Assembly (NCBI GenBank): GCA_016872795.1
Contig: VGYZ01000001.1
Coordinates: 1-64,000, forward strand
Length of the DNA stretch: 64,000 nt
Direction: 5' to 3'
From: Planctomycetota bacterium
GTDB taxonomy: Bacteria; Planctomycetota; UBA1135; GCA-002686595
Part shown: positions 1 through 64,000 of the stretch, piece by piece
How the letters are laid out: each line of letters opens with the position of its first letter
How positions within the stretch are numbered: position 1 is the stretch's first letter
The notes under the pieces: model-generated
Seen by the model: the letters and a program-made list of their open reading frames with translations, nothing else
Databases searched by the model: none
What the model was told of the DNA's origin: nothing
Translations under genes and position numbers: made by a program

Positions 1-460
1 TCTGCTGCTTGAGTACATCACCGCCGGTCGCCTTGAAGGCATCGACGAGCTGCTGCTTCGATTGATCCACGGTGGCGCGCACATCCTTCAGCGAGCGCTC
101 GCGCTCGTCGAGGCTCGCGTGCAATGCCGCGAGGTCCGCGCCGAGCTTGGCGCGCGCCTCCGCCTCGACGCGGATCGCGGCACGCTCCTTCTCCAGGCTG
201 GCGCCGAGCGCTTGCAGTTGCGTCTGCAGGCTCTCGGCGTTGGCGCGCGCGGTGGACTCCTTGGCCGTCAACTCCGTGTCGCGCGTGCGCAAGCCCGTGA
301 CTTCCGAGCGTGCGGTGGCGAGATCCGACTTCGTCGTCTCGAGCTGCGCCTGCAGGGCCGCAGACGCTGCGGCCGACTTGCCGCGCGCGAGCAAGCTCGC
401 GACTGCGAAGCCCGAAACTGCGCCGACACCGATCCCCGTGAAGAGTGCAATCGCATCCAT
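1..460 (-). CDS. rmuC: DNA recombination protein RmuC homologue (5' part only)
   Basis: Reading leftwards from ATG at 460 gives 153 residues before the window edge, so only the N-terminal part is present and the ORF track does not list it. It opens with a hydrophobic anchor (about residues 4-25, IALFTGIGVGAVSGFAVASL). A long heptad-rich coiled coil follows, and the visible part ends at DAFKATGGDVLKQQ. That corresponds to the conserved region at the end of the RmuC coiled coil, just before the nuclease-like domain. RmuC family proteins limit recombination between inverted repeats in E. coli; the catalytic core would lie outside the window. The start is divergent from the small gene at 527. The anchor plus coiled coil is generic, so the name rests mainly on the last visible motif. 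Confidence 0.7.
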   Translation of the reverse strand, partial: MDAIALFTGIGVGAVSGFAVASLLARGKSAAASAALQAQLETTKSDLATARSEVTGLRTRDTELTAKESTARANAESLQTQLQALGASLEKERAAIRVEAEARAKLGADLAALHASLDERERSLKDVRATVDQSKQQLVDAFKATGGDVLKQQ

Positions 461-526
461 GCGCCGCACTCTAGCGGACGCTCCGATTCCTGCAAAGGCG
501 AGCGGGAGCGCGCTACAGTCTGCGGC

Positions 527-820
527 GTGAACGACCTGCACGAACCTGCTGCAGCCGAGCGTGGCGTGCGCGCGCAGCTGGGCCTTGTCCTGATCGCGCT
601 CGGCGTTGTCGGCATGCTGTGGGGCGTGTTCCACATCCTCGGCAGCGTGCCGAAGCCGGCGAAGCGCGAGTTCGCCTATCGCACCACGGACTTTCAAGCG
701 CGTTCCGCCGTGCACGACTCGTTCTTCGGCGGCTTCGCGCGCGCGATGGCCGGTCTGGGCCTCGCGGTCTATGGTGGGTACCTGCGCAAGAAGGCGCGCG
801 GCGACCGACCGAGCACCTAG
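527..820 (+). CDS. small two-helix membrane protein, unknown function
   Basis: This 97-residue protein is read from GTG at 527 rather than from the far-upstream ATG of the ORF track, which would run antisense through rmuC. Residues about 18-38 (LGLVLIALGVVGMLWGVFHIL) form one membrane helix. A second helix lies near residues 75-92 (FFGGFARAMAGLGLAVYGGYL), followed by a basic KKARGDR tail. I do not recognise the family. It lies 66 bp from divergent rmuC and its stop overlaps the end of the convergent hydrolase gene by 4 bp. The start is uncertain because no strong ribosome binding site precedes GTG. Confidence 0.55.
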   Translation: MNDLHEPAAAERGVRAQLGLVLIALGVVGMLWGVFHILGSVPKPAKREFAYRTTDFQARSAVHDSFFGGFARAMAGLGLAVYGGYLRKKARGDRPST

Positions 821-1608
821 GACTCGCGCACGAACCCTTCGAGCGCGCGCGCGAGCTCCTTTGGGGCCTCGTGGGTCGACATGTGCCCGCAGCGAGGAAG
901 CGTGACCATGCGAGAGCCCGGAATGGCGGCGGCGATTCCGCGCATCTCGGCGGGGGGCGAGATCGCGTCGTGTTCGCCGACGACCACGAGCGCCGGAACA
1001 TCGATGCGCGCGAGCAGCGGCGTGGAATCGGCTCGTGCGGCCATCCCGCGCAGCGAGGCCGCGATGCCAACGGGCGGAGCGATGTCCATGAGCGTGCGCA
1101 CGCTCCGTACGACCTCGGGACGCGTCGCGAGCGTGTCGGGCGCCAGCAAGCGCGGCAGCATGCTCTCGACCACTGGCGTCGCACCCTCGAGGAGCACGCG
1201 CGCGGCCATGGTCGCGCGGCCCGCGGCAACCTCGGGCGTGTCCGCGATCGCGCGCGTGTTGCACAGCGCGAGTGCACGGACCCGTTCGCGGTGGCGTCTC
1301 CAGAACGAGAACGACACATAGCCACCCATCGAGAAGCCGACGAGCGTGACGGCCCCGCGCGCTCCCAGACCCTCGAGCGTCGCCGCAAGATCGTCTGCGT
1401 GCGCGTCCATGGAGTGCGTCACGCCTTCCGCGCCCGCGCCGAACGCGCTCGCGCCGAAGCCTCGCAGGTCGGGAACGATCACGCGCGCGTGCCGGGCCAG
1501 CACCGGCACGACCGCGTCCCACTGACCGCAGTGAAACGGGAAGCCGTGGACGAGGAGCACGACGGGGCCGCTTCCAACCTGTCGACAGGCGAGCGGAGTC
1601 GGTTGCAT
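817..1608 (-). CDS. alpha/beta hydrolase
   Basis: A 263-residue single-domain alpha/beta hydrolase. The oxyanion-hole motif is LLVHGFPFHCGQWD near residue 20, and PDLRGFGAS follows. The nucleophile elbow is GFSMGGY (Ser near residue 94). The acid is probably in GEHDAISPP near residue 211, and the catalytic His is in GCGHMSTHEAPKEL near residue 240. All three triad positions are visible and the length is typical for the family. Substrate cannot be told: MhpC-, BioH- and 3-oxoadipate-lactonase-like enzymes share this pattern. No signal peptide is seen, so it is likely cytoplasmic. It is separated by about 50 bp from the amidohydrolase upstream and could be read through with it. Confidence 0.85.
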   Translation of the reverse strand: MQPTPLACRQVGSGPVVLLVHGFPFHCGQWDAVVPVLARHARVIVPDLRGFGASAFGAGAEGVTHSMDAHADDLAATLEGLGARGAVTLVGFSMGGYVSFSFWRRHRERVRALALCNTRAIADTPEVAAGRATMAARVLLEGATPVVESMLPRLLAPDTLATRPEVVRSVRTLMDIAPPVGIAASLRGMAARADSTPLLARIDVPALVVVGEHDAISPPAEMRGIAAAIPGSRMVTLPRCGHMSTHEAPKELARALEGFVRES

Positions 1609-1662
1609 GAAGCTTGGCCCGGCTGGTGCGTTCGCCTCGGATCCCGTGCAAGTCCTTGTCTG

Positions 1663-2874
1663 CTAGCGCGAGCCTTCGAAGACCGGTACGCCTTCGATGA
1701 CCGTGCCGATGCAGTGCGACGCGTACTCGAACGGGTCACCGTCGTAGAGCGCGAGGTCCCCGTCCTTGCCGACCTCGAGGCTGCCGAGGCGCGCGTCGAG
1801 GCCGAGGATCTTCGCGGCATCGAGCGTGATCGAGCGCAGGGCGCGCTCGGCCCCGAGCCCGTAGGCCGCGGCCACTCCGGCCTCGTAGAGAATCACGCGC
1901 GTCTTGGGCACGTAGCTCTCGTAGCCCGACTGCAGCGTGAACGCGATGTTCGCATCGGCGAGCTTGCGGTAGGTCGAGCGGCTGGCGTTCTCGAGCTCTT
2001 CCACGAAGCGCGCCATCGGCGGGTGCACGATCACGGGCACCTTGGCGAGGCGCAGCTCGTCGATCACGACATAGGCCTCGCTCGCGCCGTCGAGCACGAG
2101 CTGGAACCCGAACTCGCTCGCGAGCCGCAGCGCCGAGACGATGTCCTGATGGCGGTGCGCCGTGACGAGCAGCGGGGTCTTGCGCTCGAGTACATCGACG
2201 AGCGCTTCCTTGCGCAAGTCGCGCTCGGGCCTCGCGGCGGCGTCGTCGCCCGCCGCGCGCAGCTTGCGCTGGTACTCCTGCGCGCCGATCAGCGCCTCGC
2301 GCAGCATCGAGATCTGCTTGCCCGCCGTGCCCGGCGACTTCGTGCGCGATGCGGCGCCGAGGGTCGCGGCGATCATCGCGCGCGGCACGAGCACGGCCTC
2401 GTCGATCGTCTCGCCGCGCGTCTTCACGACCATGGTCTGGCCCGAGACGAGCGCCTGCGGCCCGTGTCCGGTGTGCAGCGTCGTCACGCCGAACCCGCGC
2501 ACCCACTCGACGAGACGCTCGCGCGCGTTGTACGCGTCGATCGCGCGCAGCTCGGGCTGAATCGGCCCCGTGGGGTCGTGCTGGTCCTGATCCTGCGGCT
2601 GGTTCAGATAGCCCGCGAGCCCGATGACGCTGTGCGCGTCGATGAGCCCCGGCGTCACGACCTTCGCGGAGAGCGTGCGCACGCCCCCGGGCGGCTGCAC
2701 CTGCCGCTCGTTGCCGACGGCGACGATCTTGCCGGCCTTCACCACGACGATGCCATTGTCGATCACGGCGCCGGAGACCGTGTGCACGCGCTCGCCGCGG
2801 ACCACGAGGTCTTGAGCGAGTGTCGGCTGGGAGAGCAGCGCGAGCGTGATGGCGCCGATCAGCTTGGCGTTCAT
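1663..2874 (-). CDS. secreted amidohydrolase-family protein lacking metal ligands (second gene of pair)
   Basis: A 403-residue protein read from ATG at 2874, giving a clear signal peptide (MNAKLIGAITLALLSQPTLAQ). The track's longer ORF continues into the upstream gene in another frame and is not the real start. The fold is an imidazolonepropionase-like amidohydrolase: PGLIDAHSV where a metal HxH is expected, VTAHRHQDI in the middle, and a typical SLEVGKDGDLALYDGDP end. The second His of HxH is Val, the later His region reads DGASEAY, and the FHTDD-type Asp region reads LQSGYES. A mononuclear or binuclear metal centre is therefore unlikely. The start overlaps the stop of the neighbouring amidohydrolase (TGATG), so the two are translationally coupled. 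It may be a non-catalytic partner; that is inference. Confidence 0.8.
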   Translation of the reverse strand: MNAKLIGAITLALLSQPTLAQDLVVRGERVHTVSGAVIDNGIVVVKAGKIVAVGNERQVQPPGGVRTLSAKVVTPGLIDAHSVIGLAGYLNQPQDQDQHDPTGPIQPELRAIDAYNARERLVEWVRGFGVTTLHTGHGPQALVSGQTMVVKTRGETIDEAVLVPRAMIAATLGAASRTKSPGTAGKQISMLREALIGAQEYQRKLRAAGDDAAARPERDLRKEALVDVLERKTPLLVTAHRHQDIVSALRLASEFGFQLVLDGASEAYVVIDELRLAKVPVIVHPPMARFVEELENASRSTYRKLADANIAFTLQSGYESYVPKTRVILYEAGVAAAYGLGAERALRSITLDAAKILGLDARLGSLEVGKDGDLALYDGDPFEYASHCIGTVIEGVPVFEGSR

Positions 2875-4190
2875 CACTTCACCGCCTCCCCGACGCAGCA
2901 CAGGGCGCCCGCACGCGCGAGGCCCGCTCCCCAGCCGCCCTCGGCCCACAGCCGATCTGCTTCGTTCGCGAGATCGAACACCTTGCTGCCCTCGACCCAT
3001 GTCTGCTCGACGCGCGTGTAGGTCGAGAGCGGATCGCCGGAGAGCACGAGGAAGTCCGCGTCCTTGCCGGGCTCGAGGCTGCCGACGCGTTCCTGCAGGT
3101 CGAGCATCTTCGCCGCGTTCAAGGTGAGCCCCGCGAGCGCGGTCTCGCGCGAGACGCCCGCGCGCACGGCGAGCGCCGCGCTGCGCAGGAACAGGCGCGA
3201 GTCCGTGATCCAGTCGTCCGTGTGGAAGCCGACCAGGTCCGGGCGGCCGAGCCGCTCGAGCTCCGCCGCGGAGCGCGCGTCGAAGTCCATCGCCTCGAGC
3301 TTGCCGCCCGGCGTGTCGAGCACGATCAGCGAGCATGCGGCGTTCGCCGCGGCGATCTCGTCGGCGACCTTCCACGCCTCGCTGACATGGTGCAACACGA
3401 CGCGGAACCCGAACTCCTTCGAGAGCCGCAGCACGGTCACGATGTCGTCGTGGCGGTGCGTGTGGTGGTGGACGATGCGCTGGCCCGCGAGGATCTCGAG
3501 CATCGCCTCGTGTCCGAGGTCGCGCGCCGGCAGCTTCGTCGGGTCTCCCGCTGCCGCATCGAGCTTGCGCTTGTACTCCTGCGCCGCGAGGAAGCGCTCG
3601 CGCACGAGCGCCGCCGACTTGCCGCGCGTGCCCGGAAACGGCGGATCCTGCTGGCTGTTCGTGCCGTTCGCCATCTTCATGCCGCCCATCGGCGTGCCGT
3701 CGGGGAAGCGATAGCACTGCTCCTCGATCGTGCGCGCGTCGCGGTTCTTCAGATAGATCGTCTGGCCACTCATCAGGTGGCCGCTGCCGCTCATCACATT
3801 GATCGTCGTGATGCCACCCGCCTGGGCGCGCTGCAGGCCAGCATCGCGGCAGTTGATCGCGTCGAGCATGCGCACATCGGGCTGGATCGGCGCGCTCGAG
3901 TCCGCGCCCCAGCCCCCGCCGACATGGCTGTGCGTGTCGACGAGGCCGGGCATCAGCACCTTGCCCTTCACATCGACGACCTTGGCACTGGCCGGCACTT
4001 CGACCGCCGCACGCACGCCCACCGCGCGGACGCGTCCGAATTGCACGACGATGACACCGTCCTCGAGCGGCGGGCCGGACACCGGCAGCACGCGAGCGCC
4101 GACGAAGGCGTGGGGGAGCTCCTGCGCGACGGCCGCGGCCGCGAGCAGGGCGAGGGTGAGCGAGCGCGCGAGGGTCCGCATGGCGGCCAA
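2874..4190 (-). CDS. secreted metal-dependent amidohydrolase (first gene of pair)
   Basis: A 438-residue exported protein with signal peptide MRTLARSLTLALLAAAAVAQ (the ATG three codons later is an equally good start). It keeps the amidohydrolase metal-site pattern: PGLVDTHSHVGGG near residue 85, HHHTHRHDDIV in the middle, LHHVSEAW, and FHTDDWITDSR for the Asp. The end SLEPGKDADFLVLSGDP is typical of imidazolonepropionase-like and cytosine-deaminase-like members. The substrate is unknown; it acts outside the cytoplasm if the signal is used. It is the upstream, catalytically intact member of a coupled pair with the gene at 1663. Confidence 0.88.
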   Translation of the reverse strand: MAAMRTLARSLTLALLAAAAVAQELPHAFVGARVLPVSGPPLEDGVIVVQFGRVRAVGVRAAVEVPASAKVVDVKGKVLMPGLVDTHSHVGGGWGADSSAPIQPDVRMLDAINCRDAGLQRAQAGGITTINVMSGSGHLMSGQTIYLKNRDARTIEEQCYRFPDGTPMGGMKMANGTNSQQDPPFPGTRGKSAALVRERFLAAQEYKRKLDAAAGDPTKLPARDLGHEAMLEILAGQRIVHHHTHRHDDIVTVLRLSKEFGFRVVLHHVSEAWKVADEIAAANAACSLIVLDTPGGKLEAMDFDARSAAELERLGRPDLVGFHTDDWITDSRLFLRSAALAVRAGVSRETALAGLTLNAAKMLDLQERVGSLEPGKDADFLVLSGDPLSTYTRVEQTWVEGSKVFDLANEADRLWAEGGWGAGLARAGALCCVGEAVK

Positions 4191-4236
4191 GCGTACGGCC
4201 GCGCAGCGCGCGAGCGCCAGAGTCTCGGCGCGCGGT

Positions 4237-5370
4237 CTATGTCGAGCGCGTGGCGATCAGCGCGTCGAGCTCTCGGCGCAGCGCCCCGAGGATGTCGTCG
4301 TAGCTGAAAGTGCCGATGTCGTCCGGTCCGCGCTTGAGATTGACGAAGTTGGGGCCACACCACAGGCCGAGATCGGCGTCGTCCGTCTCGCCTGGACCGT
4401 TCACACGACAGCCCATGACGGCGATCGTCAGGTCGTGCTCCTTCGCGTAGGCCGTCATGTGCTTGACATCCGCGGCGAGCTCCACGAACCGGGCGTTCTC
4501 GACGCGCGAGCACGAAGGGCAGGCGATGATGTTGAGGCCGTCGAAGAAGTTCGGCGGCACCGAGCGGAAGCGGCCGGCCTCGATGTCGGCGATCAGCTCG
4601 CGCCCGACCTTGATCTCGAGGCCCTTGTCATCGAACGGCACGGTCAGCGAGACGCGCAGCGTGTCGCCGATGCCGCGCGCGAGCAGCTGCTCGAAGGCGA
4701 TGCGCGTCTTGATGATGCCCTCTGGGGGCATGCCAGCTTCCGTCACGCCGAGGTGGATCGGCACATCGGGGCGCTCGGCCGCGAAGCGCACATTGGCGTC
4801 GACGACGAGGCGCGGGTCGGAGTCCTTGATCGACACGACATAGTTCGTGAAGCCGAGCGCATCGACCATGCGGCAGTGATCGACCGCGCAAGCGACGATC
4901 GCGCCGACATGATCCTCGCCGAAGCGCTCTCTGTAGTCCGGCGCGATCGAGCCCGCGTTGATGCCGACGCGCAGGGCCAGACCGTGCTGGCGCGCAATTC
5001 CCACGAGGTAGGCGACCTTCTCCTCGACGGGCTTGTGCTGCTCGTGATGGTGCAGGTGGCCGGGGTTGTAGCGCAGCTTGTCGACGAAGGGCGCGACCTT
5101 CTCCGCCAGCCGGTAGTTCTCCTGCAGATCGACCGAGAGCAGGCTGTTCGTCCGCGCGCGAATCTGCGCGAGGGCGGCGACATCGGCTTGGCTGTCGACG
5201 GCGATGCGGATCATGTCCGCGCCGGCCGCTTCGAGGATTTGCACCTGCCGCAGCGTGGCGGGGATGTCGCGGGTCTGGGTGGCGGCCATCGACTGGACGG
5301 CGATGGGGGCGTGGCCGCCGACCGCGAGGTCGCGGATCTGGATCGTGCGGGTCTTGCGCGGGGGGATCAT
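4237..5370 (-). CDS. ispG: 4-hydroxy-3-methylbut-2-en-1-yl diphosphate synthase
   Basis: A 377-residue protein read from ATG at 5370 ([19 protein letters not shown]). The 498-residue track ORF adds an unsupported leader. IspG catalyses the reductive [4Fe-4S]-dependent step from MEcPP to HMBPP in the non-mevalonate isoprenoid pathway. Family marks are [11 protein letters not shown] at the N-terminus, the TIM-barrel middle ([18 protein letters not shown]), and the cluster-binding cysteines in CPSCSR near residue 288 and GCRVNGPGE near residue 322. Length matches the short bacterial form (about 370). It stands alone, separated by 46 bp from the amidohydrolase pair and by about 350 bp from the next gene. 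Confidence 0.95.
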
Positions 5371-5719
5371 CGGTGGGGACACGCCCTGAAGCGCGCGACA
5401 TCCTAGTGCAGGCGAGCGCGCCCCCGAGCGCCCCAACATCTTGTGGAGCACGCCTGCATCGAACCCAAGATACAGTGGCGTTCCCACAGGTCCGCACTTC
5501 GGGCCACTTTCTTGCCCCCGCGCGCAGCGCAGCTGCGGATTTTGCCTGAGGAGAAGCAGATCCCCGGACTTGACCCCGGTCGAGCAACCCCTCGTTCGGC
5601 CGGCGCGGTCGCGATCCCCTCGCTCCGGGCTCTGACTTCCTCTAGGCAACCCCGCCTCCGGGCGGGGTTGCTGTCTTTTTGCGCCGCCCCGCGCGCCACG
5701 GGCGCGATCATGGCTCGCC
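5371..5719. other. 349-bp intergenic region with orphan intrinsic terminator
   Basis: No convincing coding frame is seen here. The region lies between the divergent starts of ispG and the FAD oxidoreductase. It contains a canonical plus-strand terminator at 5645-5680, although no plus-strand gene lies upstream for almost 5 kb. Two explanations fit: an unannotated small RNA transcribed on the plus strand between about 5450 and 5680, or a leader attenuator for the gene at 5720. I could not match it to a known riboswitch or to 6S, SRP or tmRNA consensus by eye. Confidence 0.5.
5645..5680 (+). terminator. strong rho-independent terminator, 40 bp before the oxidoreductase start
   Basis: Two 11-base arms, GCAACCCCGCC and GGCGGGGTTGC, are separated by a short TCCG-type loop and followed at once by TGTCTTTTTG. 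The U-run is only on the plus strand, so it acts in the plus direction. It would stop any transcript started in the ispG-oxidoreductase gap. Confidence 0.85.
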
Positions 5720-6979
5720 ATGCGAGTCGACACGCTGATCGTGGGCGGCGGAGTGATGGGCGCGGCGATCGCACTCGCTCGCGCGCGCGCGACGGATCCG
5801 ATCGCGGCACCCCTGTTGCTGCTCGAGCGCCGCTGGTTCGGAGCTGGTTCCTCCGGGCGTTCCGGCGCGATCTGCCGTCAGTTCTACAGCGACAGCGAGC
5901 TGATCGGCATGGCGCGCGACAGCCTGCGCGAGTACGCGAGCTTCGAGACGCGTCACGGACGCGGCATTGGCTTCACGCGCAGTGGCGTGCTCACGATCGG
6001 CGGCCCCGCGCGGCCTCATTCGCTACGGCTCGTCGAACGCAACGCGGCGCTGATGCAGAAGTGCGGTGCCGAGGTCGAGCTCGTCGATGCGCGCCGCATG
6101 CGCGCGCTCGTGCCGGGCATCGATGTCTCCGAGGGAGCGCTCGGCGCATGGGAGCCCGGCGCGGGCTATGTCGATCCACAGCGCACGGTCGATGCGTTCG
6201 TCGCAGCGGCGCGCGGCGCGGGCGCGACGGCGCGAGCGGGAGTCGAAGTCGTGGAGCTCTTGCTCGAGCGTACACGCGTGCGCGGCGTGCGCACGAGCGA
6301 CGGCGATTTCGAGTGCGAGCACCTCGTCATCGCCGCGGGGCCATGGACGCGGCGCCTGATGCGGCGCGCCGGCGTCGACTTGCCGCTCGAGGTCGTGCGG
6401 CCCGAGCAACACTTTCTCGCGATGTTGCCCGAGCGCATGCGCACGCGGCCGACGCTCTCGGGCGCCATGGATGCCGAGTTCGACCCGCGTTTCGCGGCGG
6501 CGAGCGAGCCCGAACCGGCGCACCCCGTTCTGCTCGACATCGAGCACGGCTACTACACGCGCTGCGAACCCGGCCGTGAACGCACGCGCGTCGGAGCGAT
6601 GGACTACGACCGCGACCAGGTGCTCGAGGACCCCGATTCGCTCGACGAGGCCGTTTCGCCCGAGTTTTCGGCCTGGTCCCGCGAAGTTCTCGCGCGCCGC
6701 CTGCCGCGCTACGCGGCCCAGCCCGACGCCGGCACGCTTGCGGCGTGGTACACGCTCACGCCGGACGCGCAGGCGCTGATCGGGCGTTGCCCGGGCCTCG
6801 ACAATGTGCTCGTCGCCGCCGGCTTCTCGGGCCACGGCTTCAAGCTCGCGCCGTCGATCGGCGAGGGCGTCGCGCAGCTGCTCGCGGGCCAACCCGTGGG
6901 CGCCTTCGATCCGCGTTTCTTCGACCCCGCGCGCTTCGCAGGCAAGACGGCCAGCGCTCGTGGCTCGTTCGGCCTGTAG
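5720..6979 (+). CDS. FAD-dependent oxidoreductase, glycine/D-amino-acid oxidase (DAO) family
   Basis: A 419-residue flavoprotein with an N-terminal Rossmann motif [16 protein letters not shown] (GxGxxG) at residues 3-18. The family's [13 protein letters not shown] segment follows near residue 45. The C-terminal closing motif [29 protein letters not shown] (near residue 365) is typical of sarcosine/glycine oxidases and the sarcosine oxidase beta subunit. It probably oxidises a secondary or D-amino acid, with oxygen or another carrier as acceptor; the substrate is not readable. No Shine-Dalgarno sequence is evident before ATG at 5720. Together with the terminator 40 bp upstream, this suggests regulated read-through or a start very close to the gene. 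Confidence 0.88.
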
Positions 6980-6986
6980 TCGCGCG

Positions 6987-7733
6987 CTACTTCTCGATGT
7001 AACTCTGGTGCAGCTCGACCGGCGGCTGCACATGCTTGCGCATGCGCAGGTTCAGGATCTCGACGAACAGCGAGAAGGCCATCGCCGAGTAGATGTAGCC
7101 CTTGCTGATGTGCTGGCCGAAGCCGTCAGCCATCAGCACGACGCCGATCAGCAGCAGGAACGAGAGGGCGAGCACCTTCATCGTCGGGTGTTGTTCGATG
7201 AAGGTCGCGATGCGCCCGGCGAACACGAGCATCACCAGCACCGACGCCACCACCGCCGCGATCATCACGCCGATGTGCTCCGCCATGCCCACGGCCGTGA
7301 TGACGCTGTCGAGCGAGAACACGATGTCGAGCATCACGATCTGGGCGAGGATCGAGCCGAGGCTCGCGCGCCGCGCCGCGCCACCCTTTTCGTGTACGCC
7401 GCCCTCGAGCTTGTCGTGGATCTCCCATGTCGCCTTGCCGACGAGGAACAAGCCGCCGACGAGCAAGATCAAGTCGCGCCCGCTGAAGCTGCGCTCGAGG
7501 TCGGGAAAGAGCGGCTCGGTCAGGGTCATCACCCAGCCGATCGCGAGCAACAGCGCGATGCGCATGCCCATGGCGAGCACGAGGCCTGTGCGGCGCGCCT
7601 TGGCCTGCTCCTCCGCGGGCAGCTTGCCCGTGAGGATCGAGATGAAGACGACATTGTCGATGCCGAGCACGATCTCGAGGCTCGCCAGCGTGAGGAAGGC
7701 GATCAGGTTTTCGGTCGTGAAGAGCGAGTCCAT
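6987..7733 (-). CDS. TerC family integral membrane protein
   Basis: A 248-residue protein with about seven hydrophobic segments. It carries both TerC signature repeats: LEIVLGIDNVVFISI near residue 18 and VMLDIVFSLDSVITAVGMAEHI near residue 133. These intramembrane acidic motifs are linked in the family to tellurite resistance loci and to metal ion (Mn) export in several bacteria. It converges on the oxidoreductase (7-bp gap) and starts 153 bp from the end of fliN. Whether it exports manganese or calcium here cannot be decided from sequence. Confidence 0.9.
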   Translation of the reverse strand: MDSLFTTENLIAFLTLASLEIVLGIDNVVFISILTGKLPAEEQAKARRTGLVLAMGMRIALLLAIGWVMTLTEPLFPDLERSFSGRDLILLVGGLFLVGKATWEIHDKLEGGVHEKGGAARRASLGSILAQIVMLDIVFSLDSVITAVGMAEHIGVMIAAVVASVLVMLVFAGRIATFIEQHPTMKVLALSFLLLIGVVLMADGFGQHISKGYIYSAMAFSLFVEILNLRMRKHVQPPVELHQSYIEK

Positions 7734-7833
7734 GGGGTTCGCGCGCGCAGCGCGGCGAAAGAGGATAGCGAGGGATGTGACTGGCCGACTACGCGCGGCA
7801 TCGCGCGGCCTTCACTCCAGGGCCGGAAACGCG

Positions 7834-7859
7834 GAGATCCGGCGCGCGGGCCGGATCTC
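7834..7859 (-). terminator. hairpin after fliN, probable end of the minus-strand flagellar operon
   Basis: A perfect 10-bp stem, GAGATCCGGC and GCCGGATCTC, has a 6-nt GCGCGG loop and sits about 30 bp beyond the fliN stop. On the minus strand it is followed by GCGTTTCC, a weak U-tract, so termination may be inefficient or factor-assisted. Confidence 0.45.
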
Positions 7860-7886
7860 GCGGGAGCGCTGCGGCGCGAGCGCGCC

Positions 7887-8240
7887 TCAGGGATTGGTCA
7901 GGATGGAGGTGACTCGCACGCCGTAGGCGCCGTCGATCGTCACGACCTCGCCGCGCGCGACGACCTTGCCGTTGACGAGGATGTCGGCGGGCTCGTGCGC
8001 CTCGCGGTCGAGCACCAGCAGCGAGCCTGCGCCGAGCTTGACGAGGTCGCCGAGCGGAATGCGCGTGCGTCCGATCTCGACCGTCACCTTGACGGGCACA
8101 TCCATCAGATTCGCCAGACCGACCGGCTCGCCCGTGGTCTTTCCGCCGGTGAGCTCGTCGAGCTGGGCCGTGCTGACGCGCACGGCTTCGGTCGCGGCGT
8201 CGATCGCGTTCTCGATGTTCTGCATTTCGTTCATCGTCAT
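7887..8240 (-). CDS. fliN: flagellar motor switch protein FliN
   Basis: A 117-residue protein read from ATG at 8240, chosen because GAGGA stands at the right distance and because fliM ends just upstream; the 148-residue track start lies inside fliM. The C-terminal SpoA (C-ring) domain spans about residues 45-115 (VPVKVTVEIGRTRIPLGDLVKLGAGSLLVLD to ARGEVVTIDGAYGVRVTSI). FliN forms the base of the switch with FliM and FliG and helps dock the FliH-FliI export ATPase. It is the last gene of the flagellar minus-strand operon. Confidence 0.95.
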   Translation of the reverse strand: MTMNEMQNIENAIDAATEAVRVSTAQLDELTGGKTTGEPVGLANLMDVPVKVTVEIGRTRIPLGDLVKLGAGSLLVLDREAHEPADILVNGKVVARGEVVTIDGAYGVRVTSILTNP

Positions 8241-8256
8241 GGTCCTCGTAGACAAA

Positions 8257-9183
8257 TCAGGCCTCGCGCTTGGGGCGCTTGGTGGAGGTGATGCGCAGGG
8301 CGAGGTGCTGGTCCTTGCGGCCGAGAGTCGCACGCAGGCTCGGCTGATCTTCGACGAGCACCTCGAGCTCGCCGCCGGCCAAGAGTCCGAGCGGGATCAC
8401 GTCGCCCACTTCGAGCGCGAGCAGCTGCGCGAGCGGAACGTCGGCGTCGCCGAGGCGCGCGTGGAGCTCGATCTCGACCTCGGTGAGGTGCGCGGGCAGC
8501 GGCGCGACCTTCTCCGCACGCAAGGCGGGGCGAGCCGTGGGCATCACGCCGGGCAGGAAGACGCGCAGCGTGCTGGCGCCGAGCGGGCCTTCGATGCCGA
8601 GCGTCACGCACAGGCGCTGCGGCTCCGACTTGTCGCCACCCTGTCGCCAGTGGCCGATCGAGTCGAAGGTCTGCACGCTCGAGAGGTTGGTCGTGGCCAG
8701 ATCGAAGTGCTCGGCGAGGCGCGCGAGCATCGGCGCGAGCATGCGCGGGAACATGCCCCGCTCGATGTTCGTGAAGGTGCGCGCGGACCCGTCCGTGGGC
8801 TCGGCGGCACCGAGCGCGACATCGAGCGTTGCCAGTGCGGCCTTGCACTCCCACACCAGCCAACCGGGCTGGCGGTCGACCTCGAAGCGCAGAACCGCGA
8901 AGGGCTCGACCAGACCTTGCGTCACGGTCTCGGCGTGGACTTCGGCAAGTTCGGCGAGCTCCATCGCAGGCGCACCGCGCATGGCGGGCGAGAGCTCGCG
9001 CGCGATCTCGGGCAGGGCCTTGCGCAGGCCTTCGCGCAGCTGGGCGAGTTCCGCCGCAGGCAGCCGGTTCGGACGATCGAACTGGCGCGACTCGACCTGC
9101 GCCGCACGAGGCGTCTGCGCCTCACCGGCCGCGAAGGCCAGCGAGAGCGCGCGCGTTTCCTCGGGAGTCAGGTTGCCGGTCAA
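8257..9183 (-). CDS. fliM: flagellar motor switch protein FliM (TTG start)
   Basis: A 308-residue protein read from TTG at 9183. AAGGA lies 8 bases before it, and the longer track ORF has no homologous sequence upstream. The N-terminus LTPEETRALSLA is a weak version of the LSQxEIDALL CheY-P-binding peptide. A CheC-like middle domain follows (about residues 45-200; SFDSIGHWRQGGD-type segment near 175), then a C-terminal SpoA domain (about 230-300, GDADVPLAQLLALEVGDVIPLGLLAGGELEVLVED). It builds the C ring with FliG and FliN and sets rotation direction. The divergent N-terminal peptide means CheY control is inferred, not seen. Confidence 0.92.
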   Translation of the reverse strand: MTGNLTPEETRALSLAFAAGEAQTPRAAQVESRQFDRPNRLPAAELAQLREGLRKALPEIARELSPAMRGAPAMELAELAEVHAETVTQGLVEPFAVLRFEVDRQPGWLVWECKAALATLDVALGAAEPTDGSARTFTNIERGMFPRMLAPMLARLAEHFDLATTNLSSVQTFDSIGHWRQGGDKSEPQRLCVTLGIEGPLGASTLRVFLPGVMPTARPALRAEKVAPLPAHLTEVEIELHARLGDADVPLAQLLALEVGDVIPLGLLAGGELEVLVEDQPSLRATLGRKDQHLALRITSTKRPKREA

Positions 9184-9229
9184 GTCGTGGTTCCTTCGGT
9201 GTCGGAGGGATGGGTACGACGTCGCAGGA

Positions 9230-9991
9230 CTACTGCAGCAGGACTTCGTTCCACAGCACGCGACGCGTGCGGCCCATCGTGCCGACATGCAGGGTTCCCT
9301 GAAAGCCGGGCTTGAGCGAGCGGACATCGAGCCACAGCGATGTACCGTCGCCGCACGGGACCTCGAGATCCTGCTCATCGCCCTTGAAGCGCACTTCGGT
9401 GCCGCCGTCGAGCGCGACGAGCTTCTGCAGCGCATCGACGCGCAGCGTGTGCTCGGCGTGCAAGCCGCGGAAGCTGGAGCGCGACATCGTCACGCCGAGC
9501 GCGAGTCCCGAAGCATCGTCCGCCGCGGTCGGCGACTCGCCGTCACCCAAGTGCACCGGGAAGACGAGCGGCTCGATCGTATGCCGGACTTCCTCGAGAA
9601 ACACGGGCTTGTTGACCCTGTCGGTCACATCGCTGCGCGACTTGGCCGAGGCAATCGTCACCAGAGCGTCGCGGATCTCGGCCTGGCACACGGCATCTCC
9701 GGCGCGCTGCGTCAGGTAGTCGGGCGAGTACGCGTCGTGCAGCAGATTGAGCTGCAGCACGAGATACGTGCGGCCATCGTTGAGGTTGACCTGCACCTTG
9801 CTCGGCGTGATCGGACCGACGAAGGGCCCTTCCAGCTTCGGTGTCGGCGCCTCCTTGGCGGGCACGGCGAATGTGGCGGCGACGAACGCCAGCGCGAGCG
9901 CGGTCACTGCGCCGCCGATGGCGAGCAGCTTGCCCTTGCCCTTCGGCGCGGCCTTGTCGTCCTTCTTCTCGTCCTTCTTGGCATCGCTCAT
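9230..9991 (-). CDS. fliL: FliL-like flagellar basal body protein with extended C-terminus
   Basis: A 253-residue protein read from ATG at 9991. It has a lysine-rich cytoplasmic leader (MSDAKKDEKKDDKAAPKGKGK), one membrane helix (about residues 22-43, LLAIGGAVTALALAFVAATFAV) and a periplasmic FliL-type domain. The domain is visible in VQVNLNDGRTYLVLQLNLLHDAY and EIRDALVTIASAKSRSDVTDRVNK. FliL surrounds the stator and supports torque. The family is usually 150-190 residues; the last 90 residues here, ending in GTLHVGTMGRTRRVLWNEVLLQ, are extra and of unknown role. Its place between motB-type genes and fliM supports the call. Confidence 0.8.
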   Translation of the reverse strand: MSDAKKDEKKDDKAAPKGKGKLLAIGGAVTALALAFVAATFAVPAKEAPTPKLEGPFVGPITPSKVQVNLNDGRTYLVLQLNLLHDAYSPDYLTQRAGDAVCQAEIRDALVTIASAKSRSDVTDRVNKPVFLEEVRHTIEPLVFPVHLGDGESPTAADDASGLALGVTMSRSSFRGLHAEHTLRVDALQKLVALDGGTEVRFKGDEQDLEVPCGDGTSLWLDVRSLKPGFQGTLHVGTMGRTRRVLWNEVLLQ

Positions 9992-10002
9992 GGTCGGTGG
10001 TC

Positions 10003-10689
10003 CTATCGCTTCGCTGGAGCGGGGGTCATCAGGCGTGCATCGACGCAGCGCGTTCCCGCGCCGGCCGACTCGACCTCGACGAACCACGCTCGAGCCTCCA
10101 GTCTGTCGGCAGAAAATTCGTGTTCCTTGAGCAGGTAGGCGGCCACCCGCCGGGCGCGCGCAAGGGCGAGAGCGTGGTCGACCGCCGCGTCGGGGGCATC
10201 CAGGGCGTGCCCCTCGAGCACCAAGAGCTGCCCCTTGCCGGGGCGCAAGGTGTCCGCGAGCCGGTCCAGATAGCGGCGCGAGGCCTCCGAGAGCTCCGTG
10301 GAGCTCGCCTCGAAGGCAGCAACCCCGGGCTGGAAGAGCTCGTCGTGGGGTCGCAAGGCGTTCGCCGCGGCCGCGCGCACGAGCTCGAGATTGCTCGCGT
10401 TCATCAGCGACTCGCGCCGCTCTGGATCGGCTTCGGGCGGCAGATTGAAACGCACACGGAACTCGTTGAAGACGGCGATCTTCTCCTCTTCGCTCATCAT
10501 TCCCGGCAGGCCGTGGGACTTGAGCGCCACCACGAACGAGCCAAGCCCCCGCGCGATCAGGCCGTAGTCGCGCTGATGCGCCATCGACACCATGAGAATG
10601 AAGAAGGTCAGTGCATTGGTCATCATGTCGCCGAACGACACGAGCCACAGCGGCACGACCGCTTTCGGATCTTCCTTGAACTCGGCCAC
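10003..10689 (-). CDS. second MotB-type stator/OmpA-domain protein
   Basis: A 228-residue protein read from GTG at 10689, two bases after the stop of the first motB (TAGGCGTG, with AAGG further upstream). The N-terminal helix VPLWLVSFGDMMTNALTFFILMVSMA keeps the proton-channel Asp in the MotB setting (FGDMMT, compare ADFMT). The C-terminus has an OmpA/peptidoglycan-binding-type domain (LLVLEGHALDAPDAAVDHALALARARRVAAYL, about residues 140-200). Together with the next gene upstream it gives two MotB-like subunits for one MotA. Whether they form a hetero-dimer or alternative stators is open. Confidence 0.82.
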   Translation of the reverse strand: MAEFKEDPKAVVPLWLVSFGDMMTNALTFFILMVSMAHQRDYGLIARGLGSFVVALKSHGLPGMMSEEEKIAVFNEFRVRFNLPPEADPERRESLMNASNLELVRAAAANALRPHDELFQPGVAAFEASSTELSEASRRYLDRLADTLRPGKGQLLVLEGHALDAPDAAVDHALALARARRVAAYLLKEHEFSADRLEARAWFVEVESAGAGTRCVDARLMTPAPAKR

Positions 10690-10691
10690 GC

Positions 10692-11459
10692 CTAGCGCCC
10701 TTCCTCGAGCCGCTGCTCGCGCGCGCGCTCGAGCGCGCGCGCACGGGCCTTCGAGAGCGAGAGCACGCGCACTTCGATGCACTCGCCGCGCTGGCTGTCG
10801 CGCGAGCCGAGCCCGTTGATTTGCAGCAGGTCGCGCGAGAGGTCGTTGCCGTCGAGCAGGATGCGGGCGGCGGCCGCCGCGCGTGCCGAAGAGAGCGCCT
10901 CTGCATCCGGCAGGCTGGCCGTGGGCACGAAGCTCGCATTCGCGTGGCCCTCGATCACGAGCAGGTGCGAGTAGTGCTGCAGGAGATCGCCGAGCTGCGC
11001 GAGAGCAAGCGCGAGCGGCGCGGGGACGCGCGCCGAGCCCGGTTCGAAAGCGCAGTCGTCATCAAAGCGCAGCAACAGGCCGTCGGTCGCGGCGGCGAAG
11101 TCGATCTCGATCTCGTCAGCACCGAGTTTCTGGCCCATTTCCTCGAGATTCTCGGGCAGCTCCTCGGCGGGGCGCGAGTGGGGCACATCTCCGCCGCGCA
11201 GCGGATGCGTGGCGTACATGCGATCGCGCGGAGGCTCGCTCACCGAGCTCGACGGGCCGCCGTCCATCACTCCCCCCGAACGTTGCCCGAAGGCGCCGAC
11301 GATGATCGCCGCCTCGTTTTCCTCGATGGTCGAGAAGCTCATGAGCATCACGAAGAATGTCACGAGCAGCGAGATCATGTCGCTGAACGTGACGATCCAA
11401 TCCGGTGCGGACTGCGGCGGATCTTCGGGGACGTCGTGCTTGCCCACGGCTTGGCGCAC
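10692..11459 (-). CDS. motB: flagellar stator protein MotB
   Basis: A 255-residue protein. Residues about 18-45 (APDWIVTFSDMISLLVTFFVMLMSF) form the single membrane helix with the essential Asp (FSDM). The periplasmic part has an OmpA-like peptidoglycan-binding domain (LLVIEGHANASF to ALSSARAAAAARILL and INGLGSRD). MotB anchors the stator to the wall and carries the ion-conducting Asp. The track start at 11459 is GTG with a GGGGAG motif too close; a second GTG at 11447 (VGKHDVPED) has the same motif at better spacing. The true N-terminus may therefore be four residues shorter. It follows motA by 6 bp. Confidence 0.9.
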   Translation of the reverse strand: MRQAVGKHDVPEDPPQSAPDWIVTFSDMISLLVTFFVMLMSFSTIEENEAAIIVGAFGQRSGGVMDGGPSSSVSEPPRDRMYATHPLRGGDVPHSRPAEELPENLEEMGQKLGADEIEIDFAAATDGLLLRFDDDCAFEPGSARVPAPLALALAQLGDLLQHYSHLLVIEGHANASFVPTASLPDAEALSSARAAAAARILLDGNDLSRDLLQINGLGSRDSQRGECIEVRVLSLSKARARALERAREQRLEEGR

Positions 11460-11465
11460 TCCCCG

Positions 11466-12230
11466 CTAGGCGCCGACCTGCTCACGCGCACCCGGCGGGA
11501 GGAAGCCCTTGAGCTTCTCCTTGATGAGCTGCGGCTTCTCGCCCGACTGGATCGCGACGATGCCCTCGATCATGAGCGAGCGCAGGAGCGCTTCCTCCTT
11601 CGCGCGCAAGTCGAGCTTGGCCGCGAGCGGCAGGCAGATCACATTGGCGATCACGGCGCCGTAGAATGTCGTGAGCAGCGCGACGGCCATGCCCGCTCCG
11701 ATCGAACTCGGATCGGACATGTTGGCGAGCATTTGCACGAGGCCTACGAGCGTTCCGATCATTCCGAACGCAGGCGCAAAGGTGGCGATGGTCTCCATCA
11801 TCTTCTTGCCCTGCGCGTGGCGCTGCTGCTGGAAGCTGTGCTCGAGATCCATGATGTCGCGCACCGTTTCCGCAGCGAATCCGTCGATCACGAGCTGAAT
11901 GCCCTTGGCGAAGAACTTGTCGTCGACTTCCTGCAGCTTCGCCTCGAGCGCGAGCAGGCCTTGCTTTCGCGCGAGGTTGGCGTAGTTGATGATGCGGTCG
12001 ATCTCCTCCTGCGGCGTCGGCAACTTGAAGAACAGTGCGCGCAGGCCGACCTTGGCGAGGCTCTTGAGGTCCGTGGGACGGTAGCTCATCACCGTGACGC
12101 AGGCCGCGCCTCCACAGACCATCACCACCGAGGGAAAGTCGTAGAAGAGCTTGAGTGGGGCGCCGAGCAGGATGGCCCAGATCAGGAGTCCGATCGCTCC
12201 CACCAGGCCGAAGAGGGTCATGAGGTCCAT
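11466..12230 (-). CDS. motA: flagellar stator protein MotA
   Basis: A 254-residue protein with four membrane helices: two at the N-terminus (LFGLVGAIGLLIWAILL; FPSVVMVCGGAACVTVMSY) and two after the cytoplasmic loop (FAPAFGMIGTLVGLVQML; GMAVALLTTFYGAVIANVICLPLA). The cytoplasmic loop LFFKLPTPQEEIDRIINYANLARKQGLLALE is typical of the PomA/MotA family. This is the ion-channel partner of MotB that pushes on FliG. It heads the motA-motB-motB2-fliL-fliM-fliN run, 133 bp after the MotE-like gene, a gap that may hold a promoter but shows no clear one. Confidence 0.95.
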   Translation of the reverse strand: MDLMTLFGLVGAIGLLIWAILLGAPLKLFYDFPSVVMVCGGAACVTVMSYRPTDLKSLAKVGLRALFFKLPTPQEEIDRIINYANLARKQGLLALEAKLQEVDDKFFAKGIQLVIDGFAAETVRDIMDLEHSFQQQRHAQGKKMMETIATFAPAFGMIGTLVGLVQMLANMSDPSSIGAGMAVALLTTFYGAVIANVICLPLAAKLDLRAKEEALLRSLMIEGIVAIQSGEKPQLIKEKLKGFLPPGAREQVGA

Positions 12231-12363
12231 GGGGTCTCGTTCAGGTGGCGTCTCGCCACGGATCTATCGACCCTGCCCCAGAAATGCTTGACGGCCGCCC
12301 CAACCGGTGCGGAGCGCGTTCCGCGGGCAAAGACGGCCGTCCCGAGGGTGGGAAGCGGTCGCG

Positions 12364-13083
12364 CTACTTGTCGCCCGCGGGCTCGAGCATGCGATACGCG
12401 TCGGCGTACTCGCGCCACTTGGTCGCACCGACATTCTCGAGCAGCTCCTTCGCGCGAGCCGGCTTGAGCGAGTGCAAGATGCGCGCGGCGTCACCCGGCG
12501 CATACTCGGCGAGGCGCGTGCCGAGCTCGGCAGCGTCGCCATCGGCGAACAGCTTGCCGAGGCGCACCCAGCCCTGCTGCTCGCGCTCCAAGCGCGCGCG
12601 GTCCGACTCGGTCACGCTCGACTCGCGATCCGCCAGCGTCTTCTCGCGCTCCTCGAGGGCACGCTGCAAGCGCTGCAGTTCCGCGTAGTGTTCGTCGAGC
12701 TGCTCCGCGCGCGCGCTCGCCGACTTCTCGCGGTCGGCGACCGCCGCGAGGCGCGCGTCGAGGTCGGCGACCTTGCGCTTGAGCTCCGTCGCGAGCGCCT
12801 CGAGTTCGCCGGCTGAATACGGCGACTGGATCTGGAACGCGTCCATCAGTCCCGCGCTCGCAGCGCGTCGCTCCGTGCGTGTCCCACTCTGCGCTTCGCT
12901 GGCGACGAGCGGCGCCGTGCTGTTGGCCTTCTCGATGTTCTCGGCAGGCGAGGGGAACAGCGCTCCGATGACGGGAATCGTGTGCGCCGGCGCGCCCATC
13001 ATCAGCGCGAACAGCACATAGGCGGCGGCGAAACCGCCGACACCACCGGTCGAATACAAGGCGATTTTGGCGTTCTTGTTCAT
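12364..13083 (-). CDS. MotE-like / MgtE-N-domain flagellar coiled-coil membrane protein
   Basis: A 239-residue protein read from ATG at 13083, coupled to fliJ by TGATG. It has one N-terminal membrane helix (about residues 6-30, IALYSTGGVGGFAAAYVLFALMM). A coiled coil follows (about 95-185, ELKRKVADLDARLAAVADREKSASARAEQLDEHYAELQRL). A C-terminal motif resembles the MgtE N-domain/FliG-like superhelix (YAPGDAARILHSLKPARAKELLENVGATKW). This anchor-coil-superhelix plan matches proteins called MotE or FlaA-like that follow fliJ in many genomes and act as periplasmic helpers of the stator. The call rests on architecture and position. Confidence 0.65.
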   Translation of the reverse strand: MNKNAKIALYSTGGVGGFAAAYVLFALMMGAPAHTIPVIGALFPSPAENIEKANSTAPLVASEAQSGTRTERRAASAGLMDAFQIQSPYSAGELEALATELKRKVADLDARLAAVADREKSASARAEQLDEHYAELQRLQRALEEREKTLADRESSVTESDRARLEREQQGWVRLGKLFADGDAAELGTRLAEYAPGDAARILHSLKPARAKELLENVGATKWREYADAYRMLEPAGDK

Positions 13084-13556
13084 CACTCGTCTCTCTCGAC
13101 ATCGTGGGGACTTCTGGCGAGGGCCGCCTTGCGGTCGACCTGCTCGGCCAGCTGCTTGTCTTCGTTGGCGCGCTCTTTCTCGCGGAACATGTCGCGGGCG
13201 CGCCCTTCGAGCCGCTCCAGGGCGCGCACTTCGATGCGCGCTGCTTGCCATGCGGCTCGGCGCTCATCGACGGCGCTCGCGGCCTGCGCGAATTCCGAAC
13301 GACGGATCTCGACGCGTGTCAGCAGCGTCGGCAGCGTGCGTTGCGCGACGATGATCTCGCCCGCGCGCAACGCACCCTCGGACTGCAGCCGCGCGATGCC
13401 ATCCTCGGCGGAGCGCAGCTCTTCGCGCGACGCTTCGAGACGCGCACCGCACTCGTGCAGGCGCGCTTCGGCCGCGAACAACTCGCTGCGCGCGAGCTCT
13501 TCGCCGAGTTCGCGCAAGCGTTGCACGCGCGCGAGCGGGAAGCGGAAGCGGCGCAT
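13083..13556 (-). CDS. fliJ: flagellar export chaperone/ATPase stalk FliJ
   Basis: A 157-residue, almost wholly alpha-helical coiled-coil protein. It opens with FRFPLARVQRLRELGEELA, the typical FliJ N-terminus (xFxLxxVLxxR), and its length is typical. FliJ inserts into the FliI hexamer like the gamma subunit of F1 and links it to FlhA. It sits 3 bp after fliI and overlaps the following gene by TGATG. Confidence 0.88.
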   Translation of the reverse strand: MRRFRFPLARVQRLRELGEELARSELFAAEARLHECGARLEASREELRSAEDGIARLQSEGALRAGEIIVAQRTLPTLLTRVEIRRSEFAQAASAVDERRAAWQAARIEVRALERLEGRARDMFREKERANEDKQLAEQVDRKAALARSPHDVERDE

Positions 13557-13559
13557 GGG

Positions 13560-14972
13560 CTACTCCTTCCCTCGCTGCGGAGCGCCGCGCGCGCCGCCGG
13601 GCTTGAGCGGGCGAGTCTGGCTCTCACTCGCCTGTCGCTCCTGCGCGATGGCTGCCTGCGCGAGTTGACCGACGAGCTCGCGCGTCTCCGCGAGCCGTGT
13701 CGTCTCGTGGGTACCTTGGCGCAGCAGCAGCTCCACCGCGGGTCGCAGCGCGATCGCCGCATCGAGACGCGCGTTGGTGCCAGACTTGTAGGCGCCGATC
13801 TCGACCAAGTCGCGGCCTTCCTTCCATGCAGCGAGCAGCCCGCGCACCACGCTCGCGTCGGCGCGCTGGGCCTCGTTCGAGAGCGACGGCAAGAGGCGCG
13901 AGAGGCTCGCGAGCACGTCGATGGCGGGGTAGTGGCCGCGCTGGGCGAGATCGCGCGACAGCACGAGGTGACCGTCGAGCAGACCGCGCAGCGTGTCCGC
14001 CACGGGGTCGTTCGCGTCATCGGCATCGAGCAGGATGGTGAGCAAGCCCGTGATCGAGCCATTTTGCGTGCGACCCATGCGCTCGACGAGCTTGGGCACG
14101 GTGGCGAAGAAGCTTGGCGGGAAGCCGCGCACGGTCGGCGGCTCGCCGGCTGCCAGACCGATCTCGCGCGAAGCGGCGGCAAAGCGCGTGATCGAGTCCA
14201 TCACCAGCAGCACATCGAGGCCTTGGTCGCGGAACCACTCGGCGACGGTGACGGCGACGAACGGCGCCATGAAGCGCTCGATGGGCGGTCGGTCGGAGGT
14301 TGCGACGACCATCACGGACTTGGGCGTGTTCTCGGGTCCGAGCACCTCGTCGACGAAGGCGCGCACTTCGCGGCCGCGTTCGCCGACCAGACACACGACG
14401 ATCACCTGCGCATCGGTGCCGCGCGTGATCTGGCCCAGCAAGGTCGACTTGCCGACGCCGGAGCCCGCGAAGATGCCCAGCCGCTGGCCGCGACCGAGCG
14501 TGGCGAAGGCGTCGATCGCGCGCACGCCGGTCTGCAGCGGCTCGACGATGGGCTTGCGCGAGAGCGGATCGGGCGAGTCCGTACGCACGCCGCGCAGCTC
14601 GAGCTCGGGGATGCGCGGACCGTTGTCCAGCGGCGTGCCGAAGCCGTCGACCATGCGGCCGAGGAGCTCGCGGCCGACCGGCACGCAGAACGGGCGCTTG
14701 AGCGCGATCACGGGCTGGTTCGGGGCGATGCCGAGGATGTCGCCGTGCGGCATGAGCAGCGTGCTCGCGCCCCGGAATCCGACGACTTCCGCGTCGACCA
14801 AGGCATTGGGACTCCCGACCGGGCCGCGGCGAATGCGGCACAGCTCGCCGACGGCCGCGGGGACACCGGTGGCCTCGACCATCACGCCGGAGACATTCTC
14901 GATCCGGCCGCGGAAGTGAGGCGCTGCCGCTTCGACGATCGCGCGCTTGCAGCGCTCGAGGTCGAGCTTCAC
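13560..14972 (-). CDS. fliI: flagellum-specific ATP synthase/export ATPase FliI
   Basis: A 470-residue protein read from GTG at 14972, whose GTG overlaps the fliH stop as GTGA; the 628-residue track ORF runs antiparallel through fliH in another frame. It has a beta-barrel N-domain, a Walker A motif GIFAGSGVGKSTLLGQ near residue 170, and the ATPase core VCLVGERGREVRAFVDE and LLVMDSITRFAAASREIGLAAGEPP typical of F1-beta/FliI. The tail is longer than usual, ending in a proline- and glycine-rich stretch (TRPLKPGGARGAPQRGKE). It powers unfolding and release of export substrates with FliH and FliJ. Confidence 0.97.
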   Translation of the reverse strand: MKLDLERCKRAIVEAAAPHFRGRIENVSGVMVEATGVPAAVGELCRIRRGPVGSPNALVDAEVVGFRGASTLLMPHGDILGIAPNQPVIALKRPFCVPVGRELLGRMVDGFGTPLDNGPRIPELELRGVRTDSPDPLSRKPIVEPLQTGVRAIDAFATLGRGQRLGIFAGSGVGKSTLLGQITRGTDAQVIVVCLVGERGREVRAFVDEVLGPENTPKSVMVVATSDRPPIERFMAPFVAVTVAEWFRDQGLDVLLVMDSITRFAAASREIGLAAGEPPTVRGFPPSFFATVPKLVERMGRTQNGSITGLLTILLDADDANDPVADTLRGLLDGHLVLSRDLAQRGHYPAIDVLASLSRLLPSLSNEAQRADASVVRGLLAAWKEGRDLVEIGAYKSGTNARLDAAIALRPAVELLLRQGTHETTRLAETRELVGQLAQAAIAQERQASESQTRPLKPGGARGAPQRGKE

Positions 14973-15502
14973 GAGAGTTCCCCGAGCAGACGCTCGTGGA
15001 TCGAGCGCAGCGCCTCGGCGTTCTCGCGCACGAGCAGGCCGTGCGGAGTCTCGACATGCACATCGCCGCGCGCCACGGCCTCGTCGGGCTCGAGCTCGGT
15101 GCCGGAGCGGAAGCGCACACTCTCGAGCTGCGCGATGTCGGCCGGATTGAGGTGCACCGTGCACGGGCCACGACCGGCGCCCGAGGCGGCGAGCGCTTCG
15201 CGCACCATCGACTCCATGTTGTGCGTGCCCGCCACTAGTTCCTTGCGCACCAGCATGCGTGCGATTTCCACGGCGAGCGCCACGGCGTTGCGCGCGAGCG
15301 CGGCCTCGGCTTCTTCGCGAGCAGCGTCGAGACGCGCGGCGGCGAGCTCGAGTGCGCGACCAGCGCGAGCGCTCGCCGCGCGTTCGCCCTCGGCGTGCGC
15401 CTGGGCGACGCGCTTCTCCCAGAACGAACCGGTTCCGCCGCGGCACAGCGTGACGGAGCGAGGCGCGTTGGGGAGCGCGAGTCTCAGCGGTTCACGAGAC
15501 AA
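14969..15502 (-). CDS. fliH: flagellar assembly protein FliH
   Basis: A 177-residue protein. A helical coiled-coil N-half (KRVAQAHAEGERAASARAGRALELAAARLDAAREEAEAAL) precedes a C-terminal domain resembling the V-type ATPase E subunit (VALAVEIARMLVRKEL to CTVHLNPADIAQL and GDVHVETPHGLLV). FliH dimers bind and restrain FliI and anchor it to FliN and FlhA. Its start lies inside the end of fliG (11-bp overlap) and its stop overlaps the fliI GTG, so the three are tightly coupled. Confidence 0.9.
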   Translation of the reverse strand: MSREPLRLALPNAPRSVTLCRGGTGSFWEKRVAQAHAEGERAASARAGRALELAAARLDAAREEAEAALARNAVALAVEIARMLVRKELVAGTHNMESMVREALAASGAGRGPCTVHLNPADIAQLESVRFRSGTELEPDEAVARGDVHVETPHGLLVRENAEALRSIHERLLGELS

Positions 15503-16514
15503 GGTCTTCTCCTCCCCGCGCGGGGCGGAACTCGCCGGACTCCATCAGGGTGCGGACGGCCTTCATGATCTCCGCGCGCGAAGCCTGGATGTCGCGCACG
15601 CTCATCGCACCCGCGATCTCGCGCTCGTCCTTGACCATGTCGCGAACGCGCGCGCTCAGGTTGGCCATGATGTTCTGCTCGACGGCGGCGGACGAGCCCT
15701 TGAGCGAGATCGCCAGCGTGCGCGTGTCGACGGAGCCGAGCACCTTCTGCATCGCGCGGCTGTCCAGGTCCGCGAGGTTCTCCCACGTGAACATGAACTC
15801 GCGGATGTTGGTCGCCATCTTGGCGTCGTCGCGGTGGATGCCGTCTAGGACGGTCTTCTCGACCTCGGGCTGGCTGTAGTTCAGCACCTCGGCGATCGTG
15901 CGCAAACGCGCGCCCGTATCCGGCGCGACGGGGCCGCTTCCGGCTTCGCGCACGCGGGCCTGCAGGTCCTGCGCGATCGCGACGAGCGTCTCGAAGCTCG
16001 GCGGGACCAGCGTCGCCATGCGGCGGATCATCGCCAGCGCGCGCTCGCCGTCCATCAGGCCGAGCAGCTCGGCGGAGAGCGACGGGTCGAGGTGCGCGAG
16101 CACCAGCGCGGCGACCGCGTCGGACTCGTGCGAGAGCGCGCGCAGGATCAGGTCCGCGGGCTCCTTCTCGATCGCGAGGAACGGGCGCTCGTGCAGCAGG
16201 CGCTGCTGGATCTTCTTGAACAGCTCGCCGGCCTGTGACTTGCCGAGCGTCTGTTCGAGCATCGTGCGCAGCTCGTCTTCGCTGCGCAGGCGCGTGGCGC
16301 GCGGCTTGCGCAGGCTCTTCACGAACTCGCGGTCGAGCGCGCGCACGGCCTCGACGGCGACCATGTCCGCTTCGAGTCGCGCCATCGCCTCGACCACCTC
16401 GACGATCACCTTCTCGTCGATGTTCTTGATGACGTTCGCCGCAGCCTCCTTGTCGAGGCTCATCAGGAACGCGGCCGCCTTCTGGGCGCCGCTCATTTCC
16501 TTGCTGGAACCCAC
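15492..16514 (-). CDS. fliG: flagellar motor switch protein FliG
   Basis: A 340-residue protein of normal length. The N-domain (GAQKAAAFLMSLDKEAAANVIKNID) binds FliF, the middle domain holds the HLDPSLSAELLGLM segment where other FliGs have EHPQ, and the C-domain carries the charged torque helix. The MFTWENLADLDSRAMQKVLGSVD stretch near residue 245 matches the strongly conserved FliG C-domain (MFxFEDIxxLDDRxxQ). FliG couples stator and rotor. It follows fliF by 3 bp. Confidence 0.96.
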   Translation of the reverse strand: MGSSKEMSGAQKAAAFLMSLDKEAAANVIKNIDEKVIVEVVEAMARLEADMVAVEAVRALDREFVKSLRKPRATRLRSEDELRTMLEQTLGKSQAGELFKKIQQRLLHERPFLAIEKEPADLILRALSHESDAVAALVLAHLDPSLSAELLGLMDGERALAMIRRMATLVPPSFETLVAIAQDLQARVREAGSGPVAPDTGARLRTIAEVLNYSQPEVEKTVLDGIHRDDAKMATNIREFMFTWENLADLDSRAMQKVLGSVDTRTLAISLKGSSAAVEQNIMANLSARVRDMVKDEREIAGAMSVRDIQASRAEIMKAVRTLMESGEFRPARGGEDLVS

Positions 16515-16517
16515 GGG

Positions 16518-18101
16518 CTAGACCTTGGCGGTGGACTTCTCGTCGACCCAGCGCGAGAGGATTTCGCCGACCTTGCGCGGGTCGGTGCGCACGAGCTCCT
16601 CGATCTGCGCGCGGGCGAGCGCCTCGGGGTCGATGCTCGGTTCGGAGCTGCCAGAGCCCGCTGCTGCACCCGCGCTCGCGGCTTCCGTCGTGCCCTTGCG
16701 GCTGCCGCGCAGGCTGGTGAAGAGCAGCGCGAGGAACGCGACTGCGGCCGCGATCTCGACGCCGCGCTCGATCAGCAGCTGCGTCATGGCGCTCGGACCC
16801 TCGTCCTCGACCGGCGTCGCAGCGGGCGTCGAGCCCTGTGCGGACGGCTCGCCCGCGACCACTTCCGGAGCAACGAACGCGGTCGTGGTGACGCCGATCA
16901 CGTCTTGGCGCTCGGCGTCGAATCCGACGGCGGCCTCGACGATCTTCTGGATCTCGGCCTTGCGCGCCGCGAGGCTCTCGTCGAGCACGAGCGAGACGTA
17001 CAGGCGCTCGAGGCGCGGCACGGTGCGCACGGTCTGCGTGCGCAAGCGGCTCGTCTCGTAGGTGGTCTTGTTGTCCTTGGTCTTCGAGACCGACGACGCC
17101 GACGAGCCCGTGGCGGCCGTGGGCACCGCAGCGGATTCGTTGCCGAACTCCGTGGGCGCGTTGGCGGCGACGCCCGTCGCCCCACCTGCACCCGAGCCGG
17201 AGCCGAGCGGCGTCTGAGTTTCCTTCGTGTCGACCTGCACCGCGACCGTCTCGGGATCGATCTTCTCGTCGACGATCGTGCTCTGGTCGTAGTTCCACTG
17301 CGAGGTGACCGTGACCAGCGCCTTGCGCGCGCCGAAGGTCTGCTCGAGGTGGCGATTGGCCTTCGTCGCGAGCTCGCGCTCGTAGGCTTCGGCCTGCGCG
17401 AGGAACTCGCGCGCGGTGCGGCCCGAGTCCTGGTCGGCGCTCGGATCGTGCAGCGTGCGGCCCGATTGGTCGGTGATGATCACATTTTCGGCGGGGACGC
17501 CGAAGCGGAAGCGCACGAGCTTCGCCACATTGGCGGCCTGCTCCACGCTCAGTTCCGCGGCGCCCTTCAGCGCGAGCGCGACCGAGACTTGCACCGGCTT
17601 CTTCGCGCGCAGCGGCGATGTGTCCGGCATCGAGGTGGTGACCGTGGCGGCGGTGACGAACTCGAGCTGCTCGAGCAGCCGCTCGGTCTCCTGCCACTCG
17701 CGCTTCTGCATGCTCTGCGCGCGCTCGCCAGCGGAGAGGAAGATGGTCGACGCGCCCGAGGCACCGGCGTCGATGCCGTCCGGGCGACTCTTGAGCGATT
17801 CCGACAGCGCCACCGCGATCTGCGCCGAGTCGAACTGCGGCTCGTCGACGTAGATCACGAACGGACCGGGGAAGTCGCTGACGCGGTAGCGCACTTGCGC
17901 TTCGGCGAGGGCCTTTTCGACGGCGACGCGCTCGGTGTCGGACAGGTTCGTGTAGAGCTTGACGAAGTGCGGCTGCGCCGAGATCCAGCTGCCGATGCCG
18001 AAGGCCGCGAGCACTGCGACGAGCGACAGCGCCACCACGAGCTTGGTGCGCGCGGGGGCCTTCACGGCGGCGTCGAGGAGGTTGTTGAATTCGAAGTTCA
18101 T
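16518..18101 (-). CDS. fliF: flagellar MS-ring protein FliF
   Basis: A 527-residue protein. The first membrane helix lies at about residues 18-42 (TKLVVALSLVAVLAAFGIGSWI). Periplasmic ring-building motifs follow (VKLYTNLSDTERVAVEKALAEAQVRYRV; AANVAKLVRFRFGVPAENVIITDQSGRTL). A low-complexity Gly/Ala/Ser loop near residues 295-345 is next, then the second helix at about 445-465 and a cytoplasmic tail ending DPRKVGEILSRWVDEKSTAKV, the FliG-binding end. It nucleates the basal body around the export gate. Length is near the usual 530-570. Confidence 0.96.
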   Translation of the reverse strand: MNFEFNNLLDAAVKAPARTKLVVALSLVAVLAAFGIGSWISAQPHFVKLYTNLSDTERVAVEKALAEAQVRYRVSDFPGPFVIYVDEPQFDSAQIAVALSESLKSRPDGIDAGASGASTIFLSAGERAQSMQKREWQETERLLEQLEFVTAATVTTSMPDTSPLRAKKPVQVSVALALKGAAELSVEQAANVAKLVRFRFGVPAENVIITDQSGRTLHDPSADQDSGRTAREFLAQAEAYERELATKANRHLEQTFGARKALVTVTSQWNYDQSTIVDEKIDPETVAVQVDTKETQTPLGSGSGAGGATGVAANAPTEFGNESAAVPTAATGSSASSVSKTKDNKTTYETSRLRTQTVRTVPRLERLYVSLVLDESLAARKAEIQKIVEAAVGFDAERQDVIGVTTTAFVAPEVVAGEPSAQGSTPAATPVEDEGPSAMTQLLIERGVEIAAAVAFLALLFTSLRGSRKGTTEAASAGAAAGSGSSEPSIDPEALARAQIEELVRTDPRKVGEILSRWVDEKSTAKV

Positions 18102-18112
18102 CCGGTCCTACC

Positions 18113-18475
18113 TCACACGCTCATCCGCATGGTTTCGCGGTACGCATCGATCAGCTTGTTGCGCACCTCGAGGCTGAACTTGAAGGCCAGCTCCGACTGC
18201 TTGAGCTGACCCGCGACCTCGTGGAAGTCGCCGACCTTGCCGGAGAGGAGGTCCAGAGGCAGGGCCTCGGAGGCCTTGATCGTCTCGTCGGCGCGAGTGA
18301 GGCCCTGCGCGAGCGCACTGGAGAAGCTCGGGCTTGCGGTGGGGGCGGCCACGCCAGGCAGGCTGTCGCCCACGCGCGGCAGGGCGCCCTCGACCTTCGC
18401 GCCTCGCTGCATCGAGGCCAGCGCGGCCTCGATGGCCGCCTTCGCGAGTCCGCCTTGTCCTACGCCTTGGATCAT
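18113..18475 (-). CDS. fliE: flagellar hook-basal body protein FliE
   Basis: A 120-residue protein whose C-terminal half is diagnostic: LPLDLLSGKVGDFHEVAGQLKQSELAFKFSLEVRNKLIDAYRETMRMSV. The N-terminal 55 residues are low-complexity and variable. FliE is the first rod-zone protein exported and joins the MS ring/export gate to the FlgB-FlgC rod. It lies between flgC and fliF, the usual order. Confidence 0.94.
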   Translation of the reverse strand: MIQGVGQGGLAKAAIEAALASMQRGAKVEGALPRVGDSLPGVAAPTASPSFSSALAQGLTRADETIKASEALPLDLLSGKVGDFHEVAGQLKQSELAFKFSLEVRNKLIDAYRETMRMSV

Positions 18476-18495
18476 CGGGATCAGCCGTGTTCAGG

Positions 18496-18927
18496 TCACT
18501 GGAGAAGGCGCAGCGCGCGCTCCGCCATGCGCACGAAACCGTCCTGCGCTTGCAGGTTGGCCTCGTAGGCACGCATGGCAGTGATCAGATCGGCCATTTC
18601 CCGCGTCGTGTTGACGTTCGGGTAGGAGACCCAGCCCGCAGTGTCAGCATCGGGATGGGAGGGGTCGGGGACCCGCTGGAAGGGGGTCTGGGTGTCCTCG
18701 GAGACGGCCCGCACGCGCACTCCGGCGTTCTCCGTGCCGCCGCCCTCGAGCTGGCGCAGGATGGGCTCGAACTCGACCACCTCGCGGCGGTAGGGGGTGC
18801 CTCCGGGGGTCTTGGTGACCGTGGCGTTGGCGATGTTCTTGGCGACCGTGTCGATGCGCACGCGCTCGGCCGACATGCCGGTGGCCGCGATGCGCATTCC
18901 GCTGAAGAGGTTGTTCACTCCGTCCAT
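18496..18927 (-). CDS. flgC: flagellar proximal rod protein FlgC
   Basis: A 143-residue protein with the rod/hook N-terminal motif LFSGMRIAATGMSAERVRIDTVAKNIANATVTKTPGG. The C-terminal match is VNTTREMADLITAMRAYEANLQAQDGFVRMAERALRLL; the related helix in rod proteins reads MVxMIxAxRxYEAN. Length is typical (about 135-145). FlgC joins FlgB and FliE in the proximal rod. It lies 23 bp after flgB. Confidence 0.96.
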   Translation of the reverse strand: MDGVNNLFSGMRIAATGMSAERVRIDTVAKNIANATVTKTPGGTPYRREVVEFEPILRQLEGGGTENAGVRVRAVSEDTQTPFQRVPDPSHPDADTAGWVSYPNVNTTREMADLITAMRAYEANLQAQDGFVRMAERALRLLQ

Positions 18928-18950
18928 GGTTCAGGCCTCGCGGGCTGTGG

Positions 18951-19313
18951 CTAGCGCCCGCTCTGGATCGAGGTGTCGATCAAGTCGAAGTGGCTCTGCA
19001 GCATCGCCGCATATGTCTCGTACAAGAGGCGGTTCTGGCGCTCGGCGTTGAGCTCGAGCTCGAGATTGACGTTGTTGCCGTCGGGACGCGCGGGGGTGAG
19101 CGTGTCCTCGACGATGTCCGGCTGCACGCCCTCGAGCCCGCCCTTCCCGGACTCGAGGGCGTCGCGCAGCAGGCCTTCGAATTGCACCACCTGACGCCGG
19201 TAGCCGGGCGTGTTGACATTCGCGATGTTGCTCGAGATGACGCGCGACCGCTCGGCGGTGGCGTTCATGAGCCGCATCAGGAGGTCGACATTGCCCGTGC
19301 TTCCGGCTTCCAT
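18951..19313 (-). CDS. flgB: flagellar proximal rod protein FlgB
   Basis: A 120-residue protein with the rod motif RSRVISSNIANVNTPGYRRQVVQFEGLLRDAL near residues 18-50 and a C-terminal helix NAERQNRLLYETYAAMLQSHFDLIDTSIQSGR. It is the first structural gene after the regulators FlrB/FlrC-like in this operon (22-bp gap), so it is probably transcribed with them. Confidence 0.95.
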   Translation of the reverse strand: MEAGSTGNVDLLMRLMNATAERSRVISSNIANVNTPGYRRQVVQFEGLLRDALESGKGGLEGVQPDIVEDTLTPARPDGNNVNLELELNAERQNRLLYETYAAMLQSHFDLIDTSIQSGR

Positions 19314-19335
19314 GGGGATGCTCCTTCGTCTCTTC

Positions 19336-20721
19336 TCAGGCGACGAGGCCGAGCTGGCGCCAGAGCTTCATCTTGTTGGAGAGCGTGCGTGCGCTCACGC
19401 CCATGCGCCGCGCGGCTTCCGTCTTGTTGCCGCCGGTCGAGGCGAGCGTCTCGAGGATCGCCTCACGCTCGATGTCCGCGAGCGGACGGTTGGCGAGCGA
19501 CGCCGGCGCGACCGGGGTCGACGCGGCACCGCCCGGCAACACGCTGACCGGTCCGGTGGCGGCGCCGAAGGCGATGTCGGTGGGCTCGATCATCGTGCCC
19601 TGGCTCAACACGACCGCGCGCTGCAGCACATTCTCGAGCTCGCGCACATTGCCCGGCCACGGCCACTGGAGCAGCTTCTGCTCGGTGGCCGCCGAGAGCG
19701 CGAGCTCGTTGAGGCCGTGCGCGCGGGCGAAGTGCGCAAGGAAGTGGCGCGCGAGCGGCAGCACGTCGTTGGAGCGCTCGCGCAGCGGCGCGACGTGGAG
19801 CGGCAGAACATGGAGGCGGTAGTAGAGGTCCTCGCGGAAGCGACCGGCCTTGACCTCGGCGGCGAGGTCGCGGTTGGTGGTCGCGATCACGCGCACATCG
19901 ACCTTGATCGTCGCCGTGCCGCCGACGCGCTCGAACTCCTCTTCCTCGAGCACGCGCAGCAGCTTGGCTTGCAGCGCCGGCGAGATCTCGCCGATCTCGT
20001 CGAGCAGCAGCGTGCCGCCGTCGGCGAGCTCGAAGCGGCCCTCGCGGCTCTTGATCGCGCCCGTGAAGGCGCCCTTTTCGTGGCCGAAGAGCTCGCTCTC
20101 GAGCAGGTTCTCGGAGAGCGCCGCGCAGTTGACGCGCACGAACGGCGCGCTTGCGCGGTTCGACTCCTGATGGATCATCTGGGCGATGTGCTCCTTGCCG
20201 GTGCCGCTCTCGCCGGTGACGAGCACCGTGCCCTTGCTCTTCGCGACGCGCTGCGCCGAGTGCACCGTCTCCTGCATGGTCGGGCTCTCCGCGATCGTGC
20301 GCGAGCCCGCGCCGAGCACTTCTTGGCGCAGGTACTCGTTCTCGCGCTCGAGCTTCGAGGTGCGTTCGATGCGCTGCAGCACCAGCTGCAGCGTGTCGGC
20401 GGTGCAGGGCTTCATGAGGAAGTCCACCGCGCCACGGCGCATGGCCTGCACGGCCGTCTCGACCGTGCCGTGCGCCGTGATCACGACGACCGGCAGACCC
20501 GGCTTCTCGTTCTTCAGGCGCTCGACGAGCTGCAGGCCGTCCGAACCCGGCATGCGCAGGTCGGTCAGCACGATGTCGGGGCTCGTATTGCGTACTTGCT
20601 CGAACCCCTCGTTGCCGTCGCGGGCGACCGCGACCTGGAAGCCGAGGCTCTTGACCGCCTCGACGAGGAACTGGCGGGACAGGTTGTCATCGTCGACGAC
20701 AAGGATCTTCTGGATAGACAT
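19336..20721 (-). CDS. sigma-54-dependent response regulator, FlrC/FleR-like
   Basis: A 461-residue NtrC-family activator read from ATG at 20721. The receiver domain (residues about 4-118) has the acidic pair DDD, the phosphoacceptor Asp in [14 protein letters not shown] near residue 53 and the Lys in DFLMKP. The AAA+ domain (about 140-375) has Walker [11 protein letters not shown], the sigma-54-contact loop [14 protein letters not shown] and Walker [15 protein letters not shown] Fis-type helix-turn-helix closes it ([32 protein letters not shown]). All catalytic motifs are intact. By position after an FlrB-like kinase and before flgB, it should activate middle flagellar genes with RpoN. Confidence 0.92.
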
Positions 20722-20725
20722 GTCT

Positions 20726-21919
20726 TTAGTTGCGGAAGGGAAGATGGAGGCGCACTTCTGCGCCCCCAAAGGGGGATGGAAGGGACGAAATCTCGACGCG
20801 ACCGCCGTGGAGCACGGCGATGCGCTGGACTAGCGCGAGCCCGAGGCCGGTGCCTTCGGCGCGCGTGGTGAAGAACGGCTCGAACACGCGGCGCGCCAGC
20901 TTCTGCGAGATGCCAGGGCCGGCATCCTGCACGCGCGCGACCACTTCGTCGCCCTCGCGCGCGATCGCGAGGTGCACGCGACCGCCTCGGGGCTGAGCCT
21001 GAATCGCGTTGGCGAGCAAGTTCCGCAACGCCTGACGGAGCTTGATGCGATCGCCGGAGAAAGTCGGGCAATCGACCGTGGTCGTGAGCTCGACGGGGCA
21101 CACTCCATCGCGCTCGGCGCCGAGGCGTGCGAGGCGCAGGGCCGCGCGCGCGAGCTCGTGCGCGTCGACCGAGTCGAGCGCGAGTTTGTCGGGGCTCGCG
21201 AGCGACATCATGCTCGCGAGAATCGTCTCGGCTTCGGCGGAACCCTCGACGATCATGCCGGCCCAGCGGCGCTCGTTGCTGCCCTCCGGAAGACGCGGCG
21301 CGAGCATCTCGGCGAAGCCCTTGACCGCCATCATCGGGTTGCGCAGTTCGTGCGCGATGCCGCTGGCCATGTCGCCCATCGCCGTGAGCTTGTCCATGGC
21401 GTGGAGGCGCTCGGAGAGCTCGACCACGCGCGTGCGATCGTCGAGGATCTCGACCGTGCCGGCAGGTTCGCCGCCGGCGCGCAGGTCGCGTGCGACCACC
21501 GAGCGCCGCGAGGCCACGACGCGGCGCGAGCCGTCGGGGCGCACCGCTTCGTGCTCGATCCACTCGTCGTCACGCCCGTCGAACTCCGTCGACTCGCGAC
21601 CGAGAACCGCGCTCTCGTCCACGCCGAGCACGACGAGTGCCGCGGCGTTGGCGCGCACGATGTGACCGTCGGCGTCGCGCACGAGCACTCCTGTGGGGAG
21701 CGCGGCGAGCACCGCTTCGAGGCCGGCCTTCACTTCGTCGAGCTCGGCGACCTTGCGCGCGAGCTCGCGGTTGGCGACGGCGAGCTCTTGCTCGACGCGC
21801 CGCGCGCGCTCTTCCAGCGAGCGGTAGCTCGTGGTCAGGCTGGCACCGAGGCTCTCGAGGTCGCGCATCGCGCGCTCGAGGTCGAGCTCCGGCAGTTGCT
21901 GCTGGCTCGCGGGCGTCAC
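20726..21919 (-). CDS. cytoplasmic PAS histidine kinase, FlrB/FleS-like
   Basis: A 397-residue kinase read from GTG at 21919 (GTGA overlap with the gene before it). It has an N-terminal coiled coil (about 10-65), a PAS domain (about 65-170, LEAVLAALPTGVLVRDADGHIVRANAAALVVLG), a HisKA H-box GDMASGIAHELRNPMMAV near residue 188, and a HATPase domain with NLLANAIQA, VQDAGPGIS and GTGLGLALV. No membrane helix is seen, so it senses a cytoplasmic cue, perhaps assembly of the export gate as proposed for FlrB and FlgS. It lies 4 bp before the cognate regulator. Confidence 0.9.
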   Translation of the reverse strand: MTPASQQQLPELDLERAMRDLESLGASLTTSYRSLEERARRVEQELAVANRELARKVAELDEVKAGLEAVLAALPTGVLVRDADGHIVRANAAALVVLGVDESAVLGRESTEFDGRDDEWIEHEAVRPDGSRRVVASRRSVVARDLRAGGEPAGTVEILDDRTRVVELSERLHAMDKLTAMGDMASGIAHELRNPMMAVKGFAEMLAPRLPEGSNERRWAGMIVEGSAEAETILASMMSLASPDKLALDSVDAHELARAALRLARLGAERDGVCPVELTTTVDCPTFSGDRIKLRQALRNLLANAIQAQPRGGRVHLAIAREGDEVVARVQDAGPGISQKLARRVFEPFFTTRAEGTGLGLALVQRIAVLHGGRVEISSLPSPFGGAEVRLHLPFRN

Positions 21920-22722
21920 GGGCGCTTCTCCTTGCCGGCGCTGCGCTTCTCGAAGTCGACACGCCACTGCAGGAATTCGAGGTCTTCGCGAGCGCGCTCG
22001 GCGAGCGCGCCGGCGTCCTTGCGCGCGAGCACGGCTCCGAAGCCGGCGATGGCGTCGGTATCTCGTCCGAGCTTCTCGAGCGTGCGCGCGCGCCAGTACG
22101 AGCACTCGATGTCGTCGAGCCGCAGCTCGAATGTTGCGAGAGCTTCGGCGTAGCGGCCCTGGCGGTAGCAGGCGCGGCCGAGGTGCAGCGCGTCGGCGTA
22201 GTAGCCCGCCTGCTCGAAGGAGCGAGCTGCGCCACTCGTCGGCGTCGGAGCGGTCGTGTCCTGCTCGCGGGGTGCGCTGGCGACCGTGCTGACCGCCAGA
22301 CGCGCACGCAGCGCATCGTCGAGGCCCGTCGTCGCGGGAGCGTCGTTCGTCACCGCGCTGGGCGGGCCGGTCGGCGCGGTTGCGGCCGGCAGTCTGTCGG
22401 CCAGTTCGGCGTTCTCGAGGCGCTCCGCATCGCCCTGCAGGCGCGCGATGTCATTGCGCAGCGTGTCGAGCAGTGCATCGCGCGCGCCGGGCTTTCCGGC
22501 GGGCGTGGGCAGCGCAGCCTCCGTGGCGGCGATCACGGTCGGGATCGCCGTTGCATCGCCGCTCTGCAGGCGCTGCTCGACCGCGGCCAGCTGGTCGAGC
22601 GCCTTGAGCGTGCGCTGCAGCGTGGCCTCGAGCGAGTCCTCGCCGCCGGAGCCGAGTGTCACGGCCGGGACCACGAGCAGCGTGGCCAGGCCGAGGTTGA
22701 GCGCGTAGTTGAACTTCAACAT
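21916..22722 (-). CDS. secreted or anchored tetratricopeptide-type protein, unknown role
   Basis: A 268-residue protein read from ATG at 22722 (TGATG coupling with the gene upstream); the track start lies in that gene. It has a short N-terminal hydrophobic segment (about residues 4-24, FNYALNLGLATLLVVPAVTLG), a charged helical part, a low-complexity Ala/Thr/Pro linker (about 125-180), and a C-terminal TPR-like pair (AGYYADALHLGRACYRQGRYAEALATFELRLDD and WRARTLEKLGRDTDAIAGFGAVL). I do not recognise a named family. It is wedged between a TPR/STN protein and the FlrB-like kinase, and the coupling suggests a joint role in flagellar assembly or its sensing. Confidence 0.75.
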   Translation of the reverse strand: MLKFNYALNLGLATLLVVPAVTLGSGGEDSLEATLQRTLKALDQLAAVEQRLQSGDATAIPTVIAATEAALPTPAGKPGARDALLDTLRNDIARLQGDAERLENAELADRLPAATAPTGPPSAVTNDAPATTGLDDALRARLAVSTVASAPREQDTTAPTPTSGAARSFEQAGYYADALHLGRACYRQGRYAEALATFELRLDDIECSYWRARTLEKLGRDTDAIAGFGAVLARKDAGALAERAREDLEFLQWRVDFEKRSAGKEKRP

Positions 22723-24164
22723 CAGATTCGCCCCCGATAGGCCTCGATGGCCTCCTCGATGCGACCCACGCCTTCGAGCAGCTCGCCGGTGAGCAAGTAG
22801 AGTTCGCGGCGCAGCTCGGGCGACCGGATCGAGTCCAGGTGCTCGCGCAGATGCGTGAGTGCGGCGTCGACGCCGACTTCCTGCGAGAGGGCGCGGGCGT
22901 GGCAACGCGCGAAGCGTGCGCGCAGCGCCTCCTCGAATGTGCCGAGTTGCGCGGCGATTTCGCGCAGCAGCTTGAGCGATTCCGCGAACGAGCCGCCGTC
23001 GCACAGTCGCTCGGCGCGCTCGAGCGCCTTCGACTCGGCGGCAGCGGCGTGCGCGTCGAGCCCGAGCGCCGCGCGCGCAGCGCGCACGACATCATCGAGA
23101 AGGACGCCGTCCTTGCGCGCGGCCTCGGCCGCGAACAGGGCGCCGACTTCGTCGTTCGTGTCGAGCGCGGCGGTCGCTGCGGCGAGCAAGGCCGCGTCCC
23201 TGCGCGGCCCCTCGCAGAGCTGCGAGAGGGCGAGCCACGCGCGAGCGGCGTTGCCGTGTTGTCCGGCGGCCGTGCAGGCGAGCGCGCGCAGCTCGAGCGA
23301 CTCGCGACGGTCCGCGGGACCTGCGAGCTGCGTGTCGATCTCGTCGAGCAGCGTGAGCGCCTTCTCGCCTTGGCCGATGCCGGCGAGTGCGCGCACGCGC
23401 ACTTGCTTGCGCCGCAGTTCCTCGTGCCGCGACGCTGCGCTGTCGAGCGCATCGATGGCGTCGATCATGTACAGCGCGCGCTCGTGCTGGCCGAGGCGCA
23501 CGACGCACCAGGCGAGTTCGAGGCGCGCGGGGATCTCGAGTCCGTGCTCGCGCTCGCTGCGCAAAAGCTCGGAGAAGCGATCCGCGGCATCCTGCCATGC
23601 CTCTTCGCGCAAGAGCAGGTTGCCGGCAGCGAACAGCGCGTCGTTGGCGAGCGTGGAGTCGGAGTAGCGCCCGACCAGCTCGTCGTAGCGCGCGCGTGCG
23701 GCAAAGAAGTTCCCGCGCCGCTCCTCGATGATGGCCTGATCGCGCAGCGCTTGGGGAGCGAGCTCGTGGTCCGCGAAGTCGCGCAGCGTCGCGACGGAAA
23801 CCGCGAGCGACGCTTGGTAGTGCGCGTCGGCATCCACCGTGCCGTCGAGGTTCGGCCGGAGCATGAGCACACCGCCGCGCACTTCGGCCTCGAGGCCGAC
23901 GGACCCAGCGATGAAGCGCACGGCTTGGCGCAGCGGGCGATCGCGCAGGTCGACGCTGACGAGCGTGCGGCTCGTGCTCGCGTCGAGTCCTTGCAGATCG
24001 AGGTCGGCTTCGCGAGCAAGATCGCCCATGAGCTCGTGGAGCAGCGCGTTGTCCGCGTGGATCGTGCACAAGCGTTCGCCGTCGCGTTCGACGGCCGAGA
24101 GCTCGTGGCGCAGTTCGCGCGTCTGGGGCGCGACGAGCAGCAGTGCGGCGAGGGCGAGCTTCAC
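22722..24164 (-). CDS. exported protein with STN-like domain and tetratricopeptide repeats
   Basis: A 480-residue protein read from GTG at 24164. A short signal (MKLALAALLLVAPQT) is followed by a secretin/TonB short N-terminal-like domain (about residues 40-105, ALLHELMGDLAREADLDLQGLD to VSVDLRDRPLRQAVRFIAGSVGLEAEVRGGVLMLRP). Many TPR-like helical pairs fill the rest, such as YDELVGRYSDSTLANDALFAAGNLLLREEAWQDAADRF and RIEEAIEAYRGRI at the end. STN domains are usually found in secretins and TonB receptors, so this fusion to TPR is unusual. It probably works in the periplasm. It is coupled on both sides (GTGA, TGATG). Confidence 0.75.
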   Translation of the reverse strand: MKLALAALLLVAPQTRELRHELSAVERDGERLCTIHADNALLHELMGDLAREADLDLQGLDASTSRTLVSVDLRDRPLRQAVRFIAGSVGLEAEVRGGVLMLRPNLDGTVDADAHYQASLAVSVATLRDFADHELAPQALRDQAIIEERRGNFFAARARYDELVGRYSDSTLANDALFAAGNLLLREEAWQDAADRFSELLRSEREHGLEIPARLELAWCVVRLGQHERALYMIDAIDALDSAASRHEELRRKQVRVRALAGIGQGEKALTLLDEIDTQLAGPADRRESLELRALACTAAGQHGNAARAWLALSQLCEGPRRDAALLAAATAALDTNDEVGALFAAEAARKDGVLLDDVVRAARAALGLDAHAAAAESKALERAERLCDGGSFAESLKLLREIAAQLGTFEEALRARFARCHARALSQEVGVDAALTHLREHLDSIRSPELRRELYLLTGELLEGVGRIEEAIEAYRGRI

Positions 24165-24859
24165 CGGCCCTGCTCCGTGTTGCGCGCGAGGGCGTCGGCT
24201 TCGAGCCGGTAGCTGTCGGCGATCAGGAAGCCTGCGCGAGCCTCGATTTCCTCGCGCGCGGGCTGCTCGACGCGGTCGATCACAGCGAGCAGGCCGTGGA
24301 GCATGCGACGGGCGCGGATGTGCTCGCCCTGCGCGACGCGTTCCCGCGCGAGCTCGAGCGTGCGGAAGCCCTCGGGCAGGGCGCCGAAGGCCGGCTCGGA
24401 GGCGCGCGCGGCAGCGGCGCTGCGCTGATTGGACTCGTTGCGCAGGTCCGTGCTGGCTTCTCGCACATCGTGAGCGACATCGAGGACGAGGTCACGGGTC
24501 GCGTTGACCGAGTTCCACGCGAAGGCCATCAGGGCCACATTGGCGACGAGCACGGCGGCGAAGAGCGCCGTGGCGAGCGGGGACATCGAGAAGCGCGCGT
24601 GCTCGGCGCTCGGTGCGGGAGCGGCCTGCGGGGCGGGCGGCGCTGCGCCCGGGGTCGGCGCGGAGGGCGCATCGACATGGGCGAGCGTGCTCGGCACCAC
24701 GGCGGCGGGCTCGTTCTTGGGCAGGGCCGGCTGGGGCGCAGCGGATTGACGGACCTCGACGAAGTTGAACAGATCCTCGTCGGTCTCCGGCGGAGGCGTG
24801 CCGGTGGCGAGCTGAGCGTGCAGCTTGCCGGTCGTGGGGACGAGCGGGTCGGAGGCCAT
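24161..24859 (-). CDS. single-span membrane protein with proline-rich cytoplasmic part
   Basis: A 232-residue protein. About 90 N-terminal residues are disordered and Pro/Ala-rich (with DEDLFNFVEVRQS near residue 28). One membrane helix follows at about 94-115 (PLATALFAAVLVANVALMAFAW), then an outer helical part with TPR-like character (LELARERVAQGEHIRARRMLHGLLAVIDRV). It is the first gene of the operon running through the FlrB/FlrC-like genes into flgB, so its promoter must lie in the 111-bp gap to the next gene upstream. Function unknown; probably the anchor of the two following TPR proteins. Confidence 0.75.
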   Translation of the reverse strand: MASDPLVPTTGKLHAQLATGTPPPETDEDLFNFVEVRQSAAPQPALPKNEPAAVVPSTLAHVDAPSAPTPGAAPPAPQAAPAPSAEHARFSMSPLATALFAAVLVANVALMAFAWNSVNATRDLVLDVAHDVREASTDLRNESNQRSAAAARASEPAFGALPEGFRTLELARERVAQGEHIRARRMLHGLLAVIDRVEQPAREEIEARAGFLIADSYRLEADALARNTEQGR

Positions 24860-24970
24860 GTCGTCCAGAGAGTTCGACCGTGGACGATTTTTCCTTGAAG
24901 CGAGGAATGGCTACCCCGGCAGGTTCTTCCTGAATCAGGGAAGGCCGTCCCGCCCTCTGCCCTGCCCCGC

Positions 24971-25795
24971 TCAGTCTGCGCGCGAGACGATGCCGTAGGC
25001 GCGCAGCTTGAGGTGCAAGGTGGCGCGGTGCAGCCCGAGCACGCGAGCGGCTTGGCTGCGGTTGCCGCCCTGCTCCTCGAGCACCCGGCGGATCAACAGC
25101 TCCTCGACTTCGCGCAGGGAGCGAGCCTCTACCGTGAGCGCGCTCCCCGCGGGCTCGTCGCGCTCCGGTCGTGAGAGCAGGTGGTGCGCCAGAAGCGTGT
25201 CCGAGTCGCACACGAGCGCCGCGCGCCCCACGAGCCACACGACCTCGTGTTCGTTGCCGGGCCAGTCGTGCGCGAGGATGTGCCGTTGCGCACAGGCGCC
25301 GAGGCGCGCGTGTGGAAGTTCCTTCGCCAGCACTTCGAGCGCGAGCTCGAGCGCCTCCTGCGGCCGCTCGCGCAGGGGCGGGATCGAGAGCGCGAGTCCG
25401 TTGAGCCGGTAGAGCAGCTCCTCGCGCAGCGCCTTGCGCAGCCGCTCCGGCGGCGTGGGCAGCGTGGCGATCACGCGCGCCGCAGGGCGCGCGAGCAGCG
25501 CGTGTGCGAAGGCAGCCTGAGCGGCGTCGTCACAGTACTCGACGCGCTCGAGCAAGAGCGTCCCGCCACGCGCCTCGACGAGCGCCGTGCTCGGATTGGC
25601 GCCCCGTTCGCGCCGCGCATCGACATGCACGAACGGTGCGGCCGCGCGCGGCGAGAGCGCGTGGATCTCTCGGGCGAGCTCGAGCGAGGGCGTGCCCGGC
25701 GGAGCCACGATGAGCACGGACGAGCTCGACGAAGCCGCGGCACGCGCGGCGTGGACACGCAATTTCTTCCAGCTGCTGCCGCTCTCGCTCGCCAT
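24971..25795 (-). CDS. degenerate sigma-54-activator-like protein with intact Fis-type HTH
   Basis: A 274-residue protein read from ATG at 25795 (AGGAG at good spacing; the track start at 26143 lies antisense to flagellin 1). The layout follows the AAA+ core of an NtrC-type activator without a receiver domain. Where Walker A should be it reads VAPPGTPSLELAREI (no GK). The region with ELFGH...GAFTGA is deleted, and Walker B reads GGTLLLERVEYC instead of LDE. Later parts (ELLYRLNGLALSIPPLRERPQ, HDWPGNEHEV) are well kept, and the C-terminal Fis-type HTH is intact (LLIRRVLEEQGGNRSQAARVLGLHRATLHLKLRAYGI). ATP hydrolysis and sigma-54 contact are not expected. It likely binds DNA near the divergent flagellin promoter. 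Confidence 0.8.
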   Translation of the reverse strand: MASESGSSWKKLRVHAARAAASSSSSVLIVAPPGTPSLELAREIHALSPRAAAPFVHVDARRERGANPSTALVEARGGTLLLERVEYCDDAAQAAFAHALLARPAARVIATLPTPPERLRKALREELLYRLNGLALSIPPLRERPQEALELALEVLAKELPHARLGACAQRHILAHDWPGNEHEVVWLVGRAALVCDSDTLLAHHLLSRPERDEPAGSALTVEARSLREVEELLIRRVLEEQGGNRSQAARVLGLHRATLHLKLRAYGIVSRAD

Positions 25796-25982
25796 GGGCT
25801 GACTCCTATTGAACAGGCCGCCGCGCGCGAGTGCGCGCACCCAGTGAGAGGAATTTCTCCCCGAGCGCTTCAGGGATCGCCTGCTCCTCCGAGAACCGCT
25901 CCGTGCTCGCCAGCGGGATTGGACCGCACGGGCACGGAACACACAGCGACCCCAACAACCCTCAGCACAGGAAACAGGAAAC

Positions 25983-26807
25983 ATGGGCCTCCGAGTCAAC
26001 ACGAACATCGCCTCGATGAATGCACAGCGGAACCTCGGTTCCGTCAGCACGCGCCTGATGGGCAACTTCAAGCGCCTCTCGAGCGGCTTGCGCATCTCGA
26101 CCGCGTCGGACGACGCCGCCGGCCTCGGCATCAGCGAGCGCATGCGCTCCCAGATCCGCAGCTACGGCGCGGCGCAGCGCAACGCTCAGGACGGCATCTC
26201 GCTCGTCCAGACCGCGGAAGGCGCGCTCAACGAAGTCAACAGCATCCTGAACCGCATGCGCGAGCTGTCGATTCAGGCCGCGAACGGCACGCTCTCGAAC
26301 GCGGACCGCGCGACGCTCGACACCGAGTACCAGGAGCTGATCAACGAGATCGATCGCATCTCGACCACCTCGACATTCAACGGCGTGCAGCTGATCGATG
26401 GCACGACGACTTCGCTCGACCTGCAGGCCGGCATCAACTCGAGCGAGGTGATCACGGTTTCGCTGCAGGACGCGACCGCCACCGCGCTCAGCCTCTCGGG
26501 TCTGACGGTCGGCACGCCCTCGGGTGCCTCGGCCGCGCTCGCGGTGATCGATGCTGCCGTCGACCTGGTCACGACCGCTCGCGGCGCGCTCGGCTCGGCC
26601 CAGAACCGCCTGCAGTCCGCGATCTCGTCGATTGCGAACGCCTCGGAAAACCTCGCCGCCGCCGAGTCGCGCATCCGCGATGTCGATATCGCGACCGAAA
26701 CCGCGGACCTCACCCGCAACACGATCATGCAGCAAGCCGCGGTCGCCATGCTCGCGCAGGCGAATGTGCAGCCGCAGCTCGCGCTCAGCCTCCTCCAAGG
26801 CCGTTGA
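25983..26807 (+). CDS. fliC: flagellin (copy 1)
   Basis: A 274-residue flagellin consisting only of the D0/D1 core. The N-terminal domain is [18 protein letters not shown] to [37 protein letters not shown], and the C-terminal domain is [49 protein letters not shown]. The variable outer domains are almost absent (about 60 residues between). The ATG is preceded by ACAGGAAAC. It is the most divergent of four tandem copies and the first plus-strand gene after the divergence point. It is followed by a strong hairpin, so it is probably a separate transcript. Confidence 0.97.
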   Translation: MGLRVNTNIASMNAQRNLGSVSTRLMGNFKRLSSGLRISTASDDAAGLGISERMRSQIRSYGAAQRNAQDGISLVQTAEGALNEVNSILNRMRELSIQAANGTLSNADRATLDTEYQELINEIDRISTTSTFNGVQLIDGTTTSLDLQAGINSSEVITVSLQDATATALSLSGLTVGTPSGASAALAVIDAAVDLVTTARGALGSAQNRLQSAISSIANASENLAAAESRIRDVDIATETADLTRNTIMQQAAVAMLAQANVQPQLALSLLQGR

Positions 26808-26842
26808 TTCAAGACGATCCGGCCCCTGTGCCGGTCGCTGTG

Positions 26843-26867
26843 GGGGAGGGCCTCGTTGGCCCTCCCC
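26843..26867 (+). terminator. hairpin after flagellin 1
   Basis: A perfect 10-bp stem, GGGGAGGGCC and GGCCCTCCCC, with loop TCGTT lies 35 bp after the stop. Only a C-run follows, and a short T-run comes later, so it may work as an mRNA-stabilising or partial terminator. Confidence 0.5.
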
Positions 26868-27117
26868 GTCCCCCCCAAAGCTCTTTTCAGTAGTTCTGAC
26901 CGAACGAGCAGCTCCGCGAGCGCGCCCCATCGCGCGCCGCGCGCAAAGACGCTTCCCCTCCGCTCCGCCTCGCGCGACGAGCGTGCCTTTGCACGCGAGC
27001 GCAGCTCGCGCCGCGCGCTCACCCAAAGCTCGCGCGATCGGTCCTCTCCCGCACTCCTCCGCGGTGTGTCCAGCCGCGGAGGTGGTTCCGTAACCCCAGC
27101 TACAAAAGGAAACTGCA
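26868..27117 (+). other. flagellin 1-2 intergenic region with 5' leader hairpin
   Basis: Together with the preceding hairpin, this gap between flagellins 1 and 2 totals 310 bp. No coding frame is convincing. The motif CCAAAGCTC appears twice, at about 26874 and 27023. A 9-bp stem (CCTCCGCGG/CCGCGGAGG, 9-nt loop) at 27056-27082 ends about 35 bases before the ATG of flagellin 2. That places it in the likely leader, upstream of the AAAAGGAAAC ribosome binding site. No GCCGATAA-type promoter is visible. Confidence 0.5.
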
Positions 27118-27939
27118 ATGGGACTTCGTGTCAATACCAACATCGCCGCCCTGACGGCTCAACGCAACCTAGCTGGCGTCAGCCAGCGTCTCTCCGGCAA
27201 CTTCGGTCGGCTCTCGAGCGGCATGCGCATCGCGACGGCCGCCGACGATGCCGCTGGCCTGGGCATCTCCGAGCGCATGCGCGCTCAGGTGCGCTCGCTC
27301 AATGTCGCCAGCCGCAACGCGCAGGACGGCGTCTCGCTCGCGCAGACCGCCGAAGGCGCGCTGCAGGAAGTCAACAACAACCTGACGCGCATGCGTGAGC
27401 TGGCGATTCAGGCCTCCAACGGCACCCTCACCACGCAGGACCGCGCCACGATCGACACCGAGTTCCAGGCGCTGATCACCGAGATCGACCGCGTCTCGAG
27501 CCAGACCACCTTCAACGGCGTGAACTTGCTCGACGGCACGACGACCACGCTCAGCGTGCAGGTCGGCAACAACTCCGGCGAGACGATCACGGTCAGTCTG
27601 GCCGACATGACCGCCACGGCGCTCAGCATCGCCGGCGAGGACGTGGCGACGGCCGCAGGCGCCGCCACCGCGCTGACCGCGATCGATTCGGCGATCGACA
27701 ACGTCACGACGACTCGCGGCGCTCTCGGCGCCGCGCAGAACCGCCTGACGAGCGCGATCTCCTCGATCCTCAACACGCGCGAGAACCTCTCGGCCGCCGA
27801 GAGCCGCATCCGCGATGTCGATGTGGCGATCGAGACCGCGGACCTGACGCGCAACTCGATCCTGCAGCAGGCCGCCGTGAGCGTCCTCGCGCAGGCCAAC
27901 ACGCAGCCGCAGCTCGCGCTCTCGCTGCTGCAAGGCTGA
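27118..27939 (+). CDS. fliC: flagellin (copy 2)
   Basis: A 273-residue flagellin of the same short D0/D1 type: [18 protein letters not shown] to [43 protein letters not shown]. The first 24 bases (ATGGGACTTCGTGTCAATAC and on) are identical to copy 3. A stretch of about 65 bases near the end (from ACGAGCGCGATCTCCTCGAT) is also identical to copy 3, pointing to recent duplication or gene conversion. Ribosome binding site AAAAGGAAAC. Confidence 0.97.
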   Translation: MGLRVNTNIAALTAQRNLAGVSQRLSGNFGRLSSGMRIATAADDAAGLGISERMRAQVRSLNVASRNAQDGVSLAQTAEGALQEVNNNLTRMRELAIQASNGTLTTQDRATIDTEFQALITEIDRVSSQTTFNGVNLLDGTTTTLSVQVGNNSGETITVSLADMTATALSIAGEDVATAAGAATALTAIDSAIDNVTTTRGALGAAQNRLTSAISSILNTRENLSAAESRIRDVDVAIETADLTRNSILQQAAVSVLAQANTQPQLALSLLQG

Positions 27940-28184
27940 TTCCGCGCGGCGCAAGCCGCACGACGAGCACCGCGCGCCGCCTGCGCGAACCCCAGATGAG
28001 GGTCTCGGCCGGCAGCGCGTTCCAACGAGAACACCCGGGCGCCGGTCACTTCCGGCCTCTGACCGCAGGCGAGCGTTCGCAGGCGGCGGGGGCGACGCAG
28101 CGGAAGTGAAATCGAGGAGCCAGTCGCTCGGGCTTTTGACTGCCACTGCGTCACAACCCTCTTTCCAACAGGAATCGAAATATC

Positions 28185-29003
28185 ATGGGACTTCGTGTCA
28201 ATACCAACGTCGCTGCGCTCACCAGCCAGCGCAACCTCGGGGCCGTCACTGGTCGGCTCCAGGGCAACTTCGCCCGCCTGTCGTCCGGCATGCGCATCGC
28301 GACTGCCGCTGACGACGCCGCGGGCCTCGGCATCAGCGAGCGCATGCGCGCTCAGGTGCGCTCCTTCACGGTCGCGAGCCGCAACGCGCAAGACGGCGTT
28401 TCGCTCGTGCAGACCGCGGAAGGCGCGCTACAGGAAGTCAGCAACAACCTGACCCGCATGCGCGAGCTGGCTGTTCAGGCTTCCAACGGCACTCTGACCA
28501 CGGCCGACCGCGCCACGCTCGATACCGAGTTCCAGGCGCTCGTCACCGAGATCGATCGCGTCTCGAGCCAGACCACGTTCAACGGCGTGAACCTGCTCGA
28601 CGGCTCGACGACCTCGCTCAGCATCCAGGTCGGCACGGACTCGGGCGAGACGATCGGCCTGAGCCTCGCGGACACGACCTCGACGGGTCTGTCGATCGGC
28701 GCCGCGGACGTCACGACGGCCGCCAACGCCGCGAGCGCCCTTGCGACGATCGACTCGGCGATCGACAGCGTCACGACGGCCCGCGGCACGCTCGGCGCGT
28801 CGCAGAACCGTCTGACGAGCGCGATCTCCTCGATCCTCAACACGCGCGAGAACCTCTCGGCCGCCGAGAGCCGCATCCGTGATGTGGACGTTGCGATCGA
28901 GACCGCCGACCTGACTCGCAACTCGATCCTGCAGCAGGCCGCCGTGAGCGTCCTGTCGCAGGCCAACGTGCAGCCGCAGCTCGCGCTGTCGCTGCTCCGT
29001 TGA
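28185..29003 (+). CDS. fliC: flagellin (copy 3)
   Basis: A 272-residue flagellin closest to copies 2 and 4. The N-terminus is [21 protein letters not shown] and the C-terminus QLALSLLR is slightly shorter than in copies 1 and 2. The central 60 residues ([31 protein letters not shown]) are the only variable part. AACAGGAATC precedes the ATG at a wider spacing than in the other copies. Confidence 0.97.
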
Positions 29004-29526
29004 TCCCGAGCAGGACGAGACAAGGAAGGGTTCCCGCGCTTCTCGCGCTCCCCCCCGGCGGGAACCGGTCCCAGCCCGAAACCCTGGCTATTCGTAGCTG
29101 AGGGGGCCAGGAAGGACGGCTCGAAGGGCACCGCACCGCGCTCGCGCGGCGCGGTGCCCGCGCCATTTTTTCGCGCCCCGCGAGCGGGCCTGCCCCTGGA
29201 AATGGGATTTCCTGTCGAGCGCGAAACGACGCTTCCGAAGGAACGCCTGCCGCGAGGCATGCCGCAGTGCGCACGAGAGTGCGGGCGCGCGGGATGACGA
29301 GCGGCACCACGCCACGGTTTCGCGCTTCGCCCCCATGGGTGGGGAGGGGGTCGAAGCTGCGGCGGGGTCCCGGACGCCATCGGGCCTCCGGAGCGCTGCC
29401 CATCCCGCGAGGTTTCCCCGTGCCAGCGAGAGCTCGCGGTTCCTAAGGGAAGGGCTGTCTCCGGTCGGAGCGGTGCGATGTCTCCTCATCACCACGGACC
29501 GCCAACCCCCAAAGGAAACCAGTCAC
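29004..29526. other. 523-bp flagellin 3-4 intergenic region
   Basis: The longest gene-free stretch in the flagellar locus. It holds a 9-bp-stem hairpin at 29029-29066 (GGTTCCCGC/GCGGGAACC), a stronger terminator at 29126-29171, and then about 350 bp with no good ORF. The track ORF upstream of flagellin 4 in this gap lacks any recognisable motif. The region shortly before copy 4 contains CCTAAGGG and CCGGTCGG at FliA-like spacing, but the match is poor. Copy 4 is therefore probably transcribed from its own promoter. Confidence 0.5.
29126..29171 (+). terminator. terminator after flagellin 3
   Basis: The stem GGGCACCGC/GCGGTGCCC has an inner GC-rich part and is followed after a few bases (GCGCCA) by a run of six T. 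It lies about 120 bp after the flagellin 3 stop. Confidence 0.7.
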
Positions 29527-30345
29527 ATGGGTCTTCGAGTCAACACCAATGTCGCCGCGCTCACCAGCCAGCGCAACCTCGGCGCCGTCAGCAGCCGCCT
29601 ACAGGGCAACTTCGCCCGTCTCTCGTCGGGTCTTCGCATCGCCACCGCTGCCGACGACGCCGCCGGCCTCGGCATCTCCGAGCGCATGCGCGGTCAGATC
29701 CGCAGCCTCACCGTCGCGAGCCGCAACGCGCAGGACGGCGTCTCGCTGGCGCAGACCGCCGAAGGCGCTCTGCAGGAGGTCAGCAACAACCTGACGCGCA
29801 TGCGCGAGCTTGCGGTGCAGGCTTCCAACGGCACACTGACCACCGCCGATCGCGCCACGCTCGACACCGAGTTCCAGGCGCTGGTCACGGAGATCGACCG
29901 TGTCGCCGCACAGACGACATTCAACGGCGTCAACCTGCTCGACGGCTCGACCACGAGCCTCAACATCCAGGTCGGCATCGACTCGGGCCAGACGATCGGG
30001 CTCTCGCTCTCCGACACGACGGCCACGGGCCTCTCGCTGGGCTCGCTGTCGGTGACGAGCTCCGCGAACGCGTCGACGGCGCTTTCGGCCATCGATACCG
30101 CCGTCGACTCGGTGACCGCCGCCCGCGGCACGCTGGGCGCGCAGATGAACCGCATGACGAGCGCGATCTCGTCGATCCTGAACACGCGCGAGAACCTCTC
30201 GGCCGCCGAGAGCCGCATCCGCGACGTCGATGTCGCCACGGAGACGAGCGACCTGACGCGCAACTCGATCTTGCAGCAAGCTGCCATCAGCGTACTGTCG
30301 CAAGCCAATGTCCAGCCGCAGCTCGCGCTGCGCCTGCTGGTCTAG
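29527..30345 (+). CDS. fliC: flagellin (copy 4)
   Basis: A 272-residue flagellin read from ATG at 29527 (AAAGGAAACC upstream); the track's 336-residue ORF adds an unsupported leader. The N-terminus [21 protein letters not shown] is identical to copy 3. The end differs from all others: QPQLALRLLV instead of ALSLL(QG). The extreme C-terminus packs in the filament core, so the Ser-to-Arg change may matter for assembly order or chaperone contact (inference). It is followed by a long hairpin and the FliA promoter of fliD. Confidence 0.97.
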   Translation: MGLRVNTNVAALTSQRNLGAVSSRLQGNFARLSSGLRIATAADDAAGLGISERMRGQIRSLTVASRNAQDGVSLAQTAEGALQEVSNNLTRMRELAVQASNGTLTTADRATLDTEFQALVTEIDRVAAQTTFNGVNLLDGSTTSLNIQVGIDSGQTIGLSLSDTTATGLSLGSLSVTSSANASTALSAIDTAVDSVTAARGTLGAQMNRMTSAISSILNTRENLSAAESRIRDVDVATETSDLTRNSILQQAAISVLSQANVQPQLALRLLV

Positions 30346-30380
30346 GCCTAGCAACGGAATCGTCCTGTGGACGAAGAGGG

Positions 30381-30413
30381 CGGCGCGGCTCCCCGGCACG
30401 GGGGGTCGCGCCG
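30381..30413 (+). terminator. 14-bp-stem hairpin after flagellin 4
   Basis: The left arm CGGCGCGGCTCCCC pairs with GGGGGGTCGCGCCG around a GGCAC loop, with two G-T pairs. It lies 36 bp after the flagellin 4 stop and ends about 60 bp before the fliD promoter. No U-tract follows, so termination may need Rho or the hairpin may protect the mRNA end. Confidence 0.5.
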
Positions 30414-30470
30414 GTTGCATCGATCGGGGCCGAAAATCTTTCCGACCTGAAAGGCCTGCGTGGAACGCGT

Positions 30471-30498
30471 TAACGCGCTTTCGCGCTCGCGCCGATAA
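30471..30498 (+). promoter_or_regulatory. FliA (sigma-28) promoter of fliD
   Basis: An exact -10 element GCCGATAA at 30491-30498 is preceded, 16 bases upstream, by TAAC (consensus TAAA with 15 bases). It lies 38 bp before the fliD ATG. The window also encodes a FliA homologue. This exact -10 octamer recurs before flgM, which supports both. Confidence 0.85.
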
Positions 30499-30535
30499 CC
30501 GAGCGTGCCCCATCCGGGGCCGACGGAGCAAGCGC

Positions 30536-32011
30536 ATGACACCCCCGATCAGCATTGGCGGCCTCGGAAGCGGCCTCGACACGCGCGCGATCATCGACGC
30601 ACTGCTCGCCGTCGAGCGCGTACCCATCCAGCAGATGGAGTCGAAGAAGAAGGGCCAGCAGGACAAGATCAACCTGCTCAACACCTTCCGTGGCAAGGTC
30701 GATGCGCTGCGCACCAAGGCCAACGCGCTCGGCTCGCTCGCGGGGTTCCTCGCCTTCAAGGTGAGCCAGAGCGAAGAGGGTCTGGCCACGATCTCGGCGA
30801 GCGGCTCTGCCGTGGCGGCCTCGCACTCCCTCGTCGTGCAGCAAGTCGCGACGACGGACCGCTGGGCCTTCAACGGGGTGAGCGATCCCGAGACGGACCT
30901 CGGCACGGTCGACGGGCAGACGGTCTCGTTCACCTACGACGGCCAGACCTACACCGCGACGATGGATGCGGCGACATCGTCCCTCAACGACATCGCGTCG
31001 AAGATCAACACGGTCGCGACAGACAAGGTCGCGGCCACGGTCGTCAACGCGGGCACGAGCGCGGCTCCGAGCTGGCAGCTCGTGCTCACGGCCAAGCAGA
31101 CGGGCAAGGACTATCGCATCGGCTCGCTCGCCACGACAGTCACCAACCTCTCGATCAACGCGGCGCCGCCCAACGCGCAGGGCGTGGCGCAGAGCTCCAA
31201 CAACATCAGTGTCGGGAGCAACGCGATCGCCGTGATCGACGGCTTGACCGTCGAGCGCACCGACAACGACTTCGACGATGTGATCACGGGCGTCTCGATC
31301 TCGCTGCTCGACGCGGATCCTGCGAAGACCGTGCAGTTCACCGTCGAGGCCGACAAGGCCGCGGTGAAGGGCAAGGTGAAGGAGTTTGTCGACGCCTACA
31401 ACGAAGTCGCCAAGTTCGTGCGCGACCAGAACAAGTACGACCTCGAGAAGGGCCCTGGGGGAGCGCTGTTTGGCGAGACGGCGCTCAAGACGATCCAGCG
31501 CACGCTCTCGGGCGTGCTCTTCGGGCAATCGGCGGCTCAGGCCGCTGCGGACACCTCCGGCTACGGCACCCTGCGTCTGGTCGGCGTCGAGTCCCAGTCG
31601 GACGGCTCGCTCAAGATCAACGACAAGGTCATGGACGCGAAGATGGACGCGGACCTCGCCAAGTTCGCCGACCTGTTCGCGGACACCGACGGCTTCGACA
31701 ACATGGGCGCCACCATCGGTACGCCGCGCTACTACTTCGACATGACACCGGACACCGGCCTCGGTGACGATCTCGCGCGCGAGCTCGACAAGGTCGTCAA
31801 GAGCTATGGCGACCAGTCGGGCAACTTCTACAAGGGCGTGTTCGATGCGCGCGTCGAGACGCTCAACGCGAACATCAAGGGCATCAACGAGCGCATCGAG
31901 CAGCGCGAGCTGCGCATCGATCGCCTGCAGGAGCAGCTCACGCGCCGCTTCGCCTCGCTCGAGAGCCTGATGGCCCAGCTCCAGAGCCAGTCCGCCTACC
32001 TCAACCGCTGA
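30536..32011 (+). CDS. fliD: flagellar filament cap protein FliD
   Basis: A 491-residue protein read from ATG at 30536; the track ORF begins inside flagellin 4. The N-terminal FliD domain is ISIGGLGSGLDTRAIIDALLAVERVPIQQMESKK. The C-terminal domain includes VKEFVDAYNEVAKFVRDQNKYD near residue 285, RTLSGVLFG, and the closing coiled coil INERIEQRELRIDRLQEQLTRRFASLESLMAQLQSQSAYL. FliD caps the growing filament and folds flagellin. It is the first gene of a FliA-driven unit with fliS and the next small gene. Confidence 0.96.
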   Translation: MTPPISIGGLGSGLDTRAIIDALLAVERVPIQQMESKKKGQQDKINLLNTFRGKVDALRTKANALGSLAGFLAFKVSQSEEGLATISASGSAVAASHSLVVQQVATTDRWAFNGVSDPETDLGTVDGQTVSFTYDGQTYTATMDAATSSLNDIASKINTVATDKVAATVVNAGTSAAPSWQLVLTAKQTGKDYRIGSLATTVTNLSINAAPPNAQGVAQSSNNISVGSNAIAVIDGLTVERTDNDFDDVITGVSISLLDADPAKTVQFTVEADKAAVKGKVKEFVDAYNEVAKFVRDQNKYDLEKGPGGALFGETALKTIQRTLSGVLFGQSAAQAAADTSGYGTLRLVGVESQSDGSLKINDKVMDAKMDADLAKFADLFADTDGFDNMGATIGTPRYYFDMTPDTGLGDDLARELDKVVKSYGDQSGNFYKGVFDARVETLNANIKGINERIEQRELRIDRLQEQLTRRFASLESLMAQLQSQSAYLNR

Positions 32012-32031
32012 TCTCCACGAGTTCCCGCACC

Positions 32032-32415
32032 ATGGATTCCCGCTCTGCCGCCGGCGCGTACCGCGAAGCCGCCTTCGAGAACGCCCCGCCGATCAAGATC
32101 GTGCGCCTCTTGTATGCGGGCGCCGTGCGCTTCCTCGATCTCTCCGCCAGCGAGACACCCGGTGGCCCCGGGTCGCGCTGGGCTGGCTTGCTCGCGCGCA
32201 GCGACGCGATCGTGGCCGAGCTGCGCTGTGCGCTGCAGAAGGAAGCCGCGCCCGGCGTGGCCGACAACCTCGAGCAGCTGTACTTGTTCGTCGAGGATCG
32301 CCTGCGCGAGGCGCAGCGCACCGAGTCGGCGCTCCCCGTCGCCGAGGCGCGCAAGGTCCTCGCACGCTTGCAGGAAGCGTGGCAGAGCGTCGAGGCGTCG
32401 CGTCCCGGAGCGTGA
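32032..32415 (+). CDS. fliS: flagellin export chaperone FliS
   Basis: A 127-residue helical protein with the FliS pattern AGAYREAAFENAPPIKIVRLLYAGAVRFLDLS at the N-terminus and LYLFVEDRLREAQ in the middle. It holds the flagellin C-terminus unfolded before export and hands it to FlhA. It lies 20 bp after fliD. With four flagellins of differing C-termini it may discriminate among them (inference). Confidence 0.92.
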   Translation: MDSRSAAGAYREAAFENAPPIKIVRLLYAGAVRFLDLSASETPGGPGSRWAGLLARSDAIVAELRCALQKEAAPGVADNLEQLYLFVEDRLREAQRTESALPVAEARKVLARLQEAWQSVEASRPGA

Positions 32416-32747
32416 GCGTGCCGCACATGGATCCGCAAGTCGAGCTCGAACAGGCGCTCGCGCTCGCGCTCGAACGCGTGGCGGATCCGCGCGCGCGTCA
32501 CGAGGCCATCGATGTCGCGACGAGCCGTGCGGTGTTCGCCTTCGAGCGTTGGAGCGCGTCGCCCTTCGCGGGCGACGCGCATGCGCGAGCCACACTGCAG
32601 CAGCGTCTCGCCCTGCTGTGCTCCGCTGTCGAGCGCGAGCTGCACGCCACGGCACATCGCGTGGAACGCGCGGAGCGGGCGAAGCGCGCGCTCTCCTCGC
32701 AGGCCGAGCCGGATCGGTCCGCAGCGGGCTGCGACCACTCGGGCTAG
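32412..32747 (+). CDS. small helical protein in fliT position
   Basis: A 111-residue protein read from GTG at 32412, which overlaps the fliS stop as GTGA. ATG at 32427 is an alternative. It is predicted to be all-helical (VELEQALALALERVADPRARHEAIDVATSRAVFAFERW to LQQRLALLCSAVERELHATAHRV). Its place after fliD-fliS is where fliT, the FliD chaperone, normally sits, and size and helicity fit. FliT sequences are too variable to confirm by eye. It converges on the HDOD-GGDEF gene. Confidence 0.6.
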   Translation: MSVPHMDPQVELEQALALALERVADPRARHEAIDVATSRAVFAFERWSASPFAGDAHARATLQQRLALLCSAVERELHATAHRVERAERAKRALSSQAEPDRSAAGCDHSG

Positions 32748-32771
32748 CCGCGGGCCGCGCGAGGGGTGCCC

Positions 32772-34721
32772 TCAGGCCGCGCGCAAGACCTGATTGCGCC
32801 CGGCGTGCTTGGCCTCGTAGAGCGCCGCATCCGCGCGACCGATCAACGCCGCCACGCTCTCGCCGCTGCGCCACTGGGCCGCACCCATCGAGATCGAGAT
32901 TTGCAGGCCGTGGTAGCGCTCGAGCCGGCTCGTGCCGTGATCGTGCACCAGCGCGCGCAGCGTCTCACCGAGCTCGAGCGAGCGCTCGATGGTGCAGTTG
33001 GGCAGCAGGACGACGAACTCCTCGCCGCCGTAGCGCGCGACGAGATCGCCCTTGCTGACATTGGCCTGCAGGATGCGCACGAGATCCTGCAGCAGTTCGT
33101 CGCCGGTCTGGTGCCCCATCGTGTCGTTGAAGCGCTTGAAGTGATCGAGGTCCATGATCAGCAGCGAGAACGGCAAGCCGGTGCGCTGGCTCTGGCTCGC
33201 GAGAAACTCGAGGCGCTCCATCAGGCGCCGGCGCGTGGCGGCGCCGGTGAGTGGATCTTGCGTGGCGAGCGCCGCGTTCTCGCGTTCCATGCGGTGGAAC
33301 TTCACGAGCAAGCCCGCCTGATCGGCGATGGTCCCCAGAGCGTCCTCTTCTCCGGGCACGGGAGCGCGACCCGCGCGGCCGCGGTCAGCGACGAGGATCA
33401 GGCGGCGCTGCGGATCGAGCTCGCGCAGCGGAGCGATCACGGCCGAGTGGACATCGCACAGGTCGAGCGCGAGCTGGTGCAGCGGCTCGTGCGACTCGCG
33501 GTCGATGCGCGCGGCGCGCTCGAAGCTCGCGCGCTCGGCGGTGCACGGCGCCCAGCGACCTTCCGGCGTGCGCGCCTCGCCCGCGACGGCGTACGAAGAG
33601 CGCACATCGATGCGGCCCGCGCGTGCGTCGAACTCGAGGCATGTGATGCGGCGGAAGTCCATGCGTTCCATGGCGCGCAGCATCACGCCCGGCAGCGGGT
33701 CGCCTTCGCCGAGGCGCTCGAAGCTGTATTGCAGCACATGAAAGACGGAGTCTCCCGCGCGCAGCAGGTGTTCCTTCTCCAGCAGACGGTTCTGGAGTTC
33801 CTCGCGCGCCGCCATCATGATCGGAAAGGCTTCGGCGTGCGTGCGGGCGCGCGGACGCGCGAGCAGGGCGGCGCGGCTCTCGGACTCGCGCACATGCTCA
33901 AGCACGCTGGCGAGGTCGACGGAGTCGAACAGCCGCACGACATCGGCCGGAGGTGCTCCGGCATCGAAGCTCTCGTGCAGCGGAAAGCCGGCTTCGTGCG
34001 CGGCGTGGAAGCCGGCGCGCACCAGCGATGCGAGGTGCACATCGACGCCGTCGAGCGCGAGGCGTTCGAGGTCTTGGGCGGGCAGGTGCAGCGCCCCGAG
34101 GGTGTCATGCAGCTCGTAGGGCAGGGTCCAGGCGTTGGCGATCGTGGTGGCAAGCAGCTCGTGGTCGAAGCCGAACACGTCGCGTTCCTCGCCCTTGAGC
34201 ATGTCGATCGACCGTCGGCCAGCGCGCGCGAGCAGGTCGAGCAGCTCGCGCTCGCCGAACTGCCAGAGCGCGAGCGAACCGATGGAGGAGAGCAGACCGG
34301 CGGTGTAGGCGGTCTCGGGCTCGGCGTAGTGCGACTCGCGGGCGAAGGCGGCGGCGGCGCAAGCGCAGGCGACGGCGTGCTTGCGCGAGAGGAGCGAGCA
34401 GGCTTGGCCCTGCGCGGCGTCGAGCAGCTCGAAGCGACCGCGGATGGGCAGGCGCAGCGCGAGTTCGCGCAGTCCGGCGGCGTCGAGGCTCGCGAGGGCG
34501 TCGTTCAGGTGCAGCGCGAAGCGCCGCTTGCGCTCGTTTGGCTGGCGACGGCGGAGCACCTCCAGCGCGAGGCCCGGATCGGTGCGCACCAGGCTGGCGA
34601 CCTCGCGGGGCGAGCTCGATGGATCGAGCACCAGTTCGAGCATCCGCACCACGCAGGCGGCGGGGGATGCCAGAACTGGGATCTGTTGGAGGGCGGCCTG
34701 AGCGCGGTGGAGCCGTTGCAC
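32772..34721 (-). CDS. HDOD-GAF-GGDEF diguanylate cyclase
   Basis: About 649 residues from GTG at 34721; the track start at 34919 would add a 66-residue low-complexity leader, so the start is uncertain. An N-terminal HDOD domain (about residues 1-215, ALQQIPVLASPAACVVRMLELVLDPSSSPREVASLV) is followed by a helical linker and a GAF-like sensor domain (about 330-470). The GGDEF domain is last (about 480-640, DPLTGAATRRRLMERL, MDLDHFKRFND). The active-site loop RYGGEEFVVLL is intact, so c-di-GMP synthesis is expected. The usual inhibitory RxxD five residues upstream reads SKGD, so product inhibition is probably lost. It is the only minus-strand gene inside the plus flagellar arm. Confidence 0.88.
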   Translation of the reverse strand: MQRLHRAQAALQQIPVLASPAACVVRMLELVLDPSSSPREVASLVRTDPGLALEVLRRRQPNERKRRFALHLNDALASLDAAGLRELALRLPIRGRFELLDAAQGQACSLLSRKHAVACACAAAAFARESHYAEPETAYTAGLLSSIGSLALWQFGERELLDLLARAGRRSIDMLKGEERDVFGFDHELLATTIANAWTLPYELHDTLGALHLPAQDLERLALDGVDVHLASLVRAGFHAAHEAGFPLHESFDAGAPPADVVRLFDSVDLASVLEHVRESESRAALLARPRARTHAEAFPIMMAAREELQNRLLEKEHLLRAGDSVFHVLQYSFERLGEGDPLPGVMLRAMERMDFRRITCLEFDARAGRIDVRSSYAVAGEARTPEGRWAPCTAERASFERAARIDRESHEPLHQLALDLCDVHSAVIAPLRELDPQRRLILVADRGRAGRAPVPGEEDALGTIADQAGLLVKFHRMERENAALATQDPLTGAATRRRLMERLEFLASQSQRTGLPFSLLIMDLDHFKRFNDTMGHQTGDELLQDLVRILQANVSKGDLVARYGGEEFVVLLPNCTIERSLELGETLRALVHDHGTSRLERYHGLQISISMGAAQWRSGESVAALIGRADAALYEAKHAGRNQVLRAA

Positions 34722-34872
34722 GGCGGGCGGAGGAGGGCGCGAGGCCCCGAGTTCGGACGGGGGGCGAGAGCGGGCGGGATACCCGCGCAGGGCCTTACCA
34801 TCGGCCTTTCGAGCCCCGCCGATTGAGGTGCAGCCTGATCGTCCGAAATCCAGACCGAGCTGGCGCCCAAGG

Positions 34873-34891
34873 GTGTCGAAAAATACGACAC
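34873..34891. promoter_or_regulatory. palindrome in the fliO / GGDEF divergent region, candidate operator
   Basis: GTGTCG and CGACAC flank the AT-rich spacer AAAAATA in a region otherwise rich in GC, and a partial copy (CCGACACAC) follows about 20 bp downstream. It lies 72 bp before the fliO start and about 150 bp before the diguanylate cyclase. This fits a repressor or activator site for either promoter. The binding protein is unknown. Confidence 0.4.
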
Positions 34892-34962
34892 AAGCCGCGG
34901 GGTGGAAACTCCGACACACGAGAGCCGGAAGGAACTGCGCAACCCCCCTCCGGCCCCTCGCG

Positions 34963-35415
34963 ATGCTCCAACCTCACCTGCTCGTCGTCGCCGACACCAC
35001 CCTCGGCGGCACCGAAGGGCCCGACCTCACCCGCTACCTCATGGTGTGCGGCGGTCTGCTGCTCCTCGTCGGTCTGCTCGGCTTCGCCTTCCGCAAGCTC
35101 GTGACACGCACGCTCTGCGCGCGCGCGGCCCAGCGCCAGATGCAGGTGATGGATGTCCTGCCGCTCGGCGGCAAGCACAAGCTGTGCGTCGTCCGTTGTT
35201 ACGACCGGACATTCCTGATCGGTGTGGGGGAGAAGGAGCTCTCGCAGATCGCGGAGCTCGATGCCGTGATCGCGCCCGCGCGCGAGACGCCGCCGGGCAA
35301 GGTCGAGCTGCACGCCTTCTCCAAGGTGCTCGAACGCCTGCGCGGCTCGTCGGCCACGCCCACTGCACCCTCCGCTTCCGCCACGCACTTGTCCCAGGAG
35401 GGACTGCTCGGATGA
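34963..35415 (+). CDS. fliO: flagellar export gate assembly protein FliO
   Basis: A 150-residue protein read from ATG at 34963, the first Met before a normal FliO layout. A short periplasmic part is followed by one membrane helix (about residues 27-45, LMVCGGLLLLVGLLGFAF). The cytoplasmic beta-rich domain includes RQMQVMDVLPLGGKHKLCVVRCYDRTFLIGVGEKELSQIAEL, the typical FliO pattern (VLPLGxKxxLxVVEVxGxxLLLGV). It helps assemble FliP into the gate. Its stop overlaps the fliP start as ATGA. Confidence 0.9.
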   Translation: MLQPHLLVVADTTLGGTEGPDLTRYLMVCGGLLLLVGLLGFAFRKLVTRTLCARAAQRQMQVMDVLPLGGKHKLCVVRCYDRTFLIGVGEKELSQIAELDAVIAPARETPPGKVELHAFSKVLERLRGSSATPTAPSASATHLSQEGLLG

Positions 35416-36245
35416 CCCATCGCGTTCCCGTGTTCGTGCGCTGGCTGCTCGCGCTCGTCGTGCCGGCACTGCTCGCCGGCGCGGTCCAGGCGCAGTCCGC
35501 CGACCCTGTCGTGTTCGGTCCCGTGTCGGCCGCCGTCGAGGCGGGGTTCGATGTGCAGCGCGACCTCACCGGTGGCCTCGCGACGGGCGCTGCGCCGATC
35601 GCCGAGGGCCGCCTGTCGACGGCCGTCGAGATCGCGGTGCTGCTCACCGTGCTCTCGTTGCTCCCCGCGATCCTGATCACCGTCACGAGCTTCACGCGCA
35701 TCGTGATCGTGATGAGCTTCGTGCGGCGCGCGCTGTCGACCAACGAGCTTCCTCCGAACCCGGTCATCATCGGCCTCAGTCTGTTCCTGACGACATTCGT
35801 GATGGCGCCGGTCGCCGAGCGTGTCTACGAAAAGGCCTGGGTGCCGTATCGCGCGGGCCAGATGGCCATCGACGCTGCCGGCCAGAATGCGTGGGGCGAG
35901 CTGCGCACATTCCTCGTCGCGAACACGCGCGAGAGCGAGCTCGAGCTGTTCGCCGATCTCGCGAAGCTCGACGACACGGCGCGCAATGTGGAGCAGCTGC
36001 CGCTGCGCGTGGTCGTTCCCGCCTTCGTCACCAGCGAGCTCAAGACCTCGTTCCAGATGGGATTCCTGCTGTTTCTGCCGTTCCTCGTGATCGACCTCGT
36101 CGTGGCGAGCGTGCTGCTCTCGATGGGCATGTTCATGCTCCCGCCGGTGATGGTCTCCACGCCGTTCAAGATCCTGCTCTTCGTCCTCGTCGACGGCTGG
36201 CACCTCTTGTGCGAGTCGCTCGTCACCTCCTTCGTCACCACCTGA
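35412..36245 (+). CDS. fliP: flagellar export gate protein FliP
   Basis: A 277-residue protein read from ATG at 35412. A cleavable signal (FVRWLLALVVPALLAGAVQAQ) precedes the four-helix core. Conserved FliP segments are LLTVLSLLPAILITVTSFTRIVIVMSFVRRAL, NPVIIGLSLFLTTFVMAPV and MGFLLFLPFLVIDLVVASVLLSMGMFMLPPVMVSTPFKILLFVLVDGW. It forms the FliP5-FliQ4-FliR1 export channel. Confidence 0.97.
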   Translation: MTHRVPVFVRWLLALVVPALLAGAVQAQSADPVVFGPVSAAVEAGFDVQRDLTGGLATGAAPIAEGRLSTAVEIAVLLTVLSLLPAILITVTSFTRIVIVMSFVRRALSTNELPPNPVIIGLSLFLTTFVMAPVAERVYEKAWVPYRAGQMAIDAAGQNAWGELRTFLVANTRESELELFADLAKLDDTARNVEQLPLRVVVPAFVTSELKTSFQMGFLLFLPFLVIDLVVASVLLSMGMFMLPPVMVSTPFKILLFVLVDGWHLLCESLVTSFVTT

Positions 36246-36250
36246 ACGCC

Positions 36251-36529
36251 ATGAACGACCTCGACCTGCGCATCGCGGAGCTCGCGCGCGAAATGCTGGT
36301 GACCGTGGCGATGCTCGCCGGGCCGATGCTGCTCGTCGGCCTCGTGATCGGCGTCGCCATCAGCGTCTTTCAGGCGCTGACATCCGTGCAAGAGCAGACG
36401 CTCTCGCTCATCCCCAAGATGATCGCGGTGCTCGGCGTCGCGCTGCTCTTGCTCGTCCCCGCGCTCGGCCTTCTGCGCGACTACACGCTGCGCATCCTCG
36501 GCCAACTCCATTCCTTCGGGCTTTCCTGA
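36251..36529 (+). CDS. fliQ: flagellar export gate protein FliQ
   Basis: A 92-residue, two-helix membrane protein read from ATG at 36251 (not in the track under this start). Diagnostic stretches are EMLVTVAMLAGPMLLVGLVIGVAISVFQALTSVQEQTLSLIPKMIAVL and LRDYTLRILGQL. Length and motif match FliQ almost exactly. It lies 5 bp after fliP. Confidence 0.96.
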   Translation: MNDLDLRIAELAREMLVTVAMLAGPMLLVGLVIGVAISVFQALTSVQEQTLSLIPKMIAVLGVALLLLVPALGLLRDYTLRILGQLHSFGLS

Positions 36530-36538
36530 GCGACGCAC

Positions 36539-37306
36539 ATGCTGGCTGACGGGACCCTCGCCGCCTTCGGGCTCTTCCTCGTGCGCACGAGCGCGTTCGT
36601 GCTGGGCACGCCGTTCTTCGGCTCCCAGCTGACATTCGGCGGCGTGAAGATCGGCCTGATCGCGAGTCTCGCGCTGGTCCTTTTCTCCGTTCATGGCGTG
36701 CCGCTGCCTCTCGCGCAGGCGCCGCTCGAGTTCGGCGTGCTCGCGATGCGCGAGATCCTCGTCGGACTCGCACTCGCGTTCGTTCTGCAGGCCGTGATGC
36801 TCGCGGTGCGCGTTGCCGGCGAGCTGATCGGCAGCGAAATGGCCTTCAACATGGCCAGCGTCGTCGATCCGGCCTCGGGCATGAGCACGCCGCTCGTGAC
36901 CCAGTTCTACGAAGCGCTGTTCCTGCTCGGCCTGCTAGCGGTCGACGGGCACCATCTACTGCTGCGCGCACTGGCAGGCTCGTTCGAGCGCGTGCCGGTC
37001 GGAGTCATGTCGCTCCCCGAGGGCTTCGGCGCGCTCCTGCTACGGCTCGTCGGCGACATGATCGCGGCAGGCATCACATTCGTCGGGCCGATCCTGCTCC
37101 TCTTGTTCGTCTCGTCGATCATGATCGCGCTGATCGCGCGCGCCGTCCCGCACGTCAATGTGCTCGAGATGGGTTTTACGCTGCGCATCCTTGTCGGACT
37201 CGGTGCGATGCTGCTCTTCGCGCCGCTCGTCGCGCCGGGGTTGCAGCATCTCTACGGCCTGCTCGGTGACGGGCTCGAGGCGGCGCTCGTCGCGCTGGAG
37301 AGCTGA
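36539..37306 (+). CDS. fliR: flagellar export gate protein FliR
   Basis: A 255-residue protein with about six membrane segments. FliR marks are LVRTSAFVLGTPFFGS at the N-terminus, AMREILVGLALAFVLQAVMLAVRVAGELIGSEMAF in the middle and IALIARAVPHVNVLEMGFTLRILVGL near residue 205. A single copy closes the FliPQR channel. It lies 9 bp after fliQ and 3 bp before flhB. Confidence 0.95.
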   Translation: MLADGTLAAFGLFLVRTSAFVLGTPFFGSQLTFGGVKIGLIASLALVLFSVHGVPLPLAQAPLEFGVLAMREILVGLALAFVLQAVMLAVRVAGELIGSEMAFNMASVVDPASGMSTPLVTQFYEALFLLGLLAVDGHHLLLRALAGSFERVPVGVMSLPEGFGALLLRLVGDMIAAGITFVGPILLLLFVSSIMIALIARAVPHVNVLEMGFTLRILVGLGAMLLFAPLVAPGLQHLYGLLGDGLEAALVALES

Positions 37307-37309
37307 GCC

Positions 37310-38428
37310 ATGGGGTTCTTCGACGACACCGACGACGACCAGAAAACCGAGGACGCGACTCCGCGGCGTCGCGAGGAAGCGCGCGACAAGGGGCAGGTGC
37401 CGCTGTCGACCGAGCTCGTCGCCGCGTTGGGGTTGCTCGGCTGGCTGATGACGCTCACGCTTGGCGGCGACGCGCTCGCCTCGGAGCTCGGCGCTCTGGT
37501 CGCGACATTCGTCGAGCGGGTCGGGAGCATGGCGCACGAGGACCTCACGCCGCAGTCCGTCGCTGGCTTGTTCGGCGTGATGCTCAATCGCATCGGCTGG
37601 GCCACGCTCACGCTCGTCGCGCCGATGTTCGTGCTGACGGCGCTCGCTGCCTACGCGCAGATCGGCCTGGGCATCGCCTCCAAGGCCATGGAGCTCAAGC
37701 CCGAGAAGCTCAATCCGATCGCCGGCCTCTCGAAGTTCTTCAGCATGCGCAGCCTGACGCGGACGGCGATGAGCTTCGCGAAGCTCACGGCGATCCTCGT
37801 CACGGTCGCGCTGGTCGCGTGGTCGCAGGTCGAGCGCGTCGTCGCGCTGCAGTCGCAGGAGTTCGGTCCCGCGCTCGCGGTGATCGGCACCGTGGCGCTG
37901 CGCTGCACGACCGCGGGACTCGCCGCGATTCTCGCGCTCGGCATCCTCGATGTCTTCCTGCAGCGGCGCCAGCACGAGAAGGAGCTGCGCATGACCAAGC
38001 AGGAAGTGAAGGAAGAGCTGCGTTCCTCCGAGGGCGATCCGCAGGTCAAGGCGCGCATCCGTCGCCTGCAGCGCGAGATGGCGGTGCGCCGCATGATGAG
38101 CGATGTTCCCAGGGCGACGGTGGTGGTCACCAACCCGACGCACTACGCCGTGGCGCTCGCCTACGACCGCGACGCGGCTCCCGACAAGCGTGGCGCGCCG
38201 AAGGTGGTCGCCAAGGGCGTCGATCAGGTCGCCCAGCGCATCAAGGAAGTCGCTCGCGAGGCGGGCGTCACGATTTACGAGGACGTCCCGCTCGCGCGCG
38301 CGTTGCACGCGCGCTGCGAGATCGGCGACGAGGTGCCGCTCGAGCTGTACCAGGCGGTCGCCGAGGTACTCGCCTATGTCTACGGGTTCAAGGGCGGTCG
38401 CCTGGTCGCGACCGCGGGAGCTAGCTGA
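37310..38428 (+). CDS. flhB: flagellar export switch protein FlhB
   Basis: A 372-residue protein. The N-terminus DDQKTEDATPRRREEARDKGQVP is typical, followed by four membrane helices. The cytoplasmic autocleavage domain contains the NPTH motif (VVVTNPTHYAVAL near residue 274), where cleavage after Asn switches substrate from hook to filament. Its partner FliK is not in the window. It overlaps flhA by TGATG. Confidence 0.97.
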   Translation: MGFFDDTDDDQKTEDATPRRREEARDKGQVPLSTELVAALGLLGWLMTLTLGGDALASELGALVATFVERVGSMAHEDLTPQSVAGLFGVMLNRIGWATLTLVAPMFVLTALAAYAQIGLGIASKAMELKPEKLNPIAGLSKFFSMRSLTRTAMSFAKLTAILVTVALVAWSQVERVVALQSQEFGPALAVIGTVALRCTTAGLAAILALGILDVFLQRRQHEKELRMTKQEVKEELRSSEGDPQVKARIRRLQREMAVRRMMSDVPRATVVVTNPTHYAVALAYDRDAAPDKRGAPKVVAKGVDQVAQRIKEVAREAGVTIYEDVPLARALHARCEIGDEVPLELYQAVAEVLAYVYGFKGGRLVATAGAS

Positions 38429-40536
38429 TGGCAACGAACGCTATCGAACAAGCACGCGGCACGGCCGCGTTCCTCAAGCGCTACGCCGACTGGATCATGG
38501 GCCTCGGCGTGCTCGGCGTCGTCCTGACGCTGATCTCGCCGATTCCGCCGGCGATGCTCGACATCCTGCTCGCGATCAACCTCGCGACCAGCGTGCTGCT
38601 GCTCCTGCTCACGATGAACACACGCGCGGCGGCGGACCTGTCGGTGTTCCCGACCCTGCTCCTCTTCGCGACGCTCTTCCGACTCGGACTCAATGTTGCC
38701 AGCACGCGCCTGATCCTCTCCGGCGGTGACGCCGGCGCGATCATCAAGGCCTTTGGCGACTATGTCTGCGGCGACAACCTGACCGTCGGCATCATCGTGT
38801 TCCTGATCCTCGTGATCATCCAGTTCGTGGTGATCACCAAGGGCTCCGGCCGCATCAGCGAAGTGAGCGCGCGCTTCGTGCTCGACGCGATGCCCGGCAA
38901 GCAGATGGCGATCGACGCGGACTTGAACAGCGGGCTCATCGACGCCGACACCGCGCGCAAGCGCCGCGAGAAGGTCGCGATGGAAGCCGAGTTCTACGGC
39001 GCCATGGACGGTGCCTCGAAGTTCGTGCGCGGCGACGCTATCGCGGGCCTGATCATCACGGCGCTCAACTTGGTCGGCGGAATCGCGCTCGGCGCGATGG
39101 GCGGCATGGCGATCGCCGACGCGGGTGAGCGCTACTCGCTGCTCACGATCGGCGATGGCCTCGTCAGCCAGATTCCGGCGCTGCTGATCTCGACCGCTTC
39201 GGGCGTGCTGGTCACCAAGGCTTCGGACGACTCGAGCCTCGGCGCGCAAGTGCTCGGACAGAGCTTCGGCCGTCCGCGCGCCACCCTGATCGCCGCGGGC
39301 ATGATCTTCGCGCTCGGCCTGCTGCCGGGCCTGCCCAAGCTGCCGTTCTTCATCCTCGCGTCGGTGCTGCTCGTCGTCTGGCGGGCGACGCGCGGACAGG
39401 AGTCCGCCGAGCGGGCCGCGGAAGCGGCCGCCAGCGCCACGAGCGTTGCCAAGGCCGCGGAGAAGGCGACGCCCGCGGAAAAGGAGAACGAGGCCGCGCT
39501 CGAGCTGCTCAGAGTGGATCGCGTCGCGCTCGAGATCGGCTACCGACTGATCCCGCTGGTGCAGGATCCGCGCGGGCAGGGGATTCTCGATCACATCTCG
39601 CAGCTGCGCCGTCGCTTTGCCTCGCGCGAGGGCGTCGTGCTGCCGCCGGTGCGCATCAAGGACAACATCAAGCTCGCGCCGAACGCGTACCGCATTCTCA
39701 TCGGCGGGCAGGAAGTGGCGCGCGGCGAGATCGAGCCGGGCCAGCACATGGCGATGGACTCGGGCGCGGTGGCCGGCAAGATCGCCGGAACTCCGACCAA
39801 GGACCCGGCCTTCGGCCTGCCTGCGCTGTGGATCTCGGACGGCGCGAAGGACGAGGCCGAGCTGCTCGGCTACACGGTGATCGACCCGGTGAGCGTGCTC
39901 GTGACGCACCTCTCCGAGATCCTGCGCACTTCGCTCGGCGACATTCTCACGCGCGACGACGTCAAGGAGCTCGTCGAGAATGCCAAGAAAGTCACGCCCG
40001 CGGTGGTGGAGGAGCTCATCCCCGCCAAGATCGGCTTCGGCGAAGTGCAGGCCGTGCTGCGCAACCTGCTGCGCGAGTCGGTGTCCGTGCGCAACATACC
40101 GCTGATTCTGGAAGTGATCGCCGACAACATCAGTCGCACCAAGGATCCCGACACGCTCGCCGAGATCGCGCGCCAGCGCCTCGGCCGCGCGCTGTGTGAA
40201 GCCCATGCAGACCGCAGCGGCACGGTTCGAGCCGTGACGCTCGATCCGCGCATCGAGACGCGCCTCGCCGCTGCCGTCGGCACGGCTGCGGCCGATCCCG
40301 AAGCGCCGGGCGTGAACCCCGCTTACCTGCAGCGGCTCGTCGAGAAGATCGCCGAGCAAGTGGCGAGCGCCACTCGAGGCGGAGCGGATGTCGTGCTGCT
40401 CGCGCGCTCGAATGTCCGCCGCTTCCTGGGCGAGCTCGTGCGCGCGTCGCTGCCCAAGGTCTCGGTGCTGAGCTATCAGGAAGTCGTCCCCGCCCGCAGC
40501 GTGCAGACCGTCTCGGTCGTGCGCCTGGAGGAGTGA
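38428..40536 (+). CDS. flhA: flagellar export gate protein FlhA
   Basis: A 702-residue protein. Eight hydrophobic segments fill the first 330 residues, and the conserved FHIPEP signature region lies near residue 150 (RISEVSARFVLDAMPGKQMAIDADLNSGLID). The long cytoplasmic domain (about 370-700) forms the nonameric ring that docks chaperones and substrates (PPVRIKDNIKLAPNAYRILIGGQEVARGE). A linker rich in Ala, Lys and Glu (about 325-355) joins them. The 893-residue antisense track ORF over this gene is a shadow. Confidence 0.97.
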   Translation: MATNAIEQARGTAAFLKRYADWIMGLGVLGVVLTLISPIPPAMLDILLAINLATSVLLLLLTMNTRAAADLSVFPTLLLFATLFRLGLNVASTRLILSGGDAGAIIKAFGDYVCGDNLTVGIIVFLILVIIQFVVITKGSGRISEVSARFVLDAMPGKQMAIDADLNSGLIDADTARKRREKVAMEAEFYGAMDGASKFVRGDAIAGLIITALNLVGGIALGAMGGMAIADAGERYSLLTIGDGLVSQIPALLISTASGVLVTKASDDSSLGAQVLGQSFGRPRATLIAAGMIFALGLLPGLPKLPFFILASVLLVVWRATRGQESAERAAEAAASATSVAKAAEKATPAEKENEAALELLRVDRVALEIGYRLIPLVQDPRGQGILDHISQLRRRFASREGVVLPPVRIKDNIKLAPNAYRILIGGQEVARGEIEPGQHMAMDSGAVAGKIAGTPTKDPAFGLPALWISDGAKDEAELLGYTVIDPVSVLVTHLSEILRTSLGDILTRDDVKELVENAKKVTPAVVEELIPAKIGFGEVQAVLRNLLRESVSVRNIPLILEVIADNISRTKDPDTLAEIARQRLGRALCEAHADRSGTVRAVTLDPRIETRLAAAVGTAAADPEAPGVNPAYLQRLVEKIAEQVASATRGGADVVLLARSNVRRFLGELVRASLPKVSVLSYQEVVPARSVQTVSVVRLEE

Positions 40537-40539
40537 AGC

Positions 40540-41532
40540 ATGCAGATCCACCGAATCCGTGGCCGTGACCTGAAGGACGCGCTCGAGCGCGCGCAGCGCC
40601 AGTACGGCGCCGATGCGCTGGTGCTCTCGCGCGAGACCATGCCCGACGGCGGCGTCACCGTCGCTGTCGCCGATCCCACGCGCGCTCTCGCGGCCGCGAA
40701 GCTCGCGCAGAGCGTGCCGCAGCCCGTGCCTGCGCGCGAGCGGGGCTGCGACGATGTCGAGCGCGTGCTGCGTCGCAGCGGCGCGTCGGAAGGCTGTGTG
40801 GCGCTCACGCTCGATGCGGTCGCACGCTCTGGAGCGCGCGGTCCGTTTGCCCTCGACGCAGCCGCCGAAGCGCTCGCGAGCAGCGTCGAGATCGCTCCGA
40901 GCCCGCGGATTCAGCGCCGCGCGCCCGGCGTGCTCGTCCAGCCCTGCGTGATCGCCTTCGTCGGACCGACGGGCGTCGGCAAGACCACCACGCTCGCCAA
41001 GCTCGCCGCGCGGCTCGTGCGCTCGGGTCGTCGCGTCGGCATCGTCTCGATGGACACGCACCGCCCCGGTGCCGTCGAGCAGCTACGCGCGCTCGCTTCC
41101 GCGATTCTGACCGATGTCGCCATGGCGGGCGATGGCGCAGAGCTGCAGCGCGCCGTGGCGAGCTTCGGATCCCCCGAATGCGTGCTGGTCGACACGGCCG
41201 GCGTCTCGCCGCGCGACAGCGCCGCGTTGGCGGCGCTCGGCGAGAGCCTCGCCGCCGTCGGTGGCTCGCTCGAGACCTACCTCGTGCTGCAGGCCACCTC
41301 GAGCCGCGAGGCGATCGAGGCCGCGCGCGAGTCGTTCGCGGCCACCAACCCCAGTGCGTGGGTGCTCACGAAGCTCGACGAGACGCGCGCTCCCTCACCC
41401 GTGCTCGAGTGCGCGGCCGCTGCGCGAGCGCGTCTGGCGTTCCTGTGCGATGGTCAGGATGTGGCCGCGCACCTCCACCGCGCCGAGCCCAAGCATGTCG
41501 CGGACCTGTTCTTGCGCGGGAGGATCGCGTGA
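40540..41532 (+). CDS. flhF: SRP-type GTPase FlhF
   Basis: A 330-residue protein. The N-terminus MQIHRIRGRDLKDALERAQRQYGADALVLSRETM is typical of FlhF. The NG-type GTPase domain has G1 FVGPTGVGKTTTLAKLAARL near residue 143, VSMDTHRPGAVEQLRAL, G3 LVDTAGVSPRD and G4 TKLDE. FlhF marks the pole or site where the flagellum is built. It is shorter than many FlhFs because the linker is brief. Its stop overlaps flhG as GTGA. Confidence 0.95.
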   Translation: MQIHRIRGRDLKDALERAQRQYGADALVLSRETMPDGGVTVAVADPTRALAAAKLAQSVPQPVPARERGCDDVERVLRRSGASEGCVALTLDAVARSGARGPFALDAAAEALASSVEIAPSPRIQRRAPGVLVQPCVIAFVGPTGVGKTTTLAKLAARLVRSGRRVGIVSMDTHRPGAVEQLRALASAILTDVAMAGDGAELQRAVASFGSPECVLVDTAGVSPRDSAALAALGESLAAVGGSLETYLVLQATSSREAIEAARESFAATNPSAWVLTKLDETRAPSPVLECAAAARARLAFLCDGQDVAAHLHRAEPKHVADLFLRGRIA

Positions 41533-42377
41533 GCGCGCAGCCCATGTTGCACGCGCCCTTGGTGCTCGTGACCGGCGGCAAGGGCGGCGTCGGAAAGACG
41601 ACGCTGGCCGCGAGCCTCGCCGTTCAACTGCGCGCACAGGGACTGCGCACGCTGCTGTGCGATCTCGACCTCGGACTCGCCAACCTGCATGTGTTGCTCG
41701 GAATCGAGCCGCTGCACACGATCGAACAGGCCCTCGCGGACGAGTGCGCGCTCAGTGACTGCATCGTGCCGGGTCAGGGCGGCATCGATGTGCTCGTCGG
41801 CAGCAATGGCAGCGCCGCGATGGCCCAGCTCTCGCCCGACATGCGCGCTCGTCTGCTCGAGCAACTCGCCCAGGTCTCCACCGGCTACGACGTCGTGGTG
41901 GGGGACAGCGCCGCTGGGATCGGACCCGATGTGCTCGCGTTCGGTGCGCTCGCGCGCATGGTGCTCGTCGTCACCACGCCCGATCCGAGCGCAGCGGCCG
42001 ATGCCTATGGCCTGGTCAAGGCGCTCGTCGCCGAGAGTGGCGCGCGCGGGCTCGACCTGCCGACGCCGGAGCTGGTGCTCAATCAGGTGTCGGGCGCGCG
42101 CGAGGCCGAGCTCTCCGCTGCGCGGCTCGCGCAGGTGTGCCAGCGCTTCCTGACGCGCTCGCCGCGACTGGCGGGCTGGGTGCCGCGCGCTCCGCGCATC
42201 GCGGAGGCCGCGCGCCGTCGCGTTCCGTTCGCTCTGGCGGGCGGTCCCGCAGGCTCGGGCAGCGGCGAGCGCGAGTGCGTCCAGCGCCTCGCACGCCGGG
42301 TCGTTCTTGGCCTTGGGATGGAAAGCGTTTCCAGCGCCGCGGTCGGAAATCGGGCTCAAGACTGGAGCCTTTCATGA
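41529..42377 (+). CDS. flhG: MinD-like flagellar number regulator FlhG (FleN/YlxH)
   Basis: A 282-residue P-loop ATPase read from GTG at 41529 (the track start is in another gene). It has the deviant Walker A GGKGGVGKTTLAASLA, then LLCDLDLGLANLHVLLGI and GDSAAGIGPDVLAFGALA. FlhG stimulates FlhF GTPase and limits flagellar number; in some bacteria it also restrains FlrA/FleQ. Its gene overlaps both neighbours (GTGA, ATGA). Confidence 0.93.
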   Translation: MSAQPMLHAPLVLVTGGKGGVGKTTLAASLAVQLRAQGLRTLLCDLDLGLANLHVLLGIEPLHTIEQALADECALSDCIVPGQGGIDVLVGSNGSAAMAQLSPDMRARLLEQLAQVSTGYDVVVGDSAAGIGPDVLAFGALARMVLVVTTPDPSAAADAYGLVKALVAESGARGLDLPTPELVLNQVSGAREAELSAARLAQVCQRFLTRSPRLAGWVPRAPRIAEAARRRVPFALAGGPAGSGSGERECVQRLARRVVLGLGMESVSSAAVGNRAQDWSLS

Positions 42378-42619
42378 CCGAAAAGCCCATCACGGCGCAC
42401 CCTCTCGCCGCCGCGTGGACCGCCCTCGGGCGACGCCTCGCGGTCGCGGGAGCGGCCCTCGCCGCCCTGCTCTCGCTTCTCACCGACACGCCCGTGTGGG
42501 TCGCCTCGCTGCGAGGCGCGCTCACATGGTTCGCGATCACCGCAGTGGTGCGCTTGTGCGCTCGCCTGCAGGTCGCGTCGATCGGCCCCGAGCCAGAGCG
42601 GACCGCACGCAAGTCCTGA
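42374..42619 (+). CDS. small two-helix membrane protein between flhG and fliA
   Basis: An 81-residue protein read from ATG at 42374, overlapping the flhG stop (ATGA); it was too short to stand out in the track. Two hydrophobic stretches (about residues 22-40, RLAVAGAALAALLSLLT, and 45-65, WVASLRGALTWFAITAVVRL) predict a hairpin in the membrane. No family is recognised. The coupling implies co-production with FlhG and FliA. Confidence 0.65.
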   Translation: MTEKPITAHPLAAAWTALGRRLAVAGAALAALLSLLTDTPVWVASLRGALTWFAITAVVRLCARLQVASIGPEPERTARKS

Positions 42620-42650
42620 CCATGAACCGAGCGCCTGAGGAAGCCAGCCG

Positions 42651-43391
42651 ATGAGCGACACCGCGACGAATCCGTATGCGGCGGTCGCGTTGGATCGCGA
42701 CAAGCTGATCCTCGATCATGTGCCGCTCGTCAAGCACCTCGCGGGTCGCATGGCCCTCGATCTCCCCGGGGGTCTCGAGCGAGACGACCTCCACGGCTGG
42801 GGCATGGTGGGCCTCGTCAGCGCAGCAGACTCCTTTGAGCCCGGTCGCGGGCTGAGGTTCTCGACCTACGCCTACTCCAAGATCCGCGGTGCGATCCTCG
42901 ACGAGCTGCGGCGCGCGGACTTCCTGCCGCGCGGACGCCGCGAGAAGGTGCGCGAGCTCGACCGCGCCGTCAGCGAGCTTTCCCGTCGCACGGGCTTCGC
43001 GCCCACGCCCGAGGACATCGCCAAGGAGCTCGGCGTCTCGCTCGACGAAGTCGACGAGATCCTGCTGGCGGCGAAGTCAGCCGGACACGCCTCGCTCGAC
43101 TCCGATGTCTCGGATGCGCTCTTCGCGCGCCTGTCCGATCCGGGAACTTCGGACCCGCAGGCGAGCGCCGAGTGGGAAGAGACCAAGGCGCTGCTCGTGC
43201 GCGCCATCGGTGAGCTCTCCTCGCAGGAGCGCACCGTCATCACGCTGTACTACGCCGAGGAGCTGCGTCTGCGCGAGATCGCGGATGTGCTCGGCGTGAC
43301 CGAGTCGCGCGTGAGCCAGATCCACACGCGCGCCCTCTACCGCCTCAATCGCGAGCTTGCGCCGCGACTGGGCTCCGCGGAACAGGAGTAG
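42651..43391 (+). CDS. fliA: RNA polymerase sigma factor for flagellar genes (sigma-28)
   Basis: A 246-residue sigma-70-family protein of the FliA/WhiG group. It shows region 2 (LAGRMALDLPGGLERDDLHGWGMVGLVSAADSFEPGRGLRFSTYAYSKIRGAILDELRRADFLPR), region 3 (GFAPTPEDIAKELGVSLDEV) and region 4 (ERTVITLYYAEELRLREIADVLGVTESRVSQIHTRALYRL). It should read the GCCGATAA promoters before fliD and flgM in this window. A GAGGAAG ribosome binding site lies before ATG at 42651. Confidence 0.96.
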   Translation: MSDTATNPYAAVALDRDKLILDHVPLVKHLAGRMALDLPGGLERDDLHGWGMVGLVSAADSFEPGRGLRFSTYAYSKIRGAILDELRRADFLPRGRREKVRELDRAVSELSRRTGFAPTPEDIAKELGVSLDEVDEILLAAKSAGHASLDSDVSDALFARLSDPGTSDPQASAEWEETKALLVRAIGELSSQERTVITLYYAEELRLREIADVLGVTESRVSQIHTRALYRLNRELAPRLGSAEQE

Positions 43392-43397
43392 GACCCC

Positions 43398-43643
43398 ATG
43401 CACTCGATCATCAAGAAGCAGTTCGTGGAGCTCGACGGCGTCGCCGCACCGGCCGCCGCGAGCGTCGTACCGACCTCCACACCGACCACGCCGCCGGGCG
43501 CCCTTCCGCGCCCCTGTGGCGGAGCGCGCCGCTGCGAAAAGAGCGCGCGTCCGATCACGATCGAGGGCGCGATCCGCGCCATCGAGGTGACCTGCTCCTG
43601 CGGCGAGACCACCCTCATCGAGCTCGAGTTTCCCCATGCGTAA
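43398..43643 (+). CDS. small cysteine-containing protein, unknown
   Basis: An 81-residue protein with a basic N-terminus (MHSIIKKQFVELDG), a Pro/Thr/Ala-rich middle, and four Cys in PRPCGG, ARRCEK and VTCSCGETTLIELEF. The spacing could bind a metal, but no known zinc-ribbon is evident. It follows fliA by 6 bp with AGGAGTAGG upstream and overlaps the next gene by 8 bp, so it belongs to the same transcript. I do not recognise it. Confidence 0.6.
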   Translation: MHSIIKKQFVELDGVAAPAAASVVPTSTPTTPPGALPRPCGGARRCEKSARPITIEGAIRAIEVTCSCGETTLIELEFPHA

Positions 43644-44250
43644 CGCCATGAACATCCGCAGCGCGCTCATGTCCCTTGCCCTGCTCGCCTCGGCCTGCGC
43701 CAGCTCGGGCACCAAGCCGGTGCCGCCGTCGGGCACGCCCGATGGAAGTGCGTCGGCGGATGCGGGCACCTCGACCTGGCAGGGCCAAAACCGGCTCTAC
43801 GCGCGCGACGGCAGCGTCATCGGCGCCGACGCGGGCAGCTCGCCAGAAACTCCGACCGCGACGCAACACGGCGTGGCGGACCGCCAGCTCGGCCCGAGCG
43901 AAGGCGGTCGCATGTACATCCTCGAGCTGTACCAGAAGGCCATCGACGAGCGCGACGCGCTCGAGATCGAGGTGCGTTCGGTCCAGTCCGAGCTCGAGCG
44001 TGCGCGCGCCGCGGCCGCCAAAGCCGAGAACGAGCAGATGGGCAACGCGGGCCGCATCAGCGCGCTCGAGGAAGAGAATCGGCGCCTGCTCGCGGAGAAT
44101 GTCGAGCTGGCGGCACGCCTCACCACGGCCCAGATTCGCCGCCTGCAGGCAGAGAAGTTGCTGCTCGAAGCGCGCATTGCGGAACTGAGCGTCGGCAGCG
44201 TGACAAACGAGGCTTCCGCATCCACCGTCGCGACGCAGGACAAGCCGTGA
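43636..44250 (+). CDS. coiled-coil lipoprotein, unknown
   Basis: A 204-residue protein with a lipoprotein signal ending LALLASAC (lipobox; Cys near residue 21). A disordered Ser/Gly/Pro region (about 25-85) is followed by a long coiled coil (about 90-190, YQKAIDERDALEIEVRSVQSELERARAAAAKAENEQ). ATG at 43636 or 43648 could be the start; the second avoids overlap with the preceding gene. It may be a periplasmic or outer-membrane spacer. It overlaps the next lipoprotein gene (GTGA). Confidence 0.7.
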   Translation: MRNAMNIRSALMSLALLASACASSGTKPVPPSGTPDGSASADAGTSTWQGQNRLYARDGSVIGADAGSSPETPTATQHGVADRQLGPSEGGRMYILELYQKAIDERDALEIEVRSVQSELERARAAAAKAENEQMGNAGRISALEEENRRLLAENVELAARLTTAQIRRLQAEKLLLEARIAELSVGSVTNEASASTVATQDKP

Positions 44251-44873
44251 AGCTCGCGCTCACGCTGTCGCTCGCCGCGCTCGTCGCGAGCTGCCAATCG
44301 AGCGGCTCGACGCCGGAGCTCCTGCCCACGCTCGCGCGCTCGCGCGCGGCTCGGGATCTGGGTGGCTACTCGCTTGGCCGCGTCGGTCTCCTGCCGCTCT
44401 TGGGTTCCGTGGGCGACGAAGCAGCCACACTGCAAGCCGCGCTCGGCTTCGAGCTCACGCGCCAGATGCCGTTCGAGGTGGTGACGCTCGACGCCGCGGA
44501 TCTCGCGGAGCTGCGGCTCGACCAGCCACACGCCCGCGGCCGCTACACGCCGCAGACGATCCTCGCCATTGCGCACCGCTTCCGCCTCGACGGCCTGATC
44601 GTAGGCACCGTCACGCACTTCGAGCCTTTTGCACCGCAGTCGCTCGGGCTCGGCCTCGAGCTCGTCGCCGTCGACACCGGACTGGTGGTGTGGTCCTCGA
44701 AGATCGACATCGACATGTCGGAGGTCCGTGTGCACGACGCGCTCGAGGCCTACCAGGCCGCCCGCACCGCCGGCGGTGATACGGCCGATGACCTGTCCGT
44801 CCTGATGCTCTCGCCGACCAGCCTGATGCGCTTTGCCGCCAGCGAGATGGCGCGCACGTTCGAAGCCAACTGA
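44247..44873 (+). CDS. lipoprotein with CsgG/LpoB-like fold pattern, unknown
   Basis: A 208-residue protein read from GTG at 44247 (GTGA overlap). The lipobox is ALVASC (Cys near residue 16). The mature part alternates strand and helix (YSLGRVGLLPLLGSVGDEAATLQAALGFELTRQMPFEVVTLDAADLAEL; DGLIVGTVTHFEP; ELVAVDTGLVVWSSKIDIDMS), the pattern of LpoB/CsgG-type lipoproteins. Flagellar FlgO/FlgP/FlgT lipoproteins of the outer membrane are also loosely similar in plan. It is the last gene of the fliA operon. Function is not established; a role at the outer membrane around the flagellum is plausible. Confidence 0.65.
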   Translation: MKLALTLSLAALVASCQSSGSTPELLPTLARSRAARDLGGYSLGRVGLLPLLGSVGDEAATLQAALGFELTRQMPFEVVTLDAADLAELRLDQPHARGRYTPQTILAIAHRFRLDGLIVGTVTHFEPFAPQSLGLGLELVAVDTGLVVWSSKIDIDMSEVRVHDALEAYQAARTAGGDTADDLSVLMLSPTSLMRFAASEMARTFEAN

Positions 44874-45164
44874 GGGACGGCCGTCCGAGAGAGTCGAGGC
44901 GACGAGTCCAGCTTCGCGCCCGTCCCTCGTCGAGACCGGTCTGGCTTCGCAAGGACGCGAGTCGGCCACGGCGCGCAGGCGCGGCCAACTTCGATGCGAC
45001 GCGTCGCCCGTGCGGGGCTGTACTGGCGAGCTTCAGCGCCCGTCGTGCTCGCAAGAGCGTGCGCCGCGGGGGACCAGCGCTGGAAGAACGCGAGAGCCCG
45101 CGACCAGCGCTGGTCGCGGGCTCTCGCCGTCGCGGACTCGCCCCTCGCGAGTCCGTGGACGATG
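44874..45164. other. convergent intergenic region (291 bp) between lipoprotein gene and flgM
   Basis: No coding frame is supported. It contains the partial motif ACCAGCGCTGG at about 45073, the same core as the centre of the perfect palindrome at 45090-45127, and a second hairpin at 45133-45155. Confidence 0.5.
45090..45127. terminator. perfect 38-bp palindrome between convergent operons, probable bidirectional terminator
   Basis: Two 19-base arms (GCGAGAGCCCGCGACCAGC and its exact complement) meet with no spacer. A second stem of 8 bp (CGGACTCG/CGAGTCCG, 7-nt loop) lies at 45133-45155, 9 bp before the flgM stop. The double-hairpin structure fits transcription stops on both strands, but no U-tract is seen. 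The exact symmetry is also what a dimeric protein site would have. Confidence 0.6.
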
Positions 45165-45668
45165 CTAGTTGCCGCCGAGCATGCGGCGCGCGGCGCGCTC
45201 GATCCGCTCAGGATCGTTCAGCTTGCCCTCGAGATACAGGGCCCGCAACTCGGCCACGCGCGCGGCGCGGTCTTCCTCGCCTTGGGCGAGGCGGGCTTCG
45301 ACGGCGCGGGCGAGCGTCTCGCTCTTCGACGAGATCTCGATGCGGTCGCTGTCGGGGGACGCCTGCGTCGCCTCGCGGCGCGCGTCGAGCTTGGCGCGAT
45401 GCTCCTCGCGAGCTTCGAACACGGCCGACTGGCCGGCGAGCTCGGGGTGGTTCGCGGTGTGGTTCTTGCGGAGGTTCCCGAGGCGCTCCTGACGGCGCTC
45501 GCGGAAGGCGTCGCGCGCTTCCTTGACTCGAGCGGCGTCGGCCTTGGGGTCGGCGCTCGAATCCGGGGTACCGCTCGCGCTCGGTTCCACGATGTCGCGA
45601 GCCTTGCGCGTCGGATCGAAGCGCAGGGCCGGGTTCTGACCGTCGGGCGAATTGGGTTGGATGTTCAT
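45165..45668 (-). CDS. flgM: FlgM-like anti-sigma-28 factor with long N-terminal extension
   Basis: A 167-residue protein read from ATG at 45668 (GGAG eight bases upstream). The C-terminal half follows FlgM: SDRIEISSKSETLARAV, then ARVAELRALYLEGKLNDPERIERAARRMLGGN, matching the family pattern (D.VEISS...RV..LR..I..G.Y..DPE.IA..ML). FlgM binds FliA until it is exported through the finished hook. Normal FlgMs are 90-105 residues; here about 65 additional charged residues (VKEARDAFRERRQERLGNLRKN) precede the domain. It converges on the fliA operon and has two FliA-type promoters of its own, the usual feedback loop. Confidence 0.78.
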   Translation of the reverse strand: MNIQPNSPDGQNPALRFDPTRKARDIVEPSASGTPDSSADPKADAARVKEARDAFRERRQERLGNLRKNHTANHPELAGQSAVFEAREEHRAKLDARREATQASPDSDRIEISSKSETLARAVEARLAQGEEDRAARVAELRALYLEGKLNDPERIERAARRMLGGN

Positions 45669-45710
45669 GGTGCATCTCCGACGCGGACATCGGGCAGGCG
45701 TCGCACGTCC

Positions 45711-45738
45711 TTATCGGCCGTTGCGGTGGAACCTGTGA
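45711..45738 (-). promoter_or_regulatory. FliA (sigma-28) promoter of flgM, proximal
   Basis: On the minus strand, GCCGATAA (exact, 45718-45711) is preceded 16 bases upstream by TCAC. The -10 is identical to that of fliD and the spacing is the same. It lies 43 bp before the flgM ATG. Confidence 0.8.
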
Positions 45739-45803
45739 GTTTTTTCCGGGTGGTGGGGGTGTTCTCGGAGCCGGGCCTGCGGACGGGCCTGTGGCTCGGG
45801 CAG

Positions 45804-45830
45804 TTATCGGACGGACGGCGCTTGTCTTGA
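45804..45830 (-). promoter_or_regulatory. FliA-like promoter of flgM, distal
   Basis: On the minus strand, TCCGATAA (7 of 8 bases) is preceded by TCAA at 15 bases. It lies about 93 bp upstream of the proximal promoter, giving a tandem arrangement. Confidence 0.55.
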
Positions 45831-45936
45831 GCCCCGCTCTGGAACTTGTGCTCGGCGCGCAAGTCCGTTTCCCGCCAAGGACTTGCGGCTTTTCAACCTT
45901 GCCGGATCGGGGCTGGGAAGCGCAACATGGCCGCGC

Positions 45937-48222
45937 ATGCACGCTCTGGCGCTCTCGGGGCTCCTCGCGCTGCCCCTGGCGGGGGTGCGGAGCGACCCGT
46001 CGCCGCAGGCGCCGCGCGGCGCCGCGCTCGAGCTGCTCGGCAACCGTGTGGACTACCAGATCGATGCGCGCGTCGACACCGCGACGATGACCCTCGAGGG
46101 GCGCGAGCGCGTGCGCTTCACGAATCGCACGGCGGTGGCGACGGACGAGCTGTGGCTGCACCTGTATTGGAATGCGTTTTCGAGCAACCGCTCGACGCAC
46201 CTCGTCGAGTCGGGCGGCAAGCTGCGCGGCGTCGAGATCGACTCGGGCTGGGGCTGGCAGCGCGTCACGGCGCTGCGTGCGCTCGACGCGGACCTGCTCG
46301 GCGCGCTCACGATCGAGACGCCCGACGACGAGAACGCGGACGACCGCACGGTGGTGCGCTGCCGGCTGCCGCGCGCCATCGCGCCGGGCGAGACGCTCGA
46401 GATCGAGCTCGGATGGAGCGCGAAGATTCCGCGCGTCCGCCGCCGCACCGGCCACAAGGGCGACTTCCTGTTCATGGCCCAGTGGTTTCCCAAGCTCGGC
46501 GTGTTCGAGGGCGAGCGCGGCTGGAACTGCCACCAGTTCCATGCGTCGACGGAGTTCTTCAGCGACTGGGGAACCTACGACATCACGCTCGACCTGCCTG
46601 CGGAGTACGAGGGCAAGATCGCGGCCACCGGCGTGCTCGCCGAGCCCGCGACGCGCGCGGACGGACGCGTGCGGGCGCGCTTCGTGGCGCCTTCGCTGAC
46701 CGATCGCGAGCGTCTCGATGCGACCGGGCGCGTGCCGTGGGTGCACGACTTCGCGTGGAGCGCGGATCCCGACTTCAAGCCGCGCACGCGCACATTCCAC
46801 TTCGACGAGTGGCGCTCGCGCTTCGACACCGAGGTGGCGTTCGTGCAGGGTGCGCTCGGCGCGGACAAGAACCTGCGCCTGCGCGATGTCGAGGTGACGG
46901 TGCTCGTCCAGCCCGAGCGCGAGCGCCAGTGGGAACGCCACTACGAGGCGACCTGCGCCGCGCTGTTCTTCTACGGCCTGTGGTTCGGCGAATATCCGCT
47001 GAGCCACATCACCGTCGTCGATCCGGCCTGGGGCGCGAGCGCGGCGGGCGGCATGGAGTATCCGGCGCTCTTCACCGCCGGTACGCGGCTCTTCGCCACG
47101 CCCTCGATGCACACGCCCGAGGGCGTCGTCGTGCACGAGGCAGGTCACCAATTCTGGTACGGACTCGTCGGCAACAACGAGTTCGAGTCGGGCTGGCTCG
47201 ACGAGGGCTTCAATTCGTTCTCGGACTCCGAGACCCTCTCGCGCGCCTTCGGCAACTCGCTGGCGGCGACATGGTACTCGAGCCTGCCCGTCGAGCGCGT
47301 GGCGCCGGTGCCCGGAATCGGCGCTGCGGGCGTCGCGGCGGCGCTCTCGGCCCGTCGCATCCCGCTGCCGTGGGTCGACTGGGAGCTCCAGCCGCTCGCC
47401 ACGGGCGGTGGCGTCGAGTGGTGGCGCGACCAACCGCTGTTGGGCTTCACGCGCGCGCGCAGCGATCCACGCGCGAACGACCGCACCCGCGCGCTGACGG
47501 ATCCCGCGCGCGATCCGATCGACACGCTCGGCTTCCGGCACCTCGACCAGCGCTCCTACGCGCAAAACAGCTATCCGCGCACGGCCGTCGCGCTGCGCAC
47601 GCTCTCGGGCCTCGTCGGGCGCGAGCGCTTCGTGCAAGGCATGCGGCACTACGCGGAGAAGTGGCGCTATCGCCATCCCAAACCGCAGGACTTCTTCGAC
47701 ACATTCTCCGCCGGAGCTGGCGTCGATGTGCGCTGGTTCTTCGAGGAAGTCTTCCGCGGAACGGGCACGCTCGACTGGAGCGTGTCGGTCGAGCAGCGGC
47801 GCGAGCAGGACGCGCGCGGATTCGCGCAGGCGGACGCGCTGGCCGAGTGGAGCGAGCGGCCCAAGGTCGAGCGCGCCAAGGGCGAGCAGGCGCCGTGGCG
47901 CACGACCGTCATGCTGCTGCGGCGCGGCGAGCTCCGCTTGCCCGTCGAGGTCGAGCTCGTGTTCGACGACGGCACGCGCGAGCGGCACGAGTGGACGCGC
48001 GAGGCGCAGGGCGAGCGGCGCTGGTGGAAGCTCGAGCTCTCGGGTGCGCGCAAGCTCGTCTCGGCGCGCATCGATCCGGAGCGTCGCTACCAGCTCGATC
48101 TCGACCGTTCGAACGACGCGTGGCACCACGAGGAAGACGAGCTCGCGCCGTTGCGCTGGAGCGAGCGCGCGTTCGCGCACTGGCTGTCGCTGCTCTTCTG
48201 GCAAGCGGGGATCGGCGGATGA
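45937..48222 (+). CDS. secreted M1-family aminopeptidase
   Basis: A 761-residue protein read from ATG at 45937, where the signal peptide MHALALSGLLALPLAGVRS begins; the track uses a TTG 18 codons earlier. The catalytic site is complete: GGMEYPALF (GAMEN-type motif) near residue 372, HEAGHQFWYG near residue 400, and the third zinc ligand in WLDEGFNSF exactly 18 residues on (HEXXH-x18-E). It is a zinc aminopeptidase acting outside the cytoplasm. The C-terminus ends near a membrane protein gene that overlaps it (ATGA). Confidence 0.92.
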   Translation: MHALALSGLLALPLAGVRSDPSPQAPRGAALELLGNRVDYQIDARVDTATMTLEGRERVRFTNRTAVATDELWLHLYWNAFSSNRSTHLVESGGKLRGVEIDSGWGWQRVTALRALDADLLGALTIETPDDENADDRTVVRCRLPRAIAPGETLEIELGWSAKIPRVRRRTGHKGDFLFMAQWFPKLGVFEGERGWNCHQFHASTEFFSDWGTYDITLDLPAEYEGKIAATGVLAEPATRADGRVRARFVAPSLTDRERLDATGRVPWVHDFAWSADPDFKPRTRTFHFDEWRSRFDTEVAFVQGALGADKNLRLRDVEVTVLVQPERERQWERHYEATCAALFFYGLWFGEYPLSHITVVDPAWGASAAGGMEYPALFTAGTRLFATPSMHTPEGVVVHEAGHQFWYGLVGNNEFESGWLDEGFNSFSDSETLSRAFGNSLAATWYSSLPVERVAPVPGIGAAGVAAALSARRIPLPWVDWELQPLATGGGVEWWRDQPLLGFTRARSDPRANDRTRALTDPARDPIDTLGFRHLDQRSYAQNSYPRTAVALRTLSGLVGRERFVQGMRHYAEKWRYRHPKPQDFFDTFSAGAGVDVRWFFEEVFRGTGTLDWSVSVEQRREQDARGFAQADALAEWSERPKVERAKGEQAPWRTTVMLLRRGELRLPVEVELVFDDGTRERHEWTREAQGERRWWKLELSGARKLVSARIDPERRYQLDLDRSNDAWHHEEDELAPLRWSERAFAHWLSLLFWQAGIGG

Positions 48223-49268
48223 ACGGCTTTCAGGATCCCCGCGACCAGGATCCGCGCGAGCCCGAGCTGCCGCGCTGGATCTTCCTGCACGCCCTGCGAG
48301 TCACGATCGGGCGCACGCCGGTGTGGCTCGTCTCGGCCTCGTTCGTCGCGCTGCTCGCGCTGGCGCAGGCCTTGCCGTGGCTCGCGTGGTTCGATCGCGC
48401 GATCGGACCCGGCTACGCGCCCGGCGAGCTGCTCGTCGAGTTGCACGAGGACTTCCGTTTCGACCAGCGCGCCTCGAAGGCCGCGCTCGACGCCTCGACG
48501 CAGGCCGCGGGCGGCGCGCTCGCGTTGCTCGCCATGCTAATCGGCGTCTTCAGCGCCGGCGGCTGGCTGCAGGTGTTCCTCGAGCGCACCGAGGGCGAGA
48601 GCGTGCGCAAGTTCTTCTACGGAGGAGCGCGCTTCTTCTTGCGCTTCGCGCGCGTGCTCGTCGTCACGCTCGCCGTGTTGTCCTTGCTGCGCTGGGTCCT
48701 GCACGGTTGGCCGTGGGAGTGGCTCGTGCTCAAGACGCTGTGCGGGCTCGAGAAGCCGGACCTCGAGCTGTTCGAGAGCGAGCGTCATGCGCGCGCCGTC
48801 GAGCTCTCGCAGGCGGGGCTGCACGCGCTGGGATTTGCGCTCGTGATGGCGTGGGCCGACTTCACGCGCACGCGTCTCGCGTTCCATGGCACGCGCTCGG
48901 CGGTGTGGGCTGGACTGTGCACCGCGTGGGCCATGCTGCGCCATCCGATTCGCATGCTGCGGCCGCTGGCGCTGCTCTTCGCGATCGAGAGCGCGGTGCT
49001 CGCCGCAGGCTGGCTCGCCGTCGCGCAGCTCGAGGGCCTGTTCGGCCCGGATTCGACACGCTGGAGCGTGTTCGCGCTGCTTGCCGTCACGCTCGGCGTG
49101 CACCTCGGTCGCACGATCGTGCGCGGCGCGCGCTACTCGGCCTGCGTGCTCGCCACGCGCGATGTCGTGCGCCCCCTGAGCCGCCCCGACCCGTGGAAGC
49201 GCTCGATCGGCGGGCCCGGCGGGCCGCGCTATCCCATCGACGGCGACGAGTACACGGTCTCGATGTAG
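48219..49268 (+). CDS. multi-span membrane protein coupled to the M1 peptidase
   Basis: A 349-residue protein read from ATG at 48219, overlapping the peptidase stop. About six hydrophobic segments are seen: TPVWLVSASFVALLALAQALPW, GGALALLAMLIGVFSAGGWL, FARVLVVTLAVLSLLRWVL, GLHALGFALVMAWADF, LRPLALLFAIESAVLAAGWLAVAQL and WSVFALLAVTLGVHLGRTIV. The soluble tail is SIGGPGGPRYPIDGDEYTVSM. No transporter motif is recognised. Translational coupling suggests a partner of the aminopeptidase. Confidence 0.8.
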   Translation: MNGFQDPRDQDPREPELPRWIFLHALRVTIGRTPVWLVSASFVALLALAQALPWLAWFDRAIGPGYAPGELLVELHEDFRFDQRASKAALDASTQAAGGALALLAMLIGVFSAGGWLQVFLERTEGESVRKFFYGGARFFLRFARVLVVTLAVLSLLRWVLHGWPWEWLVLKTLCGLEKPDLELFESERHARAVELSQAGLHALGFALVMAWADFTRTRLAFHGTRSAVWAGLCTAWAMLRHPIRMLRPLALLFAIESAVLAAGWLAVAQLEGLFGPDSTRWSVFALLAVTLGVHLGRTIVRGARYSACVLATRDVVRPLSRPDPWKRSIGGPGGPRYPIDGDEYTVSM

Positions 49269-49345
49269 CGCCGCGGACAAGGGCGTCGCCCGCCGATGCA
49301 GGACACGCGGGTGGGCGGCGGATGGCGGCCGGCGCTCGGGAGCGC

Positions 49346-50530
49346 TCAGGGCAGGCGCGGGACCTCGACTTCCGTGATGGCGCCGGTGAGCGCCTCTTCG
49401 AGGAAGCGCACGAGATCCTGCTTCTCCTGCAGAGTGAGGTTGAGCTTGAAGACCTTCTTCGAGAGGTACGGGTTGGCGCGGCCCCCCTGGTCGTAGTGCT
49501 CGACCACTTCGCGCAGCGTCGGGAGCGAGCCATCGTGCATGTACGGCGCGGTCAGTGCGATGTTGCGGAGCGTCGGCGTGCGGAAGGCGCCCTTGTCGGC
49601 CTCGACTTTGGTCTGCGTGAAGCGGCCGAGGTCGGGCTCCTTCTTGTCCATGCCGATGCCGATGTTGTGGAACAGCTCGTCGGTCAGGTCCTCGCCGACA
49701 TGGCACAGGCTGCAGCTCGCCTTGCCGAAGTAGAGCTCGCGGCCGCGCTCGGCGGACGGGCTCATGCGATGCTCGCGCTCCTGCTCGAGGATCTTTTCCG
49801 CCTTGGCCTTGAAGGCTGCGTCCTGCTCCTCGGCCGGATCCCAGTCGAAGAGCGGCTTGGCGGCCTCGTAGTAGTCGTTCTTGCTCGCGCCCGAGACGAT
49901 CGTGCGCTCGAAGGCTGCGATCGCCTTGCCGATGCGATCGGGGTTCGCCCCTCCGCCAAAGACCCGCTCGAACTGCAGCTTGTAGCCGGGGATCGAGTTC
50001 AGCAGCGTCGAGGCTTCTTCGGTCGAGAAGCCCATCTCGATCGGGTTCCCGATCGGGCCGACGGCCTGCTCTTCGAGGCTCGCGGCGCGGCCATCCCAGA
50101 ACTGCGTCTTGCCGAGTACGCGGTTGATCACGGTCGGCGCGCTGCGGCCGCCCTTCTGGCCCTTGATGCCGGTCGAGACCGGGTCGCAGTCGGTCCAGCC
50201 GCGCGCCGGGTCGTGGCAGGTGGCGCAGGAGACCGTGCCGTCGCGCGAGAGTCGTTTGTCGAAGTAGAGCTGGCGGCCGAGCTCGACCTTGGCCGGAGTG
50301 AGCGGGTTGTCGGCCGGGATGACCTTGGCGAGGTCGGTCGTGAGGCCGAGGTGGCCTTCGGGGACGAAGGGCGTGTGGGCATTCGCGGCGGCGAGCGCGG
50401 TCTCGATTTCTTTCAGCGGCAGGGTGCCGGGGACGGCGCGGTCGTCGGTGCGGCCCGAGATCTGGTGCTGGAAGGCCAGCGCGCTGGCGCCGCCGGCGAG
50501 GGTGAGGGCGGTGAGGAGGAGCGGTTTCAC
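49346..50530 (-). CDS. dihaem cytochrome c peroxidase (MauG/CcpA family)
   Basis: A 394-residue protein read from GTG at 50530, which gives the signal peptide VKPLLLTALTLAGGASALAFQ. Two haem-c motifs are visible: CATCH near residue 107 (ELGRQLYFDKRLSRDGTVSCATCHDP) and CSLCH near residue 280 (ELYFGKASCSLCHVGED). Also present are FRTPTLRNIALTAPYMHDGSLPTLREVVEHYDQGG, a hallmark of the CCP/MauG family, and GRAASLEEQAVGPI. It acts in the periplasm, reducing peroxide or carrying out a related oxidation. It converges on the membrane protein gene; the 77-bp gap holds only weak inverted repeats. Confidence 0.93.
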   Translation of the reverse strand: MKPLLLTALTLAGGASALAFQHQISGRTDDRAVPGTLPLKEIETALAAANAHTPFVPEGHLGLTTDLAKVIPADNPLTPAKVELGRQLYFDKRLSRDGTVSCATCHDPARGWTDCDPVSTGIKGQKGGRSAPTVINRVLGKTQFWDGRAASLEEQAVGPIGNPIEMGFSTEEASTLLNSIPGYKLQFERVFGGGANPDRIGKAIAAFERTIVSGASKNDYYEAAKPLFDWDPAEEQDAAFKAKAEKILEQEREHRMSPSAERGRELYFGKASCSLCHVGEDLTDELFHNIGIGMDKKEPDLGRFTQTKVEADKGAFRTPTLRNIALTAPYMHDGSLPTLREVVEHYDQGGRANPYLSKKVFKLNLTLQEKQDLVRFLEEALTGAITEVEVPRLP

Positions 50531-50650
50531 GATGGATGCGGGTCGGTAGGTTGGTGATGCGAACAGCGCCCATCGTAGGCAGCAACCTGGGCCCGTGGCA
50601 TGGGCCACTCGCCGGTTCGTGGTACGCAGGAGGGCTCCGACTGGGTCGGA

Positions 50651-51352
50651 TCAGTCCAAGTCGACCGGCAGGCGGCGCGCGACCTCGATCGAGTCGGGGG
50701 TGACCCGGTGCGCGTAGGCGAGCAGCTCGACTCCGGCCCTGGCGGCGGCGCGCAGGGCGGCGGCGTAGTCGGGATCGATCTCGTGGGCCGGGCGGAAGCG
50801 CGTGACATCGTCGCGGCTGACGAAGAAGAACTGCACGGCGCGATCACCGCGGCGGACCTGCGCCGCGAGTTCTTCGAGGTGCTTGCGCCCGCGCTCGGTC
50901 ACGGCGTCGGGGAACGCGGCCACGCCATCGATCGCGTAAGTGGTGTTTTTCACTTCGACCCAGCAGCGCTCGCCCTTCGCGCTCGTGAGCAAGAGGTCGA
51001 TGCGGCTGTTGACGCCGTACTTCACCTCGCGCCTTGCCTCCGCGTAGCCCGCGAGCTCGGGGATCGCGCCCGCGCGCACATGCTCGTATGTGGCTTGATT
51101 CGGCAGGCTCGTGTCGACATTGACCCATGTCGTGCCGACGCGGATCGACTGGAACACATGGCGCAGCTTGCGCCCGGGGTTCTGCGTGTCGCGCAGGATC
51201 GCGGGGCGACCTTCCTCGAGGCAGGTCTTCAGGCTCCCCGTGTTCGGGCAGTGCGCGACCACCACCGAGCCGTCTTGAAGCTCGACATCGGTGAAGAAGC
51301 GCTTGTAGCGACGGAGGAATGTGCCTTCGACGACCGGGAGCTCGATGTGCAT
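50651..51352 (-). CDS. sfsA: SfsA family protein
   Basis: A 233-residue protein of the SfsA family, full length. Marks are GTFLRRYKRFFTDVEL, VVAHCPNTGSLKTCLEEG, YEHVRAGAIPELAGY and the nuclease-like core SRIDLLLTSAKGERCWVEVKNTT (D...E-x-K) near residue 120, with FPDAVTERGRKHLEEL. E. coli SfsA affects maltose gene expression; the fold suggests a DNA-binding nuclease-like protein whose biochemical role is unclear. It stands alone between the peroxidase and kinase genes. Confidence 0.93.
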   Translation of the reverse strand: MHIELPVVEGTFLRRYKRFFTDVELQDGSVVVAHCPNTGSLKTCLEEGRPAILRDTQNPGRKLRHVFQSIRVGTTWVNVDTSLPNQATYEHVRAGAIPELAGYAEARREVKYGVNSRIDLLLTSAKGERCWVEVKNTTYAIDGVAAFPDAVTERGRKHLEELAAQVRRGDRAVQFFFVSRDDVTRFRPAHEIDPDYAAALRAAARAGVELLAYAHRVTPDSIEVARRLPVDLD

Positions 51353-51403
51353 GGGGAGGGAGCGGCGGCGAGCCGGTCGCGCACGGTAGCAGGACGGCCC
51401 GCC

Positions 51404-54394
51404 TCAGCGCGCGGGATCGGGCTTCGCGCTCTCGATTCGCTGCAGGACCGCGAGCGCGTGTCGCCGCGTGCGCTGGAACAGCGCGCTCTCGCTCCCGATC
51501 GCGGTGCGCAGGTGCACCGCGGCGTTCTCGAGCCGCGCGCGCGCGTCCGCGCTCGGCATGCGGGCCTGCAGCGCGATCTCCTGCTGGAAGGCGAGCATGA
51601 CCAGGCGCCACAATTCGTACATGCGCGAGTCGGGTCGGCCGAGCGCCTGCGCGATGAGCTCGAGCGCGCGCTGATGGTCGCCGCTTTCGAGCTCGAGCTC
51701 GAGGGCCACGAACAGGCCGTAGTCGGCACCGTGCTCGCACAGGTCGGTCCCGACGCGCGCGAGCTCGCGCCGCGCACCGGCGGTGTCGCCGCGCTCGAGT
51801 CGCTCGAACGCGAGCAGCGAGAGCGCGCGCAGGCGAATCGCCGCGCGATCGACCGGCGAGAAGCGCGCCTCGCTCGCCAGTGCCTCGAGTCGCTCCGTGC
51901 GCTCGGAGAGGGACCCGACATGCGCTGCCATCTGCGCCGCCGTGAGCCACGCGAACAGCGGGCGCGGGTGGTTGTCGCCGAGGCGCGCGTGCACCGCCTG
52001 TGCGGAGCGCTCGAGTCGCTCGTAGGCAAGGGCGCCGCGGCCCAGCCGCAGCTCGACATCGGCTGCCGAGCGCGCCGAATACATCGACATCGGGTGCTCG
52101 GCGCCCAGCTCGCTCGCGAGGATCGTGCCCGCCGTGTCGAGATCGATCAGCGCGGCCTCGAGCTCTCCCAGCGTGCCTCGCAGACTGCCGAGCATCGCGA
52201 GCTGCTCGGCATAGCGCGGGCTGTGCTCGCCGAAGGCGCGCCGAGCCAGTTCGGTGCCTTCCTCGAGCAGGGCTCGCCGCGAACGCCAGTCCGTCGTCGG
52301 CATCGCGGAGATCAGTAAGTCGACCGTGCGGTCGCGCCCCACATTCCAGTCGCTACTTTCGGCCCGCAAGTGCGCGAGCTCGAGCGCGGCCCAGCCGCTC
52401 GTCGGCGCAGTACGCTGCAGCTTGGCGTGGAACGCCAACGAGTCGAGCACGGCCACGCGCAGTTCGCGGTCATCGGGCCGCTCGAGCTCGAGCGCGGACC
52501 AAGCGTCGTAGATCAGCGGGAGCGCCGAGTCGTACGCGTTGAAGTTGCTGTAGGCGTTGGCGATTTGCAGCTGCGCGAGCAGGGTGCTCTTGTGCGACGG
52601 GCTGCGGGCGCAGGCGTAGATCTCGCGCGCTTCCTCGAGCTGGGCGACGCCCTGATCCGTCAGGCCCGCGAGCCGGCGGATCGAACCCAAGAGCGCCAGC
52701 GCGTCGCCGGTGCGAACATCGTCGGGCTCATGGAGCACGCGCCGCACCGCCAGTGCGCGCTCGGCGAGCGGCAGCGCGTCCTCGTACAGGCCGAGCCCGC
52801 GAAACGATTCGGCCATGCGCTCCAGCAGGCGCGCGCGCAGCTCGGGCTGGTCGGCGAGCTCGCGCTCGATGCGCGAGACGCCGCGCCGCAGGAGCTCCGC
52901 CGCCGTCGGCGGCCGGCCCTGCTCGCGCGCCGGGTCGGCCGAGCCGAAAATGTCGGCAAGAAATCCGGCCACGATCTCGGAGTCGCGCGCCTCGAGCTCC
53001 GCGCGCTCGCGCTCGAGCACGGCGGACTCGCGCGCCTCGTTGGCCTCGGTCCGGGCTCGCGATTCCGAGTCGAGCGCGCGCTCGAGCTCGCCGCCGTAGC
53101 GCAGCTGCTGCAAGTACAGAAGCATCGGCACGCCGACCAGCGCGACCGCAGCGAACAGCGAAGCCATGGTGGTCGTCGGGTGGCGCGTCACCCAGCGCAG
53201 CGCGCGCGCTGCGGTGGACGGCGGCCGCGCGGCGATCGGCTCGCGCTCGAGCACGCGCTTGAGGTCGAGCGCGAAGTCCTGCATCGAGGCGTAGCGCCGT
53301 CCGCGCTCGCCGTCGATCGCCTTGAGGCACACGATCTCGAGGTCGTGCGAGACGCGCGGATTGCGCACGCGAATCGGCGCCACCGTGCCCTCGCGAATCG
53401 CCGCGCGCACTTCCTCGGCCGTCTTTCCGGAGTAGGGCACCTGCAGCGTCAGCAGCTCGTAGAGCGTCACGCCGAGCGAGTACACATCCGTGCGCCCGTC
53501 GATTTCGTCGATGCGACCGTCGATCTGCTCGGGCGCCATGTAGAGCACGGAGCCCACCGCGGTGCCGTATGTGGTCATGCGCATGTCGGCGCCCGCGCTG
53601 GCGAGGCCGAAATCGAGCAGGACGACGCGGCCGGCCGGAGTGATCGCGATGTTCGAGGGCTTGATGTCGCGGTGCAGCACGCCGCGCATGTGCGCGTGAG
53701 AGAGTGCGTCCGCGATGCGGAAGACCGTGCGCGCGCAGGCGTCGGACCAGCTCGCGTCGAACAGCCGGCGCGTCGCTTCGTTGTCCTCGACCTGCTCGAA
53801 ACCGGAGCCGCCGAGCACGGCCTCGCGCAGATTTTCGCCGCGCAGGCTCTCGGGCGCGCGCGTCTCGAGCATCGTGAGCACATCCGCGAGGCTCGCGCCG
53901 CGCACGAGCTCCATCGCGTAGAACGGGATGCCGCGCTCCTCGCCGACGGTGTAGATCGAGACGATCGCGGGGTGCTGCAGCTTGGCGACGGCCTCGGTCT
54001 CGCGGCGGAAGCGCTCGCGCGCGCGCGGAAAGTAGAGGTGCTCCGGGCGGATCAGCTTGAGTGCGACGGTGCGTCCGAGCTTCTCCTGCAGCGCCTCGTA
54101 CACCACGCCCATGCCGCCGCCGCCGAGCCGCCGCACGAGCTGGAAGTCGCCGAGGCGCTCGGGGAATTCGTCGGCGTCCGCGCGCAGGCCATCGACGAGC
54201 CCCATCTGCAGCAGGATCCCCATGCGCTCGCGAATCTCGGCCATGTGCTCGGGGTGCGCGCGGCACAGGGCCTCGATCGCGCCGTGGTTGCCGCGTGCAA
54301 GTTCTTCCATGCACTCGACCAGCAGGTGGCCGACGGGATCGGCCGGGTCGGGGCGCAGGGCGGGGTCGCTGGACACCATGGCGAGGGCCTCCAC
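51404..54394 (-). CDS. membrane serine/threonine protein kinase with TPR-type C-terminus
   Basis: A 996-residue protein. The kinase domain (about residues 83-370) is complete: the Gly loop LGGGGMGVVYEA, Lys in VALKLI, catalytic loop HRDIKPSN near residue 245, DFGLA, and MAPEQ. A charged juxtamembrane stretch is followed by one membrane helix at about 421-440 (MASLFAAVALVGVPMLLYL). A coiled-coil linker and some 500 residues of TPR-like helical repeats come next (GLYEDALPLAERALAVRRVLHEPDD; LEEAREIYACARSP). It starts 71 bp from the divergent ECF sigma gene, a pairing typical of Planctomycetota, so the kinase may control that sigma factor (inference). Confidence 0.93.
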   Translation of the reverse strand: MEALAMVSSDPALRPDPADPVGHLLVECMEELARGNHGAIEALCRAHPEHMAEIRERMGILLQMGLVDGLRADADEFPERLGDFQLVRRLGGGGMGVVYEALQEKLGRTVALKLIRPEHLYFPRARERFRRETEAVAKLQHPAIVSIYTVGEERGIPFYAMELVRGASLADVLTMLETRAPESLRGENLREAVLGGSGFEQVEDNEATRRLFDASWSDACARTVFRIADALSHAHMRGVLHRDIKPSNIAITPAGRVVLLDFGLASAGADMRMTTYGTAVGSVLYMAPEQIDGRIDEIDGRTDVYSLGVTLYELLTLQVPYSGKTAEEVRAAIREGTVAPIRVRNPRVSHDLEIVCLKAIDGERGRRYASMQDFALDLKRVLEREPIAARPPSTAARALRWVTRHPTTTMASLFAAVALVGVPMLLYLQQLRYGGELERALDSESRARTEANEARESAVLERERAELEARDSEIVAGFLADIFGSADPAREQGRPPTAAELLRRGVSRIERELADQPELRARLLERMAESFRGLGLYEDALPLAERALAVRRVLHEPDDVRTGDALALLGSIRRLAGLTDQGVAQLEEAREIYACARSPSHKSTLLAQLQIANAYSNFNAYDSALPLIYDAWSALELERPDDRELRVAVLDSLAFHAKLQRTAPTSGWAALELAHLRAESSDWNVGRDRTVDLLISAMPTTDWRSRRALLEEGTELARRAFGEHSPRYAEQLAMLGSLRGTLGELEAALIDLDTAGTILASELGAEHPMSMYSARSAADVELRLGRGALAYERLERSAQAVHARLGDNHPRPLFAWLTAAQMAAHVGSLSERTERLEALASEARFSPVDRAAIRLRALSLLAFERLERGDTAGARRELARVGTDLCEHGADYGLFVALELELESGDHQRALELIAQALGRPDSRMYELWRLVMLAFQQEIALQARMPSADARARLENAAVHLRTAIGSESALFQRTRRHALAVLQRIESAKPDPAR

Positions 54395-54465
54395 TATGGC
54401 ATGGAACGCGCTCGCGCGGCCTGCGCCCCGACTTCGCGAGCCGGGGGTAGGATCGGGAGGAATTC

Positions 54466-55047
54466 ATGGACGATCGATCCGACGAGGAACCTCCGATCGA
54501 GGATCTGCTGGAGCGGCACCTGCCGTCGCTGCGGGCCTACATGCGCCGCAACCTCGACGCCGGGCTCGCCGATCGCGAGTCGACTTCGGATCTCGTGCAG
54601 TCGGTGTGTCGCGAAGTGCTGCAGAGCCGCGGCAAGTTCCAGTTCCGCGGCGACGCTGCGTTCCAGCGCTGGCTGCTGCAGGTCGCGTTGCACAAGCTGA
54701 TGGACCGACGCCGCTTCTGGCGCGCTCGCAAGCGCGAAGGCCTCAAGGTCGAGGGGCAGCCGGGTTCGCTCTCGTGGTCGCAGGACGAGCTCGGTCGGCT
54801 GGCGGTGGCGCTCGGCAGCCCGAGCGCGGAGGTGATGTTGCGCGAGGACCTGCAGCGGCTCGAGGGCGCGCTCGAGCAGCTCTCCGAGTTCGATCGCGAG
54901 GTGATCCGGCTCGTGCGCTTGCAGGGCCTGTCGCACGCGGAGTTCGCCGGTCGCATGGGCTGCACCGAGCCGCAGTCGCGCAAGCGGCTGTTCGAGGCGC
55001 TCGCGCGGCTGTCGCTGCTGCTGCGACGCGGACAGACAGGCTCCTGA
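54466..55047 (+). CDS. ECF-type RNA polymerase sigma factor
   Basis: A 193-residue protein with sigma region 2 (LPSLRAYMRRNLDAGLADRESTSDLVQSVCREVLQSRGKFQFRGDAAFQRWLLQVALHKLMDRRRFW) and region 4 (LEQLSEFDREVIRLVRLQGLSHAEFAGRMGCTEPQSRKRLFEALARLSLLL). The HTH ending is unusual (TEPQSRKRL where most have xxVKxRLxRA). No anti-sigma gene lies next to it, but the large serine/threonine kinase is divergent. That suggests phosphorylation-linked control as proposed for ECF-STK pairs. A weak AGGA lies before ATG. Confidence 0.88.
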   Translation: MDDRSDEEPPIEDLLERHLPSLRAYMRRNLDAGLADRESTSDLVQSVCREVLQSRGKFQFRGDAAFQRWLLQVALHKLMDRRRFWRARKREGLKVEGQPGSLSWSQDELGRLAVALGSPSAEVMLREDLQRLEGALEQLSEFDREVIRLVRLQGLSHAEFAGRMGCTEPQSRKRLFEALARLSLLLRRGQTGS

Positions 55048-55084
55048 CATTCGCTGCGCGCGGCGCGAGAGTATTCTCGGGCCC

Positions 55085-56476
55085 ATGAAGATCGCCTCGC
55101 TCTCGCTCGCCCTCGTGGCGGCTCTCGCTTCGCACGCTCTCGCACAAGCGCCCTCTGCGCCGACGCTCTCCGTCGAGCGGCCGGGCGACGGCAAGCCGCG
55201 CTGCGGACTCGGCAAGGAGTTTCACGCCGGCCGTCGCGCGGCGTTGCGCGAGTCGCTGAAGAGCGGCGTGGTCGTCGTGCGCGGCCTGCCCGCGACGCGC
55301 GACTACACCGTGTTTCGGCAGGACAAGGTGTTCTGGTACCTGACGGGCGTCGAGAGCCCGGGTGCGTGGCTCCTGATGGACTGCAAGAGCGGGCGTGAGC
55401 TGCTCCTCTTGCCGGACCCCAACCGCATGGAGGAGATGTGGGAGGGCGAGTGCTGGGACGCCGGAGACGAGTGGGTGAAGGAACTCACCGGTTTCGCGGA
55501 AGTGCGCTCGACGCGCGACGCGAGCGAGCTCATCGGCGCGCTGCTCGGAACCACGAAGGAGCTGTGGATCTCGCTGCATCCGAACCTCGCGCTCGCGGGC
55601 GCGGCCGATCGCGCGGGGCCCTACGACCGCGCGCGCAAGAAGGACCCGTTCGATGGGCGCGTCGGCCGCGAGGAGGCCTTCAAGACCAAGTTGATCGAGC
55701 TGTTCGGCGTCGAGCCGAAGGACATGAGCTCGAAGCTGAACGAGCTGCGGCGCGTGAAGCAGCCCGCGGAGCTCGACGCGGCGCGGCGCGCGGGGCGCGC
55801 AGGCGCGCTCGCGATGGTCGAGGCCATGCGCTCGACGCGCGTCGGCGTGGGCGAGTGGGAGCTCGAGGGCCTGATGAGCTGGTTCCAGCTCAAGGAAGGC
55901 GCGGCGGGGCCGGGCTACATGGCGATCGTCGGCTCGGGCGCGAACTCGCTGATCCTGCACTACGGCAACAACAACCGCCGCGCGCAGGACGGCGAGGTCG
56001 TGCTCGTCGACTACGCGCCGGAGCTCGACCACGCGGTGTGCGACATCACGCGCACATGGCCGGTGAACGGTGTGTTCTCGCCGCGGCAGGCGGAGCTCTA
56101 CGACGCAGTGCTCGCGTCGCAGGCGGCCGGCATCGCGGCGGTGAAGCCGGGTCGCACGCTCGGCGACATCGAGAAGGCCTGCAGCGCCGTGCTGCGCGAG
56201 CGCGGCTTCGAGAAGTTCGTGCGCCACGGCGCGTGCCACTTCGTCGGGCTCGAGGTGCACGATGTCGGCGACCAGCGCAAGCCGCTCGTCGAGGGCGCGT
56301 GCTTCACGATCGAGCCGGGGCTGTATGAGCCCGAGACGGGCATTGGCATTCGCATCGAGGATGTCGTGATCGTCACCGCCGAAGGCTGCGAGGTCGTCTC
56401 GGCCGCCGTGCCCAAGGAACGGGCCGTGATCGAGGCCCTGATCGCCGAGGAGGGCGTCCTCGACCGTCTGCGTTGA
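55085..56476 (+). CDS. secreted Xaa-Pro aminopeptidase (M24B)
   Basis: A 463-residue protein with signal peptide MKIASLSLALVAALASHALAQ. The N-terminal creatinase-like domain includes TVFRQDKVFWYLTGVESPGAWLLMD. The C-terminal pita-bread domain keeps the ligands VLVDYAPELDHAVCDITRTWPVNG (two Asp), HFVGLEVHDVG (His), FTIEPGLY (Glu) and IRIEDVV (Glu). It removes N-terminal residues before proline and acts outside the cytoplasm. Export is unusual for this family but common among Planctomycetota-type genomes (inference). It lies 35 bp upstream of prfB. Confidence 0.92.
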   Translation: MKIASLSLALVAALASHALAQAPSAPTLSVERPGDGKPRCGLGKEFHAGRRAALRESLKSGVVVVRGLPATRDYTVFRQDKVFWYLTGVESPGAWLLMDCKSGRELLLLPDPNRMEEMWEGECWDAGDEWVKELTGFAEVRSTRDASELIGALLGTTKELWISLHPNLALAGAADRAGPYDRARKKDPFDGRVGREEAFKTKLIELFGVEPKDMSSKLNELRRVKQPAELDAARRAGRAGALAMVEAMRSTRVGVGEWELEGLMSWFQLKEGAAGPGYMAIVGSGANSLILHYGNNNRRAQDGEVVLVDYAPELDHAVCDITRTWPVNGVFSPRQAELYDAVLASQAAGIAAVKPGRTLGDIEKACSAVLRERGFEKFVRHGACHFVGLEVHDVGDQRKPLVEGACFTIEPGLYEPETGIGIRIEDVVIVTAEGCEVVSAAVPKERAVIEALIAEEGVLDRLR

Positions 56477-56511
56477 GCTTGTGCGCGCCTGCGCCTACAC
56501 TTTTCGCCCCC

Positions 56512-57622
56512 ATGGCCGCCCTGAAGGAATACCGCGATCGCGTCCCCGCCTTGCAGCGCCACCTCGAGCAGCTCAAGGTGAGTCTTTGACTACGCGAGCC
56601 ACCTGAAGCGGCTCGGGGAGATCGAGGAGCTCGAGCTCCAGGCCGGTTTCTGGGACAACGCCGAGAAGAGCCAGCGTCTGATCGGCGAGAAGAAGCTCGC
56701 GCGCGGCGTCGTCGATCCGGCGCGTCGCGTCGAGAAGGCCTTCGAGGAGATCGACATCAACTGCCAGCTCGGTGAGGAGCTCGGTGCGAGCGAGGTCGAG
56801 GGCGAGCTCGAGAAGCTCTTCGCCGACATCGAGGCCGAGCTCGCCAAGCTCGACTTCCGCGTGATGCTCGGCGGTCCGCAGGACGCCTCCAACGCGTTCC
56901 TCCAGATCACGCCGGGCGCCGGTGGCGTCGACGCCTGCGACTGGGCCGGGATCCTCATGCGCATGTACTCGCGCTGGGCCGAGGAGAAGGGCTACGCGGT
57001 GGAGGAGGTCGAGCTGCAGGAGGAGCCCGAGGGCGGCATCCGCGGCGCGACGATTCGCATCGTCGGCGACTACGCGTTTGGCTACCTGAAGGCCGAGCGC
57101 GGCGTGCACCGGCTGATCCGCATCAGCCCGTTCGATGCGGCCGCGCGGCGCCAGACGGCCTTCGCGGGCGTCGATGTGACGCCGGAGCTCGGCGCCGACA
57201 TCAAGGTCGAGGTCAAGGAAGCGGATCTCGAGGTCGAGACGATGCGCTCGGGCGGCGCCGGCGGCCAGAATGTCAACAAGGTCGAGACCGCGGTGCGCAT
57301 GCGCCACATGCCGACCGGCATCGTCGTGCGCTGCCAGAGCCAGCGCAGCCAGCTCAAGAACCGCGAGCTCGCGCTGCAGATGATCAAGGCCAAGATCATC
57401 GCCATGCGCGAGGCCGAGCGCGACAAGGAGCTCGCGTCGCTCTACGGCAACAAGGGCGAGATCGCGTTCGGCAGCCAGATTCGCAGCTACACCATGCATC
57501 CCTACCAGCTCGTGAAGGACGAGCGCACGGGCGTGCAGACCGGCAACATCCAGCGGGTCCTCGACGGCGACCTCGACAAGTTCATCGAGGAGTACCTGCG
57601 CCAGAAGGGCGCGGCGAAGTAG
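56512..57622 (+). CDS. prfB: peptide chain release factor 2, programmed +1 frameshift
   Basis: Frame 1 runs from ATG at 56512 through 25 codons to an in-frame TGA at 56587-56589. Translation continues +1 at GAC (56588), giving 369 residues in total. The track lists only the later part from 56861. RF2 marks are complete: the stop-codon tripeptide SPF ([15 protein letters not shown]) near residue 205 and the GGQ loop [21 protein letters not shown] near residue 248, plus [34 protein letters not shown]2 releases peptides at UAA and UGA and controls its own level by the frameshift. It converges on the 57724 gene across a hairpin. Confidence 0.96.
56576..56590 (+). promoter_or_regulatory. prfB recoding site
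   Basis: AGGTGAGTCTTTGAC matches the classical prfB signal: a Shine-Dalgarno-like AGGTG three bases before the slippery CTT, followed by the TGA stop and C. When RF2 is scarce, ribosomes slip from CTT to TTT and read GAC. Confidence 0.95.
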
Positions 57623-57673
57623 CGCGGCTGCGGCGCACTGCGCGCTCGCGGCCAAACGAGCACAAGGGCGACA

Positions 57674-57710
57674 CCCGCGGGAGGGCCTGCCAGGGCGCGC
57701 CTCCCGCGGG
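57674..57710. terminator. hairpin between convergent prfB and 57724 gene
   Basis: An 11-bp perfect stem (CCCGCGGGAGG/CCTCCCGCGGG) with a 15-nt loop lies mid-way in the 101-bp convergent gap. No U-tract is seen on either strand; it probably acts in both directions with Rho. Confidence 0.5.
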
Positions 57711-57723
57711 GTCACCGGTTGGA

Positions 57724-60255
57724 TCAGGGGCCCGAGCGCGCGGTCAGGTTCTCGACCAAGAGCGAGCCGGATTTCACATACACACCGGCGTAGTTGGGCT
57801 CGGGGATGTCGATGCCAAGACGCATCGGGAAGGGGCCTTCCTTGCCGAGGCTGACATCGACGCCGCCGTCGGAAGTGACGGTCACGACGAGCTCGAAGGG
57901 CGAGCCGAAGGCCGGAGGGTTCTCGAGCGCGATCGTCGCGCCGTCCTTCTCGCCGCGACCTGCTCCGGTCGGCTCCGCGAAGCGCTTGAGCACCAGTTGG
58001 CCCTCGCTGTCGATCACGATCGCCACGCACTCGCCCTCCGGCGTGCCCGCCACGAGCAGGCCGTGCTGGGAGCCGTCCTTGGGCTCGCCTTGGCGCACGA
58101 GCTTCGCGCGCAGCTCGTAGTCGCCGCTGAGCGGCGCTTCCGAGCACAGCCGCCCGCAGCCCCTGCCCGCCTCGATCACGATGCGCGCGCCCTTGACCTC
58201 GAACTGCGTCTCGAAGCTCTTCGAGATGGGCTTCCACGCCGCCATGGCGCCGCCGAGCTTGACCGCGGGGCCCTGCACGCCCGCCGCCCGCGCCGACTCC
58301 TTCAGCTCGTCGAGTGCTTCCTGCAGGCCGTTTCCGCCGCCGAAGGCCTTGTTCGCGGCTTCGGCGAGCGTGTACGCGCGCAGCGGCATCGGCACGGGCT
58401 GGTTGCGGTACTCGTTGACGAGGTCGAGCGCCTTGCGCGCGTGCTTGCGCAGCGCCGTGCGCGCGTCGCGCCAGGCCGCATTGGCCTTGTCGAGCTTGTT
58501 GAGTCGATCGGAGACCGCCTTGACCTCCGCTTCCGTCGCGAGCCATGTGCCCTTCTCGTAGAGCGCGAGCAAGTCCTCGAGGATCGGCGCGGCGATGCGC
58601 GGCTCGCCGATCTTCTCGAACAGGTCCGCCTGCAGCGCGAGCAGCTTGGGATCGCTCGCGTCAGCCTTGTCGAGCCGCGAGCGCACGAAGTCGAGGTGGC
58701 CGAGCGCGCGCAGGAGCAGCTCCTTCTCCGTCACGACGGGCGTCTTGTTCGCCGCGGCGGCCGCCGCCGCCTTGCGGTAGCGCTCGACCTCGGCGAGGCG
58801 CCGGTCGCGCGCCGTGGGTCCAAAGTGCAGCGGGTAGATCGTCTCCTTGATCCACTTGCGCCAGAAGAGCTCGAAGTCCTCGAGGCTCGCGTGGCCGAGC
58901 GGCGACACCGAGCCGGTGAACTGGCGCGCGAAGGTTCCCTTGGAGTCCGCGATCGCCTCGCCCTTCAGCTCCTTCAGCGCTGCGTCGTACAGCGGGCGGT
59001 AGGGATACTGCAGCGTCGCCGGGTCCTCGTACTGCAGGAAGAAGTACACCAGGCCCCAGCCCCACTGGTAGTAGTCGCCGGGGTACGAGGGCTCGCGCGG
59101 GTTGTTGTAGGAAATGACATTTTGGAAGTTGGCCGGGCCCGCTTCCTTGGCGTCGCGCGGCGTGGCGGCGGCGCCGGGCTGGCTCGCGCTGAGCGCGCGG
59201 TACAGACCCTCGAGGCGATCGCGCGCGGCGTCCGGCCACAGCACGCTGCCATCGGCCATCGCGCTCGCGCCCTCGAAGAAGCTCGAGGTGCCCTCGTTGA
59301 TCCACGCCGGCGTGCGGCCGTCGCGCGTGAGCATCGCCATGAAGTGGTGGCTCGCCTCGTGGAACAGCGTCCCGATCATCGGCTCGAGCGAGCCCGCGGT
59401 GGTGGTCGTGTCGTAGACGTGCACCTCGCGCGGCATGTTGCGGAAGAAGCCCTCGACCGTGCCGCGCATCGGGTCGCCGTCGGGACGCCCTTCGTTCCAC
59501 GGCCGCATCATCTCGGCGCGCGTCGGATGCACGAAGATCGTGGCCTTGCCCGCTTCGAGGTAGGCCGGATTTCCGGCGAAGTAGACCTTCAGGTAGTACT
59601 GATAGATCGAGTCCATCATGCGCCCGAGCCGGTCGGCGTCGGCGGGCTTGAGGTGGGCTTCGATGCGGTAATGGGCCGTCTCGAACTTGTAGAGCGGCCA
59701 GCCTTCGGGCGGGCGCGAGCGCCGACCGGAGTCGAGCTGCAGCTGCTGACCGCTGGCGCGGATCTTGGCCACCAGCTCGGCGATGCCCGCCAAGTCCGCC
59801 CCGCGTGCCACGGCCTGCGCCGACTCGAGCACTTCGAGCGCGCGCTCCTTCTGGCCGCTCGCCTCGAGCGCCTTGGCCTTCTCCAAGAGCTCCTTGCCGG
59901 CATCCTTGAACCACTTGTCGCGCTTGGAGACGAGCGGATCCGCCGCCTTGAGTGCCTTCGCCAGCTCCTTGTCGGGTGTCGCTTGCCCCGCGATCGCGCG
60001 CTCGAGATATCCGGCCGCCTCGTCGTTCTTGCCCTGCTGCGCCAGCGCCTGCCCGAGCAGCCCCTCCGCCGCCGGATTGGCCGCCCCGCTCGCGAAGTAG
60101 GCTCGCAGCGTGCTCTCCACCTCCGCCCACTTGCCCGCCTTCGCGAGCTCGCGCGCATCCCCGAGCGCATCCGCCGCACCCCACGCCACCAACCCGAGCG
60201 TCGCGAGCGCCAGCGCGCCTAGGCCCAGCCGCAGATGTCGTGCCTGCATGTTCAT
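57724..60255 (-). CDS. secreted TPR protein with gluzincin-like HExxH domain (DUF1570-like)
   Basis: An 843-residue protein with signal/anchor LRLGLGALALATLGLVAWG. N-terminal TPR-like repeats follow (about 30-165, DARELAKAGKWAEVESTLRAYF; GQKERALEVLESAQAV). A domain with a putative zinc site comes next: TLFHEASHHFMAM near residue 305 followed by TPAWINEGTSSFFEG. The HExxH-to-Glu distance is 17 residues, near the gluzincin pattern, as in DUF1570-type proteins of Planctomycetota. A helical region and a C-terminal beta domain resembling concanavalin-type sugar-binding folds (GDYELRAKLVRQGEPKDGSQHGLLVAG, about 710-840) complete it. Substrate unknown; it acts outside the cytoplasm. Confidence 0.75.
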   Translation of the reverse strand: MNMQARHLRLGLGALALATLGLVAWGAADALGDARELAKAGKWAEVESTLRAYFASGAANPAAEGLLGQALAQQGKNDEAAGYLERAIAGQATPDKELAKALKAADPLVSKRDKWFKDAGKELLEKAKALEASGQKERALEVLESAQAVARGADLAGIAELVAKIRASGQQLQLDSGRRSRPPEGWPLYKFETAHYRIEAHLKPADADRLGRMMDSIYQYYLKVYFAGNPAYLEAGKATIFVHPTRAEMMRPWNEGRPDGDPMRGTVEGFFRNMPREVHVYDTTTTAGSLEPMIGTLFHEASHHFMAMLTRDGRTPAWINEGTSSFFEGASAMADGSVLWPDAARDRLEGLYRALSASQPGAAATPRDAKEAGPANFQNVISYNNPREPSYPGDYYQWGWGLVYFFLQYEDPATLQYPYRPLYDAALKELKGEAIADSKGTFARQFTGSVSPLGHASLEDFELFWRKWIKETIYPLHFGPTARDRRLAEVERYRKAAAAAAANKTPVVTEKELLLRALGHLDFVRSRLDKADASDPKLLALQADLFEKIGEPRIAAPILEDLLALYEKGTWLATEAEVKAVSDRLNKLDKANAAWRDARTALRKHARKALDLVNEYRNQPVPMPLRAYTLAEAANKAFGGGNGLQEALDELKESARAAGVQGPAVKLGGAMAAWKPISKSFETQFEVKGARIVIEAGRGCGRLCSEAPLSGDYELRAKLVRQGEPKDGSQHGLLVAGTPEGECVAIVIDSEGQLVLKRFAEPTGAGRGEKDGATIALENPPAFGSPFELVVTVTSDGGVDVSLGKEGPFPMRLGIDIPEPNYAGVYVKSGSLLVENLTARSGP

Positions 60256-60404
60256 CTTCTGTCCGCTCCGCCTGCCGTGCGCGTTCGAGCGACAACGCCC
60301 AATCGACTACGGAGCAGGGCGGGGTTCGTGAGGATACAGCGCGCAGCCGCGGCGCGTGCACCGAGTGAATCCGGGCGCGGGGCGGGAGCGAAGAAGCAGT
60401 CATC

Positions 60405-61415
60405 ATGGGAAACGCGTGGAAGGTGGTCGGTGGGCTGGCGGGAGTGGTGGGGTTGCTCGTCGGGGTGACGGCCTGTGCGGGGCTCGAGAAGAGCGAGGTC
60501 GGGGAGCGGCTGTTCGCGCTCTCGAAGAACGCGCCGCTGCGAGCCGCGGGGGTGAGCGTGCGCGCGGGCCGGGCGCGGATCGCCGGGCGCGAGATCGAAG
60601 CGGAGTTTCGCTATGTGCACCTGCCGGCTCGGGCGGGGGCGAGCGGGGCGCCGATCGTGTTCCTGCACGGCACCCCGTCGACGATGACCAACTGGGCGGC
60701 GCTGGTGAGCGGGCCGGGAGCGGAGGCCGCGCTCGCGGGCGACTGCGACATCTACCTGCTCGAGGTCGTGGGGCACGGCCAGTGCCGCACCCAGCTCGAC
60801 AGCTACTCGTTCCAAGCCTGCGCGGACTGGGTCGTGAGCTTTCTCGAGGCGCTCGACCTGCGCGGCGTGACCGTGGTGGGGCAGAGCTACGGCGGCGAGT
60901 TCGCGTGGCGCACGGCGCTCGATGCACCCAATCGCGTGGCCAAGCTCGTGTTGCTCGACTCCTCGGGCTACCAGCGCGGCGATGGCGAGTGGCTGCCGGA
61001 GGAGCACAAGCTGCGCGAGTGGCCGGGCGCGCAATACGGCTATGTGCTCAACGACCGCGAGCGCATCCGGCCGGCGCTGCAGCTGCACTTCGGCGAGCCG
61101 ATCGCGGAGGACCAGCTCGACGAGATGTTCCTGTGCTGCGACAACTCGGACAACTGGCGTGCGATGACGGAGCTTTGCCGCGACGAGAACGGGACGCGCG
61201 AGAGCGAGATCGCGAAGATCGCTCAGCCGACGCTACTCGTGTGGGGCGCCAACGACATCGCGTACACGGTCGACAAGGTGGCGCGGCGCTTCGAGCGCGA
61301 CATCGCGGGCTCGCGCCTCGTGCTCGTCGAGAACGCCGGCCACTATCCGCACGAGGAGCGCGTCGACGATGTGCGCCGCGCGCTGCGCGAGTTCCACTTC
61401 GGAGGCGCGAGGTGA
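60405..61415 (+). CDS. alpha/beta hydrolase lipoprotein
   Basis: A 336-residue protein. The lipobox-like VGVTAC (Cys near residue 24) follows a hydrophobic signal. The hydrolase core has VFLHGTPSTMTNWAAL (oxyanion hole), the nucleophile GQSYGGE near residue 166, a likely acid in WGANDIAYTV near residue 283, and NAGHYPHEE for the His. It is presumably an esterase or related enzyme outside the cytoplasm. A 149-bp divergent gap separates it from the 57724 gene. Its stop overlaps the next gene (GTGA). Confidence 0.85.
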   Translation: MGNAWKVVGGLAGVVGLLVGVTACAGLEKSEVGERLFALSKNAPLRAAGVSVRAGRARIAGREIEAEFRYVHLPARAGASGAPIVFLHGTPSTMTNWAALVSGPGAEAALAGDCDIYLLEVVGHGQCRTQLDSYSFQACADWVVSFLEALDLRGVTVVGQSYGGEFAWRTALDAPNRVAKLVLLDSSGYQRGDGEWLPEEHKLREWPGAQYGYVLNDRERIRPALQLHFGEPIAEDQLDEMFLCCDNSDNWRAMTELCRDENGTRESEIAKIAQPTLLVWGANDIAYTVDKVARRFERDIAGSRLVLVENAGHYPHEERVDDVRRALREFHFGGAR

Positions 61416-62458
61416 ACGCTCTCTTGCTGGCGCTCACGCTGCTCGCGAGCGGCGATGTGCGCGAGCGCGCCGCGACGGCGCAGGAGCTGCGTGCGGAAGT
61501 GTTCGATCCCGCGTGGCGCCTGCCCGACGCGCTGTGGATGCCGGTGAAGGACGCCGACAAGCTCGCGCTCGCCGTGAGCATGCCCGCCCTGCTCTCGGCG
61601 CGCTTCGAGGGGACGCAGCCGTGGATGAAGAGCTTCGGCGACATCGTCGCGGAGCACCGTCGCCGCGGCGGCAGCCATCGCGAGCTCGGGGGCCTGCTCA
61701 AGGAGCTCGCGGCCGGCGCTCCCGGGGCGCACGCGCGCGCGGGGAAGCTCCTGTCCGAACTGCTCAACGCGCGCGAACTCGCGAATCCCGCGTGGAATCC
61801 CGACATCGACCAGCACGACGACGGCATGTACTTCGGTCCGTTGCTGGCGCGCAACAAGGCGAACGACGAGCCGTGGCGCTCGCACTCGGGCGCGCGCACA
61901 TTCCATCAGGTCGTCACGCTCGTGCACGCCGACCTCGACGCGATCCTCGGCGCGGTTCACGACTACGCGAGCTCGATCCGCGATCCCGGTACGAGCTACG
62001 AGCGCCTCGAGCCGCTCGCCGACTCGCTGCTTGTCGGCGCGTCCGACACGCTGGGCGACTTCGCGGCCCTGCGCGTGCGCGTGCGCTCGGACCTGCCGTT
62101 TCCATTCACGCACTACGACTGCGACCTGCGCGTGCTGCACTCGCTCGAGCGCGGCACGCTCGTCACCGACATCTACTCGCCGAGCCGCGATTTCCACTGG
62201 TTTGCCGGCAAGGACTGGTACTTGCCCGTGCGCGCGAGCGACGGGACATGGCAGGGCACGCTGGTCGTGCGCCTCTCCGGCTTCGATCTCTCGGGCGTGC
62301 CCGATGGCGACGACGATCGCAAGTCCGGCACGCGCACCGCGCTCGGCAGCGTGCGGCGTCGCGCGGAGGCGAGCTTCGCGGCCGCGGGCGGTGTGCCACG
62401 CACGCTCGAAGGCGCGATCCCGAAGTTCGTCGCGACCGTGCCCGCGAAGCCGCGCTGA
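61412..62458 (+). CDS. exported protein of unknown function coupled to the hydrolase
   Basis: A 348-residue protein read from GTG at 61412, inside the hydrolase stop (the track uses another frame and start). A hydrophobic start (NALLLALTLLASGDV) suggests export, though it is short for a signal peptide. The body is Trp/Asp-rich with motifs such as HYDCDLRVLHSLERGTLVTDIYSPSRDFHWFAGKDWYLPV and LSGFDLSGVPDGDDD. I do not recognise a family. Coupling to the hydrolase suggests a shared pathway. Confidence 0.75.
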   Translation: MNALLLALTLLASGDVRERAATAQELRAEVFDPAWRLPDALWMPVKDADKLALAVSMPALLSARFEGTQPWMKSFGDIVAEHRRRGGSHRELGGLLKELAAGAPGAHARAGKLLSELLNARELANPAWNPDIDQHDDGMYFGPLLARNKANDEPWRSHSGARTFHQVVTLVHADLDAILGAVHDYASSIRDPGTSYERLEPLADSLLVGASDTLGDFAALRVRVRSDLPFPFTHYDCDLRVLHSLERGTLVTDIYSPSRDFHWFAGKDWYLPVRASDGTWQGTLVVRLSGFDLSGVPDGDDDRKSGTRTALGSVRRRAEASFAAAGGVPRTLEGAIPKFVATVPAKPR

Positions 62459-62552
62459 GTGTGGATCGAGCGCGGGGCGCGCCGTAACCTCTCCGGCCCC
62501 CCGTCTTCGCTCTCCGCAGTCCTTTCATGCCCGGGTGGGCAGGAAGTCTCCG

Positions 62553-64000
62553 ATGAACAACAAGGTTTCCCGCGCTCTCCTGAGCGTCTCCGACAAGTCC
62601 GGCCTCGAGGGCTTCGCGCGCCAGCTGGCGCAGATGGGCGTCGAGCTGCTCTCCACCGGCGGCACCTACAAGGCGCTCGCGACGGCGGGCATCCCGGTGC
62701 GCGAGGTGTCGGAGTACACCGGCTTCCCCGAGATGATGCACGGGCGCGTGAAGACGCTGCACCCCAAGGTCCACGGCGGGATCCTCGCGCTGCGCGACGA
62801 GCCGAGCCATGTGACCGCGATGGCGGAGCACGGCATCTGTGACATCGACCTCGTCGTGATCAACCTGTATCCGTTCGAGGCCACGGTCGCGAAGGAAGGC
62901 GTGTCGCGCGCGGACGCGATCGAGCAGATCGACATCGGCGGGCCGTCGATGGTGCGCTCGGCCGCCAAGAACCATCGCTTCGTCGGCATCGTGACCGATC
63001 CCGCGGACTACGGCCGCGTGCTCGACGAGCTGCAGCGCAACGCTGGCGCGCTCGGGTCGAACCTGCGCCGCGAGCTCGCGCTCAAGGCCTTCCAGACGAC
63101 ATCGCGCTACGACGCGGCCATCGCGGCGTGGCTGTTCGAGCAGGAGCTCAAGGACGGTTGCGTCCAGGATCCCTACCCCGAGGTCGCCGCGCTCGTCGGT
63201 CGCAAGGTGATGAGCCTGCGCTACGGCGAGAACCCGCACCAGACCGCGGCCTTCTACGCGCAGTCCGGCGTGCGCGAGCCCTCGATCGCGACGGCGGAGA
63301 TCCAGAACGGCAAGCAGCTCTCCTACAACAACTTGGTCGACCTCGACTCGGCCCTCGCGCTCGCCAAGGAGTTCGACGAGCCGTTCGTCGCGGTCCTGAA
63401 GCACAACAACCCCTGTGGCGCGGCGGCTGCCGCGACGCTCGCGGAGGCGCTCGAGAAGGCTTGGTCCGGCGATCCGGTCTCGGCCTTCGGCTCGGTGCTC
63501 GCCTTCACGCGCCCGCTCGACCTCGCGGCCGCGGAGTTCCTCGTCTCCGGCAACCGCTTCGTCGAAGCGATCGTGGCGCCGTCGTTCGACGCCGACGCCT
63601 TCGCGCTGCTCACGCAGAAGCCCAAGTGGGGCAAGAGCGTGCGCCTGCTCGCTTGCGGCCCCTTTGGCAGCTCCATGCGCGACGCGCGCGAGCTCGAGTG
63701 GAAGAAGATGGTGGGGGGCTTCTTGCTGCAGCAGCGCGACCTTGCCGCGGAGAGTGAGAGCGAGGCCAAGGTGGTGACGAAGGTGGCCCCGAGTGCGGAG
63801 CAGCTGCGCTCGATGCTGTTCGCCGCGCGCGTGTGCAAGCATGTCAAGTCGAACGCGATCGTCGTTGCCAGCGGCACCGAAGTGCTCGGCGTCGGTGCGG
63901 GGCAGATGAGTCGCGTCGACAGCGTGCGCCTCGCCATCCACAAGGCTGGCCCGCGCGCTGGGGGATCCGTGCTGGCCTCGGATGCCTTCTTTCCATTCCC
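62553..64000 (+). CDS. purH: bifunctional AICAR formyltransferase/IMP cyclohydrolase, cut by window end
   Basis: 482 residues are present and the last part (about 30 residues) lies beyond the window. Read from ATG at 62553 (AGGAAG upstream); the track lists other frames. The N-terminal IMP cyclohydrolase is RALLSVSDKSGLEGFARQLAQMGVELLSTGGTYKALATAGIPVREVSEYTGFPEMMHGRVKTLHPKVHGGIL. The C-terminal AICAR transformylase has the catalytic KHNNPCG near residue 285 and LRYGENPHQTAAFY. It carries out the last two steps of IMP synthesis in the cytoplasm. Confidence 0.96.
   Translation, partial: MNNKVSRALLSVSDKSGLEGFARQLAQMGVELLSTGGTYKALATAGIPVREVSEYTGFPEMMHGRVKTLHPKVHGGILALRDEPSHVTAMAEHGICDIDLVVINLYPFEATVAKEGVSRADAIEQIDIGGPSMVRSAAKNHRFVGIVTDPADYGRVLDELQRNAGALGSNLRRELALKAFQTTSRYDAAIAAWLFEQELKDGCVQDPYPEVAALVGRKVMSLRYGENPHQTAAFYAQSGVREPSIATAEIQNGKQLSYNNLVDLDSALALAKEFDEPFVAVLKHNNPCGAAAAATLAEALEKAWSGDPVSAFGSVLAFTRPLDLAAAEFLVSGNRFVEAIVAPSFDADAFALLTQKPKWGKSVRLLACGPFGSSMRDARELEWKKMVGGFLLQQRDLAAESESEAKVVTKVAPSAEQLRSMLFAARVCKHVKSNAIVVASGTEVLGVGAGQMSRVDSVRLAIHKAGPRAGGSVLASDAFFPF

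Follow-up and report, generated by a model that had tools for sequence, protein, structure and literature searches.

An NtrC-type regulator beside flagellin 1

What is left for an NtrC-type regulator to do at a flagellin locus once the motifs of its ATPase have gone? The question is raised by a 274-aa protein encoded in the first 64,000 nucleotides of contig VGYZ01000001.1 from a Planctomycetota bacterium (hereafter the window). Its open reading frame is genuine, and its coordinates were left unchanged. The gene diverges from flagellin 1 and lies upstream of an operon encoding intact FlrB and FlrC proteins, an arrangement described in the initial annotation and borne out by the coordinates:

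24971..25795, minus strand: P0001, NtrC-type regulator of 274 aa with a dead ATPase, divergent from flagellin 1
25983..26807, plus strand: flagellin 1
20726..22105, minus strand: FlrB-like histidine kinase
19336..20769, minus strand: FlrC-like REC-AAA+-HTH activator, intact

Four tandem flagellin genes occupy 25983-30345, from the divergence point on (at 25983, 27118, 28185 and ~29527).

Motif calls were made by aligning the 274-aa protein to the intact FlrC that the window also encodes, and this alignment upheld the reported absence of the Walker A GK, the GAFTGA loop and the Walker B Asp-Glu:

25679..25705, minus strand: degenerate Walker A, APPGTPSLE, residues 31-39 (alignment with FlrC)
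25574..25615, minus strand: place of the GAFTGA loop segment deletion, residues 61-74 (alignment with FlrC)
25538..25564, minus strand: degenerate Walker B, GTLLLERVE, residues 78-86 (alignment with FlrC)
25400..25429, minus strand: retained arginine-finger segment LREELLYRLN, residues 123-132 (alignment)
25241..25264, minus strand: sensor-II segment WPGNEHEV, Arg to His in the window species (alignment)
24995..25120, minus strand: Fis-type HTH, residues 226-267 (HTH_8, 1.4e-13; dN/dS 0.11 and 0.02)

The Walker A lysine (GxxGxGKE) is gone, GESGTGKE of FlrC having become APPGTPSLE, a degenerate segment that is nearly invariant across the four closest species. The whole segment of the GAFTGA sigma-54 contact loop is deleted, the Walker B Asp-Glu is lost (LLLDEIGE in FlrC, LLLERVE in the window protein), the sensor-I Asn is missing and there is no receiver domain (REC). 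The WPGNEHEV segment, earlier described as preserved, is indeed present, but its sensor-II Arg is lost relative to WPGNxREL; that Arg still stands in genus relatives G003, G006 and G002. Preservation of the Fis-type HTH was confirmed by a Pfam search of the 274-aa protein, which returned HTH_8 (1.4e-13), Sigma54_activ_2 (1.1e-7) and a sub-threshold AAA_lid_14. An AlphaFold2 model built with 27 aligned sequences predicted the AAA+ fold confidently (pLDDT 88), and the best PDB matches of the predicted fold were the NtrC-family AAA+ proteins NtrX, ZraR, NtrC1, FlrC, FleQ and VpsR; the window protein thus has both an AAA+ fold and a Fis-type HTH. Proteins of this kind escape searches that look for the sigma-54 domain, and a genome-wide Pfam search passed over the 24971-25795 gene.

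Conservation and selection within the genus

The gene is divergent from flagellin 1 in 7/7 genomes of the genus, the window's included. Two copies (G004 and G005) are cut by a contig end; where complete, the six other copies are 41-91% identical to the window protein, and the frame is open in every member with a complete copy. Those close relatives that bear names are metagenome assemblies of planctomycetes (M_DeepCast_65m, Erken, LaPlata), the names pointing to lakes or a reservoir. The motif losses are common to all copies inside the genus, and this genus-wide conservation rules out a local error or recent mutation. Conserved orthologues with the same losses beside flagellins, as the initial annotation had proposed to look for, were therefore found in six further genomes, while intact orthologues, which it would have taken as a sign of recent local error, were found outside the genus only.

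Compared with the two nearest species, dN/dS was 0.27 and 0.22 for the whole gene and 0.11 and 0.02 for the HTH, low values that mark a maintained protein and are not those of relaxed selection. Purifying selection on the gene makes the label "relic", given to it at first, misleading. A slowly decaying pseudogene would account for the progressive motif loss, the long branches and the loss of the whole gene in G027 described below, but we consider it very improbable given the open frames of the complete genus copies, dN/dS of 0.22-0.27 (0.02-0.11 in the HTH) and retention in at least two lineages.

Ancestry and repeated loss of the GAFTGA loop

Elsewhere in the family, in most genera, and in further families of the order, the same locus is occupied by an activator whose Walker A, GAFTGA (or GAFTGG) and Walker B motifs are all intact; the receiver domain is present in many of these and has been lost in some. 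GAFTGG stands in place of GAFTGA in many otherwise intact copies (L029, L056, L055, L026, L058, L036, L042 and L062). Outside the genus, the loop is either missing or disrupted in G010, G014, G015, G020, G022, G030, G033 and G035. The Walker A lysine persists in G033, G014 and G020 despite loss or disruption of the loop, and the Walker B acidic residues persist in G015 and, as DD, in G001; from these remnants we take the loop to be the common loss, with the Walker motifs decaying unevenly. FlrC is intact in every genome where it could be read through. In G027 (L073) the regulator gene is absent between flagellin 1 and the next operon.

The loop-less genomes fall into three groups in an RpoB tree and two groups in a FliD tree, and a single clade is rejected by both (p-AU 3e-13 and 1.5e-4, respectively). 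A single origin of the dead form is ruled out by these two trees, though the regulator's own tree places the loop-less copies together (95/96), on long branches, with mild rejection of the clades of the species tree (p 0.026 and 0.039). Long-branch pull is the likely cause of this grouping, and transfer may be an alternative one. With the RpoB and FliD trees set against the regulator's own tree, the claim is placed at its lower bound: on the RpoB and FliD trees, loss of the GAFTGA loop, usually accompanied by loss of the Walker motifs, occurred at least twice.

A GGAA-N5-TTCC palindrome upstream of sigma-28-type promoters

The palindrome GGAA-N5-TTCC is over-represented at the divergence point (score 74.0 versus 31.5 ± 3.2 for shuffles). 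A matrix built from other genomes, with the window left out, scored highest in the 64-kb window at a site preceding fliD (18.9 bits) and next highest at one preceding fliA (14.9 bits). The relevant features are as follows, with no strand given for palindromic sites:

30429..30445: best candidate operator match GCCGAAAATCTTTCCGA, 18.9 bits (0.02 expected at 18 or above), upstream of the fliD promoter
30470..30498, plus strand: sigma-28-type fliD promoter, TTAA ... GCCGATAA, near-consensus
30536..32011, plus strand: fliD
42318..42334: second-best candidate operator match ATGGAAAGCGTTTCCAG, 333 bp before fliA
42651..43391, plus strand: fliA (sigma 28)
25869..25895, plus strand: sigma-28-like box of flagellin 1, TTCA-N15-TCCGAGAA, shared by most of the family whether the regulator is dead or intact
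25846..25859: weak, imperfect palindrome GAGAGGAATTTCTC in the gap between the divergent genes, common to the closest species only
25756..25772: half-degenerate candidate operator CGCA-N5-TTCC inside the 5' coding end, weak (9.4 bits)
24916..24932, minus strand: CAGGAAGAACCTGCCGG before the flrBC operon, just downstream of the dead gene, 11.1 bits

The fliD palindrome is strong (15 or above) in 11/12 loop-less versus 7/12 other genomes, with p of 0.003 or less in each of the ten loop-less genomes tested. It is weak in G001 (9.0) and absent from the intact G012 and G025, and in G033 a strong site lies 287 bp upstream, within the preceding flagellin gene. This conservation before fliD in loop-less genomes lends indirect support to the earlier suggestion of a DNA-binding regulator. 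The half-sites of the fliA-upstream match are kept in G003, G006 and G002; conservation of this site among the closest species is limited to one position. At the divergence point itself the site is weak in the window's genus. The CAGGAAGAACCTGCCGG element is identical in G000, G003, G006 and G002 and may be a weak operator match or some other element; a GGAA-N5-TGC element occupies this place in several genomes. Two flavours of sigma-28-type -10 element occur family-wide, CCGAGAAC at flagellin 1 and CCGATAA at fliD. Two FliA/WhiG-type sigma factors were detected above cut-off in the window genome.

The strongest counter-example to a pairing of regulator and palindrome is G027, which has no gene at the locus and still has a 15.6-bit flagellin-1 palindrome, so that another protein could read the palindrome or the loss could be recent.

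In the window the centre of the fliD site lies ~70 bp before the inferred start, and the fliD sites stand upstream of the -35 element with no overlap. This placement speaks against a repressor or anti-activator that, bound to the palindrome close to fliD and flagellin 1, holds back the filament genes until a cue displaces it. Such a protein would be served by the same conserved sites and would suit a small, domain-poor DNA binder, and the GAFTGA-less NtrC of Caulobacter represses several promoters as well as its own locus (PMC10274813); we rate repression as possible, though rather unlikely. We suppose that the regulator activates and does not repress, which the varying distance between site and promoter makes a guess.

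Sigma-54 promoters and the FlrC palindrome

No canonical sigma-54 promoter was found at the divergence points of the family, whether the regulator is dead or intact, and in the window there is no canonical -24/-12 promoter at the divergence point, before fliD or before the flrBC operon. Strong sigma-54 promoters are accompanied by a different palindrome, TGTCGA-N5-TCGACA, likely the FlrC site by its association with them; GGAA-N5-TTCC is mostly absent from such FlrC-type promoters, and the recognition helices of the window regulator and FlrC differ. One FlrC-type palindrome of the window has no canonical sigma-54 promoter behind it:

34874..34890: FlrC-type palindrome TGTCGAAAAATACGACA, 23.9 bits

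It stands before the GPDLTRY operon (35017), where intact relatives have such a promoter of 13-19 bits. In intact genomes, G007 and G008 among them, both palindromes stand ahead of a sigma-54 promoter for the genes that come after the regulator. In the first 600 bp downstream of the regulator, none of the 13 loop-less genomes scanned has a sigma-54 promoter of 12 bits or more, whereas 6/15 intact genomes have one of at least 11.9 bits (Fisher p 0.018). A sigma-54 promoter follows fliD in 9/10 intact versus 0/10 dead genomes, several of the dead ones having no operon in the examined stretch; where a GPDLTRY gene was found, the promoter is present in 7/7 intact versus 0/3 dead genomes. This association of dead regulators with promoter loss draws on few independent lineages.

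These results bear on two readings that keep the window protein within sigma-54 control. The first, raised in the initial annotation as a FlrC decoy or hexamer co-subunit, would have it join FlrC rings and lend them its arginine fingers. The arginine-finger segment is indeed kept and constrained in the genus, and is kept in some genomes beyond it, and the FleQ/FleT hetero-complexes of Rhodobacter sphaeroides are a precedent (PMC7277832). However, G010 and G022 have lost the fingers and G030 and G035 part of them, the sensor-II Arg is lost in the window species, the flrBC operon promoter has no FlrC-type palindrome in the window's genus, and palindrome, HTH and motifs all differ from those of FlrC. 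A decoy for FlrC or a partnership with it is thus weakened to the point of being improbable, if still conceivable inside the genus with its retained fingers. According to the second, the protein would still be linked to sigma 54, working at altered promoters together with one RpoN copy out of two. Most of the genomes searched (G000-G050) have two matches to the RpoN (sigma-54) DNA-binding domain, and an GGAAGGAACTGCGC element with GG-N10-GC spacing precedes the 35017 operon in G000, with a similar one in G004; the protein has no GAFTGA loop, which is required for touching sigma 54 (PMC3162934), and we give this reading hardly any credence.

An ATPase-independent regulator of late filament genes

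The motif losses, conservation, selection, repeated origin, and the palindrome and its places were computed directly. That the window protein binds GGAA-N5-TTCC is suggested by elimination and by location. The reading we prefer, which in our judgement has an even chance of being right, is that the protein is an ATPase-independent DNA-binding regulator of the sigma-28 late filament genes, freed from sigma-54 work, which is left to FlrC. The ancestor would have been a REC-AAA+-HTH sigma-54 activator with its place, throughout this order of the Planctomycetota, between flagellin 1 and the flrBC operon. Its main targets in the family, the divergence point and fliD, appear to use sigma-28-type promoters, at which an NtrC-type protein would act by DNA binding only. 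Once the sigma-54 role was lost the ATPase would have been free to decay, the sigma-28 role needing DNA binding alone, so that the receiver domain and the GAFTGA loop, usually with the Walker motifs, would have degenerated in two or more lineages that retained the folded scaffold and the HTH. The DNA-reading end was apparently kept because filament genes of a different sigma factor are still under the regulator's control, and from the GGAA-N5-TTCC site ahead of fliD the regulator probably aids sigma-28 polymerase. More tentatively, and with somewhat less than even confidence, we propose that the ancestral flagellar activator already doubled at sigma-28 promoters and that, wherever the flagellar cluster lost its canonical sigma-54 promoters, it shed its ATPase and remained as an ATPase-free sigma-28 regulator, at least twice. 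Targets that never needed sigma-54 remodelling would offer a testable reason for the decay.

VpsR, TyrR, DhaR and HupR have metabolic or biofilm genes as their known targets and, unlike the window gene, do not lie at a flagellin locus. They resemble the window protein in having an activator-like scaffold with a defective GAFTGA and no dependence on sigma 54 (PMC3162934, PMC10274813), and VpsR has been reported not to need ATP (PMC3162934, PMC10274813). The GAFTGA loop is needed for sigma-54 contact (PMC3162934), and relatives without it that work independently of sigma 54 are already known (PMC10274813, PMC3162934). With its NtrC-family scaffold and lost GAFTGA the window protein belongs with this class, and the conserved palindrome stands before sigma-28-type promoters, its candidate non-sigma-54 targets. 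The NtrC proteins of Rhodobacter capsulatus and Caulobacter likewise belong to the NtrC family with GAFTGA deleted and work at non-sigma-54 promoters (PMC10274813). They keep a receiver and the nucleotide motifs they need, Walker A/B in Caulobacter and ATP binding in R. capsulatus (PMC10274813), whereas the window protein has neither Walker A nor Walker B, and the promoters proposed for it are those of sigma 28, not sigma 70. FleT of R. sphaeroides is a truncated NtrC-type flagellar protein that acts beside another activator and keeps its AAA+ domain with no HTH (PMC7277832, PMC3162934); the window protein is the reverse, and its loss of the Walker motifs and GAFTGA sets it apart from a functional AAA+ ring subunit of the FleT type. 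The family's intact orthologues resemble FlrA/FleQ and FlrC/FlbD in being REC-AAA+-HTH proteins at a flagellar locus, preceding flrBC, unlike the window protein, which has no REC, no GAFTGA and no Walker residues.

Literature searches turned up no study in which a protein of this kind serves sigma-28 promoters, which proves little. The combination of additional Walker loss, a fixed flagellin locus, repeated origin and sigma-28-type promoters appears to be new, and suggests that sigma-28 promoters can be served by NtrC-type proteins. At this one flagellar locus a graded natural series can be followed, from the full REC-AAA+-HTH activator through REC-less, GAFTGA-less and Walker-dead forms to loss of the gene.
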